Shown here piece by piece: positions 1-64,000 of a DNA stretch of 64,000 bases (positions within the stretch are counted from its first letter, which is position 1; each line of letters begins with the position of its first letter). The notes under the pieces are model-generated. The model was not told where the DNA came from, did no database searches, and was given only the letters and a program-made list of their open reading frames with translations. The position numbers were made by a program, and so were the translations under genes. This stretch comes from Trametes villosa (taxonomy: Eukaryota > Basidiomycota > Agaricomycetes > Polyporales > Polyporaceae): the NCBI GenBank assembly GCA_002964805.2, contig PUDQ02000005.1:124001-188000 (forward strand), given 5' to 3'.

Positions 1-40
1 ATCTCACCTCTATGGTGTATTTGCTGACATCTTTGCGTAG

Positions 41-689
41 GTACGCGTCCATCCTACTGCTCGCCCACGTGCGGGTCGGGGAACGGGCGTCGGACCGCAT
101 GCGATCTCGTCCAAGACCCGTGTCTTCCCAATTGTTCTACTTCCTGATGACAGCCGGGTCTACTTTCATTGTCCCTGTCGTCTTCGACGTTGCCCAGCTC
201 ATCGTAACTTGCTTGCCGACTACCGATCCCCGACATGGACAATACTCCGCGCTCTACATCATCCTCGCCAACGTCTACGTCGCGATTATCTCTCTCCTAC
301 TTGTTGCCCTCTGCAACCCACACCCATATCCACACCCACACCCCGATTCTCTCCCCCAAACACAGACGTCCACAATTCACTCGGACGACGTCGAGCAGAC
401 GAGCGCGACGCGCCTCCTCGTGGCCCGCAGCCCGGAACATCCCCGCCTCCAGCTCGAGCTCGCGCGGGCGGGCTCCGAGCACGACTCGGCGACGATCTGC
501 GTCAGCAGCGAGTGCACGCTGGGGACGCACGCGGAGAAGACGAAGATCATGGAGGCGTTCCCGGACGCGCTGCGGCCGGGCGGGGTGGAGTTCGCGCGGC
601 GGAACTGGGCGCTGGAGCCGTCGGTGTGCTCGTTCAACGGCTCAATCCAGACGGACGCGCAGGGCGAACCGGTGTTTTATGCGGTGTAG
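41..689 (+). CDS. C-terminal part of a fungal 7TM membrane protein (5' end outside window)
   Basis: Last exon of a gene that begins before the window. A 3' splice site (TTTGCGTAG) ends at position 40, and the frame then runs to TAG at 687-689. The fragment starts with YASILLLAHVRVG, then has two strongly hydrophobic segments (LFYFLMTAGSTFIVPVVFDVAQLIV and the YIILANVYVAIISLLLVAL stretch), followed by a hydrophilic tail of about 120 residues. The order matches the last third of the gene at 11147-12361 (TLFWIATSNFVLPVLLNLVQLI; YIFIVNNYVQIIGVLLAMLW), so both belong to the same basidiomycete family of uncharacterised seven-helix proteins. Function is unknown; plasma or endomembrane location is inferred from the helices only. 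Confidence 0.6.
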
Positions 690-1604
690 GTGGATGCCGC
701 TACGCTTGTTTCGTGGACAGTGCTCGCGTGGAATGTGATACCCGCCAGTGAATTGTATCCTGTATCCGCGAGAGAAAATATGTATTGGCTTGTACTATCT
801 CGTCCGTGAGTCGTACCTACCGTGTTGTACTTGTACTCTTGTCTTGACGTCGCCACCTGCAGGTACCGGTTAACTGAACGCCCAAACGCCCACGTTGACC
901 TCTTTCCCAGGCCTTCCATCATCACCACGGCGTCTCGCTCGACATCGTCCTCGGCATCCTGGCCAATGCGCAGCCATCTGCCAGCAGCCAGCAGCTGTAC
1001 ACCCGCTGCGTGTATCCTCCGGACGCCACACAAGTACAAGGAGCCCGCCATCGCATATCTGCCAAGGACCGTCCGACATGCACGGCCTCTGAGAAGTTAG
1101 CTGCGACCACTCCGGAGGGCCTCCTTTCTGTCAGAATTCGTACGCGCATGTCCTCTTCCTCCCCAACGACGTTCGCGCCTCCCCCTGATGCGGCGGCGGG
1201 CCTGCCTCGTTAGGATTTTACGCCCTTGATGCGCCCTCCACCTGACCAGTTCGGGCGGGCAGCCGCGGACACAATGCCGCACTATGCTCGACACTATCAA
1301 TAATACACACAAGGAGGAAAAGTACGCACTGGCGCCGCAGGCGAGGGGTGGCGCGCGGGCGCCCCGACGCAGGGTTTGGTTTATAATGTCTGAGAAGCCG
1401 TTAGATGTCCTCTTCCCTCCCGAGCCTCGATTACCCCTTCCCACGATTGGTCACCATTGGAGTCGTACCGGCCGCCCACCACTAGAGTCTACGCCGGTTA
1501 GTATGTGCTCGAGTATCTCGCGCGGCCTGCAAGCCTCACAATCGAGCTCTTCGATGATACAGGTGGCATCGACGCCGAGCGCTGTGCAGTACCACGCCGC
1601 CAAT
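690..1604. other. Intergenic, no gene seen
   Basis: About 0.9 kb between the 7TM gene end and the DUF6534 gene. Open frames here are short, overlap on both strands and show no family similarity. It should hold the 3' end of the first gene and the promoter of the next one. Confidence 0.5.
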
Positions 1605-3679
1605 ATGGATCCAAACCTCGACCTTACTATCGGAGCGCTCCTTCTCGGTGAGCTTATCACCGCCGTGTAAGTTGCTTCTCCTGCTTTAGTGAAAGTGATG
1701 CAGACGATGCTAATCTATCCAAACAGTGGATACGGAATCACGACGACACAGACGTATATGTACATGACTCGGTTTCCGAAGGACCCGTGGTTTATCCGGT
1801 GGACGGTATGTCTATTCGATGTTCTCTGTTCGGCGTTGCTGTATACTGATACTCACTCTTGAATGTAGGTCTGGGCTCTGCTGTGAGTTTTGTCGGGTAT
1901 CGAGCCTGGAGTTGCGAGTGACGCACGGCCGACGTTGCGCAGAGGGCTCGACACGACCCACATCGCGTTCACATGGCACATGGTATACCACTATCTCATC
2001 CGCAACTTCAACAACACCGCCGCTCTTGAGGACGCTGTTTGGTAATGCGCTCCGTAAAATCGCGGCAAAGGGCTATCCTACTCAATATTATCCCCACAGG
2101 AGCTTCAGCGTGAGTGTGCCCTCGCTCTTCCCGTACAAACACGCGCAAGGACGTTGACCGGAGTTCGCCTGCTAAGGCCACAATCGTGATTACGGTACGA
2201 GTTACGCTTACTGATGAAGAGCAATACTGAAGGGGACTCAGGCGATCATCACGGTTATCGTACACTGCTTCTACGCGCGTCGCATCTTCATACGTACGTT
2301 TGCTTTGTGCGGCCGCTCGCGTCGCTATACTGACCCGTGTGCAGTGAGCCGGAGGAACTGGAGTATCCCGCTGCTCATCGTACGTCTCGGCAAATGCAGC
2401 ACCCCGAGTGCATCTCACAAATTGTGATCTCTTCGGCATGTACACAGCTTGCGCTCTCCATCGTCAGAGTTGGTGCGTCTCTTGCAGCCTCGCACAGCGC
2501 ACGCGAGGACCGCCAGCTCACTGTCCGTCTCCAGTCTTCGGCTTCCGTAAGCACCGCGTTCACACTCCTCGTCTAACCGGATCTTACGCAACGACTTAGT
2601 CGCTAGTGTTCAAATGTGAGTGTGGCCTTTTCCCTTCCCTATGGCCGCATACATAAACTCCTCTACGCAGACTTAAGCTCAAGAAGTTCCATCTCATTCA
2701 ACACAAGACCCTTGTATGTCGTATTTCGCCTGAAAAACCCTGCGTGCGCTCAACAAGGTTGCTCGTCAGATGACAGTAGTTATCGGACTCGGTTCAGGGA
2801 CGCTGGCGGACTGCATCATCACCGCGTCGCTCGTGTACCAGCTCCGAGTGCACAAGTCTGAGTTGAGCCCGTACGTGCACCTTTCTTGACGTTTTCTGTT
2901 GGCTCCTGGAGAAATTGATCACCCCGGTACACAGGAGGTACGTCCCGCCGTTGCGCCCACCGTTTACGGGCTTGTACATCAGACTAACACCATCGTATTG
3001 CCGCCCCAAAGCCTCAACAGCGTAAGACCTCAACATTCTGAAGTTCCTGCGCAGTCTAACGAGTCAGGCGCGTGTTTCACAGGTGCTAGACAGGCTCACG
3101 TACTGGGTGGTGAACAACGGCCTCCTTACGTGGTGCGTCTGTTCCGTCGCCCGCCTTCTTTCCATGAGAAACGTTACTGAGAAGTATGTTGATGCCTGCC
3201 TTCGGATCCGCAGCATCGTCGGCACTGCGTTCCTTGTGACGGTACGGCATATCTTTTTTGTTGAGTTGTACTGGTGCTGACGCTTACCTAGCAATTTGCG
3301 CCCATGCCGGCGAACATGGTATTCATCGCCCTACACCTCCTGCTCAGTAAACGCGAGTACCCTCTACGCCATTCTCTGTTGCGCTCGGTAGCTTACTCAC
3401 AGCATCCTTCACAGTCTATGCCAACTCGTTACTGGCGACGTGAGTCTTCGCCATCCTGGTGCGACGTCCGAGCACTTAAACATTCTCACTATCGCTGCCT
3501 GCAGGCTTAATTCGAGAGAGGCTCATCGCGCGGGCCGCGCCCTCGATACAGCTGAGCATAACAGCGCAATTGTCCTAACAACTATCATTGCGCTCCCTCC
3601 ATCGCGAGACTCTCCGCCATCGGGCGGCCCGATATACGCTTTTGGTTCGGGGAAAGACGCACACGTCCGTTTCTCCTAG
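1605..3679 (+). CDS. DUF6534-type multi-pass membrane protein, many small exons
   Basis: Start ATG at 1605, stop at 3677-3679. Likely exons: 1605-1666, 1727-1805, 1869-1882 (14 nt), 1943-2041, 2100-2109 (10 nt), 2177-2194 (18 nt), 2242-2293, 2345-2379, 2448-2472, 2535-2546, 2600-2615, 2671-2713, 2758-2870, an uncertain join, 3083-3241, 3292-3346, 3415-3439, 3505-3679. The product is about 331 aa. It shows the family pattern: N-terminal helix with a GYGITTTQTYMY stretch, HIAFTWHMVYHY, ITAIITVIVHCFYARRIF, the DUF6534 block (GSGTLADCIITASLVYQL, then LDRLTYWVVNNGLLT) and the ending YANSLLATLNSRE. The join between 2870 and 3083 is ambiguous: either micro-exons of 3 and 1 nt, or a donor at 2875 with a 208-bp intron. 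Both keep the frame. Function is unknown. Confidence 0.75.
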
Positions 3680-5049
3680 CACCTCCTCAGCGTCAGGAGT
3701 CACGTATCTGACGTTTACTGTTGACGGCAGGGCGTGCCTCTTCCCGCGGGCGCAGCGACCCCCGTCGGACACACCGCGCGTCCTGCAGAGACGCGGGCAA
3801 GTCCAACACACTCCCTCACAACAAGCGAGGGGTGGAGGTCGGTTCGTGACATTCTTCGTTATCATGAAGATGTATCGTTCTCTGATTGTCTTTCTCCACA
3901 GGTGCGCTCCGATGGACCGCCGGTGCGGCAATACGGGTACGCTTGGGGTCACGCGTAGCCTCGCGCCTTCATGAATGTCGCTCTTAGTGTTGTTGAAAGG
4001 CGCACGTCGTGTAACATATGTCATTGTGAGTACTTCGGCCCGTCTTCTTGGATATTCATCGGGGTTTGTCTATCTCCCGTTCGTCGCCTCGCCCGCTCGG
4101 GGTACATATTCCGGCTCCAGATCAACTAGGACGCAAAAGCTCTTTGTGGCTCTAGACTCTGCCACAGGGCTTTGCACGGCGATACGCCATTCGTTGTTAC
4201 GTGAATGATGAAAGAGGGCGCGGGATGGTTGTCTGTCAGCATCCCGCATCGAGGGCGGGTTCGGCATTCGCCAGGGCACTGTGAGTGAGCTTCACCCCCT
4301 CTGCGTACCCATGGCCTTCGCTGACCCGGAGACAGAGCCTTGGAGGCGCTGCACCGACGGCGATGCTCTGATAGCATATTCTTAATCCTGTGGCAAGTCC
4401 GGAAGGCGGCGCAGTTTAGGTGTACGAATCTTCATTGGAAGTGGTATCCACTGATACTCGGTCGGACCAGGGCTGCAATGTCGAGATTCTCAACAGCTCA
4501 AAGAGATCTGGGCCCTGGTGCGATGTATATGTTGCGCCGACGGCGCTGTGTTTGCGCAGCGACGCAACTCGTACGCGAGATGCCATCACCAGCGATAGAA
4601 GGAGCGAAGCCCACATCCATTCAGTGACACTCACCGGGCGGGGCCTTTCAACGGTACGTAGCGAGGCCTGCGGGATGGCATACGGTTGTCTCTTCAAGTT
4701 ACCGCTTCTATGAGGTACGCACCGGATTGCCGTACGTGGACCGACGACACAAGCTGGCTAGCTTCTTCCATGCAACGTGAATCCCATACAGTTTTGGGTG
4801 TCCAGTTGCTCGCGACCTGAACCTTCGCTTGGTTGGGTCGGAGTGTAGGCTCGGGATTGCAGGAGGATAACACTCGTTCTATTTTGCGACCACTCCTCGT
4901 GCATAGCTGTGCGACCCCAGAATGCTCCGCCCCACTAGAAACGCTGGCGGCGTTCAAAAGCCCTCGACGGGAGGGGAGGGGAATTCTGAGTGTCCCCACT
5001 CGCGTTCCGCCACAGCCCGCTGACATCTTATCGCAAACCGCTCTTCAGA
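3680..5049. other. Intergenic, no gene seen
   Basis: About 1.4 kb with only short overlapping frames, none recognisable. A frame running 4833-5429 continues into LEU4 exon 2 but is upstream sequence read through; the LEU4 start lies at 5050. Confidence 0.45.
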
Positions 5050-7050
5050 ATGCCCATGCTGTAAGTCCTCGCGCACATTCCATGTCAGCGCCTACTAATG
5101 TGAGGGGTAGCGCGGACCCGAGGGTGAAGTACGCACCGTACACCGCCGTCGACCTTCCCAATCGCCAGTGGCCCCAGAAGCGGCTTACTCGCCACCCCAT
5201 CTGGCTTTCCACCGACCTGCGCGATGGAAACCAGGCGTTGGCGCGGCCGATGACCATCGAGCAGAAGCGGGTGTTCTTCAGACACCTCGTCAAGTGCAAC
5301 TTCAAGGAGATCGAGGTCGCCTTCCCCTCCGCGAGCGAAACTGACTTCGAGTTTGTTCGCTCCCTCATCGAGGATGGAGAGATCCCGGACGACGTGTGGA
5401 TCCAGGTGAGTACCCTCACTGCGTCGTAGTAGATGCTCTGCTGACGTAGTAGTCTTCTTAGGTTCTCGCGCCTGCGCGGGCTGAGCTGATCCACCGCACG
5501 TTCGAAGCGATCGCGGGGGCGCGGCAGGTTATCATACAGCTCTTCAACGCCGCCGCACCCTGTTTCCGAGATGTCGTGTTCGGGAAAAGCAAGGAGGAGA
5601 TCGTCGAACTCGCGGTCACGCACACCAAATTGGTCCGGTCGCTCGCCGACGAGTACCGTGCAAAGTACGGGACGAAGGTCCGGTTGATCTACGGGGTCGA
5701 GGCGTTCACGCAGACCGAACCGGAGTTCGCCGTTGAGGTGTGTACTGCCGCGAAGCGAGCATGGGGCCTGGCGGGCAAGGCGATGGAGGACAGGATCATA
5801 TTCAACTTGCCCTCGACGGTGGAGATCGCACCTCCAAGTCACTATGCGGACCAGGTGAGCCCGCGTGCGCTGGTGTTACAATGTGTCCGTACTGACAGAT
5901 AGGACGCGTAGATCGAATACTTCTGTCAACACATGGAAAGCCGAGACGAGATGATCGTCAGCCTACACTGTCACAACGACCGAGGTGCGTAGTTACCGCT
6001 TTCTCCACACAGCGACCGCTCTCAGCGAAGTCTTCACCAGGTACCGCAGTCGCGGCCACCGAGCTGGGTATGATGGCTGGCGCGGACCGCATCGAGGGCT
6101 GTCTCTTCGGAAACGGAGAGCGTTCTGGGAACGTCGACCTTGTCACCGTCGCGCTCAACCTGTACACTCAAGGCATACCCTGTGGACTGGACTTCAGCAA
6201 CATCCAGGAGACGGTCGCAATCGTTACCTCGTGCACTTCTCTCCCTATCCACCCTCGCCATCCGTACGCAGGCGAGCTCGTCTTCACCGCTTTCTCCGGC
6301 TCGCACCAGGACGGCGTGAAGAAGGGGTTCGAGGCGCAAGCGCTCCGCCACGCTAAGGCTGCTCAGGAAGGCCTGCCGCGCATGTGGGAGATGCCGTACC
6401 TTCCTCTCGATCCGGCCGACGTCGGGCGAACCTACGAGGCCGTGATCCGCGTCAACTCTCAGTCTGGGAAGGGCGGAACGGCGTACATCATCCGGACGCA
6501 CCTCCACATCGACCTCCCGCGTCCCGTGCAGCAGGAGTTCTACCGCGTCATACAGGGCGAGGTGGATCGCACCGGGAGAGAGATGGCCCCCGATGAAATC
6601 AAGGCGGCCTTCCTCTCTTTTTATCACCTCGACGAAACCCGCTTCCCCTCGCGCGTCGCCCTTCCCACTTTCACCATCGCCCAGACCGTCGAGAACGAGC
6701 GCGCATCCTTCACGTTCTCGGGACGGATGACAGCAGACGGGCAGTCATTCGCGCTCCAGGGGGAGGGCTCGGCACCACTCGACGCCTACCTGGCAGCTGT
6801 CGAGGCGCACTTGCAGCTCCGCTTCGTCGCGGTCGACACCCACGAGCGGATGTCCCTCGAGCCTGGGAGCGATGCCGTCATCTCCTTCGTCCTGCTCCGG
6901 GAGGCCAGTGCCGAATCTACGTCCGCCATGGCGTCAACCTGGGGCATGGGCAGCGACGCGGACACGTCCCGCTCGCTCATCCGCGCGGCGGTTAGCGCGA
7001 TTAACAAGCTACTCAAGGATCGTCCTCACACGTTGGCGTGGTTTGCCTGA
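5050..7050 (+). CDS. LEU4: 2-isopropylmalate synthase
   Basis: Catalyses the first committed step of leucine synthesis, condensing acetyl-CoA with 2-oxoisovalerate. Exons: 5050-5060, 5111-5405, 5462-5854, 5912-5984, 6041-7050, giving 593 aa, the usual size for fungal class II enzymes. The first exon is only 11 nt and encodes MPML; the splice joins CT to C, giving MPMLADPRVKY. Visible motifs are the metal and substrate signature [11 protein letters not shown], the [16 protein letters not shown] block, the metal-binding HCHND, the glycine-rich [11 protein letters not shown], and a C-terminal regulatory domain (about residues 440-593) of the type that mediates leucine feedback. An in-frame upstream ATG at 5082 lies inside intron 1 and would give a poorer N-terminus. 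No clear mitochondrial presequence is seen. Confidence 0.95.
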
Positions 7051-8221
7051 GGCCGCGCACGGGTTAGACGAATGTGTATGACCTCTTTTTGCCGAAGTGT
7101 ACATGTACTGGAAGTGTCTTGATTCTTGACGCTTAGCGTACGAGAAGCCGAGAGGCTAGGATGCGTCTCACCTGTAATAACGCAATACCATCCTGTTCTT
7201 CGTTCCGCATACTGGGCAGAAAACGCAGCGGGGAAGACGAGTTGGCCATGTTCTACTCCTGGGTCTACGTCGGACTGAGCGATCCGGGAGGAGTCCTCAT
7301 GGGCCTGCTCTTCTCGATGTGTGATTGAGAGCGGGGCTCACGCCGAGGAAGAGGTGACAGGTCGTTCCCCGATGGAGAAAAGTACCGGGAACGGTTCGAG
7401 AGCGCGACAGTTGCGCTTGAAAGGTGTTCCAGCTCGAAGTCTGCAGAGGGTTTGGCACCAGTCGCAGTGGTCACAAAGACGTGGAAAGTGCCCGCAAACC
7501 TGCTAGTGTGTGTCCAGCATCGTCAACGTCGATGGGAAGTGTGTGTATGCGCACAAGGAAGACAAGGTCGAACGACCCCTCCCAGTCGCGACATCACACA
7601 TTTCACAGAGCAGTCATACACACAACCTGTGAGCTGAGCGCGATAACACGACGAAATATTGTAGCACCGCTCAGCTCCATCCGATTCTCCATAACGAGAC
7701 CATATGATGGCATGTTGGACGACGGAAATGTCTTGGGAATCGTCCTCTATCATGCCTTTAAACGTAGTACTTTGGCTCACTCACCACGTAAAGATGCATG
7801 CGCACAAGTTCGAGAGCGCATACATGAGCTCCAGCCACCAGAGGAGCAGACACGAGCTCGCCAGAGGAGTCGGTATGACTGCTTGCGCGGTCGAAACATG
7901 TTCAGCTTGTAGCATGAATCATTACAAGCAAGTCAGCATGTGTGTTCATATTCCGTTGGCTCGTTTGGAACGATTTCCGACCAAGACTTGCAGATGGACG
8001 AGACTTTGAAGCAGAGCGAGTGAGTGGACGATGGTGGTTGCGTGCAAGACGGTCTCGGGCGTCTAGCAAATGTCTCGGCAAGAATAAGTGCGGGCGTCTA
8101 AATGTTTCTCTCGCCAGGTGGGACGATGTGCCTGTCCGCCTTCGAATGCCTGTCCAGCAGCCTCTCCCTCCCACCACCACCTCGCCTCTCGCAACCCTCA
8201 GCTTTTCGTGGAAAGTGAACG
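7051..8221. other. Intergenic, no gene seen
   Basis: About 1.2 kb between LEU4 and ERG27, both on the plus strand. A 69-codon minus-strand frame at 7265-7474 has fair composition but no partner exons or family match. Confidence 0.45.
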
Positions 8222-10510
8222 ATGTCGAACGAGCTGGTCATCGTGGTTACAGGCGCAAACGGGTGCGTGGCCAGCGCGTACTCTTCTTCAAAGCGCCTAA
8301 CCTGAGACCTCAGCGGTGTGGGATTCGGCATCTGCCACCGCCTCCTCGTCCAGCTCGCATCACCACACCCCTCGGACGCCCAACCACGCTTTAACGTCGA
8401 CCGCGAAGATGTGCGAGGCTTGGAGCTGCCAGAGAGGTCGCCCGACGCGGGGGTGACGCTCATTATGGCGTGTCGCGACCCGAAACGCGCGCAGGACGCG
8501 AGGGAGAAGCTCTACCAACTGCTGGACAAGCACATCGCGACGCTCAGGCAAGGCTCGGAGGACCATGCATACGCGGTTTCATTTAGGGGGAGCGTGCGGC
8601 TGGATATCGAGAGGTTAGACCTCTCCTCTGTGAAGAGTGTGCTGGATTTTGGCAAGGCGGTTGCCCAAAAGTACGTCCGATACTGCCTGCTTCATACGTT
8701 TCTCTCACCTCCTTCCCGCAGGTACGAGTACATCTCACACCTAATATTCAACGCCGGGACTGCAACATACAGCCACCTAGACATCCCCGGCTTCGTCTAC
8801 GACTTGCTCACGCACCCCATAGACGCCATCGAACACCCACGCCGCAATATGCAAGTCAATGGTATCCTAAGCAAGGATAACCTGGGATATACCTGGCAAT
8901 GCAATGTATTCGGGCATTATGTGTTGGTGAGTCGCACGTTCTCGCGAATGAACCACGTCTACTTTCTCGGTCAATCTACCGTCGCTCTCCCCTTGGCTAG
9001 TGGTTTGCAGGGGTCGGCCGGGCTCGAAAGTTCCGGCTCGGGTCCGGCTTTTTTTAGGGGTCGGCCCGGTCCGTAAGATGCTGAGCCGGACTCTTACACA
9101 ATGCTCAAGCCCGGCTCGGCTCAGTCCCGTCTGTTCAACCTCGCAAACAGTTTCTAGTGTTATGCACATCTATGTCGGCCGAGGGGGGAACCGCCAAAAT
9201 CGTACAAGTGGACACTCCGACAAGTCGAAATTCCACTTGCACTCGCCTTTAACTTCCATTCCAATGGACGGCGCGGAGTACGCACCCCCTATGCCTCCGG
9301 CAAGCGTGTGCATGTGGGCAACGCCCACGCGCGCTTAAATGAGGCAGAGGGTGCACGCGCGAGGATAGCGCAGATATGAACAACATGGGCGTAACTGAGC
9401 GAGATGTTCACGCTTTCGCAGACACCAGTGTGAGCGAAGGGGGCGGCTCCGGCTCGCACAGCGAAGGCGAGGTTGAGGACAGCGGGGTGCGCGGCGCGGC
9501 CAGCGAGCGCATCGACGAACACGTTTTGCCCGCTCGGCCACTAGTGGGTGGAATCATATTCGCGATGGGCTGGATTGAGCGAACATTTCCATCTATACTG
9601 GACTAACGCTTCCACCTTCACTGGACTTCTTCCACTTCTGTGATCTGGGTATATACTTTGTTCATCACTTGCTAACCGTCCCACCAGTACCGCTCAGTGC
9701 AATCCCTACTCCTAGCCTACGCGCGCAAGACCAGCACGCCCGCGCGTGTCCTCTGGATGTCCTCGCTCGACGCGGAGCCCACGTTCGACCCGAAAGAGGA
9801 CTGGCAGCTCACGAAGACGATGCACTCCTACAACGCGTCCAAGTTCCAGATCGAGCTCGTCGCTGCTGAGCTCGAGCGTCGCGCGCTCGAGGTTGGGACC
9901 GCGTCGCACGGCGTCCCCCACCACTACATCGTCAGCCCCGGCATCACCGCGACGAACATGAGCGCGTTGCTCAACATCCCGCTCCCCGGCTGGCGCTACA
10001 TGATGCTTGCCGCGTTCTTCATTGTACGTCGCCCTCCCACCTTTCCGCTCCGGTATCCCGCCCGCTGACGCCCCGCGGCAGGTTCGCCTCATTGGGTCCC
10101 CGCACGTCCTCATGTCGCTCTATAGTGCGGCGGTCGCTGTCGTGCACCTCGCGCTTGTGCCCTCAGCGGCCATCCCGACCGCGCGCGACGCCGCGCACGC
10201 GCCGCCCGAGCGCGTCCCCTGGCCGTCCTGGCACTCGTACTTTGGCAAGTTCACCGCAGGCGCGCCCCCGCGCGTGCTCACGCTGCGGTTCGGGGCGGAG
10301 AACGACAGGTGGGGACACGACCGCCCGGGGGTGATGGCAGTGCCGGTGTGGGAGGAGCACCCGGACGCGGGCGCGGAGTTGCTGGAGCGCTTCGAGCGGC
10401 TGTATCAGGCGTTCGTGGAGAAGGAGCGGGAGGACGAGGGACGAGAGGCTGGGGATAGGGATGTGGGCGCTGATGCAGGTGCGCCGAACGGGGAACCGGA
10501 TTCCAGGTAA
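8222..10510 (+). CDS. ERG27: 3-keto-steroid reductase (SDR family)
   Basis: Reduces the 3-keto group during C-4 demethylation of sterols on the way to ergosterol, normally at the ER with ERG25, ERG26 and ERG28. Exons: 8222-8262, 8314-8670, 8722-8926, 9688-10023, 10082-10510, giving 455 aa. SDR features in order: the TGANGGVGFG nucleotide-binding loop, LIFNAG, CNVFGHYVL, MSSLDAEP, and the catalytic YNASK (HSYNASKFQIE). WQCNVFGHYVL and the substrate region identify it as the HSD17B7/ERG27 branch. The C-terminal 30 residues are charged and low-complexity. Intron 3 is 761 bp, while the other three are 51-58 bp; see the separate entry. Splice sites are good, so the gene is probably functional. Confidence 0.9.
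8927..9687 (+). other. Oversized intron 3 of ERG27, possible transposon relic
   Basis: GTGAGT at 8927 and CCACCAG ending at 9687 bound a 761-bp intron, over ten times its neighbours. From about 9007 it contains CAGGGGTCGGCCGGGCTCG followed by repeated GGCTCGG/GGCCCGG words, ending near 9131 in a partly inverted version. Such CAGGG...GGCCGGGCTCGG ends are typical of hAT-type elements. I found no convincing target duplication, so this is a suggestion only. Confidence 0.4.
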
Positions 10511-11146
10511 TGGTGATGTTTGTGTTGGGAGAAACACGTCGCTATATACCCCTGCTTGCTGTTGGCCACGAAGAGCGTCCTACCGACATGTGCAGGCTGT
10601 GCAAAACCGGCTCGTGAGTTCTGTGTGAGTGTCGCCGTCCTGGGGCACTGTGTTATTCATGGAACAACATCACAGTTGACCAGCGCTGATGTGGACTATG
10701 TTATAGATTCCTCACCTCATCGATCGCCTCGTCCAAACCTGGCTGTACGATTCTGGCCCTTGTGTCCCACAGCGGGCCCGGATCTCAGCTCTGCGTGTCG
10801 TTCGTAGTCCCCTCGCGGTAGGCTTCTCCGGCGGCCTCGGCGCTACTTCACTCACTCACCCATTCGCGGCGCGCCTCAAACATCACGATACAGTTTGGCC
10901 GCCCAGTTGTAGCTGTCTCCCAAGCTTCGGTGCTTATCACAGCATCAGCGTCGTTTATGTTGACTGTTGCTATCACCTTCCAGTGTTCTCATTGGCAAAC
11001 CGCACCCAATTCGACATGGGAGTCGCAGGCCTGCATCGGGTTTCCGCTCGGTGTGTAGTGCTCCCAACACTGATATCGCCCCAAGCATCTATTGCCTTAC
11101 TACGCATAAAAGCAGAGTCCGTGGGCTCTCCGCGCGCTGCACCGAC
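10511..11146. other. Intergenic, no gene seen
   Basis: About 0.6 kb between ERG27 and the next 7TM gene. No recognisable coding frame; presumably terminator and promoter sequence. Confidence 0.45.
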
Positions 11147-12361
11147 ATGCCTGCGGCAGCCCCGACACCCAGTCCCTCACCAGCGGTGTACCCTCCCCCA
11201 TTGCCGCCGGGAGCTGTGTACGTCGCAGCGATCGAGCCCTCGCTGAATCTCGTGCTCATCAGCACGGTGTGGTCGGCGTTCCTCGTCCCCGTCGCGATCA
11301 CGCTGTTTTTCTTCTCCTCGTCGGCGACGCGCCGCCAGCCGCTGTTCATCATGAACTTCCTAGCCGTCCTCTTCGGGCTCGCCGAGGGCGCGACTGGCCT
11401 CTATATCCTGGTGCGCTGAGCTCCCACTCGCTGCTGTTCCACCCACGCCCAAGCTCACAGCGCATGCGCGAAGACGAGGGCGATATTGGCGCGGCCGGTT
11501 AGTCCACACATGGACACGGTGTTCGCGTCAATGACGATCGTCGTCCCCAACTTCGCCGAGCTCGTGCTGCTTTTCCGGGTCCTCGCCGTCTACCCGCCGC
11601 GCTTGCTCTCCTGGCGCCACAGGATCGGGATCTACGCACCTATCGTCGCATTCAAGGTCGCGCGCACGACGAATTTCGCAGTGTTCATCGCACGCTGGGC
11701 GCAGCTCAACAGAAATACGGTAAACCCGCTGTTGACAGGGCAGCAGGCGTGGGGTCTCCCGAACGCGAAGATTGAGTGATTCGTCCAATTCTTCGATACT
11801 ACGTGAGTGCTCTGCCCCGGCCTCAGCTGCGAGGAAACCCACTCACGGCTACCAAGATACGTCTCTACTCTCTTCCTGGCGCGGCTGCGAACAAGCACCA
11901 GTCAGAGAGAGAGCCCCGCGATAATCAGCGACACGCGTTCTCGTTAGTGTCTTCTCGCGCCTCTTCGTCAGCGCTCAGGTACTGACATCCCCGTCATCTA
12001 TCCAGACACCTTTCCGGCGCGCCTCCGCACGCTCTTCTGGATCGCGACGTCGAACTTTGTCCTCCCGGTGCTGCTCAACCTCGTGCAGCTCATCTACATC
12101 TTCCGGGACCCCGAGTACCTGCACGGCACGTACATCTTCATCGTCAACAACTACGTGCAGATCATCGGCGTGCTCCTGGCCATGCTGTGGTCGAGCGGGT
12201 CGCAGTGGACGCTCGATCACCGGACGCGGCAGGAGGGGGCTGAAACCGAGATACAGTTCGTGCGGGGGAGCGCGCGCGAGCAGCTCACGGAGGAGATATC
12301 GGCGACGCTGCATTCTACCACGGGGTCCGTGGAGCAGCTTCAGGATAAGGAGCCCGTGTAG
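11147..12361 (+). pseudogene. 7TM membrane protein gene with one in-frame TGA
   Basis: Four exons: 11147-11410, 11474-11802, 11857-11942, 12006-12361. The frame closes at 345 codons if TGA at 11777-11779 is read through. Helices follow the order seen in a basidiomycete family of uncharacterised seven-helix proteins: LNLVLISTVWSAFLVPVAI, FIMNFLAVLFGLAEG, FAELVLLFRVLAVYPP, IVAFKVARTTNFAVFIA, YVSTLFLARLR, TLFWIATSNFVLPVLLNLVQ and VNNYVQIIGVLLAMLW. The TGA stands where relatives have Trp in KIEWF-FD, which needs a single G-to-A change, so the copy is probably inactive or polymorphic. No frameshift or other stop is present, so the lesion looks recent. It is a paralogue of the partial gene at 41-689. 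Function unknown. Confidence 0.7.
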
Positions 12362-12752
12362 ACTCGGTTCAGTAAGCATCAGCGCACGCTTTTAGGCTAG
12401 GTAGTGCTGCACTCCCACAGAGGGCAGACCGCGGCCGTCCGTCAAAAGCGCCGGCGCGTCGGCTGGTTGTGTATACCTGTGAGTGTGGGCTACATATCTG
12501 ACGCCGAGTTGCTATCTTCTTCCAGAGAGAGCCGGACGTGCGTCTGCCAGCTTCCCATGATCTACCCTTCTATAGCGCGCGGGCGATCAGAACATGCTGC
12601 ATCGGGTAGCACCCGATGGCCATGAGAAATTTAGTCGGACTTGTGTTTGTCGCGGAGCTGCTGACCTGACGCTTGGTTGTGTTTCCGAATGCCCGTCGCC
12701 CCCGCGGGTTCGTAGCCATCTATGATCCTGGACGTCCACTACCTGCATCGGA
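12362..12752. other. Intergenic, no gene seen
   Basis: About 0.4 kb, presumably the promoter of the GMC oxidoreductase gene. No coding frame or clear regulatory motif was recognised. Confidence 0.4.
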
Positions 12753-14882
12753 ATGTCTAGCGTCCCCGAGCTGAACCCTCACGACGTGGGTACCCCTCTC
12801 CCTATTGACCCCACTGTTCCGATCGAGACATACACGTACGACTATATCGTCGTCGGCGGTAAGCACTTCACGACGTCGTATCGGTCGATATCGGTACTGA
12901 GTATTGTATCCTCTGCAGGTGGTACCGCAGGTTCTGTCCTCGCCTCGCGTCTGAGCGAAGACCCCACCGTCTCGGTCCTCGTCGTCGAGCAGGGCCCGGT
13001 GGCGGACACATGGGCATCGCGCGTGCCGCTTATCTCAGGCAACCCGTACCGCGATGGCACGCTCGCCGCGACATGGTGGTCGCGGCCCATGCCTCAAGTG
13101 GACGGCCGCGCTATCCAGGTCATGCGCGGTGAGGCGCTGGGCGGCACGTCGAGGATCAACGCGTTGTTATACACCAGAGGTAGGCACCATATACGTTGGG
13201 TCGGGCTACGGACTGCGAGCTCTGACCTTCATCCACATTTATTTAGGTCCTCCTGGCGACTATAACAGGTGGAAGGAGCTCGGATGTGAGGGCTGGGGGT
13301 ACGACGATCTAGAGCCGTACTTTCTGAAGTCGGAGACCACTGTCAGCCATCCCTCCTCAAAGTTTCGAGGAAATGAAGGTACGTGATCCTTCAATCGCTT
13401 AACATAGTGTTCTGACCCATTTGCGGTCAGGCCCGTGGGTGAACCAGCAGTGGCGCAACCCCCCATACAAGATCTTCGAACGGTGCGCGTGTTTGGTCTG
13501 TACGTACTGTCCATCTAATGACCTGACACGGCGTCTTGGGTAGAGTGGTTTCAGCCATGGAAGACGCCGATATACCGCATGTGGACGACCTGAACGACCC
13601 CTCCGCCCCGGCCGCAGCCATGGGAGTGCTCGACGTGATCCACGACAGGAGTTTCCAACGCGCATCGACATACCATGCGTTCCTTCCAAGCAGCCTCGCG
13701 CAGGAACGCAGAGCTCGCCTCAAGATCTGCACGAACAGCATTGTGACGCGTCTTGACCTGGCGAAAGAAGATGGCGCCGTAAGAGCCAGAGGCGTGCACA
13801 TCGAGTCGACGAATCCGCGGAAGGCGCGGTTCGCGTACTATGCGAGGGCGCGGAGGGAAGTCGTGCTGTCGGCTGGTGCGCTGGGATCTCCCCAGATCCT
13901 GATGCTGAGGTGAGTAATCGTTGTACGTGCACTCATGAGTGCATGCTGACTCGAGCGTGTAGCGGCGTTGGACCCCGAGCGCACCTGGAGGAGAAGAACG
14001 TGCCGGTGGTACTCGATATCCCTGCAGTTGGGGATCATTTGGTTGGCCTCAGCCTATGTAACACGCGACGGTGTCTGACTTTCAACACAGCAAGATCACA
14101 TAGGCGTCTCGCTCACATATGAAGTGCCCCTCTCGGACTCGCTGCACCAGCTCGAGAACGACATCTTCTCCGCGATCAAGGCCGTGTTCACCTACCTCTT
14201 CACCGGCCGCGGTCTCTTCTCCAGCCCGTTCCAAAGTGTTACCAGCCTCATCCCGACGCGCCTCCTCGACGAACGTTCCAGTTGCATCATTGCGGCCGAT
14301 CCCTCCGCGCTCGACGCATCAGTCCCGGCGAACAGGCCCGACTTGGAACTCATGCCGCTCGCGAACAACTGCACTGATGCGGACATCCCGGGCAAGGGCA
14401 TATTCACGCTCCTTCCGACGCTTATCCTCCCGAAGTCGAAGGGCCGCGTGCGCCTCGCGTCGAATAATCCGCGGGAGCGGCCAGACGTTGAACTCGGGTT
14501 CCTCACCGACCCCGCCGATTACGTGCCCCTACGGAAGGGCGTCCGTTTCGCGCTGCGCATTGCGGACGACGTACGCGACACGGGCTACCCGCTACAAGAC
14601 CTCATCGTTCCTGCCAGCGACGAGGATGATGAGCTCGACGCGTTCATCCGGAGGAACCTGCGCGACTGCTACCACTACACGTCAACGTGTCGCATGGGCG
14701 CGGGTGCTCATGGGGCGCGGCCAAGCGTGGTGGACACGCAATTGCGCGTACACGGGGTACGCGGGCTGCGGGTGTGCGATACATCCGTATTCCCGGAAAT
14801 CGTGGTGGCGCACACCATGGCGCCGGCGGTGATGGTCGCGGAGAAGTGTGCAGAGTTGATCAAAGCGGCCGCGAAGCTCTGA
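12753..14882 (+). CDS. GMC-family FAD oxidoreductase (choline dehydrogenase/alcohol oxidase-like)
   Basis: Flavoenzyme of the glucose-methanol-choline family, which oxidises alcohols or sugars; the substrate cannot be told from sequence. Exons: 12753-12858, 12919-13179, 13247-13378, 13431-13482, 13544-13909, 13963-14041, 14091-14882, giving 595 aa. It starts with the dinucleotide-binding motif VVGGGTAGSVLASRL, followed by GGTSRINALLYTRG (the usual GGSS-N region), LSAGALGSPQILMLSGVGP and VGDHLQDH. It ends with the active-site histidine in CYHYTSTCRMG and a second histidine in VVAHTMAPAVM. No signal peptide is seen, unlike secreted aryl-alcohol oxidases, so it is probably intracellular. It is the only intact member here; relics of close relatives lie between the DUF6533 genes. 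Confidence 0.92.
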
Positions 14883-15486
14883 GTGAGCTGCTTTGAGTGT
14901 TTATCGAGGTCTAGGGGTTATTAGCAACGAGAATTTGCGTAGTCCTAGGTTAGTTCTCTGCAGTCTTTACATCAAGCTCGAAGGCGTCATACTCGGAATG
15001 GAATCCCCAGAGTAACTCCAGGCTTGAGTTGGAGGCAAGGGTAAAGTTGTTCGGGCGGTGGCATCGTCGAAGAACTTGCCACGAGCAAGAAGATCTGAGA
15101 GGCCGAAAAGCGTGGAACGTCCTGAAGATATAACGAGGTTCTTAAATCAATGGATGCAAGCCAATACAAAATTTAGCAGGCATAGTCGTAGGATTGGTGC
15201 CCACTGGTTTGAAAGAGGTCTGAGCAGGCGAGCACACTTGCTTAGAATTCGGCAAAACCCGGCGAATCTTCGCCGTCTCGTGGTGCTAAGCGCCCGTGCC
15301 TTTGGGTGCTGGAACGACGATGCTACGGTATTCATCTATCCTCTTCATGAGCCACTATCTCCAAAAACTTGGTGCTCAACTCACGAGCTCTTTATGCGCA
15401 AATCAAGCGGGACCCGGCATGCACTTTATGGCGTCATGTCGACGATCTTTTCCGCAAATCACTAGCAGACCCTATGCGTGATCATG
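14883..15486. other. Intergenic flank of the LINE insertion
   Basis: About 0.6 kb between the GMC gene and the LINE target site. No recognisable gene. Before the insertion this joined directly to 34809 onward, upstream of the first DUF6533 gene. Confidence 0.4.
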
Positions 15487-15502
15487 GAGGCGGAGACTTC
15501 TC
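15487..15502. repeat. LINE target-site duplication, 3' copy (16 bp)
   Basis: GAGGCGGAGACTTCTC is present here and again at 34793-34808. This copy abuts the T7 run (poly-A on the minus strand) that ends the LINE; the other abuts its GGGGGCTCC 5' end. Confidence 0.85.
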
Positions 15503-15680
15503 TTTTTTTGGCGGTGCTCAAGTGGGCGCGGCTCTTCGCGAGCCTTCCCATTGATTGCAAGCTACGGGGTATGAGCCCCTGTGCTACGTATGCTACCAGC
15601 CCCGGGGGAAATGCTTTACGCACGCAACACTGAGAGCGCTACAGTGTGGGACTCCCCATCCGAGCGCGCAGGCGGGCGCC
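15503..15680 (-). other. LINE 3' untranslated region
   Basis: 178 bp between the ORF2 stop and the A7 tail (T7 at 15503-15509 on the plus strand). No coding content. Confidence 0.6.
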
Positions 15681-18600
15681 TTACGTGATCGCGGGTCTAC
15701 CCACTAAAACCACCGGTGTCCGAGTCCAGTCAGATGGTAAGTTACTCTCGTCCTGCAAGGTCCCAGCCCATGTGCCTAGTACTACCTCCAGCTGTAGGGC
15801 AGCTTTACCGGCGGTCCTAGGGTTGGTCAGTGCACAGTCCATAGCTAACCTTTTGTTCAACGCATGTAGCCACCTTCCGGTCACCTCATCCGGCGTCGCG
15901 GCGCGAGGCTCGGCATTTGCGCACCCCATGACGCGTTCGCACCTCAGGACCCACACCAGGTACGCAGATTCACTAAGTACTATGCGCGTGAGGCGCGTGC
16001 GGTGCGCATCCGGGCTCTTGTCGCTATCGCACACCGTGTAAGTGTGGCACCCAAGGACGAGGGGTAGCGAGATGTCCGGTAGCACAACGCCTCTACGCTC
16101 TAGCAGAGCCCGGGCTAATGCCCAGGTTGTGCTTCGCGCCGGGGTCAGGCAGTCCGCAAGAATATGATCGAGAGATTCGAGCTCGCCACACGCCGTGCAC
16201 GTAGCTCTCAGCTCGTAGCCAGGAATATTGCTCCAGTACTTCCCGACGCGGAGCGCGCCGTGGAGACCCCGCCACAGGAAATCCCTGCATTTGCGCGAAA
16301 TGATCGGAGCTCGCAGGGATGTCCAGAGCTTAGCAGCAGTAGGCGTCAGGCCCGTAGCAGCAAGGTGTGCCGCTTGGATGTCCGCTATACGCCGGTCAGT
16401 GGCAGGTCTCGCCGGGCGCTGCTTCTGTAGCCTGATCCCCTTGTAAGCAGTTCTCTGTGAGAGTTCCGAGAGAGCTGCACCATGGACGGTGTACGCCTTC
16501 GGCGGGGGCAGGTGCAGCGGTCTGGCGGGCGCTGGCGCAACCGCCCCCTCGCCTGCCAGTCTGTCTGCCTCGTCATTTCCCCGGTTGCGGTCATGCCCCT
16601 TAGTCCATCGCAGCGTTGTTACCGCGCAGCGGGTTCGGAGGAGGGCGGCCACCTCGCGCAGGGGGGCCGCGTTGGTGACTCCTATCCACCCTCTCGCCTC
16701 CCATTTCGGCAGGTGTTTTGTAAGTCCATCAACGACGTACTTAGAATCGCTGACGATGTGGAGGGCCGCGTAAGGAGGGACTTTCCTGTGAGCGACAGCG
16801 ACCGCATAGATTTCTGCGGTCTGGTTAGATTGTTCGTCTAGAGGAACCCTTACTCCTTCGTTCCGCGCATCGGCTTCACCAAACCAGACACCACTTCCAG
16901 CTGTGGCATTCGCAAACCCGTTACGGTGGCACGATCCGTCGGTGAACACCTCAACGTCGGCGTGGGTCACTTGGTAGGGGCGCGGAAGGCGTAGCGCCGG
17001 GGCTTGGATGTCTTCTCCAGGGCAGAAGACGCGAAAAGCCGAGGCAACGGGCGAGTCAGCAGACAGAGACGGGTTAAAAATGATTCGGCCACGGTCAATT
17101 CTCGCAGTGCGGTTATCCCGTACCCTATTCTCGGTAAGCGTTAGGCCGTCCTGATTCTCGTCACGGTCCGGCTTCCACAGCTCATTTATCCTCCTGACCG
17201 CATCTTCCGCAGCAGTCGCGCAGCGGTGCGGGTTCACACATAGCACTAGTTCGCGGTCGCTCACACATGCATCGCAGCCACACGCCGCTGAGGCGCGGTG
17301 GGACGCATTGCACACTCCCCTCAGTCTCTCTGCCACCGAGAGGCATTGCCGAACCGTCCGCACACCGTGTTTGTCTCTCAGACAGCGGGCCGCAGGCGTG
17401 TTCGCCGTGCTTCTGCCCGGCAGGGCGCCCAAATGGTACCACACTGGTAGGTCCATCCTTAGACTTTTTGAGGGGTTCGGTGCCCAGCATCTGACATGGT
17501 ACTTTTCAGCAGCGACGACCATCCTCCTCAGGCAGGCCGGGAGGCCCGCGGCGCGCCTCGTACTCACTTTCCAGGATTGTAAGAAGGTGTTTAGGCGCGC
17601 TCTCATGTCCGTGTTCCGGGACGCAGACGCCGTGGCTCGTGCGAAGAGGACGTCCGCTAGAGCCGCCCACGCCGGCCGACGGAAACCAACCTGCAAGTAG
17701 GTCTTCAGCCACATCAAGTCAATCGCTTCGTTCCTTGACTGTATGTCAAGGAGCTTCAGGCCACCATGGTGGATTTGGTCATACAACTTGTCACGACTCA
17801 CCATGGGGTGGCGGCTGCCATCCCATAGGAATTTGGACGTCATTGCAAGGATAGCCGACTCAACACTCAGGGGCATTCCTTGCGCCATGGTTAGGAATTG
17901 CGTTCGACTTCCAACTTCCATGTTTATCACTAAACGCTTCCCGTTTAGGGACGGTTTGCATTTACTCCATTTGAGCAGGTTTTTCTCAATGGTGTCTAGG
18001 ACGGGCTTCCACGGGCAGGTCTGATCCGTGCCGTTCCCAATCCACGCGCCCAGGGAGCGTATTGCCACGCCGTCGGGCACTATCCGAGCGCCATCCGGGA
18101 TCGTCGCAACACCATTTCCAATGCATCGTGTTGCCACAACCCTCGCCCGGTGAACTGGCGTCCCAATGGGAAGTATCTCCGTCTTTTCTCTGTTGAAATG
18201 GGCGCGCGACGCTCGGCACCACGTGCCTGTTATACGGAGGACTTCGTCATACTGATCGTTCGCACCCAGGAAAACCGTGGTATCATCAGCGAAGAGTTTG
18301 GCAACAAGCCTCTCCGTTTCGCCCGGGATTTGGATGCCATGGATTGTAGAGCATCGTAGAGCACATGCAAGGGGTTCGATGGCGGCGTTGAAGAGTAAGC
18401 ACGACATGGGGTCGCCTTGGCGCACGCCCCTGTGTACACTAAAGAAAGCACTACAGACACCATTGACCATTACGCAGCTCTCCGTGCGCGCGTACAGGTT
18501 CTGGATCATGCGGACAAAAGACGCAGGGAAGTTCATGCGTTCGAGGACACTCCAGAGGTAACCATGGTCGATCTTATCGTAAGCTTTTTCTTGGTCTAGA

Positions 18601-20852
18601 GCAACTATCACGCCATTTACTTCTTCCGCCTCAGCATACTCAAGGACTAGTTGGGTCAGCTTTATGTGATCAAAGATCTTCCGGCCGGGGATGAAACCCG
18701 CCTGGTCCTCATGGATGAGGGAGGGTGCCACCACCGCCAGCCTCATCGCTAGGACCTTCGTCATCAGCTTATAGTCTGAGTTAAGTAGAGTGATCAGGCG
18801 GTAGTTCCCTATGTCACGCTTATCCTTTTTCAGTTTGTAGATTGGGCATATCCACCCCTGGGCGAAGTTCGATCCGGCTGTTACGCCATGGGTCCCTATG
18901 TCGTTAAAAACTATCGCGAGGGCCGCCGCAACATCGAAGGCCGGTCTGTTTTTCTTGGTATCCGCGACGTACCACTTGTGGTATGCTTTCCACAGCTCCG
19001 CGGGGATGCCGTCGAGTCCCGGGGATTTGCCACACGCCGCTATGGTTATCGCGTCCGCTACCTCATCACGGGAGAGGGGCTCCGCCAGTGCCTCATGATG
19101 CTCGTCATCAAGGCTCGCGGTAAGGTGTGCGAGTGCCTCATCGGTGTCTAGCTTGTGTTGCTGATGATCCTCGACAGTGTCCTCCCGTTGGAGGCTATCG
19201 TAGAAGTCTGCCGCAATCTTGCTCATCGTTTTTGAGTGATTCGTGTAGCGTGCCGGCCCAGGCCCGGGCTCGCGCATCGTGAAGAGGGTCTCCGAGGCAA
19301 GCGGCGTGCAAACTTGCCTCGTCCAATACTTGGTAACGGTTTCCGCACGGGTCCAATGTTTTAACGCGGTGTCCCTTCTTTTCCAGCCGAACTTCTTGCA
19401 CTCAAGCTCGGAGATGCGCTTCTGCAAGATTGCCGCACTCCTCCGTGTATCAGCGTCATTCAGAGGCACATCTCCCCCTGACGTTTCGGCGCCGTTTAGG
19501 GTCGTCGCTAGGTCCACCCGTAGTGCGTCTATCTGCTTCTGGATTTTCGGGACTTTCTGCTTCGCACGCTTACGGACAGCCTCCCGCAGGTCCGTCTTGA
19601 AAGTCTCGAAGGCCGTCTGGGGATTTACTTCGGCCGTCCGTACATCCATCGCTGCTAGGTCTCGGGCAAGAGTGTGTCCAAGCTGCTTCATTACCTTCCG
19701 CATGAGGTCGTCTTCAAGAAGATGGGTCGGCATTGCCCATCTACCCTTCCCAACGAAAGGCGCTTTGTGGTTCGCGATCTCGACAGATACTAACTGGTGG
19801 TCGGTCGGCATACCTGGGGAGACGATATCCCAGCAATCGCAGTCGCGCGCCGCCTGTTCGCGCACGTAGATTCTATCCAGGCGGGATTGCGATCCAGTAC
19901 TCTCGTGGAGGTACGTGAAGGCTCTCGTTGAGGGGTTCGCCGTCCTCCATCCATCGACCAGACATTTGGCTCGATACATCTCACGCAGTGCAGATCGACA
20001 TCTTTCATCGTCCTCCCTCGGAGGCGCACGGTCAAAAGCCTCTTCCGCAAGGTTGAAATCACCCAGCATCAAGTCAACTCTACCAAGGTTCATGTCTCTG
20101 AGCGCGGTCCAGAAAGCCGCATTTTCTCTCCTATCGTTAGGCGCGTACACGTTCAAGATGGTGAGTGTGCGCTCATCGCTCCAGGGGATGCTAGCAAGCA
20201 TAGCTCTCCCTGGGAGCACAGTTCGGAAAGATGGCTGACATTCTTTCAGCAGCCTCTTGTTCAGTACAATGGCGACGCCCTTCGCGGCCGTGCTGTTCTC
20301 TTGATCGGGCGAGTATGCCAACGTCAGGTGCCTATCAAAGGTCTCCGTGATCGCCTTTGCTCGATCCTCGTCGAGGTGCGTCTCCTGTAGGGCCAGGATC
20401 GCAATCCGATTTTCTCTAATCAGCTGGTTTATCATCAGCCACTTCCCAGGTGCATTAGATCCGCTGGCTCCAGCAAAACCCTTCATGTTCAAGGACGCAA
20501 CTTTGAGGCGCGCACGCGTCCTCGCCGCTCGTCGCCTGGTACGGGGCCTGGCCTCAGCATCTTCCCCTCCCATACTTCGGGCTCTTTCCCCAGCCACTGC
20601 CGCATCGTCATTTCTACCCCGGCTAGTAGCGTTACCGCCATCGTGCAGCTCCTGGGCGAATGGAGACACGGGCCGAGCAGCTTCGCCACCGTACTCGGTA
20701 CCGCTTTCATTAGGGCGAGGAGCGGCAGGGGTATGGCCTGCCCCTCCAGTGGTCCCGAGGCGCGTCGTCTGTGCCGTTTGTGATATATCCGTTGTGTGAT
20801 CAGAATCAAGTGTGGGGTGGTTCGTAGTTGGTGTGTGTCCCGTGCGGTACAA
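15681..20852 (-). CDS. LINE ORF2: endonuclease - reverse transcriptase - RNase H polyprotein
   Basis: 1723 aa, uninterrupted. About residues 1-114 are a hydrophilic leader. An APE-type endonuclease follows (RLKVASLNMKGF, LALQETHLDED, LMLGDFNLAEE, SRLDRIYV, TDHQLVSVEI). Next is a non-LTR reverse transcriptase (NYRLITLLNSDYKL, DQAGFIPGR, ALDQEKAYDKIDH, GVRQGDPMSCLLFN, active site FADD). An RNase H domain carries the full D-E-D-D set (EVFTDGS, NQTAEIYA, IVSDSKYV, GNDEADRLAG). Near the C-terminus is a Cys-His zinc motif, CTACGELESLDHILADC. It copies LINE RNA by target-primed reverse transcription. All catalytic motifs are present, so the enzyme is probably active or recently so. Confidence 0.93.
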   Translation of the reverse strand: MYRTGHTPTTNHPTLDSDHTTDISQTAQTTRLGTTGGAGHTPAAPRPNESGTEYGGEAARPVSPFAQELHDGGNATSRGRNDDAAVAGERARSMGGEDAEARPRTRRRAARTRARLKVASLNMKGFAGASGSNAPGKWLMINQLIRENRIAILALQETHLDEDRAKAITETFDRHLTLAYSPDQENSTAAKGVAIVLNKRLLKECQPSFRTVLPGRAMLASIPWSDERTLTILNVYAPNDRRENAAFWTALRDMNLGRVDLMLGDFNLAEEAFDRAPPREDDERCRSALREMYRAKCLVDGWRTANPSTRAFTYLHESTGSQSRLDRIYVREQAARDCDCWDIVSPGMPTDHQLVSVEIANHKAPFVGKGRWAMPTHLLEDDLMRKVMKQLGHTLARDLAAMDVRTAEVNPQTAFETFKTDLREAVRKRAKQKVPKIQKQIDALRVDLATTLNGAETSGGDVPLNDADTRRSAAILQKRISELECKKFGWKRRDTALKHWTRAETVTKYWTRQVCTPLASETLFTMREPGPGPARYTNHSKTMSKIAADFYDSLQREDTVEDHQQHKLDTDEALAHLTASLDDEHHEALAEPLSRDEVADAITIAACGKSPGLDGIPAELWKAYHKWYVADTKKNRPAFDVAAALAIVFNDIGTHGVTAGSNFAQGWICPIYKLKKDKRDIGNYRLITLLNSDYKLMTKVLAMRLAVVAPSLIHEDQAGFIPGRKIFDHIKLTQLVLEYAEAEEVNGVIVALDQEKAYDKIDHGYLWSVLERMNFPASFVRMIQNLYARTESCVMVNGVCSAFFSVHRGVRQGDPMSCLLFNAAIEPLACALRCSTIHGIQIPGETERLVAKLFADDTTVFLGANDQYDEVLRITGTWCRASRAHFNREKTEILPIGTPVHRARVVATRCIGNGVATIPDGARIVPDGVAIRSLGAWIGNGTDQTCPWKPVLDTIEKNLLKWSKCKPSLNGKRLVINMEVGSRTQFLTMAQGMPLSVESAILAMTSKFLWDGSRHPMVSRDKLYDQIHHGGLKLLDIQSRNEAIDLMWLKTYLQVGFRRPAWAALADVLFARATASASRNTDMRARLNTFLQSWKVSTRRAAGLPACLRRMVVAAEKYHVRCWAPNPSKSLRMDLPVWYHLGALPGRSTANTPAARCLRDKHGVRTVRQCLSVAERLRGVCNASHRASAACGCDACVSDRELVLCVNPHRCATAAEDAVRRINELWKPDRDENQDGLTLTENRVRDNRTARIDRGRIIFNPSLSADSPVASAFRVFCPGEDIQAPALRLPRPYQVTHADVEVFTDGSCHRNGFANATAGSGVWFGEADARNEGVRVPLDEQSNQTAEIYAVAVAHRKVPPYAALHIVSDSKYVVDGLTKHLPKWEARGWIGVTNAAPLREVAALLRTRCAVTTLRWTKGHDRNRGNDEADRLAGEGAVAPAPARPLHLPPPKAYTVHGAALSELSQRTAYKGIRLQKQRPARPATDRRIADIQAAHLAATGLTPTAAKLWTSLRAPIISRKCRDFLWRGLHGALRVGKYWSNIPGYELRATCTACGELESLDHILADCLTPARSTTWALARALLERRGVVLPDISLPLVLGCHTYTVCDSDKSPDAHRTRLTRIVLSESAYLVWVLRCERVMGCANAEPRAATPDEVTGRWLHALNKRLAMDCALTNPRTAGKAALQLEVVLGTWAGTLQDESNLPSDWTRTPVVLVGRPAIT

Positions 20853-21740
20853 CTATTGCGCAGGGTAAGGGCGTATTAACCGACGTCCACGGCTGGCAGT
20901 GCACTCGAGGGGGAAAATCGGTTCCGGCTGCTCCGCGTCCCCCTTGCTGGCTTGAGCTTCTCAGCACGGCAAGCCATGACCTAAATAGGTCGCCGTCTGT
21001 GTTCTTTAGGGGGGGGGGACTCCAGGGCTTTCCTGTGCTCGAAAGCCAGTAAATTGGGCACCAGGAGGACGTGCACGAGCCATCGCGGCCACAGGTGCGG
21101 ATCCTACGCGCGCTGGCCACGCTAAGTTTTGTGCTCCATGGGTTGGTTCGTCACTCCAACGCACGCAAGGTGGGGTGTACACATATTTGCATCTTTCCGT
21201 TAGTGGGCGAATGAGAGAGGAGGGAGAAGGAAAGCATTTACGGTCGTGCACAGGAGGGCAGGACCGTACGCGTGCGTGCCAGTCCATGAGCCCCGAGACA
21301 TTTGTACACGCACGCCCCCCTCTACCATCTTGTGCCGCTGTAGCCGTTTGTACAAGTCAGATGTATTAGGGGCGCGTGGGGAGAGCTTAGGGCACGGTGC
21401 ACTACTTGGGTGGTAGCGTGCGCGCAAGGGAGGGCAGCAGCGTTACGTAGTGTAGTGTACAGTACCGCAGTCGTTCAGTTTACAGAGAGAGTATTAGTTG
21501 TGTGTACAAGAAAGCGGACACGGGCTACACGCCGTGTTTGCTAGTAAGTGCCACAGAGAGGAGATATGCAGACGTGCGGGCTACCAGAGACTGGAGAGCG
21601 GCCTCAAGAGAGTAAGGGTATGGTACAGGAGGAGAGGGGAGGAAGGAAAGAGGGGGAGCGAGAGGCGAGGTTGGCTAGGAGGGTGTTGCGGGCTTCGCAC
21701 ACCCGCTCACTCGCCGCATAGCGGTCAGGTAGGGCAGCCA
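20853..21740 (-). other. LINE spacer between ORF1 and ORF2
   Basis: 888 bp between the end of ORF1 and the ORF2 ATG, with no conserved frame seen. ORF2 must be reached by re-initiation, internal entry or a separate mRNA; the sequence does not tell which. Confidence 0.5.
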
Positions 21741-24698
21741 CTACTTCTGAGGGTGCTGCACATACCCCTGTGAGCGCTGATGTTTCTTACCACCTCCGCC
21801 TCCGCCCCGGCCACCGCCGCGGTGGTAGCCACCTCCTCCGCCTCGTCCGCGGAAGGACTGGCCCGCGCTGTTTGCACGATTGTCCGGCCCCATCCCCCGG
21901 TACTCGTCGTTGTCGTCGTCTCGCACATCGTCCTGCTCCGACCAGTGTTGCGGATAGCCCCACTGCTGCTGCGTCTGCTGCTGCACAGGCGGCGGCGGTG
22001 GCGGCGGCGGCAGTGGCATCGGCTGCTGCGGTTGCTGCACGTACGGACGGTACATGCGCGGCGGGGCAGGGAAGGGGGCGTTCGATGAGGAGGGAGCGTC
22101 GCGGTAGTAGTTGTACGCGGGGGGTGGGCCAGAGTCCTGCGCGTGGCTGTACTCGCGTGTAGTGGGGTAGCTGTTGTCCGGGATACGCGCACCGTAGTAC
22201 CGGGGATCCATGTTAGGCTCCAGCGGGCCCGCTGAAGGGCGGCTCTGCGGGACGGCGTAGGTTTCAGAGCGCCCGGACTGAGCGAAGGCCCTGCCGTCGC
22301 GGCCGCCATCGTCGCGCCATGGGGCGTCGTCGGCGCTCGGCCAGGGGGGGTCGCTTCGAGTGCCGTGCTGCATGCTGGACGAGGTAGCCACGGGCTGGGA
22401 CTGCTGCGGGGTCACCCGCGTGGTCGTCATCGGCTCGCGCGTCATAAGCGGCTTCACCGCCGCCTTTGCAGACGCATTCTTCTTAGCCTTAGGCTGCCGC
22501 TGGGTGCCCTCCTCGCCCTCCCTGATCTTGATTGGCCTCCCAGGGGCCGCGCCCGGCCATCCGGGGATGTGGGGGAACGGGCAGTCCCAGTATAGGTGGT
22601 CTGCCGCGTGGCAGCCGCTGCAGCGCATCGATTGGATCCTCTTGATGTCGCGGTGGATCGGCGATACAAGTGGGGTGTCGCCAAGACGGTCGCGCCAGTT
22701 CGCCCAGGCCACAGCGTTCCTGGTCGGAGGTTCAAGGTACACGGACGCGATGACGACGGGATTCCCCGCATCGTCGAACGTGTCGCGCGCCGTCACCTCG
22801 ATGTTGTTGATGACATCCTCTGCGTCTTCCTCCGCGCTCGAGTGTGTAGACTGCGCAGACCGCTCCTTAACAAGACCGACGAGCATGCCGATGTTGCCGG
22901 GCCTCCGCATCGCCGTCATGACGAGCTTCTTGACACCCTCGGGGTTGACGAAGGCGAGGTGGGCGTACGAGAGCATGTAGCGGGACGGGAGAGGAGTGAT
23001 GGGAACGAGAAGGAGAGTGATGTTGGGCATCGGCCAGACTTTCTGTACGTTGATACGCTCGAAAGAGACCTCGGTGAGGTCGTCGATCACCCATGTAACG
23101 GCGCCGTCGTGCTTGAAAGTCGACGTTCTGCGTCTCGGCGGGGCGGAGATGGTGAACTTCGCTTGTTTGGTTATCTCGGTGACCGCGCTCCGGAGGCACG
23201 CCTCATTCGCGTTCGCGGCATCCGTCCCACAGTTCGCGTCGTAACCGAAGATCTCGATGCCGACAGCCCTGCCAGCCTTAGCTGTTTCGACGATCTTGAG
23301 CTTCAGCCCCGTTCGCTCATGAAGGAAGTCCTTCGGTTTGCGCGGGTAGCACTGTGGGAAGCCGCCCTCCGGCAGGAGCAGAACTTCGAGCTTCCCGACG
23401 TGCGCGTAGCGGGGGTTGGCTGGGGCAGTTTGTTTGGCCTCTACAGGGGCAGCTACAGTGGGATCGTGCGCACCTTCGTCAGCTGCCTCACAGGCGGCCG
23501 CAATCGTTTTGTCCGCCCACATGCTCTCCTTCAGGCTGAAGCCCGGGATTCCTGGACCTCCCAGGGAGACGTCCGGTGCGTACGGAAGAGGGTTCTCCAA
23601 CAGGAGTGGGTCGGGAATGCACAGCGCCGTCCCATTGGGGGGCGCGGACGCAGCGTCGAGGATCTGCAGAGATCGAGCATCGATGGGGAAAGCTGGGAGA
23701 TGACGCAAGCTTTGGGCGTCCGGGGCGTCGTACGCCGGCAAGCCATGGTCCGACGATGAGTGCCTAGCATAGTTTGTCGCGTTGTGCTGGGTAGGGCCAT
23801 TCTGCAGGTAGGACGTGGATGGGAGGGACGGTTGCTGCTGCGCGAGCTGCAGGGGCAGCGGTAGGGCGTCAATTTCAATCAGATCCAGAGCCTCCCCAGT
23901 GTGAGACACGGGTTCGGCGTGTCGGGCCGTGCCGCGGCTAGTTCCAGCCTCCCCATCGTTCGGGGCTTCACGAGTCGCAGGCCCAAGGGCAGGAGCATCG
24001 CATGCGGAGGCGCAGAGTGGGGTGATAATGAGTTTCACAAAAGGTGGGCCCGTTCCCTGGGATCCGTCCGCAGGCAAGAAGGTCTGGAAATGCGCAGTAT
24101 AGCCAGCGGCGGAGATTGTTTGGTACGTTTGAACCGCGTCCCAGACAAACGCTATGACACGTTTGTTTTCCTCCTCGCTCGTCGCGCTCGGTGCCGCCAG
24201 TCGCGCACTTTCAACAGCCTGGGCGAGGCTGGCTTGTGCCGTCGCCTCGATCGACGGCTGGATCGCATGTGCCGGGCCCGCTCTACCGTTCCTCATCTCG
24301 ACGATAGCCGACGCGAGGTCTGCAAGGTTTTCGTGAACGAGGGCAGCAGTCTTGGCTTTCGAGTTGAGGTGAGCAGGGGGTACTTGCGCGACGGGTCTCT
24401 CGGGCGCGGCCGGTTCGTTCGTCACGCTAGTGCTAGCGTCGGGGAGATCCGCGGCGATCGCGGGGTTGTCGGCCAGGGGCAGGGGGACATGCTGGGAGAT
24501 GGCGGCCGCGTCACGCGAGGTCTCAGCAAACGGGTCGATCAGATTGGATCGGCGGGCTTTATGTGGTGTGGCCGGCGGCGAAGACCCCTCACGGTATCTC
24601 TTGCGGCTCCGGTTATCCTCCGGAGTGTCTGCAAGCTGGGGGCCGTTACGATTCCCCTCAGAGGCATACGGTGTGTTAGGACATACATGCTTGTCCAT
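21741..24698 (-). CDS. LINE ORF1: Gag-like RNA-binding protein
   Basis: 985 aa, uninterrupted, start ATG at 24698. The first ~480 residues are Ala/Pro-rich and low in recognisable motifs. A more ordered central part (LTEVSFERINVQKVW, YMLSYAHLAFVNPEGVKKL) is followed by one CCHC zinc knuckle (CSGCHAADHLYWDC). The C-terminal third is a disordered Pro/Gln-rich tract with a run of nine prolines, ending in an RGG-type tail (RGRGGGGGYHRGGGRGGGG). Zinc knuckle and RGG tail both point to binding of the element's RNA in an RNP particle. The LTR element is inserted 22 bp before its start codon. Confidence 0.85.
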   Translation of the reverse strand: MDKHVCPNTPYASEGNRNGPQLADTPEDNRSRKRYREGSSPPATPHKARRSNLIDPFAETSRDAAAISQHVPLPLADNPAIAADLPDASTSVTNEPAAPERPVAQVPPAHLNSKAKTAALVHENLADLASAIVEMRNGRAGPAHAIQPSIEATAQASLAQAVESARLAAPSATSEEENKRVIAFVWDAVQTYQTISAAGYTAHFQTFLPADGSQGTGPPFVKLIITPLCASACDAPALGPATREAPNDGEAGTSRGTARHAEPVSHTGEALDLIEIDALPLPLQLAQQQPSLPSTSYLQNGPTQHNATNYARHSSSDHGLPAYDAPDAQSLRHLPAFPIDARSLQILDAASAPPNGTALCIPDPLLLENPLPYAPDVSLGGPGIPGFSLKESMWADKTIAAACEAADEGAHDPTVAAPVEAKQTAPANPRYAHVGKLEVLLLPEGGFPQCYPRKPKDFLHERTGLKLKIVETAKAGRAVGIEIFGYDANCGTDAANANEACLRSAVTEITKQAKFTISAPPRRRTSTFKHDGAVTWVIDDLTEVSFERINVQKVWPMPNITLLLVPITPLPSRYMLSYAHLAFVNPEGVKKLVMTAMRRPGNIGMLVGLVKERSAQSTHSSAEEDAEDVINNIEVTARDTFDDAGNPVVIASVYLEPPTRNAVAWANWRDRLGDTPLVSPIHRDIKRIQSMRCSGCHAADHLYWDCPFPHIPGWPGAAPGRPIKIREGEEGTQRQPKAKKNASAKAAVKPLMTREPMTTTRVTPQQSQPVATSSSMQHGTRSDPPWPSADDAPWRDDGGRDGRAFAQSGRSETYAVPQSRPSAGPLEPNMDPRYYGARIPDNSYPTTREYSHAQDSGPPPAYNYYRDAPSSSNAPFPAPPRMYRPYVQQPQQPMPLPPPPPPPPVQQQTQQQWGYPQHWSEQDDVRDDDNDEYRGMGPDNRANSAGQSFRGRGGGGGYHRGGGRGGGGGGKKHQRSQGYVQHPQK

Positions 24699-24715
24699 CC
24701 AGTTGCTCTCTCCAG

Positions 24716-24720
24716 AGATT
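24716..24720. repeat. Ty3 element target-site duplication, left copy (AGATT)
   Basis: AGATT directly precedes the 5' LTR and is repeated directly after the 3' LTR at 31771-31775. Five bp is the usual Ty3/gypsy duplication. Confidence 0.85.
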
Positions 24721-25177
24721 TGTCGTGGAGACGACTAGACGCCCTGTATTTTTCCATATTTTTCCGCATTTTTCCTGCTTTTCTACGGCCATTCTACGGT
24801 ACTTAGCACGCGCTGGACTTAGAGTTAGAGTAGATAGATCACGTGACTCGTCACATGACCCCTACCTGCAGGTTGAGTGCATTGTGCGCACAGACCACCT
24901 CTACGTTTGTACATGTTTGGCTCCCCTTACTTAGTATATAAGGACCCCCTGTAGCGACCCTAGCCCTCATCTTGACCTCTTGGTCTTTGGGCTAGGTAAG
25001 CCTTGTTTTGTATTCGCTCTTATGTTCTGAATGTTAACTTGGTCTTTGGGCTAGATTCGTCGTGAGAACCTAAGCTCAGGTGTTGAGAGACCTTCGTCCT
25101 CCACCCCGGGGTTAGATCGTGTTAGTCTTCTTTAGTTGTGCGTAGTTCCTCGTCGTGCCGGGCCTAGCTCCGCGACA
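24721..25177 (+). repeat. 5' LTR
   Basis: 457 bp, TGTCG...CGACA ends. TATATAAG at 24935-24942 is a good TATA box about 34 bp before ATCTTGACCT at 24969-24978, the likely start of the transcript (R region). The phrase TTGGTCTTTGGGCTAG occurs twice, near 24979 and 25039. Confidence 0.93.
24935..24942 (+). promoter_or_regulatory. LTR TATA box
   Basis: TATATAAG, at the expected distance upstream of the inferred transcription start at about 24969. The same site recurs in the 3' LTR. Confidence 0.65.
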
Positions 25178-25192
25178 TTAGGTCAAGATCCC
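25178..25192 (+). other. Primer-binding site, probably self-primed
   Basis: Two bases after the LTR comes AGGTCAAGAT (25180-25189). It is the exact reverse complement of ATCTTGACCT at 24969-24978, the inferred 5' end of the element's own RNA. In the Tf1/sushi group the 5' end of the RNA, rather than a tRNA, folds back to prime minus-strand DNA; this layout fits that mechanism. Confidence 0.65.
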
Positions 25193-25927
25193 CCACCGTG
25201 CCGGAGATCTGCCGACCAGATCCTCCCTCACGCGTAAGTCCTTTCTGCTTCGTGATCACCCCCTGTGTTGGTACCCCTTGCGCACGCGCTTTGTCACCTC
25301 GGAGTAACGGTCAGGGCGCAACCCCAGGCTTGCCGATCTTTTGATTGGTACAATACGCGGAATCTGCCTAACCCGCAGTGTAAAATCCGGTGTTGGTTGT
25401 AACGAGTGCACCTCCGGGTGTAGGAGGCAGAGAAACGCGGCAATAGGAAGCCAAGGCAGGTTACCCTTGGGCTCGTGTCCCTTGTGGTAAAAGGACACAG
25501 CAATAGGCCGAGGAGGCTGAGCAGTCAGTGTCGGGTAGCGAAATCTGCAGATTAAGTCCCGAGATCGGGAGAGGACATCCTGGATCTTGATTGCGCCAAC
25601 AAAGTCCACGCGTACGATTGTGACGAGGAGGTTGATAGCTACCAAGAGGACGACGGTACTTGGGTAGATTGCGATCGCTTCCCCTGTCCCAACCGCATCT
25701 ACTCCATTTCCTCGCCGCAGAAGCTAGACGACGACGAAACCACCCCTCGCCTCCGCCCCACCTCCCTTAGTCAGATCAGCGACTTCCTCCCGGAGTTCAC
25801 CCCGCTTCCCGTCACCCGAGTCCCCACACCGGCACCCCCAACGCCGGTCGCTCCCACACCGATCCCTGCATCACCGGTTCCATCGCCACCCCGCACCCCT
25901 ACCCCCGAACCTCCCCTGTCGCCCATC
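25193..25927 (+). other. Leader and Met-less open frame upstream of gag
   Basis: From 25556 to the gag ATG the gag frame is open for about 124 codons without a methionine. The predicted peptide is acidic, then Pro/Thr-rich (e.g. DEEVDSYQEDDG, FTPLPVTRVPTPAPPTPV). It may be reached by splicing from an upstream ATG, may be relic coding sequence, or may be chance. The rest of the leader shows no gene. Confidence 0.4.
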
Positions 25928-27142
25928 ATGTCGGCAGACGCGCTCCAAGGGCTCATCGACGGGCAGGCCCACATCCAGGCCTCCCTCGCCACCCTCACCG
26001 CGACACTTACGGAACTAGTCCAGACCCTCACCCCGCGAGCCCCGGCGCAAGGCGAAGCAGCTGAAGACGCCGCCGGCCCAGCTCCCGCCATCGCCCCCGC
26101 AGTTGCTGCCCCTCCCACGCGCTTCCTGGATAAGGCCATCCAGAAGCCCACCCCTTTCAAGGGAACTTCAAGCGCTGATGCGCGGCGATTTTTGGCCGCC
26201 TTCACCGCCTATGCCATGTCCACGGGGCCCCTTCTCAACGACCAGGCGGAAGGCGGCTACGTGATCAACGACCAGAAATGGATCGTCGCCGCCCTCACCT
26301 ACCTCCAGGATGAAGCCGCCATCTGGGGAACACCCTACCTCGAGCTGGTCACAGAATCCACACCCGCCAAGTGCCCCTTCCAGGACAATTGGAGCGAGTT
26401 CCGGAAGGCTTTCAAAGCGCGCTTCGAGACATCCTCTGAAGTGGTCGACGCAAAGAACGCGCTCGCTGCCCTGTGGCAGGGAAGCAAGACCCTTCCGGAG
26501 TACGCCGCGAAGTTCAAGGAGATCATGGGCCGCACCGGCTACTCCGACGCCGACCTCCGCGACCGCTTCTACGAGCACCTCGCTAGCAACATCAAGGACC
26601 TGCTCGCTCAAACCGAGCGGAGCACCGGCACCCTCGACGACCTCATCACTGTTGCCACGGACTTCGACTTCCGTGTCCGGCAGCGCAAGGCCGAGAAGGC
26701 ACGCGAACAGGGCAAGCCGTCCTCGTTCCCCCGCTTCGGCACCACCACAACCACGACCACGACCCCGACCACCCCGTTCAAAGATCCGAACGCGATGGAC
26801 ATTGACTCAACCCGCACCCGCGAGGCCTTCATCAAGTCGATGACAGGCAAGTGCTTCGGCTGTGGGTCGACCGCCCACAACAAGCGCGACGGCAACCACG
26901 AGCGCGACATCTGCGCGTGGTGCGGAAGGACGGGCCACCGCGAGGTGGTTTGTCAGAGCAAGTACATGGGTCAGCCTAAGAAGCAGCGCGTGGCAGCGAC
27001 CGAGGAGGAGGCTCCCTCGGACACCGCAGCCGCCGCTACCGAGGCAACGGTGTCGGCCAGTCAGGTCGACATCATCGCCCAGCTCCTCGAAGGGCAGAGG
27101 CAGCTCGCTGCACAGATCGAGGCGATGAAGCAGGCTTTTTAG
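25928..27142 (+). CDS. Ty3 element Gag (capsid/nucleocapsid)
   Basis: 404 aa from ATG 25928 to TAG 27140-27142. A coiled N-terminus and an Ala/Pro linker lead into the Ty3-type retrotransposon gag core (PTPFKGTSSADARRFL, then WSEFRKAFKARFE, YAAKFKEIMGRTGYSDADLRDRFYEHL in parts). A Thr-rich linker precedes a CCHC zinc knuckle, CAWCGRTGHREVVC, and there is an upstream CFGC pair. It forms the virus-like particle and packages element RNA. No internal stop is present. The stop is preceded by a T-run where the -1 frame enters pol. Confidence 0.9.
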   Translation: MSADALQGLIDGQAHIQASLATLTATLTELVQTLTPRAPAQGEAAEDAAGPAPAIAPAVAAPPTRFLDKAIQKPTPFKGTSSADARRFLAAFTAYAMSTGPLLNDQAEGGYVINDQKWIVAALTYLQDEAAIWGTPYLELVTESTPAKCPFQDNWSEFRKAFKARFETSSEVVDAKNALAALWQGSKTLPEYAAKFKEIMGRTGYSDADLRDRFYEHLASNIKDLLAQTERSTGTLDDLITVATDFDFRVRQRKAEKAREQGKPSSFPRFGTTTTTTTTPTTPFKDPNAMDIDSTRTREAFIKSMTGKCFGCGSTAHNKRDGNHERDICAWCGRTGHREVVCQSKYMGQPKKQRVAATEEEAPSDTAAAATEATVSASQVDIIAQLLEGQRQLAAQIEAMKQAF

Positions 27143-28113
27143 ATCGGGTGCGCGCAAAGGCTACGACGCCGACACCCGCTGGCTTACGCACGGACATCCC
27201 CTCCCCGTCTATCTATGATTCGGTCTCCTCATGTACGTTCACTATACCTGAAATAGACACGACTAGTTCGTACTTCCGCATCAGTGTGAATCTCAAAGGG
27301 AGACACCGTAACGTAAACGCAGTAGCCATGATAGACTCCGGAGCCACGGGTCTATTCATCCATCAACGCTTCATCGATCAGCATCACGTCCTGATCCACC
27401 CCCTCGCGCGAGCCATTCCCCTTCACAACATCGACGGATCACGCAACCGAGCCGGGAGCATTACCCACTTCGCACGTCTGGAGCTAGGCCTCGGGTCGCA
27501 CAACGAACGCACCGAGTTCCTGGTCACGGACATCGGTCCTGAGGACATCATCCTCGGACTTCCCTGGCTTCGGAAGATCAATCCGCAGATAGATTGGACA
27601 AATGGGAAGGTTGAGGTCGAAACGGACGGTCGGTCGGCGACCCCCGTGGAGGACCTCCCCCCATTTGAGAAGATCTCGGCCAATCGGCGCCTGAGAAGGC
27701 AGTGGCAGAAGCTCGGAGTTCTGGAGGAAGCCACTGAGGAACTCTGGTGTGCCGCCGGGTTCACGTACTCCACCGAGCTCGCCGCCGAGGCCCACCGCGC
27801 TAAGCCCGCGAAGACGTTCGAAGAGATGGTACCGGAGGAGTATCGCCAGTACTCCAAAGTCTTCTCGGAGCAGGAGTCTGAAAGACTACCCGAGCACAAG
27901 CCGTACGATCACACCATCGATCTGAAGCCTGACGCTCCCGAGACCCTCCGGTCCAAGGTGTATCCAATGCCGGTCAATGAGCAGGCCGAGCTGGACGCCT
28001 TCCTCGAAGAGAACCTTCGTAAAGGCTACATCACCCCGTCCAAGTCCCCCATGGCTTCCCCTGTCTTCTTCGTCAAGAAGAAGGACGGCAAGCTCCGCAT
28101 GGTCCAAGACTAG
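27136..28113 (+). pseudogene. Ty3 pol, part 1: protease and start of reverse transcriptase, ending at TAG
   Basis: The pol frame is -1 relative to gag and open from inside the gag end. It contains the aspartic protease active site MIDSGATGLFI with the second motif DIILGLPWL. After a linker the reverse transcriptase begins: HKPYDHTIDLKP, YPMPVNEQAEL, KGYITPSKSPMASPVFFVKKKDGKLRMVQD. It stops at TAG (28111-28113), where relatives have Tyr in QDYRKLN. A change at one base makes the stop. There is no ATG at the start, so expression would need a -1 shift at T-TTT-TAG (27136-27142) or another recoding step. Confidence 0.85.
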
Positions 28114-28737
28114 CGAAAGCTGAACGACATCACCGTGAAGAACCGCTATCCGCTACCCCTCGCATCCGACATCATCAATCGCCTTCGCCAATCTAAGTAC
28201 TTCACCAAGTTTGACGTTCGTTGGGGCTACAACAACGTACGGATCAAGGAAGGCGATGAATGGAAAGCGGCCTTCACTACTAACCGGGGCCTGTTCGAAC
28301 CCCGTGTTATGTTCTTCGGATTGACCAACTCGCCTGCGACGTTCCAGGCCCTGATGAACTCCATTTTCGGGGATCTGATCGCAGCCGGGAAGGTAGCGGT
28401 GTACCTGGACGACATCCTGATCTTTAGCGCAACGCTTGACGAGCACCGCAGGGTCACCCACGAGGTACTGCGGCGGCTCCAAGCCCACGATCTGTTCCTC
28501 CGGCCAGAGAAGTGCGAATTCGACCAAACCGAGATCGAGTATCTAGGGCTCGTGATCCGGCAAGGCGAAGTCAGCATGGATCCCGTCAAAATCCAGGCAG
28601 TACGCGATTGGCCCCACCCCCGCAACCTCCGCGAAGTCCGAGGGTTCATCGGCTTCGCCAATTTCTACCGTCGCTTCATCAAGGACTTCGCCAAGATCAC
28701 TCGCCCCCTTCACGACCTCACCAAGAAGGATGCCCCC
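28114..28737 (+). pseudogene. Ty3 pol, part 2: reverse transcriptase palm
   Basis: Same frame as part 1. Shows NRYPLPLASDIINRL, FTKFDVRWGYNNVRI, FFGLTNSPATFQALMN, the active site VYLDDILIFS, and the connecting LGLVIRQGEVSMDPVK and RGFIGFANFYRRFI blocks. All reverse transcriptase residues expected here are present. The frame is broken after KKDAP by the inserted MITE, whose first three bases (TAA) give a stop. Confidence 0.88.
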
Positions 28738-29143
28738 TAAGGCTGGGCAACAGATGCAGATCATGCGCAGGTCAACCTGATCTGACCTGGAAATTGATCT
28801 GTGGGTACAGATCCCCAAGATCCAGATCATACACAGGTCCAGATCAGTCCAGATCCAGATCAGAGCTTCCAGCTGGACTATGATCCACAGGTCATTACCT
28901 GAGTAAAATTGTTGTTGTAAAATGTGTTCGAAACATCATGGAATGCCTGAAGCATCAATAAAAAAACTCAACTGCACAGATCCTTCACAGGTTAACCTAT
29001 ACCTGGACCCGTTTTGATCTGGATCTGTGGATCCAGATCAAAACGGATCCAGGTCAGCCCAGGTCCAGATCAAGGGGATTTTGGCTGCTCGACCTGTGGG
29101 TACAGATCCAGATCGCCTGTGGACCGATCCGTGCTCAGCCTTA
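28738..29143. mobile_element. hAT-like MITE, 406 bp
   Basis: Ends TAAGGCTGGGCA and TGCTCAGCCTTA are inverted repeats with one mismatch, flanked by an 8-bp duplication ATGCCCCC (28730-28737 and 29144-29151); 8 bp is diagnostic of hAT-type transposition. Removing the element and one duplication restores the pol frame as KDAPWEWG. It has no coding capacity and is full of GATCTGGATC/GGTCCAGATC words. It contains a near-perfect hairpin (29001-29025 with 29030-29054). Assignment to hAT rests on duplication length and terminal repeats only. Confidence 0.85.
29001..29054. repeat. Long hairpin inside the MITE
   Basis: Two 25-nt arms pair at 24 of 25 positions around the 4-nt loop TGTG. The core is GTTTTGATCTGGATC against GATCCAGATCAAAAC. 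Confidence 0.85.
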
Positions 29144-29151
29144 ATGCCCCC
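29144..29151. repeat. MITE target-site duplication, right copy (ATGCCCCC)
   Basis: Identical to 28730-28737, the left copy in the pol coding sequence. Confidence 0.88.
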
Positions 29152-30927
29152 TGGGAATGGGGTCTTCGGCAGCGCACCGCCTTCGACAAGCTCAAGGAAG
29201 CCTTCACCACCGAACCGGTATTGGTGACCTGGGAGCCTGAGCGGCCAACCCGGGTAGAGGTAGACGCCTCCGGATACGCGACCGGCGGAGTCCTGTTGCA
29301 GAAGCTGGAAGACGGGCTGTGGCACCCCGTGGCTTTTCGGTCCGAGTCTATGACCGAGGCGGAGCGGAACTACGAGATCTACGATCGGGAACTCATGGCC
29401 ATCGTGCGAGCCTTAGAAGACTGGCGCCACTTCCTGGAAGGATTACCCGAACCCTTCGAAATCATCACCGATCATCGCAACCTCGAACACTGGAAGACCG
29501 CCCACAACCTTACCCGACGGCAGGCCCGCTGGGCGCTCTGGCTCTCTCGCTTCGATTTCACGCTCACACACAAGCCGGGCACGGCCAACACGCAGGCCGA
29601 CCCCCTGTCTCGGATCTCGGAGCTCCAAGTCAGTGATGCCGAGGACAACCGGGATCAGATCGTACTCAAACCAGAGCGCTTTGTGGCCATTGCCGCCGCG
29701 GCGCTTCGGGTAGAGAACCCGCTGGATGGAAGGATCAGGGAGAGTAGTAGGAGGGAGGCGGAAGTCCTGAAGGGTTTGGAAGCCCTGCGGAAGGACGGAC
29801 CGCGGAAGTTGACGGATGGGACGTGGGAATGGGAAGAGGAGGGTGGGCTGGTGTACTACCGTGGTCGGTTGTACATCCCGCCCGAGGAAGGACTTAGGGA
29901 GGCCATCGTCCGGCAATGCCACGACGCGCCTACGGCTGGACATCCGGGCAAGCACGGGACGCTGGAGTTGGTAAGCCGGCTATACTGGTGGCCGGGGATT
30001 AGCGGGTTTGTCGAGAAGTACGTCCTTGGGTGTGACCGGTGCCAGCGCTACAAGGCCGCCGCGCACCCCTACGCGACGCTTCAGCCCCACGAAGTACCCG
30101 AAGGACCGTGGGTCGTCATGGGCGTGGATCTCATCACGGGTCTACCCTCGTCAAAAGGGTTCAACGCCATCGCTACCTACGTCGACCTGTACAGTAAGCA
30201 AGTCCACCTGGTAGCCACCACCGACACCGTCACCGCCGAAGGGATAGGCGAACTGCACTATCAAACCATCTTCCGACTTCACGGCATTCCCCAGAAGATC
30301 GTGTCGGACCGAGGACCCCAGTTTGCCGCACGAGTCACCAGGGTCCTGTACAAGCGCCTTGGCATCGAAAGCGGTCTCACCACGGCGTATCACCCTATGG
30401 CAAATGGGCAGACGGAGCGAGCCAATCAGGAGGTCGAGCAATACCTCCGGATCTACTGCGACAAGCGACAGGACGACTGGGCTGACCTACTTCCCACGGC
30501 GGAGTTTGTACTCAACTCGCGGGTACAGACGGCGCATGGACAGACCCCATTCGAAGTCCTATACGGCTACCGACCGGACTTCACCATCCCGGCGGGACGC
30601 CCCACGCAGATCCCATCACTCGACGCTCGGCTCACCAAGCTTCAGGAAGCACGGAAGGAGGCGGAAGCGGCACTGCGCATGAGTAAGGAGCGCATGAAGC
30701 AAGCTTACGAAGACGGCAAGCGGAAAGCTCACACGTTCAAGGTCGGCGATCGGGTCTGGCTTACGGCCAAGAACATCCACATCCATCAAGCCACGCCTAA
30801 GCTAGGACCCCGGCAGCTCGGTCCGTTCGAAGTCACTGAACGGATCGGAGACCTCGACTATCGCTTGGCCCTTCCCCCCGCCCTCAAGCTTCACGACGTG
30901 TTCCACGTTGACCGCCTATCCCCATAG
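29152..30927 (+). pseudogene. Ty3 pol, part 3: RNase H and integrase
   Basis: Continues the pol frame after the MITE. Ty3-type RNase H: RVEVDASGYATGGVL, YEIYDRELMAIVRAL, EIITDHRNLEHW, TLTHKPGTANTQADPLSR. Then the integrase zinc domain (H...H with CDRCQRYK) and the D-D-E core: GVDLITGLPSSKGF, KIVSDRGPQF, and NGQTERANQEVEQYL. The integrase end is LHDVFHVDRLSP, followed by TAG (30925-30927) where relatives usually have Trp (SPWKGNEVNG). A single G-to-A change explains it. An open frame starting at 29014 inside the MITE is an artefact of the insertion. Confidence 0.88.
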
Positions 30928-31302
30928 AGGGGGAACGAGGTGAACGGACGCTTACCACCACCACCCGAACCCGTGGAAGTGGAGGGAGAAGAAGAATATG
31001 AAGTTGATCGGATCCTGGATAGCCGCCGTTACCGTAACCAGCTACAATACCTCGTGCGCTGGAAGGGGTACGGCGAGGGTGAGGACAGCTGGGAACCGGC
31101 ATCAAACCTGACCAACGCACCGAAAAAGGTAGCCGAGTTCCACAAGCGCGCGCCCAGCGCACCTCGAAAGATCCAGGCTGTCGACTTCAAGAACCTTCCA
31201 TGGCAACCGCGGGTGACCTTCACCGACGCTGCGCCTCCGGACCGCGACTGGGAGGGCGGACGCTTCCCGGTCCGTGGGTCCATCAGGGACGATGGACAGT
31301 AG
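30928..31302 (+). pseudogene. Ty3 pol, part 4: chromodomain tail
   Basis: In frame after the second TAG: RGNEVNG, then a chromodomain EYEVDRILDSRRYRNQLQYL followed by VRWKGYGEGEDSWEPASNL and NAPKKVAEFHKRAP. Aromatic residues of the methyl-lysine cage type (Y, W, W) are present. Chromovirus integrases use this module to target heterochromatin (H3K9 methylation). A basic/acidic tail follows, ending at 31302. Confidence 0.85.
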
Positions 31303-31310
31303 AGGGGGGG
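31301..31310 (+). other. Polypurine tract
   Basis: AGAGGGGGGG, three bases before the 3' LTR, where plus-strand DNA synthesis would start. Confidence 0.75.
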
Positions 31311-31313
31311 TAA

Positions 31314-31770
31314 TGTCGTGGAGACGACTAGACGCCCTGTATTTTTCCATATTTTTCCGCATTTTTCCTGCTTTTCTACGGCCATTCTACGGTACTTAGC
31401 ACGCGCTGGACTTAGAGTTAGAGTAGATAGATCACGTGACTCGTCACATGACCCCTACCTGCAGGTTGAGTGCATTGTGCGCACAGACCACCTCTACGTT
31501 TGTACATGTTTGGCTCCCCTTACTTAGTATATAAGGACCCCCTGTAGCGACCCTAGCCCTCATCTTGACCTCTTGGTCTTTGGGCTAGGTAAGCCTTGTT
31601 TTGTATTCGCTCTTATGTTCTGAATGTTAACTTGGTCTTTGGGCTAGATTCGTCGTGAGAACCTAAGCTCAGGTGTTGAGAGACCTTCGTCCTCCACCCC
31701 GGGGTTAGATCGTGTTAGTCTTCTTTAGTTGTGCGTAGTTCCTCGTCGTGCCGGGCCTAGCTCCGCGACA
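31314..31770 (+). repeat. 3' LTR
   Basis: 457 bp, no difference from the 5' LTR seen on side-by-side reading. Followed by AGATT (31771-31775), the right target duplication. Confidence 0.93.
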
Positions 31771-31775
31771 AGATT

Positions 31776-33068
31776 CGTCCACCTTCGCCGTCGTTCAGTA
31801 CAGGCGACGGGAGCTGGTGCCCAAGATGACCGAGACTGCGGCCGCGGGTACGGGCGGCCGGCGTCGGCGTGTTCTCGGCAGTTGCAAGAGGTGACGTCTC
31901 AGGATGCGCGCCGGCGTAGCCGGGTGCCGTCAACTGTTCCACTCCGACCTTCGATGCACGGTAAGATGAGAGATTCCAAGATCGATCAGGCTTCGCATAC
32001 CGTTCCAGGGGGCAACTCAATCATGCTGCTACCCGCGGCTAGACTTCTCATGAAGAGGTCCGATCTTCCGCCTCCAGACGCGTTGATCGATGCATGTGCG
32101 CCTCCCAGATTACCGGCAGGCGGCTTGGGCAGCGTGTGGGGTCTCTGGGATGGCTCCCCGGTGTCGTCCATTGCACGGAGGGGAGAGCAAGTAGAAGAGG
32201 CAGGAGAGGGTAGTTTGCCAGCACAGAGAGGGAGGGGCTTTTGACCAGGAGAGACGCGGACTGACGCTGGCTCTATTCGGGCTGTTGGACACGCGCGTGC
32301 ATGCACGGTGCGGGATCGAGCGAGCAAGCGCCCGCCCGCATTGGACAGCGCCTCGGTTTTCCTTTTCGGGCTCTGCTTATCTTATCTTGGTATGGAGTGC
32401 CTGTTCTAGGCCTCAGGTAACTTAGATTCGGGTTCAGATCGCTGCGTTCACCATCATCTCCTCCTGTTCTACCTCAAGGTTGTGCTGAACGTAGTGGCAG
32501 ATATGCCATCGACCAGTGGCACTTATGCTCATCCGGTCGGGTCGCTCTAGGCTGCGTCAGGCGCTAACAAGGTGGACGGCACCCTCTCAGCTTATTCGCT
32601 CTTGCGCTGAGTTAGGGTTAGGGTCCGGCACCGGTTTCTCGTATGTTGCCGACGCCGGTCAGACGCCGTCTACAGTGTTGCCTTCGTTCTCTGGACTCGC
32701 GTGCTCCCCGATCCGCGTAGACAGGTCTTAGGTGGTTTCACCTGGGTCTGTTGCGGGGGCGATCAGCAGCTGATCTCGGCGGTCGGTTACGGCTTCATCA
32801 CCGCCTGTATATAAGTAGACAGAGCGCCAGTACAATTCGTGGGATACGTTCAGAAGGTTCCCCAGCAAGATCACAGTGCTTCCCCTCATCGTTCGAGGCT
32901 CCTTGCAGTACACATGTTGTCCCAGACCACTTGTTTCCCCCTGCTCGGCACCCTCAACATTTGTCGGTGTTTGCTGACGTGCGCTGACGTGCGCTGACGT
33001 GCGCTGGCGTGCGCTGGCATGCACCGACGTGGGGGGGAGGTGGGAGGGGTGGGCAGGTGAAGGTACTC
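31776..33068 (-). other. LINE 5' leader, inner part
   Basis: Sequence of the LINE between the LTR insertion and the small third frame, continuing the leader that was split 22 bp before ORF1. No convincing coding frame. It includes a 10-bp tandem repeat at 32973-33030 and two adjacent TTAGGG units near 32613. Confidence 0.5.
32973..33030. repeat. Short tandem repeat, ~10-bp unit GCTGACGTGC
   Basis: Three GCTGACGTGC units, then diverged GCTGGCGTGC, GCTGGCATGC and ACCGACGTGG units, followed by a G-rich run. It lies in the LINE leader and could be part of an internal promoter. Confidence 0.7.
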
Positions 33069-33557
33069 CTACTCGTCGTCCTCGCTGTCGTCAGGAACGA
33101 TTACGGTGTTCCTTTCGATGGGGATATGGCGAGTATGGGGGAGGACGGGGAGCAACACCGTGCGGAGGGCCCTTCGCCAGGAGTCAAGTGATACAGTGAC
33201 GCCATGGGTGTGTTGGATAGTGAGGTAGGCGTGTTTGACTAGTGACGACTCCACCGTGTTCAGTACGATGAACTCAGTCACTGCCAGCTCCATCGTGCGG
33301 ATTCCGATGATCTCGCCTACGATATCCGCTGGCTTCGCCGCGTACCATCGCTGGAAAGTCAAGCTCCGGCCTGCGGTCTCGAGGGGGTTTTCGATCTCCT
33401 GCAGGGAGGTGATGTGGACACGGAGGCCGATGTGCAGGGGTTTGGTGGGAGCGATAACGACATCGAGGAAGGCCGTTTCGAGGATGCCCGCGTTTCGGGG
33501 GAGTTTAGACGGGGCTCTGCCTCTTTCAATGGCATGGACGTTCAGAGCAGCTTGCAT
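33069..33557 (-). CDS. Small hypothetical protein in the LINE 5' leader
   Basis: 162 aa on the LINE coding strand, upstream of ORF1. Composition is protein-like: balanced, with hydrophobic patches (ILETAFLDVVIAP, HIGLRVHITSLQEIENPLE, FQRWYAAKPADIVGEIIG, MELAVTEFIVLN) and an acidic C-terminus (VPDDSEDDE). I recognise no family. It could be an extra LINE ORF, a captured host exon or a chance frame. The location between the LINE 5' end and ORF1 is inferred from the 16-bp target duplication. Confidence 0.45.
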   Translation of the reverse strand: MQAALNVHAIERGRAPSKLPRNAGILETAFLDVVIAPTKPLHIGLRVHITSLQEIENPLETAGRSLTFQRWYAAKPADIVGEIIGIRTMELAVTEFIVLNTVESSLVKHAYLTIQHTHGVTVSLDSWRRALRTVLLPVLPHTRHIPIERNTVIVPDDSEDDE

Positions 33558-34792
33558 TGCTTCAGTAAGAGAGGGAGATTTGCTGTGAAGTGGGATGATG
33601 GCTTGGGATAAGAGGGGCCCTTGTAGACGCGCAACGTTTTGCGTCTTTTATAGGCACCCGCAGGGGGGGATTAGGCTCGTCTCGTGACATACGGAGGTTT
33701 GTAACTGGTACCTTGGACTCTTTTCCGATGCAGGAAGGGTGCGTGCTTCACTTCAGGGCGTGTTTCTCGTCTTGGCACGCCCTCCCACCCGGCCGGGGCC
33801 GTTCCGTTCTGTAGGAGCAGGTTCCAAATACACCACTTTGGCTAGGGCACAGCTTGGTTAGCTCACGCCCCCGTTGTGGGTGCTCTGCTCTTGCCCGGAG
33901 GGGAGGGACCTACACACACGCATGAGTGAACAGTCTCTGTGCTCGTCTTGGGCCGCAAGCTATATCACTACCAGTCTGTTCCGGCTTGGTCGGCCATCTT
34001 TCGTTCAAGAAGACTTTTACGCATTTCCAGGGGGTGGGCAGGCCATTGGTATGACTCGTCCGCACACTGGGTTGCGCACTTGCACCCTTGTGTACAACCT
34101 CAGCTTATCGGTCGGACGTACTACCCTTGCTTCCAGGCCGTAGGCAGCCCTTCCTGGTAGCTGCAGCGTTTCCGCCTATTTCGTTTGTTCGTTCGATAGG
34201 CGAGACTCCGTTCGTCCAGGCCCTTCCAGTTAAAGCAGAGGTGGCCGGGATAGCAAGTAGCTGCAGTCGCGGTGCGTCTCGCACTCGGAGAGTTATCTGC
34301 TGCCATGTCGCCCGTTCAAGATGTATGGCGCTTATCTTCCTTATCTTATCGCGCTCCCATCACGTATCCCATCCGTTTGGGGAGGGCGTTGGGTAGCGCT
34401 CAGGGCGCATACGTGTTCCCGCAGCAGTGTTCTCGCTCGCTGGGTCCAGGCCGCACTTTTTGAGGTGCTCCTTCGTTTGCATACCTACGAGGAGTTTCAT
34501 GGGCTCCTCGTCGTTCTCAGTATTACGGAGGCTACAGTTCAGTTCCACATCTGCTGAGCAGGCATCCGTCGCTGGGGGCGGGCATCCGCCGAGGCAGGCA
34601 TCCGCCAGTGCAGGTAGTATCCCAGGTGGAGTTTTTGTCAGGGCCCTCGGGCATACCATGTACTTCCATACTTCGTGCTATGGTGTGTTCAGAGTCGCTA
34701 GTACTTATTCTATGCATTAGTTTGCCTTCCGCACGCTCGGGGAAAGCGTGGGAAAAACAAGGGTGGTGGTGGTACGCGGTCAAGGAGCCCCC
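33558..34792 (-). other. LINE 5' leader, outer part
   Basis: About 1.2 kb from the small frame to the 5' end. Only short frames. It has three GGCATCCG-containing repeats near 34561-34605. The element begins GGGGGCTCC at 34792. Confidence 0.5.
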
Positions 34793-34808
34793 GAGGCGGA
34801 GACTTCTC
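34793..34808. repeat. LINE target-site duplication, 5' copy (16 bp)
   Basis: GAGGCGGAGACTTCTC, identical to 15487-15502. Confidence 0.85.
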
Positions 34809-35754
34809 CGAACACCACACTCGCGTTCAACCCGACACCCCGCAACGCATCCGTCAGGAACGAACAATACTCAAAATGCTACCGAGGTCAGCATCTATCA
34901 GGTTATGGAACCCTATCATTCAGCGTCTAACCGCCTTCCAGTCCTCCCCGACGCCGACCTCATCCAACACGCCGACTTCCCAGTAAGAATCCCGGCCGCG
35001 AAGTCCTCTGTCGACGGCAAATCTATTCAGATATCGGAGCAAGATGATATCCAACTACAGCACAGCTGCACTACTGTCCTGTGACGCACTGTCACTGCCG
35101 TACCGAATCTACCCCAACGCTCGAGAAACCATGTGAGAGTTATTCTCCTCATCCACGCCGTACGTTTCTCCTACACGCCTCTACACGACAAACTCCTGCT
35201 TCTGCGTATCGACACCGCGCGGGCTTGGAGAGTTCGCCTTCTCCATATGCTGTACTGACTAGACCTGTCTTCCCGGATGCGGATGCAGTTTAGGCAGATG
35301 GACAAGCGTTCGGAGCCGCATACCTCCTGACAGATTGCTCCAAATTTGGCTCCAGGTACACCTTGTAATCTGGAAGATCCTCCCGCGCTGTGACACGCCG
35401 TCTGGCTGAGCAGATCGCTATGGAAGTTGCTGCAACATCGCTCCCGAACGAGCACATAGGAGTCCATCATCCTGGTTCATTACTGGGTACGTGAAGCTTA
35501 GAAGAAGAGCCACTCAAAGCCATCACATCTACTTCCACAACCGACGTAACAGACTGTCGGTTCAATTGAGACTCGGAGGGTGGTGACTCCGAGTTGGACG
35601 ACACGGTGCTTGATTCAGAGGCTATACGCTGCACCCATTCAGAACTCGGCACACTCATATACGGAACTACCGGGGCATGACGCTATGCGACTCCCCACCC
35701 GGTCTCCGCCTCACCATTAACGCGTGCAGGCTACATCTGCTAACATCTTCAGGC
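34809..35754. other. Upstream region of the first DUF6533 gene
   Basis: No recognisable gene. A stretch near 35353 (CAGGTACACCTTGTAATC) resembles one near 39117 (CAGGTACGCCTCGTAATC). Both lie about 400 bp before a DUF6533 start, so upstream DNA was duplicated with the genes. Confidence 0.5.
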
Positions 35755-37532
35755 ATGTCTTCCACCTCGTCAGCGGTCGTTGCAGAAGTCACCGCCGATT
35801 ATGATGTTGTGTAAGCCGTTCATTTTCGACTACTATGCGCGAGGCTGATATCCATATGTAGGAGGACGAGCCTCTCCGTCCTCTGCGCCTGTGTGGGTGC
35901 GTCAACCCCTTTGGCCTACGCCGTCTATCCGACCTCGTTTCGACTGCGTACGTACTCACCATGCCAACAGCGTTGCTTCTGTACGATATCATCCTTTGTC
36001 TGGACAAGGAGATCCAATACGTCTGGCGATCCTCGAAGTCTTCTCGCCGACTTTCACGGGTTCTCTATGTGTACATCAGATATATCTCCGTGCTAGACGA
36101 GCTCTGGTCGCTGGCGTCTATTCCCGCTATGTCGGACACTGTGAGTGCAGTTCTCGTATCATAAAGAAGTCCGACTAATCAAACCCCATCTCTTGTAGAG
36201 GTGAGCTTTTGCCCTCGAGGCTGCGTTTCTCGAGTGCTTCTGATCCTCGAAAAGCTGTATCGCGGTCAACTGGTTGGGAAATAGTACCGCGGTACTCACT
36301 TTGATAGGCCCATCCGGTAAACCCGGCCATTCGCTATAAGGCTCTCATACTTCATTGCTCACTGCATTTCGACGACAGTGTTCGCAACCCTCAGAGTCTA
36401 TGCGCTCTCGGGGAAACACAAGGTTCTCACCGGGATAACGCTGGCGATTAGCATTACCCCGTTCCTTGCCAACGCTGTACGCAGTTTGCCTACCCTAAAG
36501 AAATTTCAGCGTCGCTTTGCTCAACATTTACTCCCCTAGGCCACGCTGTACCAGAGACTTCCCCTCAATCTGCCCGCGCCGGATGGCTGTACAAGTACTA
36601 ACGCTGCAAGCGACGCGGTATACACTGGGTAAGCTGTCTAGTCTACTAGCGTTAGTCGGCCTAACTCACTCTCGCTTCGCGGTATACCAGGTGTACGTCC
36701 GGGAATATCAACGAAAGGGTCAGCTGCTGACCGTCTTGAGTAGTAACGATTGCCTGCAGGTCTTGTTTGATACTCGCAGACACGATCGCCGCAGTGGTCA
36801 CATGGAGGCGAACCCGTATCTCTCGTCAACTCTCGGCGAATGGCGTCGCTCGGCAACCCTCTCTTGAGCGAACCGTATGGGAAAACGGTGCGTTGAGCTA
36901 ACATACTGTACTCTTTATGGCTTGCATGCTAACCACCGCGTGCGTTGTCCGCTTTCAAGGCAACGTCTACTTCTGGTAGGGCTCGCCTCCCCCACGCACC
37001 GCTGTTTAGCTCAGATATCCTCGACGAAGCGCGCTGGTCTCGCTCAACATGGTGGACATCGTCTCGACCGTGCTGTCGGTGAGTTCCTTATCAAGCTCCT
37101 TTGATCGTCAAACCCAACGTGCTTGACAGATCGCCACGCAACTCGAGGGTGGGCCCTACCTGGTGGATTTCATCGATCCGTAAGAGACTAACATTCGCGC
37201 AGTGCGCCCACGCAAAGAAACTCACCGCGCACAGTATCAGCTCGATCCTCAGCAGCCGCTTCCTCCTCGCCCTGTACGAGACGAATGCGAGGATGGAGAA
37301 CGGCGGCTCCTCGGTCTCCGTGTTCTCTGAAGACCGCGGCACCGCGGGCCGCGGAGGCTCGCCCTCGCTTCCGGAGTTCGTTAACCCACTCGCAGGTCCG
37401 ATTTGCTCGTTCGACGACGAAGACCCGGAAATGTTCGACGACGCGCCCGTGTCGCACGACGAGCTCGGCGTGGAGGCGGGCGCGGACATCGAGATGGAAT
37501 TGGTGGAGCAAGAGGCTTGCGAGCGGGAGTAA
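35755..37532 (+). CDS. DUF6533 membrane protein, copy 1
   Basis: 13 exons: 35755-35810, 35862-35896, 35971-36140, 36199-36200, 36255-36316, 36379-36476, 36540-36628, 36691-36692, 36744-36887, 36960-36975, 37030-37078, 37130-37179, 37235-37532; 356 aa. The DUF6533 core is LLLYDIILCLDKEIQYVW with SRVLYVYIRYISVL. Later helices include FATLRVYALSGKHKVLTGIT, the CLILADTIAAVVTWRR segment and LVSLNMVDIVSTVLS; the cytosol-type tail is acidic (FDDEDPEMFDD). Two exons are only 2 nt (AG and GT) yet are needed for the frame; copies 2-4 share them. Function is unknown; receptor-like roles have been guessed for the family. It was separated from the GMC gene by the LINE. Confidence 0.85.
36199..36200 (+). 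other. 2-nt micro-exon 1 of DUF6533 copy 1
   Basis: CTTGTAG|AG|GTGAGC. Left intron is 58 bp, right intron 54 bp. AG plus the next C makes a Ser codon. Confidence 0.75.
36691..36692 (+). other. 2-nt micro-exon 2 of DUF6533 copy 1
   Basis: ATACCAG|GT|GTACGT. Left intron is 62 bp, right intron 51 bp. GG+G and T+TA give Gly-Leu. Confidence 0.75.
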
Positions 37533-37904
37533 TGCCGCCTGGTGTTTTTGCGCTGCCGTGGCTGTCATTTCGTGGAGCCTGAGTGGGTGTCTGATTCGCA
37601 GTATGTATAACGTCTCGCCGATCGGGTTTTCTCCGCAGGGAATTAAGTACTACTTTCTCGTATTCCCTACGATGTATCACACTCTCGCCAATTCGCGACC
37701 TTGTGCCAATTCGCGACCTTGTGCAACGACATTCGATGGAGAACCTGTCAGCATCTCTTTTTCTCTCTCTCACCCCGGACCCAAGGCGTGCGAGCTCTCG
37801 CCCTTCGACACGTTTTCTTACGCCCGTATCCCAACTTACCGATGTGGCCGACAGGTACAATGCCTATTGCTTTCGCATAATTAGTAGCCCAACCTGACTC
37901 TAGG
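37533..37904. other. Downstream of DUF6533 copy 1, no gene seen
   Basis: Contains an exact 18-bp tandem duplication (37689-37724, CAATTCGCGACCTTGTGC twice). Otherwise nothing recognisable. Confidence 0.5.
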
Positions 37905-38225
37905 GCTCGTGCCAGTGTCATCCGCATAACAGCGGCACGAGAACAGACAGGCCCTCGCCGGAACGACTCTGCGACGCTCCTCGCCCCGCGATACATGCTT
38001 CGAGAGATGCGCACTGGGCGCATGTCAGACGCAGGCGGACGCGCAGCCGCGCGTGCACGGGCAGTGCGTGGGCTCCCGACGTGCGACACGTCCACGTCCC
38101 CGAAGATCGTGATGATGCTCGCGAGGGCGCTGGCGGCGGGTGTCCTAGAAAAAGTGCGCGGCGACGATACGACACATGGAGAGGCGTTCAGAGGCTCAGC
38201 CGCTCTAGCATCTGCGGCAGGTACC
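37905..38225 (+). pseudogene. GMC oxidoreductase relic 1 (3' end)
   Basis: A translated stretch reads GRMSDAGGRAAARARAVRGL then CDTSTSPKIV and ARALAAGVLEKV. This lines up with the end of the intact GMC enzyme (CRMGAGAHGARP, VRGLRVCDTSVFPEIV, APAVMVAEKCAEL). Upstream, SVIRITAAREQTG resembles VRFALRIADDVRDTG. The active-site His region and the full-length frame are lost. It lies between DUF6533 copies 1 and 2. Confidence 0.6.
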
Positions 38226-39514
38226 CTAAGAAAAGCAACTACTCGCACCTACACCGTGAACACACTGGCCGCTGCCCTGTCTTATGTCGGAGGCGTTGGG
38301 CGCGAGCTCGAGCTCGAGCGGCGCGCAGGGGCTTTCCGTGCTGCATGCCAGCAAGCGCGTCGCAGCTGTGGAGTCGACGGCGTTCGGGAATGTTGTGGAT
38401 GTGCATGTCCCGGGATGGGGAGCCTTCAAAGGTTGGGAGGAGGAGCGCTCACTCTATGCTACGGTTTCGGCAAAACCCGGATGGCGATTGCCATCCTCCA
38501 GCGTCGAAGCGCTGGGCCATGCCGTCTCAGTCATCTCTTCCTTGAGTCGCGATATGCAAGTACTCAGCCCTCAACTTCGAGTCCTTCACGCCCGAACTGA
38601 TTAGGATGGATGAAATGTATGGCGTAACGTCGCTAATTTGCTCCGAATTGGCACAACTCAGAAGGCGCCAAGATGGCCGCTTCTCCTGACAGCGCAGTTG
38701 CCCGCGTTCAACTTGATAAGTTGATACCCTGTGACGAAACACGTCCGTAGACACAAAATAACGAGCATCATCACGCTGCAAACCCACCTTCCAGGGCAAG
38801 TTGGGCGACCTTCAATCGTCCTACCTACGACATGCAACACGCCAACTTCGCTCGTCCTTTGACACATGGAGACTACCGCACTGGGTCAAGGTACGAAAGA
38901 TCGTGCGAGTGCTCAGTTTCTCCTCAACCGATTGCTCCGTGCAGATCTTCAAGTTATCGCACAACTATCTAGAGGAACGGACCGTTCGGTCTCCGGGACG
39001 CCTTCATTCAGCGCACATTCACCTGCAATGTTCTATCAAGGCGCGACGACTGGGAGCTTTCGCCCTGCGCTGCACCACATGCGTGCCGAAAACTAGTAAC
39101 GGTTCCCATGTTGAGGGCAGGTACGCCTCGTAATCCGGAGAATTAATCCAGATCATGACAGGTTTTCTTGTGCGGCAGATTGTTATGGACGCGGTCGTGA
39201 TATATAGACGCATCGAGGCGGCGGCTCGCTCCCGTGAAGGCGCAGTGGATTCCATTGGCCACACAGATACCGCGGTGAATGGAAACCTGGATGCTAAGTG
39301 GTTTGAAGTCGTCATTCCTATCTCAACCGCTCGATGCGGCCTCTCTCAGCGCGATGGAAATCAGGATGACTCTCTTCAGCGTCGTATTTTGCAACCATCA
39401 AGACCCTCTCGCAAGTTGTATTAAACCTCCGGCGCAAGTGGCACTACGACTCGTCACCCAGCACCTGCTTTCACGTTCTGCGCTAGCAGACCACGTCCAC
39501 AGGCTCTCTTCAAC
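38226..39514. other. Spacer between GMC relic 1 and DUF6533 copy 2
   Basis: No recognisable gene. The stretch at 38284-38604 has a plausible but unassigned frame. The part near 39117 matches the upstream region of copy 1. Confidence 0.4.
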
Positions 39515-41325
39515 ATGTCCTCAATTGCTCCGGCAGCTGCTCAAGAAATTGTCGCAGAATACCAAGATCTGTACGCTGCTAGGTCTCGGATAATTGGCTG
39601 CTAACTAATGTTACTACACAGGAGGGCGGGGATCACCGTTTTCGCCGCGTGTGCGGGTACGTCTCTCCTTGTGGCTAGCGCCGTCTCCCGGACACTCCTG
39701 GTCGAGTACTTATTTGCTCTGTCAACAGCGCTCCTGGTGTACGATATTGTTCTCTGCCTCGACAGGGAGGTCCAATATGTCTGGCGGTCGTCGAAGTCAT
39801 CTCGCAGGCTTTCGCGGGCCCTATACCTTTACATCAGATACATGGCCGTACTGGAGAATATCTGGACCCTCATCACGATTCCCTCCATGTCAAACACCGT
39901 GAGTGGAGCTGACATGCCGCCGTCGAGCACTCTCGCTGATCAGGATGCACCTTTCGCAGAGGTCAGCACCTGCCTTCGAGACTGTACGTTCCGTGCATAC
40001 CTGAACCTGTGTCTCAAACAGCTGTAAAGCCATCGAATGGGTGGGCGGCTTCATAGTGGTGTTTAACCTCATAGGCCCCGCCGGTACGCTGCTGGATATA
40101 ATATACGGCTTTCATACCCACTTACACCCATTCATTCGTCGCATGCTGACGCTAGTGTTTACCACCCTGAGGGTCTACGCGCTCTCTGAGAAGCACAAGC
40201 TGCTAACTGCGACGACGCTGGTGCTCAGCATGGGCCCGTTTATCATCAACGCGGTATGCGGTTTGTCTACCTGGATATTTTCTCCGAGAATGCCGACTGA
40301 TACCACAATACCTCCGCAGAGCACCAGGTACCAGGTTATTTTCCGCAACCTCCCAGCCCCTGCGGGGTGTGCATCGTATACCGTTACAACTGCGGCTATA
40401 CATACCGGGTGAGTCGTTCTATCTACGCTCCATATATCCGCGCTCCGCTCACATACGATTGGCAAGATGTGCGTTCCGGGCTCAGGCTACTGACTGAGGT
40501 CGCCGCGCTCTAACTTTCTCGAGCAGTGACTATCACATCCAGATCTTGCTTGATACTCGCAGATACGCTGGCTGTCGCCGTCACATGGCGACGAGCGCGT
40601 ATCTCCCGCCAACTCTCGACAGACAACATCAGCCGGAGATCCTCTCTTGAGCAGATACTGTGGGAGAATGGTGAACCGACTTGTCTCCTTGAATTCACCG
40701 TGTCGTGCATACTGACCGTCGCACCTCCTCTCCGCTTCCCAGGCAACGTCTACTTCTGGTGAGAATTCCCCCCCCCCAGCGATGCCATCTTCTCTTGCTG
40801 AGACACACCGGCAGCACACTGGTATCGCTGAATATCGTGGATATGGTCCTGGATTCGCTTTCGGTGCGTGCCCGTCTACACTGTACATGTCGTCTCGCTC
40901 TCAACGTCGAATCTTATGCCAGGTCACAACGGAGATTGGCGGAGGGTCCTACATCATCGACTTCATCGACCCGTATGGCTGTCTCTGTACTGGTCCGATC
41001 GCGCCAGGAAAGCTCACCGTAACGACTCGCCCTGCACAGAATCAGCTCGATCCTCAACAGCCGTTTCCTGCTCGCTCTATACGAGACAAACGCCAGGCTC
41101 GCACGAGGCGGCTCCTCGGTCTCCTCGTTCTCCGTCGACCTCGGCAACGCAGACCGCGGAGGTTCGCCCGAACTCCCGGAATTCGTCACCCCACTCGCGG
41201 GCCCGATCCACACCTTCGACGGGGAAGACCCGGAGATGTTCGACGATGTGCCCGTGCCGCACGTGGACGCGGGGATGGAGATAGAGATGGAGATGAGGGA
41301 GCAGGAGGTTCGCGAACGGGCGTGA
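39515..41325 (+). CDS. DUF6533 membrane protein, copy 2
   Basis: 13 exons: 39515-39570, 39622-39656, 39729-39898, 39960-39961, 40022-40083, 40156-40253, 40320-40408, 40467-40468, 40527-40670, 40743-40758, 40815-40863, 40923-40972, 41040-41325; 352 aa. Core: LLVYDIVLCLDREVQYVW, SRALYLYIRYMAVLENIW. Then EWVGGFIVVFNLIGPA, FTTLRVYALSEKHKLL, CLILADTLAVAVTWRR, NVYFW, SLNIVDMVLDSLS, IGGGSYIIDFIDP, SILNSRFLLALYETNARL and an acidic tail. Micro-exons AG and AT are required; total length 1,059 nt divides by three only with both. All splice sites are GT-AG. Presumably a polytopic membrane protein of unknown role. Confidence 0.87.
39960..39961 (+). other. 2-nt micro-exon 1 of DUF6533 copy 2
   Basis: TTCGCAG|AG|GTCAGC; introns 61 and 60 bp. 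The donor is the weakest of the eight. Confidence 0.7.
40467..40468 (+). other. 2-nt micro-exon 2 of DUF6533 copy 2
   Basis: GGCAAG|AT|GTGCGT; introns 58 and 58 bp. GG+A and T+TG give Gly-Leu. Confidence 0.72.
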
Positions 41326-42100
41326 CCCTGTCGCAGAGTTTTGCGCTTTAGGTGGTAATTTCTTGGAGCTATGCTGTGCCGTGTGACCCTAGTCTCGCTG
41401 AGTGTATATGTGATCTGGGTAGCATCTCTTGTCTGGAGCGGCGATGTACTATCTCCTGGTATACCCTGCGCATCATGCCACAGCGACCGTGGCTTGTGAT
41501 GCAGCCACAGTGGTCGCCCGACGCGCAGCTCACGGTCGCTCTTACTATCCTGGCTTAGCCGTGAAGGTATGTCCCTACTCTCCGTCTCGGGCGGTTACGA
41601 AACACCGATCTCTAGGTGCTCACTCTCGTCTAGCTCATCTACGTGTTCTGCGACCACACCGCGGCCTCTCTTCCGGCCCCTTTCCCCTTTCTAAGCATCA
41701 CAGGTCTCACGACTAACACTCCCAGTGGGTCGTTGCGCAGAACCATGCTATGCCGCGCCCTGCGAACCGGCTGGACCTCTCACTGGCGCTTTTCCCGAAG
41801 AGCGGCTTCGACGCAGCCTCTGAGTGCTACGCGCGGCGGTTCGCAGCCAACAGCGCGCGCAGCCGTCAGATCGTAGGGCTAAGGCTCCTCACCGCTACTT
41901 GAAGTCGCAGAAAGACGCGTCCGCCTTGCGCTGAATATCGCTGAGAACGTGGGCCGCGAGGACTACTCACCGCCGAACACCATTGTCCCCGCCGCCGGCG
42001 GTAGCAATGAGCTCGGCAGGTTCGTCCGGCGGATGATCTGAAACCAAACCCTCTGCATGTCGACCTAAAAGTTCAGGTCGGAACACACACGGGCGAGCCC
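41326..42100 (+). pseudogene. GMC oxidoreductase relic 2a
   Basis: Readable piece near 41920-42030: VRLALNIAENVGREDYS, then IVPAAGGSNELGRFVRR. It aligns with VRFALRIADDVRDTGYP and IVPASDEDDELDAFIRR of the intact enzyme, followed by a stop. Around 41630-41880 a stretch about the length of the TRLLDERSS region is present but scrambled by frameshifts. The first ~250 bp after DUF6533 copy 2 are probably its 3' region. Confidence 0.6.
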
Positions 42101-42879
42101 AAGGATGATAGATAGACACGCACCAGCAACTTCGAGTGCACAAAGTGCGGGCTTCGAGGTAGACTGGGCGGCGACGTCGCGAGCGAGCTTGGGTCGCAAC
42201 GGCCCCCTACAGCGTTCTGAGCACAGAATGTATTGCCGGCGTTACTTCTCGTGTGTGATCTGTTCAGTGCAGGAGGACTGTGGTCTGTGGACGATGATCG
42301 CGCAGTGTAAGATGGCGCCTACTACGAGGGAAGCATACTGATATCCACCCACACGGCACAAGAGACCGGCTCGCCCTGCGCGTCCGTCAAAGTCAAGCTT
42401 TGTATCGAGCAAGTGGAGGCCCGTTGCCCAGCCCGGTAATCACGCTATTCTCCATAAGTAGCATGAGGATGCGTGTAACCCGCCAGGCCTGTCATCGAAG
42501 AGCATCGAAGACGTATAGACCCGCTAGACTCGAATATTGATCATCAGCGAGCCGCGACAGCGAGATCAGTTCCCAGAAAGTAAAGCTGTCGAGAGGAGAG
42601 TTTTGCGAGCATGTCTGACTGATCGAACAAGCAGGTGGCCGCAAATCCAGGCGAACTTGACGGAGGAAAAGCAGGAACGGCGGCTCAAGCGCTCACTGCA
42701 CGCGCGAGACCCGGCAAAAGCCGGATAGGTATTCACACCAATCACGAAGGCGCGCTTAATCCTAGGGTCTGCGCTCGCTCTCTGAGTCTAGTACGTTGCG
42801 ATGCATCCTACACCGACGAACCGCGCTCACCACGCGATGGAAGAATAAATTCACTAGTGAGCCTCGCATCTCTCAGCGC
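42101..42879. other. Spacer within the tandem array
   Basis: No gene. The piece around 42630-42780 (GGCAAAAGCCGG and flanks) is repeated around 47110-47260, as expected for a duplicated segment. Confidence 0.5.
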
Positions 42880-43400
42880 CATCTTCAACTGTGGCTGCAT
42901 AATTGACGGTCACCCTTTGGTCGCCTTCCTGGACCAGGCTCCTGCCACCAGCGTCGCAGCAAGGGCGGCCCGGGGCACTACCTCCCATGGGGATCCTGCA
43001 GTTCCAGTTCATGCCGGCCTACAGGAGCTCGCGCCCTTGCTGAACGGCTTCGAGCTTGCGCTGCACATCAACGACGAGGCTCGCCACACTGGCTACTCGG
43101 CTGCGAGACCGCCGACACGACGATGACGAGCTAGACAAGCTAGCCAGATCCGTCGGCGACACCTGCGCTACTGCGACCACCTCCCGCAGACACCCAGGAT
43201 AGCGGTGGCAACGCATGTGCTGCGGCCCAGTGTTGTGCACACGCAACTGCGCGTGCCACAAGCTGCGTCTGTGCGACATGTCCGTGTTCCCGGAGGTCAT
43301 GTCGGCCCAGAACACGCACAATGACGCCGTCTGTAGTGGCCGCAGAGACCTGCTCGGAGCTGGTGCGGATAGCAGCAAGGCTCTTAGTGCGTCTGTTCTC
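42880..43400 (+). pseudogene. GMC oxidoreductase relic 2b
   Basis: FELALHINDEARHTGYS, DDDELDKLARS, a decayed His/Cys region, HVLRPSVVHTQLRV and KLRLCDMSVFPEV align in order with FALRIADDVRDTGYP, EDDELDAFIRR, ARPSVVDTQLRV and LRVCDTSVFPEI of the intact enzyme, ending in AAETCSELVRIAARLL. Several frame changes separate the pieces. Confidence 0.7.
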
Positions 43401-43880
43401 TTGTATTCCTGTATTCCTGGATATTGCTAATCGAATGTCGCGTTACCGGCTTAGAGCACTTACGCTGTGGGAGGTTACGCTCGAGATGGACGCCCGATGG
43501 CTACTAACTATGCCGATTCATCAGAGCATACATTGGGGCTACGTAGCGGTCCAGAAGTGTAGCTCGGGGACTCATCTTTGTGCGAGCGCAACGGAGTGCG
43601 TTCACCCAGCAGGTCATTTCTCGGCACGTCAAAACTTAGAGGCTGCGCCGTCCGGAGCTTTCGCATCTATCTCCACAGCTCGATGGAACTCATCCTCAAC
43701 GCGATCGAGACGATGGTGGCTCACAGCTCGATTCGACGATTGGTCTACGGGCCGCCTGTTGCAACTATCAAGGCCTTGACCCTTGTCTCTATAAACCACC
43801 GGCGCGAGAATGTGAACCGTCTGCAAGCCCCCGCTCCCACCGTGTCGGCTTCGAGGCAACGCCCGCCAGCATCAGGAGGC
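43401..43880. other. Promoter region of DUF6533 copy 3
   Basis: TATAAA at 43790-43795 lies 86 bp before the start codon. The stretch near 43521 (TTCATCAGAGCATACATTGG and on) matches the region near 48140 upstream of copy 4. Confidence 0.55.
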
Positions 43881-45677
43881 ATGTCTTCGATCTCTTCAGC
43901 GGCCGTGACAGAAAAAATCGCTGAATACCAAGATGTGTAAGGTATTGGTTTTGTGTTAGTACGAAGAGGAAGACTAATGTTTTCACGTAGGAGAACACTG
44001 ACAATTGTTCTCTGTGCCTGCGTGAGTACGTCATCCCCTCTTTCCTATGCCATATCTCGGGCACAGTGTTAGTTCGGTGCTTATTCGCTCTGCCGACAGC
44101 GCTCCCCTTGTACGACGCCGCCCTCTGCATCGACAAGGAGGTCCAATATGTCTGGCGGTCGTCGAAGTCATCTCGCAGGCTTTCGCAAAGCCTGTATCTT
44201 TACATCAGATATATGTCCCTTCTTGCTAATATCTGGCCGTTCGCAACGATTCCTTACATGTCGAACTCTGTGAGTGGAACCGTTATGTCGTCGAGCGATC
44301 CGGCTAATCAAGACATATTTCACAGACGTAAGCACCTGATCTCAAAATGACATGCTTCGTGCACTCTCGACCTTGTATCCCCGAACAGCTGCACTGCTGT
44401 CATCTGGGTGGGCATTATCATGGTGGTGCTGCCTATAATAGGCCCTGCCGGTATGTGTCTAGATTCACCATGCAGCTTTCATATCTATCTCCTCACTTCA
44501 TGCCGACGCCAGTTTTCACCGCTCTGAGAGTCTACGCGCTCTCTGGGAAAAACAAAGCCCAAGCCGCTGGGATAACGTTGGTGCTTAGCATGGCCCCGTT
44601 TCTCATCATTGTGGTTTGCAATTTATCTACCCGTACAGTTTGCGGACGACGTGAGATAAACTGCTACTCCCAGGGGACAGCGTACCAGAACATTCCCGTC
44701 AATCTACCTCTGCCCGAGGGCTGTACGATTCACAACAGTGCAAGTGCTGCCGTATATATCGGGTGAGCCGTTTCAGATCGCTACCATAGGTGTACCCTGT
44801 GCTAACACTACGACTCGTCAGGTGTGAGTTCTGCCAGGGTTGTTGCAGCTCCGAGCCGGCCGCTGACTTTCTCGGAACAGCAACCATCGCCTCCAGGTCA
44901 TGCCTGATACTCGCAGACACACTGGCCGCGACCGTCACCTGGCGGCAAGCCCGTACCTCCCGCCAAATCTCGACAGACATCTTGCCCCGACGATCCTCTC
45001 TTCAGCGGGTTCTATGGGAGAATGGTGAGTAGCGTCAGTTTATCGAAATCACCGTATCCCGTATACTAACAGTTGCGTCTCCTATCGGCTTTGTAGGGAA
45101 TGTCTACTTCTGGTAGGGTTGAGGCTGCTATGCCATCGCAGTTTTGCTCAGATGTTCTCGACGTAGTATACTGGCATCACTCAATATAGTGGCTATCGTC
45201 CTGGCTGTGCTTTCGGTACGTTTCCGTCCGAATACGTTCATCTTGTTACTGAAACACTCTACTCCTATGGTAGGTTGCAACAGAGGTTGGTGGAGGAAGC
45301 TATGTTCTAACCTTCATCGATCCGTGAGGCTCTCCCCATCGGTCCCGTCAATAGAGCCTTTCATGACGACTCGTTGACCTCGCAGCATCAGCTTGATCCT
45401 CAACAGTCGCTTCCTGCTCGCTCTCTACGAGACGAACGCGAGGATGGAGCGCGGCGGCTCCTCTGTCTCCTCATTCTCCGTCGACCTCGGCAGCGCGGAC
45501 CGTGAAGGCTCCCCCGAACTCCCGAACTTCGTCAACCCACTCGCGGGCCCGATCCACTCGTTCGAGGATGAAGACCCGGAGATGTTCGAGGACTTGCTGG
45601 CCCCGCCCGTCGAGTCCGGCGTGGAAGCGGAGGCCGAGATAGAGATGGCAGTGCTTGGGCAGGAGGTGGATGAGTAG
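43881..45677 (+). CDS. DUF6533 membrane protein, copy 3
   Basis: 13 exons: 43881-43936, 43991-44025, 44100-44269, 44326-44327, 44389-44450, 44513-44613, 44674-44762, 44822-44823, 44881-45024, 45097-45112, 45167-45215, 45274-45323, 45386-45677; 355 aa. Core LPLYDAALCIDKEVQYVW, SQSLYLYIRYMSLLANIW; then VIWVGIIMVVLPIIGPA, FTALRVYALSGKNKAQ, CLILADTLAATVTWRQ, SLNIVAIVLAVLS, LILNSRFLLALYETNARM and an acidic tail. One extra codon in exon 6 sets it apart from copies 1, 2 and 4. Micro-exons are AC and GT. A TATA box lies 86 bp upstream of the start. Confidence 0.85.
44326..44327 (+). other. 2-nt micro-exon 1 of DUF6533 copy 3
   Basis: TTTCACAG|AC|GTAAGC; introns 56 and 61 bp. AC+C gives Thr where the other copies give Ser. 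The donor is close to consensus. Confidence 0.75.
44822..44823 (+). other. 2-nt micro-exon 2 of DUF6533 copy 3
   Basis: CTCGTCAG|GT|GTGAGT; introns 59 and 57 bp. GG+G and T+CA give Gly-Ser. Confidence 0.75.
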
Positions 45678-45969
45678 GCGTGACGCCGTTTCAGCTTCTC
45701 ATGCGTTTTCGTTGTTACTTCTTGGAGCTAGGTTGTGCCGTGGGCCCCCAAGGCTCGCTGACTGTATATGCATATGTGGCCCCGATCGTACTCATTGTCT
45801 AGTACGCCGATGTACCACTATACTTATCCTGATATATCCTATGTATCATGCCATGGCGACCATGGCTTGTTGTGCAGCGAAAGTCGTCGTCGTCTACCGC
45901 CGCGCATGTTGTCCCGGTGGGCGTACAGGTACGTCATGACTCTCTCCCTCGCGCGACTGTGAAAGACTG
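45678..45969. other. Downstream of DUF6533 copy 3, no gene seen
   Basis: Resembles the 3' flank of copy 2 (TTCTTGGAGCTA, then CATGCCA..GCGACC..GGCTTGT), so the 3' region was duplicated too. Confidence 0.45.
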
Positions 45970-46750
45970 AGCTCCCCGCGACATCTACCGCTATTGTGCT
46001 CGAACCGGTCCACACCTTCTCGCCATCCCTCCTTGCCAACCTAGTACTGGTGTTTCCCTCATTCACGCGAAAGGTATCCCGGCACGACGCGCGACACTCT
46101 TCTTCATCGGGGCCTCGCACCTCACCCTTCAGGCTCTTACCCTCGACCAGCCCATCTACGTCTTTCGTGAGCACGCCGCGGCCTCTCCTCGGACCCCCTT
46201 CTGAGCGGCACACGCTTTACTCGAACGCGCCTCCTCGACAAGTACGCCTGCCGCGTCAGCGCGCATGATCACTGTATGTTGCGCCCTGCGAAGCGGCCGA
46301 GCCTGAGGCTCTGGATTTTCCTAGATAGCGGCACGGACGCATAAACCGTCCTCCCGACGTCCATCACGCTACCCCCTGGGCGCTATGCGCGACAGGGCGT
46401 CGAGCTGAGGGCCTTCACATTTACGTTCACCCGCCAAAGAGCGCATCCGCTTCGCGCTAACTATCGCTGAGAACGTCGGCCGTGAGGGTCATTCCCTGCT
46501 AAGCATCATTGTCCCCGCCGCCGACGATGGCAATGAGCTCAACGCGTTCATCCGGTGGGTAATCCGCGGCTACGGATACTGCACATCAACCCGGACTACG
46601 AATCAGAACGCATACGAACAAGCCCAAGGTTGGTAGAAACGCAGCTTCGTGTGTGCGAGGCGCGGGCTTTGAGGATGGGCGGCAACGTCGCGAGCGGACT
46701 TAGGATCGCACTGGCCCACTATAGCTCGATGAACAGAAACTGCACCTTGA
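45970..46750 (+). pseudogene. GMC oxidoreductase relic 3a
   Basis: RTRLLDKYACRVS, then RIRFALTIAENVGREGHSLL, IVPAADDGNELNAFIRW, GYGYCTSTRTT and VETQLRVCEARALRMGG. These follow the order of the intact enzyme (TRLLDERSS, VRFALRIADDVRDTGYP, DDELDAFIRR, CYHYTSTCRM, VDTQLRVHGVRGL). Frameshifts and stops separate the pieces, so the gene is dead. Confidence 0.75.
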
Positions 46751-47389
46751 ACTAGGTTGCCTGACCTTGTTTCTGCTCGCTACTCGGTAGAGGATTGCTG
46801 TGGATGACTATCACTCGGTGTAAGCCTGAATGCATTGCGTGCGAGGGAAGCACGCCAATATCCACTTACACAGCATCGACGACCAACCCACCCTGTGCGT
46901 CCGTTCGAGTTAAAATTTACATGAGCAAGCTAACGTTCCCGGTGCCCCACCCAGTAGAAAAGTAATCGCCCACGGCGTAAGGGTGCGTGTAGCTCGCAAT
47001 GAGGTATGCCACGAGCAACGACGGCGAGAGAAATTCCCAGAAAGTGATATTCTAGAGTACTTGAAGAGTTTTTCGAGCATGTAAAGCCGAGAGCATACGC
47101 AGCTGAACGCAAGTATCGGAGTGGACATAGGAAAAGCAGGAGGCGGGTGGCGAGCCGCGACTCACTGCTCACGCGAGACCGGCAAAAGCCGGTTGCGCAA
47201 TCCCACCAATCATGAATGCGCGCCTAATTATTGGGCCTTCGCGCGCTATCTTTGCGCTGCCTCTCATCTCAGTCAACCGTACCGGTCTATTTCCTCGGGC
47301 CAGTGAGTAATGTTGTCCTCTGTACGCTCGCCGCTCTCGCTGAACGCTACTGGTGTTGTAGTATCAAGGACATTCTTCTTACATGGCAG
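46751..47389. other. Spacer within the tandem array
   Basis: No gene. The part at 47110-47260 is the counterpart of 42630-42780. Confidence 0.45.
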
Positions 47390-48030
47390 GATATCGAGGG
47401 CGGCTTTCCCCAACAGCGCACCCGTGCACTGGCAGCGTATCATTCAGATTAGTATCCTACGGTGCGATGCTGCCTACACCATCAAATCGCACTCAGCAGG
47501 TGGCAGAAGGCGAAATCCACCCGTGAGTCCTGCATAGCTCAATTCAATTTTCGCTTGTAGCTGCGGAACTCACCCTTCGATCGCCTTGCCTCCTGCGTCG
47601 CAACATGTGTACCTCCCATGGGAATTCTGCCGTCTCAGTTCATGACGTTCTACTAGAGCTCGTGCCTTTGCGGAACGGCCTTCAGCCTGCGCCGCACATC
47701 GCCGAGGCCACTGGACACACCGGCTACTCGCTGTAAGACCGCCGGCGACGACGGTGACGAGCGGGACAAGCTAGCTACATCCATTGACGGCACCTGCGCT
47801 ACTGCGACCACCACCCCCAGGCACGCCGCATACAGTAGCGGAGGCAACGCATGTGCTGCGGCCCAGTGTTGTGCACAAGCATTGAAGCAACTGCGCGTGC
47901 CACAGGCTGCGCATGTGCGACATGTCCGTGTTTCCGGAGGTCGTGCTGGCCTAGAGCACGCACAATGACGCTAACCGTGCTGATCGCGGAGAGGTACGCG
48001 GAGCTGGCGCGGATGGCAGCAAGGCTCTAG
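47390..48030 (+). pseudogene. GMC oxidoreductase relic 3b
   Basis: Near-duplicate of relic 2b: the stretches at 47650-47870 and 47890-48030 match 43020-43250 and 43250-43390 closely, including GCAACGCATGTGCTGCGGCC and the CDMSVFPEV region. It has further stops and a small insertion after GTTGTGCACA. Confidence 0.7.
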
Positions 48031-48454
48031 TTGCGTTCGTCCTTGTATATTCGTCGGCGCTGCTGATCGATCATTGTGTTACCGGCTTAGGGCACTCGAG
48101 ATAGACGATCGCTGGAGGCTTCCGACTACGCTCGTTCATCAGAGCATGGATCAGGGCTGCGTAGCGGCCCAGGAGTGTAGCGGGACCTGGCTCTCGCTGG
48201 ATACCGAGACGAAAAGGGCGAGCGTTGTGCGCAAAGCGCCACAATTTGCGTGAGCGCCATCCATATCCTGCTCATCGCCCCCTCGACACCGACGCCCATG
48301 CGGTATAACGTTCAGAATCCGCTCACTGAAACTTTCCCCCGCCTAGCTGCATCACATACAAAGTGTCCAGCACAAACAGTGATGCGTGCATCCGGTACCC
48401 ACCCTTCTCCCTCGCAGTCCTAAACTTCGAGGTTGCATCTGATTGCACCCGCTC
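48031..48454. other. Promoter region of DUF6533 copy 4
   Basis: Related to the region upstream of copy 3. No gene. Confidence 0.45.
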
Positions 48455-50284
48455 ATGTCTTTGTCCGCCTCTCAAGAAGTAACTGCGCTTTACCAGAACG
48501 TGTACGCAGTCCCAAAGTGGACTCTAGACACACGCTTACGCCTCGTCGTAGGAGGACGAAGAACGTCCTCAACTACGTCACCGCAGGTGCGGCTTACCTT
48601 CTTCTATACGACTTCTTGATTTAACGCGCGAGCTCAGAGTCTTCTAACACACTATTTGATAGCTTTCCTGCTCTATGACATTCTCCTCTGTGCGGACAAG
48701 GAAGTCCAGCACGTCTGGCGACCGAATAAGACATCTCGCAGAATCTCGCGAGCTCTATATCTGTATATCAGATACATGTCCCTGCTGGGGAATCTCTGGC
48801 CGTTTGCGACACTCCCGATGATGTCGAATACCGTGAGTGCAAGCTATCCTATCCACGCCCGGGGATAATCTCACCAAGGTAGACGTATTTCGTGCAGAGG
48901 TAAGCGTATGTCTTCGTGTCTGTACATTCACACATTACACGGTATCTACCAACAGCTGCGCTGCCGTCACTTGGTTTGGGAATATCCTAGCTGTGCTGAA
49001 CACCCTAGGTCCTGCCGGTGCGTCGTTCTGCTCGCCTTGGGCCTCAGGAATTCATTATCTAACGGCATATTGAGTCTAGCGTTCACCACCCTGAGAGTAT
49101 ACGCGCTCTCCAGTGGTCATAAGATTCTGACCGGGGTAACGCTTATACTGAGCATCGGCCCCTTCCTCATCAACGCGGTTCGTATTTTCACTCCTGCGTA
49201 GATGGTGAGATGCGCTAATGCTAATGGTCCCTTCTGCAGAGTGCAGCATATCAGGATGTCATCGTCAATCTCCCTCCGCCGCAGGGCTGTTCGCGGTTCA
49301 TATCTGCCAGCACGGCAGTATATATCGGGTATGCTGCTTCGGCTACTGGCTCGATATCCATGAACTGACGCTCACTTCGTGACCACGCAGGTGTACGTTC
49401 TTGGTCGCCGGAGCAGACAAAAAGTCACTGACCAGTTCGAACAGTGACCGTCGCCTCCAGGAGTTGCTTAATACTCGCAGACTCTCTGGCCGCGGGGGTC
49501 ACCTGGCGGCGCACGCGAAAGTCCCGTCAACCAGCGATAGGAGCTCTTCGACGTTCATCTCTTGAGCAAATACTGTGGGCTAATGGTCAGCTGAACCATC
49601 TTCCTTGGATTCGCGCTTCCAGAATACTATTCACTCGCTCCATCTGTCTTACAGGGAACGTCTATCTCTGGTATAGTCCTCTCAGTTCGCCGGCTGCAAC
49701 TCTGCTGAACTATTCTCGCTACGAAGTGCATTAGTGTCACTGAATATAGCTGACATCGTTCTGACCGTACTGTCGGTGAGCACGCGCATTAACACATACT
49801 TCGCGACTCCGAACCTCATCATGCACGTCAGATTGCAACCCAACTCGGCGGAGGGAGCTACATCCTCGACGTTATCGACCCGTACGACTCTTCCTCGCGC
49901 TACTACGGGCCATACTGCTGACCCCGGCCTCTCGGCTTCTTCAGCATCAGCTCGGTGCTCAATAGCCGCTTCCTGCTGGCCTTATACGAGACGAACGCCA
50001 GGCTCGAGCAAGGCGGAAGCTCTGTCTCGTCCATGTCCGTCCATCTTAGTAGCGCGAGTCGCCCCGGAGAGTCGCCCGACCTGCCGGAATTCGTCAATCC
50101 GCTCGCGGGTCCAATCCACTCGTTCGAGGAGGAAGATCCGGAGATGTTCGATGACGAGCCAGTCCGAGAAATTGACCACCTCGGAGTGGGCGCGGGCGCG
50201 AACGCAGCGGTGGAGGCAGGAGTGGAAGCAGAGCACGCCATGGAACCTTCGGCGGACGGGCTGCCTGCAGCGTCGTCGATTTGA
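48455..50284 (+). CDS. DUF6533 membrane protein, copy 4
   Basis: 13 exons: 48455-48501, 48552-48586, 48663-48832, 48898-48899, 48956-49017, 49080-49177, 49240-49328, 49391-49392, 49445-49585, 49655-49670, 49727-49775, 49832-49881, 49945-50284; 366 aa. Core FLLYDILLCADKEVQHVW, SRALYLYIRYMSLLGNLW; then FTTLRVYALSSGHKIL, CLILADSLAAGVTWRR, SLNIADIVLTVLS, IGGGSYILDVIDP and SVLNSRFLLALYETNARL. It has the longest acidic tail of the four. The first exon is 9 nt shorter and the second has a diverged sequence. Micro-exons are AG and GT. Confidence 0.86.
48898..48899 (+). other. 2-nt micro-exon 1 of DUF6533 copy 4
   Basis: CGTGCAG|AG|GTAAGC; introns 65 and 56 bp, near-consensus donor. Confidence 0.77.
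49391..49392 (+). other. 2-nt micro-exon 2 of DUF6533 copy 4
   Basis: CCACGCAG|GT|GTACGT; introns 62 and 52 bp. Confidence 0.76.
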
Positions 50285-50890
50285 CAGGCTCGTTGCGCGG
50301 CCTGCGGGTATGCGTGACGACATTTCCAACTTCCGACTACTCGAGTAGGAGGCTCAAGTGAGGGGGGCCTATCTCTCGCTGGGCTTCTCGTTACGTTTTG
50401 GTGGACTCTTCTTGGAGCTGGACGGGATTGTATATGGCCTCTTGAAATTTCTCTGTATGTAATGGTGTCATATTTCTTATCCAGAGTAGTACACACAATG
50501 TGCTCTGTATTCGTCGACCATGGTGGGATAGACCTCCCGCCGAGGGTCCGCCGGCGCTTCTAGATATATCGCTTGCCGAAGACACACAGCCGTTCGATTG
50601 TGTGCTTGCATCCTCCGCTCATGTACTTGGACCCCAACCCGCGCCCCGCCCACTGCCCATGCGACAGCTTCCTGAGTTGCGTTGAACATACTCCATGGAC
50701 TCTCATGATCTATCCTCCTGCCATATTCGTGCTTGTGCGTGCGGAACGCGCACGCAATTCGGATTCGCGCATCGTGCTCAGGCTCTGACTCCATCCATCG
50801 CAAGACTCTCGATTCATCTTCAATCTTCTCCTTGACATCTCTGCTGGGAGCAACTTGCCATAGCGCATGCCAAGCTAGAAGACTAGAGAC
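50285..50890. other. Intergenic, no gene seen
   Basis: About 0.6 kb between DUF6533 copy 4 and the aminotransferase gene; end of the tandem array. No GMC relic was recognised here. Confidence 0.45.
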
Positions 50891-53252
50891 ATGATCTCGG
50901 GGCTCCGACTCAACTCGCGCAGTCTTGCGCGTACACTCGTCGGCACTCGGAGGCCCGTAGTTCCACCTCTCGGCCCGCTCTCTCGCTCGCTCTCTGGATC
51001 CCATGCTTCCAAGTCTCCAGATTCTACGCCGCCGCGTCCCGAGACGAAGAACTCAAGGACATTCCCGATCGCGTCGCGGCTGAGAGAGGGGCGAGCACTT
51101 GCGCTGGACGTTTGGTCCGTTTTCAAGTACGTTTCACTCACTTGTACCGTCGTATTCAGCAACAGCTCGTAAACATCCCGCGCACAGCGCCGCCAACCTC
51201 CCGCCAGACTGCATCAACCTCGGCCAGGGCTACATGAACTTTGCCCCGCCGTCATGGGCGCGCGAGGCCGCGGAGCACGCGCTCCGGTCGGTCGAGGGCA
51301 ACCACTACTCGCCGCCCAAGGGCAGGCCACGGCTTCGCAAGGCTCTGAAGGAGTTCTACAGCCCGCAGTTCGGGCGCGAGCTTGACCCGGAGACGGAGAT
51401 TGTCGTCACCAGCGGGGCGAACGAAGGTGAGTTTCTGCTGCTATGGTGTCCGCATCCGTGTTCAGCCGGGCTCGTGAATGGAGGGGTTTTCGAGGAAGGA
51501 CGGTAGCAAGATCCGATGCAATTAAGGAGACTGTGGTGCGATAGGTGGTACGCAGAGATGCATTAATGCTGCAGTACTGCTCGTGTGTCTATGCGTCCCG
51601 GCAGCTACCTGAGTTGCGATGCACCGTTCCTACGGATGACCGCCGTGTTTTCTGCATGGGACGCGTGTAAAGGATCCATGCAAAAGCGATTTGTAAAATC
51701 TGTCCGACATTCACTCCCCGGGATTGTATCTTCCCCTGTCGTTGTAAGTCGACGTATCTTGTCGTCTGGCAGAAGGCTGTTCCATGTTCCGAAAGCGCTC
51801 TTGGTTTCCAGAGGGGACCTTGCACCGTACTACGAACAATCTACAACTCTTCTCATCTTATTCTCCACTGAAAGGTTCGGACTTGCTGACCTATCTCCCA
51901 CTCACGCAGGTCAGTATGCAGCATGGACGGCGTTCCTCGAACCTGGAGACGAAGTCATCATCTTCGAGCCGTTTTTCGACCAGTATCTGCCCTCCATCGT
52001 GTTCAACGGCGGCAAGCCCGTGTACGTCCCACTCCACCCGAGCACTGAACGTGCACCGGGTGCAACTGTGGGCAAGAAGACGTGGAACATCGACTTCGAC
52101 GAGCTCCAGTATGCTTACCCTTTCAGTTATTGACAATCTTGCCGTGATCGCTGACGTGCGAGGGACGCAGACGCGCTATCACGCCGCGCACGAAGATGAT
52201 CGTGCTCAACACGCCGCATAATCCCGTAGGCAAGGTCTTCACGCGTGACGAGCTCGAGCGCATCGCGCGGCTCGCGGAGGCGCACGACCTGATCGTCATG
52301 TCAGATGAAGTGGTACGTCATCCAGCATCAGGCTCTTCACTGTTTGCTGAGTGTTGGGAATGCCATGCACGGAATTCGATACCATAGTATGAGAGCCTGG
52401 TGTTCGACGGGCGAGAACATGTCCGCTTCGCGACTCTCCCGGGCATGTGGGAGCGCACGATCACAGTCGGGTCCGCAGGCAGTACGTCGATCTCCCTCCT
52501 CTACCCCTCCACCAAACGTTCATCGCCCCGCTTCTTCCCCCTCTACCCAGAGCTCTTCGCGGCGACAGGCTGGCGTGTCGGTTGGCTCATCGGCCCGCCC
52601 GCGCTCATCGGCCCGACGGCCGCCGCGACGACCCGCATCGTGTTCTGCACGAACTCGCCGATGCAGGAGGCTGCCGCAGCGGGCCTGGAGCAGGCGCGCG
52701 AGCGGGGCTTTTTTGAGACGCAGCGCAGCGAGTATGCGGAACGCCGCGCAGTGCTCATCGACGCGTTCGAGCGGCTTGGGCTCGAGTATGCGTGGCCCGA
52801 GGGGAGCTACTTCATCCTTCTGGTGAGTTGAACTTGTGGTGGAAGGGAGCGGAGAGGCGGTGGCTGATAGAATGACAGAATATCTCCAGGGTGCGTTGGC
52901 CGGAGGGGTTTACCTTCCCGGACTCGCTCGAGGGAAGGGGCCGGGATTTCAAGTGGGTCTACTCTGACTTTGCTGCTGCGTCGTATTTTCAGACTTACGG
53001 TTCCTGCAGGGCAGCATGGTTCATCGCGAACGAGATCGGTGTTTCGTCCATCCCCGTGAGCGAGGTATGTCCTGTCCCTGAAGCCCTACTCTCTTCACCC
53101 CATACTCACGTCACACCCTATCTCGACAGTTCTACTGCGAGGAACATGTCTCCATCGGCGAGAACTACGCGCGCTTCGCGTTCTGCAAGGACCTGGCCAC
53201 GCTGCGGCACGCGGCCGAGCGCCTTCAGCGGCTCCGCGAGTTCCTCGTCTGA
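50891..53252 (+). CDS. BNA3: Kynurenine aminotransferase-like class I/II aminotransferase
   Basis: PLP enzyme of the kynurenine aminotransferase/cysteine-S-conjugate beta-lyase group (yeast Bna3 type), probably converting kynurenine to kynurenate. Exons: 50891-51126, 51188-51426, 51910-52108, 52171-52312, 52388-52481, 52551-52822, 52879-52952, 53010-53064, 53130-53252; 477 aa. About 60 N-terminal residues are rich in Arg/Ser and lack acidic residues early on, a likely mitochondrial presequence. Motifs: INLGQGYMNF, NHYSPPKGRPRLRKAL, VVTSGANEGQYAAW, NTPHNPVGKVF, SDEVYESLVF, the PLP lysine in VGSAGK (codon split by intron 5), TGWRVGWL, and the substrate-binding arginine in ARFAFCKD. Intron 2 is 483 bp while the others are 57-75 bp. 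The symbol is by family resemblance. Confidence 0.87.
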
Positions 53253-55463
53253 ACCGCGCCCACGGCCCTCACTCCCTGGTGAGGTGAAAGTTCAGTATGA
53301 CGGCGTGGGGCGCGCACGGCGAGGTACGCGGGGCGGAGCGGGTGCGTTGTACGGCATGGGCGCGCCCGGTTGCCGCCCGCGGTTGCGCGTTGCCGACTGG
53401 ATTTGCGTTGTCTCACTTTGCAATTGCGTCGAGGTCGCGCTCGTGTGGAGCTTTTAAGAGGGGCGGGGCATTTTGGTATACCGTATCGCTTTTGTAATAT
53501 CTGCCTGATTGACGTGCTTGCTCAATGTTATAATGGCTGCTCTAGCACTCCAATCCCAAACCTCCCGTGCAGCGACGTCTGCCCCACGCGTTTCGACGTT
53601 CACATGCCATTCGTCTCGAATCGTCCGGGCTCCGCTCGCCTCGCCTTCGCCGGGACGGCCACATGCCGTTCGCACGACTCCACGTAACCTGGTCCCACGT
53701 CAGAGGCAGGCTTCTGACAGCGAACTTGTGTACAATGATACACATCAGGCGGGCACCGCAAGCCTGCGCGTCCCTACCATCCCTCCATCTCCACACCCTC
53801 CACGTTCGCATGCTACAAGAACACTAAATTATTAGCGAAGAGCTTCTCCGGTCGGGGCCAGCTGTTTTCCCTGGATGCCGGACGGGGAGAAGCCCTCCCT
53901 CTGCAGGCCCAGCCCGAGTCGTCAGAGAACCTCAGAGGTGCTGCGCGGTCGCCAGGTGGATAACCCAAAAGCAGCACAGCTGGCCAGCCGGCGCAGGGCT
54001 TCCTTCGACCAACGACGGCGCCGTCGCGATGCTGCCATCTCCCTCTGCGCGCATGCGCGCGGGAGAATCAGCTGTGATGGGGAGCACATCGGACGTCGCC
54101 TGATGAGTGAGCAGTCTCGTTGCGGGACGCTGGAGGCGGGGGAGGCCGAGTCTCCGTGAGGAGAGGAAGTTCAGAAGAAGGGCGGTTGGAGGAGTGTCGT
54201 ATGCAGCCGCTCTGTCCCCGACTCTAGCGATGGCCAATAACGTACGTCGCGTGCCAGGGAGACGGAGTTAGCGCAGCTCGGGGGCCGCGCGTGAGATACT
54301 TCGCTTTGAGAGCATGTCCAGGCCGCCGCCGAACATCTTGCCGGACAGGAAGGAGGTTGGTACAGAACGCTGCATGATGGTCACGTAGCCCACGTCCTCC
54401 TGCTCTGGCTTCAGTCATCGAGCGACATGCACAGCACAATTACAGGCGGGCCGTCCGCGACGTCCCGTCTCACACAGTCGGTGCCAGCTTCGGGCAAACG
54501 TCAGTAGGCGGGTTTGAATCAACGACACGCGAATCACCCACCATCGCTGTACCCCGTACGGAAGTCATACATGCGGGATTGTGTTGGCCCCCGCCACTTC
54601 AAGTTACAAAACACTCTTCGCGGGTGGTCGACTTGCCACTACGGCCCGGCTTCCGTTCGGCAGCGCTGTCGCCTGTAGTAGATCCTTCCGTGTACGGGGT
54701 GTTGACGCCGCCGTAGATCTCAGGGTGAGCAGCGGCGGCCTCTTGCGATGGCAGAGGTATGTACGTGGCGCGATGACGCTTTCAAGCGCAGGTGGTCCGC
54801 GCGGGTCACCTCTTGAACTGCGCTTGAGTCAACGTCGGTCACGGTACACTGCATCTACAGAGAAGGTGAGCCAGATTCAGGCGGCAGGAAAGGGCGCAGA
54901 CATGACAGACCTTTTAGCCTGTTAATTACCAACAGCGGCAGGGCAAGACTACTTTCACAACAGACGAATCGGTGAAGGGCAGGCTTCGTTGAATGCGTGT
55001 ATGCTCACTACCTCTACAATTAACTCGCACACGTACGGTTCATCGATATCTACAGCGTATATGCGCATGCACCATGGGACGCTCGCGCCGAAAGGGAATG
55101 GGGTAATACACGGGGCGCGGTGGTGCCGCCGCAAACGACTAGATGATACGACGAGGGGTATGTGCAGCGGGATGTTGCAAAGCGAGCGAATACAAAGCGA
55201 TGGACGAAACGAGCGGACGGACGCCAGCCGACGCCGGGACAGGAGCGCCAGCGGCGTCCAGGGGTTTTGTGGTCTATACACAGCGACGCGGCGGGGAGGA
55301 TCGCGCCCGCCGCGTGCGGCACCTATCGTACAGAAATCGAACGCAGCGGCGGCGTGCGCCTTCCCGAGCGCGCGCTGGCAGCGGCAATAAAGACGACCTA
55401 TAACTCATCCGCGCTCCGTCCCCACTCGGACGAGGCGGTACCCTGCGGGGGCACGCGGGACGC
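53253..55463. other. Intergenic, no gene seen
   Basis: About 2.2 kb between convergent genes (aminotransferase plus, 7TM minus). Frames are short and overlapping on both strands. No RNA gene was recognised. Confidence 0.45.
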
Positions 55464-57031
55464 TCACTCGGACGGCGCCTTGCCGCTCTCGACGTCGCTG
55501 ATCCCAGCGGCCTTGCTGTCGTACCCGTCGAAGCTCGCGCGGTCGTGAGTGCGGCTGACGGAGACGTTGATCGCAACAGGCTGGAGAGGGTATGCGTGGC
55601 CGCCGATGGTCTGCAGGTGCGAGGGGTTCGCGCGGTCCGAAAGGCCGCCGTTCGCGCCGCCGGCGCCGCTGACGGAGTCGTTCATCGTGTAGCCGAGACC
55701 GACGCGGATGATGATGAGCGTGAACACGACACCCTGCGCGCGTAGTATGTGAGCGGCAAATGCGAGGGCGATGACGGGATGGACGTACGATGAGTGGCTG
55801 CATGATGTCGACGCAGATGTACTGCGCGTTCGAGCCGGCGAGGTACGTGCCCAGGAGCGAGGCCAGTGCGGCGGAGTAGATCGCAGCGGATTGAACCATG
55901 GTCTCGACGACTTCCCAGTGCGAGCCGGCCGCTGCGCCGCTGGCGCGGTACTTGCGCACACGGCGGTTCGACCACATGATGCGCGCCGCGATGAGGACTA
56001 CGGACAAGAGAAACATGATCAGTCAATGTCAACCACAACAGGCGGCGCCGCCTCCGCAGCGGTCATCTATCTGACCACCCCGGGAGACACGGACTGGGAG
56101 GGAAGGCAGTAACAGGGAGAACGGAAAGCAATGCTCACAGGTAGCGACCAGGTTGGTGGTGAGCGAAAGCGCGAAGAAGGCGCGGATCCATGGCTGGAGG
56201 TTCTCAGCGAAGATGGCATTGCCCGCTTGGGCCAGACCGATCTCGACGCACGCGCCGTACCCGGCAACTGTGAGGCAGGTTTGCCTATGAGCGTGTTGTT
56301 CACAAGGGGGCAATGATTCGGGAAGACGTACCTGCAGTTGCGAGCAGCAAAACGGACGGCACAATGAGAATCCACCAGACACGGCCCCACACGACGAACA
56401 ACCGGTACGACTGACGCGACACTTGTCAGCCTTGCACGGAGAAACGGGTAAGAGAGTAGGTACGTACCACGAAGAAATCCGCGACGAGGGTCATGGTGAT
56501 GTACACAACGTTCTTCGCAACGAATGTCGGGTCACTGATCCGTCCGTAGAATTCGCTGGTCCCAGTCGGTGTTCCGCCCCACTCAACGAAGCCCTTGATG
56601 GCTCGCACGATGTCTATCGCGAGATGCTAGATAGAGGCAGTCAGTATACCACACGCGCGGAACAGGAAAGAGAACAGGGACGTACCGCGACAGACAAGAT
56701 CCACATGACCGTCGTGGTCGCGAAGAGCGACCGGTTGAGTGTAGACTTGCCACGGATCTTCTCCCTGTAGAGCAGAATCCAGATAGCAATGGCGTAGAGC
56801 ACCGTGAACGCCCCGAAGATCATCGACTCGAGAAACAAAGCTATGAGCTACAGGAGAGGGGCGCATCAGTCATTGTCCAAGATCGCGCCTAGTCCAGATC
56901 GAGGATCCCAGGGGCGCAGATGAAGGGAAGGGATGAGGAGGCGATGGCAGGAGCTTGGCAGGGGGAGGGGACGAGCATGATGGACGTACCTCAGCTCTGG
57001 CTAGCGGGAAGCTCTCTTCGGCGGATGGCAT
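55464..57031 (-). CDS. Seven-helix membrane protein of unknown function
   Basis: Minus strand, ATG at 57031-57029, stop at 55466-55464. Exons from 5': 57031-56990, 56847-56686, 56626-56468, 56410-56332, 56267-56139, 55997-55789, 55733-55464; 349 aa and the frame closes. Seven hydrophobic segments in order: LIALFLESMIFGAFTVLYA, FATTTVMWILSVAHLAIDI, VYITMTLVADFFVSYRL, WILIVPSVLLLATAVAG, FFALSLTTNLVATFLIA, AAIYSAALASLLGTYLAG and IMQPLIGVVFTLIIIRVG. A long polar tail follows. This is the layout of basidiomycete 7TM proteins with a short outer N-terminus. It has no DUF6533 core. Function unknown. All donors but one read GTACGT, an unusually uniform set. Confidence 0.82.
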
Positions 57032-57126
57032 GTCTGCACAGCGTCTTCGGGGACAAGGAGACTCAGAGTGCCAGACGAGGGGGTGAGGGGCAGGGTTTTG
57101 GCGCGGAGGCAGGGCCGGCCGCAGGG

Positions 57127-57134
57127 TTTATATA
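57127..57134 (-). promoter_or_regulatory. TATA box of the minus-strand 7TM gene
   Basis: TATATAAA on the minus strand, about 96 bp before the start codon. Confidence 0.55.
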
Positions 57135-60100
57135 AGCACCGCGGCGGGAAGGGGCGTACTTTGATTCTCGCTGGAGCGCGATCTGGGAGGGTTACGAGTA
57201 CGGCAGCGGGGACATGCATGGCATGTCGCAACGGAGCGGAAGCGCAGGGCGTCACTCACAAGCGTCCGGGCGGCAAGCGAGATATTCATCGCACGCTGGA
57301 GATCCGCCGTCCAGATGGCGACTTTCGAAGCAGACTCGCTTGCACCCCGGAATGATGCGCAGGCGTGACAGGCTGAAGCATCATCTGCGGGGCTCTCCCG
57401 GCCTCCTCACCTCAACGCCTGTCCCGGGGCAAAGCCAGCTTGCACAATGAGACGGTGCTCGTCGACGACAGTGGAATCCGCGGAGCGTTCGGTCACCCGG
57501 GGAAATGTCGCGCCCCCTTTGATGCACCAGGCTGTGCACGAAATAGACCGGCGCGCGCCTTTACGTTACCCCCGCATTGAGGCCGTCTTTCGCACATGCT
57601 TTGCGCTCTGGTCCTGTGCGAGAACTGGCAAATTAGCCGACGAGTTCTGGCCAGGCTGATGATGGTCCCCGCGCAGTCATGCTGCAGCGATTCGTCCTCC
57701 TTTGCGAGAGCGTTTCCCGACTCGCCAGTCACTCGCTGCATGTCTGAGAGTAGATTATGACCGCTGATGAGTTAGAGCGCGACGCTCACCCTGAGCTCGC
57801 CTGCATGTCCCGTTTGAGGCGGTCCCGGACGGTTAGCAGCGGCCGAAGCTCGGTGGCTTTAGGGCCACGAGCGGCGAACCGGCGAAGATGGCACGGGAGC
57901 AGATGAGAAGAAGGGGAGTAATCCGCGTGGTTTTGATATCCCAAACAGGGGGTTTGGGCGTGATATCTGCAATAAATAAGCGAGGGAGCAGATCTCAAGA
58001 AGGGGATTGGCTGACCTAGAAGCTGATTGGGCGCGACAACCTTGAAAGGCCGGAGCCTTGGTGGCACAGCGACAATGCTAACGGGCTGCGTACACTTCGC
58101 ACGCACGTCGTTGCATGCAAACTGCCATCAGAGGCCCGGGGTTGCAAGCGGTGTCAGTCCTATCTATCATGTACGCACTTCGAACGTGAGTTTACATGAA
58201 TGAAAGCGTCCGAAAGCATGATAGCGCCATTTGGATGCAGGAAAACTGCTGAATGTCGCACGAGGCCTTGTCGGCGTCTGCGAGAGCCACACCGTCCGGG
58301 GCGGGACGGAGGAAGAGATTAGCACCAGCGGGAGCTACGAGGAGTTCGGACTCGGAGTCGAAAAACTGCAGGAGTATCGTGCGGCCATCCCCGATCAGTA
58401 GAAGCGTTCACGGGGGACCGGTATTAGGGAGCATCACGTCCGTCGTCTTCTGACGACGAACTCCGAAGAACATCTCTGACCACAGTCGTGCCCCGCGACT
58501 CGCCCATGCGAGGGGGCGGTTGGAAGGGTAGGACACGCAGGGCTGAATCGCACCGACCCCGGATCCACGCGAACGGCGATGGCGGGGCCCTCCAGGCTGC
58601 TAGCGAGGGCCCAAGGGCTTTCGTGTGGTTTGCTGGGTTCTCCATCTGTTCGAAGAATGTTGCGTAGAAAAACTCGCAGCCTCATCATGCTTCTCCTGAG
58701 CTCGAGAGCGTGGGTATGGGAGACTGATGATGTCGGTCTCGCCGCGGGCTGCGAATATCTGCTCCTGCAGCGATGAGCAAGTATCTTGGTCAGTACGCCA
58801 CAGCAGCATAACACGGGCCCTGTGGAAGCTTCCCCTGGGCTGGTCAGAGGCACGTCGGTGGCGTTGAAGATCGTGCTCACCGCTTTCAGGGTCCCGAACG
58901 ACGGGAGTGTCGAGGCGCTTTCGAGAGGCCGAGGCGCGCGGACCGTCGGTGTGAAGGAGCCCGACCGAAACAACGACGCGTCTTTGTCGGTTGTCCACGC
59001 GAGCCCGACGCGAGCCCCTCGGTCATTGCTTGCCGACGCCAGCCCGCTTTCCTCATTCAGCACTGGGATGCGCAAATCGGGGCGGCCCGACCCCGGGAGG
59101 CCCGCGCGTCATCCGCAAATAGACTCGCAGCGCCCGCCTTAGCGAGGACCGTCGGGCCCGCGGTGCCCGCAGCTAGCGCTTCATTCAAGCCAGTATTATC
59201 ATCGTCGCGATATGCTCGAGGTTGGCAGCACTCACCGCTGTCCCGCACCAGTGTCCATCCCGCCAGTGTGCTCTGCACTGCCGACCGCCAGTGCCAACAC
59301 AATTGCAGAAGCGCGGGAGGGCTTCTCACACGGCGAGGCGACCTCTATCTATCAAAATCAACGAACGGTGGCAACCACGAAGCACGAAGTCAGCAAACGG
59401 TGAGGACATCTCAGGGGGACTAGACTGTGCGAAGTACGCACCCACGGACCAGATACCGTGGTCCTTTCTGTTAGGCCGCGTACCTTCGCGAGGTGTAAGG
59501 GTGCCGGATGGATGCCGGCCGCGTAGTGCCGCTTCTGGCCACAACCCCGGCCTCGGTCATGGGCAGTCTTCAACATCGAGAGGGGCGCATGCATCGAGGG
59601 CCGTGTGAGCGAGAGTGGACGTCCAAATACTATGTTTTGTGGGAAGTCACGACGTCAGAGGTAACCGTTTGAGTTGACAGGGGGGTTGTATGTGTGCAGG
59701 TGGTTTCCGGTGGCCATCTCTGGACGATGAACTCAGCTCCCCCGTCTCAGGTTCGGCGGATAGCAGCTCACCGTTATGATCACAGAGCAGACACCACAAC
59801 AGCGGTCATGAAGATCGCGACGCTCGTGGCCGGGAAGTATCCACGACGAACGCTCTGACGTTCACGATGGCCGGTAGCGCTCCGCGACCGAGATCGTGCA
59901 CCACCGTAGCAGCTCGTGCCCGCACAAAGCTCTGCTCGTGTTGAATTGGTTCATTTGCGTCGCCCACGTGCAGGAGATGATTTCGAGAGCGCACCATTGG
60001 CGGTGCGCGCGGTACTGCTACGGCACCGACATGCCATCGGGACACTGCAGTGGGTCTTCCCCGACGCACCCGGTCCAGTAGCGATGGGAATGCGCAGGAA

Positions 60101-62225
60101 GTCGCGATTGCTACAGTTATACGTCGACCGCTCTCGACTGTTTGCCTCCGCGCTGCCAGAAGCACGGCTGTACGTTGGCGGTGCATCAGGAGACCAGCGA
60201 GCTCGCCATGCTAGGTCATATCTATACGCTTCTCAGATTCTGCAGGGAAAATGAATCAGAGAGCGTAACGTGAAGCATGTGAAGCAGACGCGAATAATTG
60301 GTCGAAGAATCCTACTCCCTGCGCAATTTGACTGCGACCCCTTGCGCAACGTAAGCTGCGTCCAACAGGCTGTCGGGGCTTGTGATCGTGCGACCTCCTT
60401 CAATGACAGCGTAGCCATCTGTCCGTCAGGGCATAAACCTCAGCAGCGTATAAGCGTGGAAGATCGCTGAACGAGAGGTTGTGTATTTCACCTGCATCAT
60501 TGTACGAGCGGCGCCCATGTAAATCTTGCGGCGTCTCGTCCGCGGGGCGCGGTGTGGGGTTGTGCACACAGCGGCGGTAAGAAGCGGAAGAAAGACACAT
60601 CCACCGGCGTCGGCCGGGTAAATGGGTGACCTTGATCATGCATCAGAAAAGCAGGAAGACGCTATTATTCACGGATAGCTTACCATGAGCGTATCTCGTC
60701 GACAGCCACACTGCTCACAGTGCCCACGCCGAAGATTTCCCCAGCACGCTCTCACCGCCGGGGCGCAGTTGCCATTGCGTACATCAGCGCGGTCGGCGCT
60801 GTGCATGTGAGAAGGTGCAATTTGTACGGTGGCCATGCGTGCGCATGAGCCGACTATGTGAAAGAAACGACGCACAGCAGTAAAGCTGTCTCCGCATTGA
60901 TATAGAGTGTTCGCAGCAGCACGGCATCGCAAAGGTGTGCCGGTGGGACTAGAGCCCGCCACCACGGCATGTCAAAATGCATCGGAAACTGCTGCGAGAC
61001 AACGTAGGTTTAACATCGCCCGGCCTTCTGCTGATTCTGATCAGTTCATGTCATGGCTCCGGCGTTCTTTGTTGATGTTGAGCCCCGGGGTGACACCACA
61101 ACCACACAGTGTACGAGAATTCAACGAAGACAAGACAGTAACAAAAGTAGTCGTCGACTCACCATGGCTCTGAATAATCGTTCAGCTGAACGGATTTATC
61201 CATGCTGGCCTCGTGGAGGAAACCCTCCCAAGCTGTAGTGTCGAAACATCCAGTGCTATCGACAGCGGGCGTAGATCAGGCCAAGGCCCGAAGGCCTCCG
61301 CACTACGCCCTGCGAGGGGCGTAAGTCCCCTGACTGGTAGGATAATCGAACGGTGGCTACGCACGGGCGGATAGTGCACTCCAGTGATGCCGACAGCTCG
61401 CGCACTATGCACGCGCATGTGACCTAGAGATGTACGCATTAACATCCTATCGCCGACGCGCAGCTTCACCTGTCAGATACGCGCAGCTCTTGAAGGCACA
61501 GCTAACGGCAATGTTCATAGCTATCAGCGTTGTGGCTTTGTGGCGGTCGTGCGTCATACCAAACTGGAACACTCACCTCACCCTGCACACGTACGAGACT
61601 GAGAATACGCAGTATGGCCCGAGAGCGAGCGTTCAGCCGCGGACGCTGACGGACAAGCTCTGACCTCCATGATAGGCGACCAGACAGCTACAAGATCCGG
61701 ACGGCAGCGTCGGCCTTACCGCAGGAACCGTGGCAAGCCGCACCTCCAGGGCTGGTCGCGTGCGAGCGTTACCGCACATTACGGCACACAAGGCTCCGGG
61801 ACGCCATGGAAGCCCGCCTTCTCTGCCCGCACACCGGCCAAGGGAAGATGTTCGACGCCAACGTTGTTTGATACACCGCGCCCTGGGGGTAAGCGTCCTA
61901 GCCCTGAGGGAATGCAACAGACCGAGAAGGAGCATATGAATGTGGCACACGCAGATCATGAAAGGGGGGCGAGGTACGTACGTCGTGGCGCCTACGAGCT
62001 CCGGACGTTGTGGCGCTCCATGAACCGCACTAGCGACCACCCTGATACCGTCTTGGCGGCTGCGTATCTGTTTGCAGGAAACCTACAGCCTCGTGGTGTC
62101 ATTGAGGTTATGTCCGGCAGGCTATCGTGGGCTTCTAACGGCGCTGCGAAGGGCGGGCATGACCTACCTCAGACCCGACAGGTCTCGATAAGGACGCCTC
62201 CGTCTCACGAGGTGTCAGGGAGAGA
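57135..62225. other. Gene-poor 5-kb stretch
   Basis: No gene could be supported. The best frame is minus 58434-59075 (listed separately). Others overlap in several frames and have no partner exons. No tRNA, rRNA or transposon ends were recognised. Confidence 0.4.
58434..59075 (-). CDS. Possible coding exon, unidentified
   Basis: An open frame of 213 codons whose first ~80 residues look protein-like (RIPVLNEESGLASASNDRGA, VGLAWTTDKDASLF, FGTLKAVSTIFNATDVPL) and whose remainder is Arg/Ser-rich and less convincing. It may be one exon of a gene whose other exons I cannot place, or chance. No family recognised. Confidence 0.2.
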   Translation of the reverse strand: MRIPVLNEESGLASASNDRGARVGLAWTTDKDASLFRSGSFTPTVRAPRPLESASTLPSFGTLKAVSTIFNATDVPLTSPGEASTGPVLCCCGVLTKILAHRCRSRYSQPAARPTSSVSHTHALELRRSMMRLRVFLRNILRTDGEPSKPHESPWALASSLEGPAIAVRVDPGSVRFSPACPTLPTAPSHGRVAGHDCGQRCSSEFVVRRRRT

Positions 62226-62233
62226 CATATAAG
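62226..62233 (+). promoter_or_regulatory. TATA box of the amine oxidase gene
   Basis: CATATAAG about 100 bp before the start codon, the usual spacing for this fungus (compare 43790). Confidence 0.5.
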
Positions 62234-62327
62234 TGCGAGAGCGTGCAAATTTCTCCGGCTCCCGACGCACTGACGCTCTGGTCGACGCCGCTCGAGCTAC
62301 CTGTAAACGCTTCAGCTGTGTCCAGCC

Positions 62328-64000
62328 ATGCTTCACTGGACGTACGCCTCACCTCTGTTCCTACTCGCGACATGCCTCGGCTCGCTAGCCTACCCCGTGG
62401 GGCCCGGGGCGCAAAGCGTCCTAGACGTTCATCGTAAAGACGCGAAAGTTCTCATCCTCGGAGGCGGCGTCGCTGGCGTAATCGCCGCACGGACGCTGCA
62501 CGAGCAGGGCATTGAAGACTTCATAATCATCGAGGCGCGGCCTGAGCTTGGAGGGCGTATGATGGGCCACGAGTTCGGCGCTGCAGGGAACCGGTGGATG
62601 GTAGAGCTCGGCGCGAACTGGGTGCAAGGGACACAGTCGCCGGGCGGCCCTGCCAATCCGATCTGGACCCTCGCGAAGAAGCACAACATCTCGCTGCATT
62701 CAAGCCAGTATTTCGGTAGCGTCGGTGAGTGCCTGACACATGGTGAGCGTACTTTCAGGTTTGATGCTGAAGTGACACAGCGACGTACGATTACTCGGGG
62801 CCTGTCGATTTCCAAGACACCTTCTGGGAGTCGATCAAGAACTTCGACAGGCTGACGGCCTTGGCCGGTGCGTTCGTACATTCTGCCCATCCTTCGCGGG
62901 AGAGCGTCTCGAACAGCTGAATGTTGCGTTGGTGCAGGTGCGCGGGTTCCACAGCGGCTCGTCGACATGACCGCGAGGAGCGGATACTCGCTTTCGGGTG
63001 CCCGACCGGACTCGCCGCACGAAATGGCCGCGGAGTACTACCAGTTCGACTGGGAGTTCGGCGCGACCCCCGAGGAGACGTCGTGGCTCGCTTCATCCTG
63101 GGTGCATAGCTCTGTTACTCGTCTTGCCGGGCGTTCGGGCCTATCCTGGCGGGGACTCGCGCGCACGACGGCGGCTGCGGCGACCAGTCTTTCCGGTAGA
63201 GCTTGGCGCCTCGAGACAGCACGTCCTCGCTGACGCATCTACAGGCGCATAACCATACATTCCGGACATACTCTCACGAAAACTTACTTTCGATAGACCA
63301 GCGAGGTTTTAAGGCGCTAGTTCAGGAGGAAGCCGACGCGTTCATGGATGCGAGTCGGGTGAAGCTGAACTCGACCGTGGCTGAGATCCGCACGTCGAAG
63401 CGAGGCGTGGAAGTCGTCCTGACAGACGGGTCCAAGCTCGCTGCAAATTACGCGCTGTGCACGTTCAGCCTGGGAGTGCTGCAACACGACGACGTCGAAT
63501 TCGTACCTGCTTTGCCCGTGTGGAAGCAAGAGGCTATCCACAGCATGGCGATGGTAGGGCATTTCCTGACATTTACTGTGCATCAGCATGAGATCTCACC
63601 GCACGAGCAGGGAACGTATACCAAGATCTTCATGCAATTCCCGAGCAAGTTCTGGTTCGACACGGAGGTAGGCGAGTTAGAGACGTGTTCGAAGAGGCTG
63701 TATGCTAAACAGCTCACCAGATGGCGCTGTACGCCGATCATGAACGTGGTCGATATCCGATCTGGCAGTCGCTCGACCACGAAGGACTCCTCCCGGGGAG
63801 CGGCATCCTCTTCACAACCGTCACCGTGAGCATGTTTGTTGTCCTCATTGTTCACGGAACTCACCTCGCTACCATCTGCGGCCCAATCATACTCAGGGCG
63901 AATTCTCCCGCCGCATTGAGTCCATGACGGACTTAGCCGCGCAGCAAGAGATCCTCTCCGTGCTGCACACCATGTTCCCCAACGCGACGATCCCCGCCCC
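62328..64000 (+). CDS. Secreted flavin-containing amine oxidase (polyamine oxidase-like), 3' end outside window
   Basis: Exons: 62328-62724, 62781-62867, 62938-63101, 63245-63667, 63721-63825, 63897 to beyond 64000. N-terminal signal peptide (LFLLATCLGSLAYP), then the FAD-binding LILGGGVAGVIAARTL, IIEARPELGGRM and ELGANWVQG motifs of the monoamine/polyamine oxidase family. Later blocks are EYYQFDWEFGATPEETSW, LLSIDQRGFKALVQEEA, CTFSLGVLQ, MALYADHERGRYPIWQSLDH and GSGILFTTVTGEFSRRIES. The family oxidises polyamines or other amines, making H2O2 and an aldehyde; substrate is not determined. Frame and splice phases agree through the visible part. Intron 3 is 143 bp, longer than its neighbours. 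Confidence 0.88.

What the first reader, a model, noticed from the sequence alone, without database searches (positions are those of the whole stretch)
36199..49392. Two 2-nucleotide micro-exons conserved in all four tandem DUF6533 genes
In each copy the exon ending at 36140, 39898, 44269 or 48832 closes a codon, while the next conserved exon starts one base into a codon, so two bases are missing. At the right spot each gene has an acceptor AG, two bases (AG, AG, AC, AG) and at once a GT donor, dividing the gap into two normal introns (58+54, 61+60, 56+61, 65+56 bp). The same happens later with GT, AT, GT, GT (62+51, 58+58, 59+57, 62+52 bp). With both micro-exons the four coding lengths are 1071, 1059, 1068 and 1101 nt, all divisible by three, and nine exon lengths are identical. 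Exons this short are near the lower limit known and would be missed by gene finders.
Basis: partly seen in the sequence, partly recalled or inferred. Interest (0 to 1): 0.88.

Follow-up and report, generated by a model that had tools for sequence, protein, structure and literature searches.

The report
Family-wide two-base exons in fungi
Four neighbouring membrane-protein genes of a bracket fungus each appear to need two exons only two bases long, and most related genes we read in the same genome share them, so these proteins are often misread in public gene annotations.

Summary
A spliced aligner using annotated proteins of other subfamilies recovers both 2-nt exons in all four genes unprompted. 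They are not peculiar to this tandem array: of 101 DUF6533 loci read out of 121 hits in this 46.7-Mb genome, 77 of 95 aligned through site 1 and 79 of 90 through site 2 have a 2-nt exon at the same codon and phase; shuffled gaps give 30/330 and 24/330. A tandem paralogue, L084, lost exactly the first intron of the site-1 pair and carries the two bases fused to its upstream exon. Serine codons assembled at site 1 are AGY in 55 of 56 (28.6% elsewhere), and donors after non-AG micro-exons keep +5 G in 97 of 99, as expected if U1 reads the two bases as exon end. Annotated relatives in other polypores depart from the expected length here (85/137, 71/149) far more than at control junctions. No RNA evidence was available. 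Exons of 1 nt are published; the double, family-wide occurrence is what is new.

The parts
35755..37532 (+). DUF6533 gene 1, 13 coding exons, CDS 1071 nt, 356 aa
   Evidence: Pfam PF20151 E=1.2e-12
36141..36198 (+). gene 1, first intron of the site-1 pair (58 bp, GTGAGT..TAG)
36199..36200 (+). gene 1, 2-nt exon at site 1 (AG; with the next base makes AGC, Ser, before the conserved Cys)
36201..36254 (+). gene 1, second intron of the site-1 pair (54 bp, GTGAGC..AAG)
36629..36690 (+). gene 1, first intron of the site-2 pair (62 bp)
36691..36692 (+). gene 1, 2-nt exon at site 2 (GT)
36693..36743 (+). gene 1, second intron of the site-2 pair (51 bp)
39515..41325 (+). DUF6533 gene 2, CDS 1059 nt, 352 aa
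   Evidence: Pfam PF20151 E=1.6e-13
39960..39961 (+). gene 2, 2-nt exon at site 1 (AG), introns 61 and 60 bp
40467..40468 (+). gene 2, 2-nt exon at site 2 (AT), introns 58 and 58 bp
43881..45677 (+). DUF6533 gene 3, CDS 1068 nt, 355 aa
   Evidence: Pfam PF20151 E=1.6e-11
44326..44327 (+). gene 3, 2-nt exon at site 1 (AC; codon ACC, Thr), introns 56 and 61 bp
44822..44823 (+). gene 3, 2-nt exon at site 2 (GT), introns 59 and 57 bp
48455..50284 (+). DUF6533 gene 4, CDS 1101 nt, 366 aa
   Evidence: Pfam PF20151 E=2.8e-10
48898..48899 (+). gene 4, 2-nt exon at site 1 (AG), introns 65 and 56 bp
49391..49392 (+). gene 4, 2-nt exon at site 2 (GT), introns 62 and 52 bp

Best explanation
Each gene carries two constitutive 2-nt exons inherited from an early ancestor of this DUF6533 family. 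Site 1: intron (phase 0), 2 nt, intron (phase 2); the two bases plus the first base of the next exon make the codon, usually Ser AGC/AGT, just before a nearly invariant Cys that the model puts at the start of the third helix. Site 2: intron (phase 2), 2 nt, intron (phase 1); the two bases finish one codon and start the next, near the start of the fifth helix. Each flanking intron has its own donor, acceptor and, about as often as ordinary introns of these genes, a branch-point-like motif. The introns are therefore most likely removed one after the other by intron definition, since 2 nt can hardly hold two splice-site complexes at once; the bases are read as the end of an exon by U1 at the second donor. 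Skipping a micro-exon shifts the frame, which would explain its conservation. Shown here: positions, phases, frame need, splice signals, family-wide conservation in one genome, one clean natural loss of the upstream intron, annotation trouble at the same two places in other species. Inferred: actual splicing, its order, any regulation.
For: Exact rebuild. Spliced alignment with a profile of other subfamilies finds both 2-nt exons in 4 of 4 genes unprompted; banning them costs 15.9-42.5 units per site (31). Family: 77 of 95 and 79 of 90 loci aligned through, 101 of 121 hits read; without splice-site weights 59 and 56 of 81 (43). Only one 2-nt exon was called anywhere else in 81 loci (L074). Null 30/330 and 24/330 (43). 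Signals in calls made without weights: pyrimidine at -3 of the micro-exon acceptor 98% (n=56) and 97% (n=53); CTRAY upstream 47-64% at the four acceptor classes against 49% at ordinary introns (n=228) and 12-13% shuffled; site-2 donor +5 G 53 of 53; intron medians 57-62 bp against 58 (44). Ser AGY 55 of 56 against 532 of 1857 elsewhere; +5 G in 29 of 57 donors after AG but 18 of 20 (site 1) and 79 of 79 (site 2) otherwise. L084 against L012. The one-intron readings common to the four genes are available in only 31 of 77 and 15 of 79 family loci. Annotated relatives with exact spacing, and length departures concentrated at the two sites.
Against: No transcript was examined. 18 of 95 and 11 of 90 loci aligned through lack the call; some are divergent or degraded, some unresolved. 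Site-1 donors after AG are weak (+5 G in 29 of 57; GTRNGY at the site-1 micro-exon donor 36% against 65% at ordinary donors). In-frame one-intron readings exist in all four genes. Banning the g4 site-1 exon first brought up another 2-nt exon 15 nt upstream. Shuffled gaps still give a call in 7-9% of trials. Loci are paralogues, so p-values overstate independence. Without splice weights the calls drop from 66 each to 59 and 56 of 81. The reference proteins are themselves gene predictions.
Confidence: 0.93

Rival explanations
1. One intron per gap with slightly shifted boundaries; the AG-NN-GT motifs are coincidence.
For: In-frame, open one-intron readings exist: 4, 9, 4 and 13 at site 1 and 3, 1, 17 and 6 at site 2 for g1-g4, GC donors and weak donors included; two of them are shared by all four genes.
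Against: The shared ones are a donor 10 nt upstream of GTC type (removes the MSDTS-like residues) and an acceptor 16 nt downstream (removes LTIASR); the needed GT or AG exists in only 31 of 77 (never GTRNG) and 15 of 79 family loci, and the removed residues are conserved (R 54 of 59, S 44 of 58 models). The other readings differ from gene to gene. The gap is twice a normal intron. Score loss 15.9-42.5 per site. The motif sits at the same codon and phase in 77 and 79 loci.
Confidence: 0.04
2. Stwintron: an intron nested in the donor or acceptor of another, excised in two steps leaving nothing behind.
For: Tandem introns of about 115 bp in sum; stepwise removal is likely in either case.
Against: Both introns have complete GT and AG ends in the DNA, and removal of the whole gap breaks the frame. 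L084 keeps the two bases in its exon.
Confidence: 0.01
3. Recursive splicing at a zero-nucleotide site: at site 1 the second AG of AG-AG-GT is the acceptor and the two bases are lost.
For: 57 of 77 site-1 micro-exons read AG, giving a tandem AGAG acceptor.
Against: The frame is then lost; 20 of 77 site-1 and all 79 site-2 micro-exons are not AG, so no second AG is there. It could still make a minor, frameshifted product.
Confidence: 0.01
4. Not exclusive with the best explanation: inclusion is regulated, and a skipped or mis-chosen micro-exon yields frameshifted transcripts that switch the protein off.
For: Any skip shifts the frame by two; site-1 donors after AG are weak at +5; AGAG offers a competing acceptor; the family is large and tandemly amplified.
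Against: No expression data; strong site-2 donors (+5 G in 79 of 79) look constitutive.
Confidence: 0.15

Closest known systems
1-nt exons of APC11 and VPS55 in land plants (PMC4674806, PMC8831610; passages read)
   Same: Internal exon below 3 nt between two introns, needed for the frame, conserved, missed by annotation.
   Different: 1 nt, one per gene, in low-copy genes, confirmed by RNA; here 2 nt, two per gene, 156 calls in 101 loci of one genome, no RNA.
1-nt exon of CYP621A in Fusarium (PMC12940212; abstract and two of three text parts read)
   Same: Fungal gene, short introns, tiny exon needed to join out-of-phase exons in a conserved motif, a relative without the introns used as ruler.
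   Different: Ascomycete P450, one exon per gene, orthologues across species with read support; here a basidiomycete membrane-protein family with two sites per gene.
Micro-exons of 2-10 aa in Phanerochaete chrysosporium P450 genes (PMC1184071; passages read)
   Same: White-rot fungus, short exons among short introns.
   Different: Shortest reported exon 6 bp.
Recursive splicing ratchet points (search listing and abstracts only; passage)
   Same: Juxtaposed acceptor and donor, stepwise removal.
   Different: Described for long introns with no base kept; here two coding bases are kept between introns of about 58 bp.

Membership tests
Constitutive ultra-short exons (1-3 nt) | Internal exon of 1-3 nt flanked by two introns with their own splice signals | tested here: met
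Constitutive ultra-short exons (1-3 nt) | Bases needed to keep the reading frame | tested here: met
   L084 intron loss
Constitutive ultra-short exons (1-3 nt) | Conserved among related genes | tested here: met
   77 of 95 and 79 of 90 paralogues aligned through; other species only by way of annotated proteins
Constitutive ultra-short exons (1-3 nt) | Present in mature transcripts | not testable with these tools
   no RNA data at hand
Stwintron (definition recalled) | External intron lacks a contiguous canonical splice site until the internal intron is removed | tested here: not met
   each intron has contiguous GT and AG ends
Zero-nucleotide recursive splice site | AG|GT with no base retained | tested here: not met
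   two bases lie between AG and GT and the frame needs them
DUF6533 (PF20151) | Match above Pfam's gathering score | tested here: met
   40.5-51 bits against 24.1 in all four proteins
G protein-coupled receptors | Seven-helix receptor fold | tested here: inconclusive

The most novel reading that the evidence does not exclude
The two 2-nt exons date from the origin of the DUF6533 seven-helix family and persist across mushroom-forming fungi, so thousands of 2-nt exons exist. This would be the largest class of sub-3-nt exons that I know of, with obligatory double stepwise splicing in one transcript, and possibly a splicing checkpoint in which any slip switches the receptor-like protein off.
Probability: 0.5. 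Interest if true: 0.9.

Novelty: new variant of a known kind. Interest (0 to 1): 0.78.

Why it matters
It turns 1-3 nt exons from single curiosities into a replicated natural experiment: 156 calls in 101 paralogous loci of one genome, two per transcript, with natural intron losses as rulers. That makes minimal-exon splicing testable (order of removal, U1 contact across two bases, the trade-off between exon letters and donor strength). It also shows why a large membrane-protein family, one member of which (SNB1, PMC10949477) is needed for fruiting-body patterning, is often mispredicted in polypore genomes.

Tried and rejected
One-intron readings were listed for all eight gaps. Two are shared by the four genes; they were rejected because the family does not generally offer them (31 of 77 and 15 of 79 loci) and because they remove conserved residues; the rest differ between genes. 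Stwintron and zero-nt readings were rejected on frame and on intact splice sites. The worry that the aligner's splice-site weights create the exons: rerun without weights still gives 59 and 56 of 81. The worry that any gap yields AG-NN-GT: 9% and 7% in shuffled gaps. A first attempt to count indels with hmmsearch stopped with an error and was replaced by my own alignment. Some indel peaks elsewhere in annotated proteins (around columns 97-99, 112, 147, 200, 235) look like ordinary loop or subfamily variation, so the site peaks were compared with defined control junctions. I did not get DNA of other fungi: the collections are described as prokaryotic, viral, phage, plasmid and E. coli, and metagenome scans were capped at zero; I ran none of them. 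P0070, a 274-aa protein whose longest contig is 1,444 bases and which has exact spacing at both sites, may be cDNA-like, but I could not verify that. Fold searches gave receptor-like matches at fold level only. Searches for prior reports: (open-licence PMC only); none of the listings showed 2-nt exons in DUF6533 genes. In one search, 25 of 62 papers were listed, all through the vague phrase 'exon of 2'; two searches listed 20 of 27 and 20 of 119. Rows dropped: of 186 proteins, 49 (site 1) and 37 (site 2) lacked an anchor on one side, 58 of 186; the models are the 59 of 81 with score over 220 and exactly two 2-nt exons; one search uses loci with score 200 or more; (site 1; site 2) of 101 loci were not aligned through.
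Full report
What was claimed and checked. Rebuilding the genes from the sequence gives 13 coding exons per gene, coding lengths 1071, 1059, 1068 and 1101 nt, a single terminal stop, nine identical exon lengths and the stated intron sizes. All four proteins match PF20151 above Pfam's cut-off. The genes are 62-67% identical in protein, with dN/dS 0.22-0.29, while introns flanking the micro-exons are only slightly more alike than shuffled ones.

Unprompted recovery. I wrote a spliced aligner that allows exons of any size and gave it a profile of seven annotated proteins from other subfamilies (P0032, P0035, P0034, P0031, P0017, P0015, P0020). Forbidding them cost 15.9-42.5 score units per site; in gene 4 another 2-nt exon 15 nt upstream came up first and was forbidden too. 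The references have an SDxSC-like motif and a TIASR-like motif at the spacing that the micro-exon models give; they are gene predictions themselves.

One-intron alternatives. Open, in-frame one-intron readings exist in every gap. Two are shared by all four genes: a GTC-type donor 10 nt upstream at site 1 and an acceptor 16 nt downstream at site 2. The GT or AG they need lies in coding sequence and is present in only 31 of 77 (never followed by the RNG of a normal donor) and 15 of 79 family loci, and they would remove residues conserved in the family. The rest differ from gene to gene.

Family-wide. The genome (46.7 Mb; the window is contig C5:124001-188000) has 121 DUF6533 hits. 77 of the 95 loci that align through site 1 have a 2-nt exon between a phase-0 and a phase-2 intron before the conserved Cys; 79 of the 90 that align through site 2 have one between a phase-2 and a phase-1 intron (two site-2 cases lie one profile column off). 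In the first 81 loci only one 2-nt exon was called anywhere else (L074). Without any splice-site weights the calls are 59 and 56 of 81. Shuffling the gap while keeping its ends gives a call in 30 of 330 and 24 of 330 trials.

Splice signals. In calls made without weights, the base before the micro-exon acceptor AG is a pyrimidine in 98% (site 1, n=56) and 97% (site 2, n=53). A CTRAY branch motif lies upstream of the four classes of acceptor in 47-64%, as in ordinary introns of the same genes (49%, n=228), against 12-13% in shuffles. Intron medians are 57-62 bp against 58. The site-1 micro-exon donor is weaker than ordinary ones (GTRNGY 36% against 65%), the site-2 one stronger (92%). The micro-exon reads AG in 57 of 77 cases at site 1. 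Serine codons assembled there are AGY in 55 of 56, against 532 of 1857 (28.6%) in the rest of the aligned exons (Fisher p about 4e-28; paralogues are not independent). After AG the donor keeps G at +5 in only 29 of 57; after other letters in 18 of 20 (site 1, p = 0.003) and 79 of 79 (site 2). This trade-off between the last exon bases and +5 is what recognition by U1 predicts (the principle is recalled, not from a call).

A natural ruler. L084 is a tandem neighbour of L012 (about 3 kb apart, 65% identical). L012 reads CAG, intron, GG, intron, C TGC. L084 reads CAG GG, intron, C TGC: the first intron is gone and its exon is 163 nt, two more than the 161 of L012. L097, a more distant and less certain case, also has only the downstream intron at both sites, and L087 only the downstream one at site 2.

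Other species. Of 186 annotated or predicted relatives (three searches; the last listed 120 of 250), those with usable anchors depart from the expected length in 85 of 137 at site 1 and 71 of 149 at site 2. Control junctions depart in 9 of 165, 28 of 168 and 11 of 169 (ordinary introns), 29 of 176 (the 16-nt exon) and 6 of 162, 2 of 175 and 14 of 168 (no intron). Close relatives can be exact in one species (P0075...MSDTSCNDYVKAL) and garbled in another (P0077 and P0080...MSDTVRNLLTIVVRQLADYDPQSCNDYVKAL). Among 128 proteins with a clean upstream anchor, 55 are exact and 19 continue with V[SRCG], the translation of a read-through donor (background 1.6% per position); by eye nine of the other 54 continue with R[YWCS], as AG plus a read-through GT would. 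So the arrangement very probably exists in other polypores, and gene finders solve it wrongly in different ways. Real length differences may account for part of the departures, and no DNA of those species was seen.

Mechanism. Two bases can hardly carry two splice-site complexes at once, so stepwise removal is the likely route, as argued for APC11 (PMC4674806, passages). The order is unknown. Losing either pair of bases shifts the frame, so inclusion must be accurate in working copies. In the few losses seen it is the upstream intron that is missing, which could mean that downstream introns are older; the number is small.

Known or new. Exons of 1 nt are published for plants (PMC4674806 and PMC8831610, passages) and for Fusarium CYP621A (PMC12940212, abstract and two of three parts of the text), whose introduction also cites 2-5 nt exons in Arabidopsis, Drosophila and human. 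The shortest exon in the Phanerochaete P450 survey was 6 bp (PMC1184071, passages). I found no report of 2-nt exons in DUF6533 genes (searches; open-licence PMC only, some listings cut). The phenomenon is a known kind; two per gene across a family of about a hundred genes is a new variant.

Limits. There are no transcripts; one genome; paralogues are not independent; 20 hits unread; several non-calling loci are divergent or degraded.

Noticed in passing
window 36960-36975, 40743-40758, 45097-45112, 49655-49670: A 16-nt exon is conserved in all four genes and in most of the other loci; annotated relatives depart there in 29 of 176.
   Followed up: partly
L062 (G000:C65:304601-308229), site 1: Where the first donor of the site-1 pair is expected the DNA reads ATGAGT instead of GTGAGT, while AG and the next donor are kept: an AT donor, a degraded copy or a new isoform.
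   Followed up: no
L031 (G000:C5:70862-74231, minus strand): Paralogue outside the window keeps the site-1 micro-exon but alignment stops after exon 5, where other, GC-rich DNA follows: probably an insertion.
   Followed up: no
L060 and L097 (G000 contig C27): A divergent pair of paralogues (44% identical) with fewer introns called at the two sites; possible outgroup for the origin of the paired introns.
   Followed up: partly
window 41864-42038 / 46390-46564, 43117-43201 / 47748-47832, 43243-43408 / 47887-48052, 42711-42783 / 47179-47251: Intergenic stretches before genes 3 and 4 are also duplicated (71-82% identical), so the tandem unit is larger than the gene.
   Followed up: no
G000 contig C65:16941-405175: Dense DUF6533 cluster on a 438-kb contig, many more copies than the window's array.
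   Followed up: no
L044 (G000:C24:250435-254051), site 1: First intron of the site-1 pair starts with GCAAGT, a GC donor.
   Followed up: no
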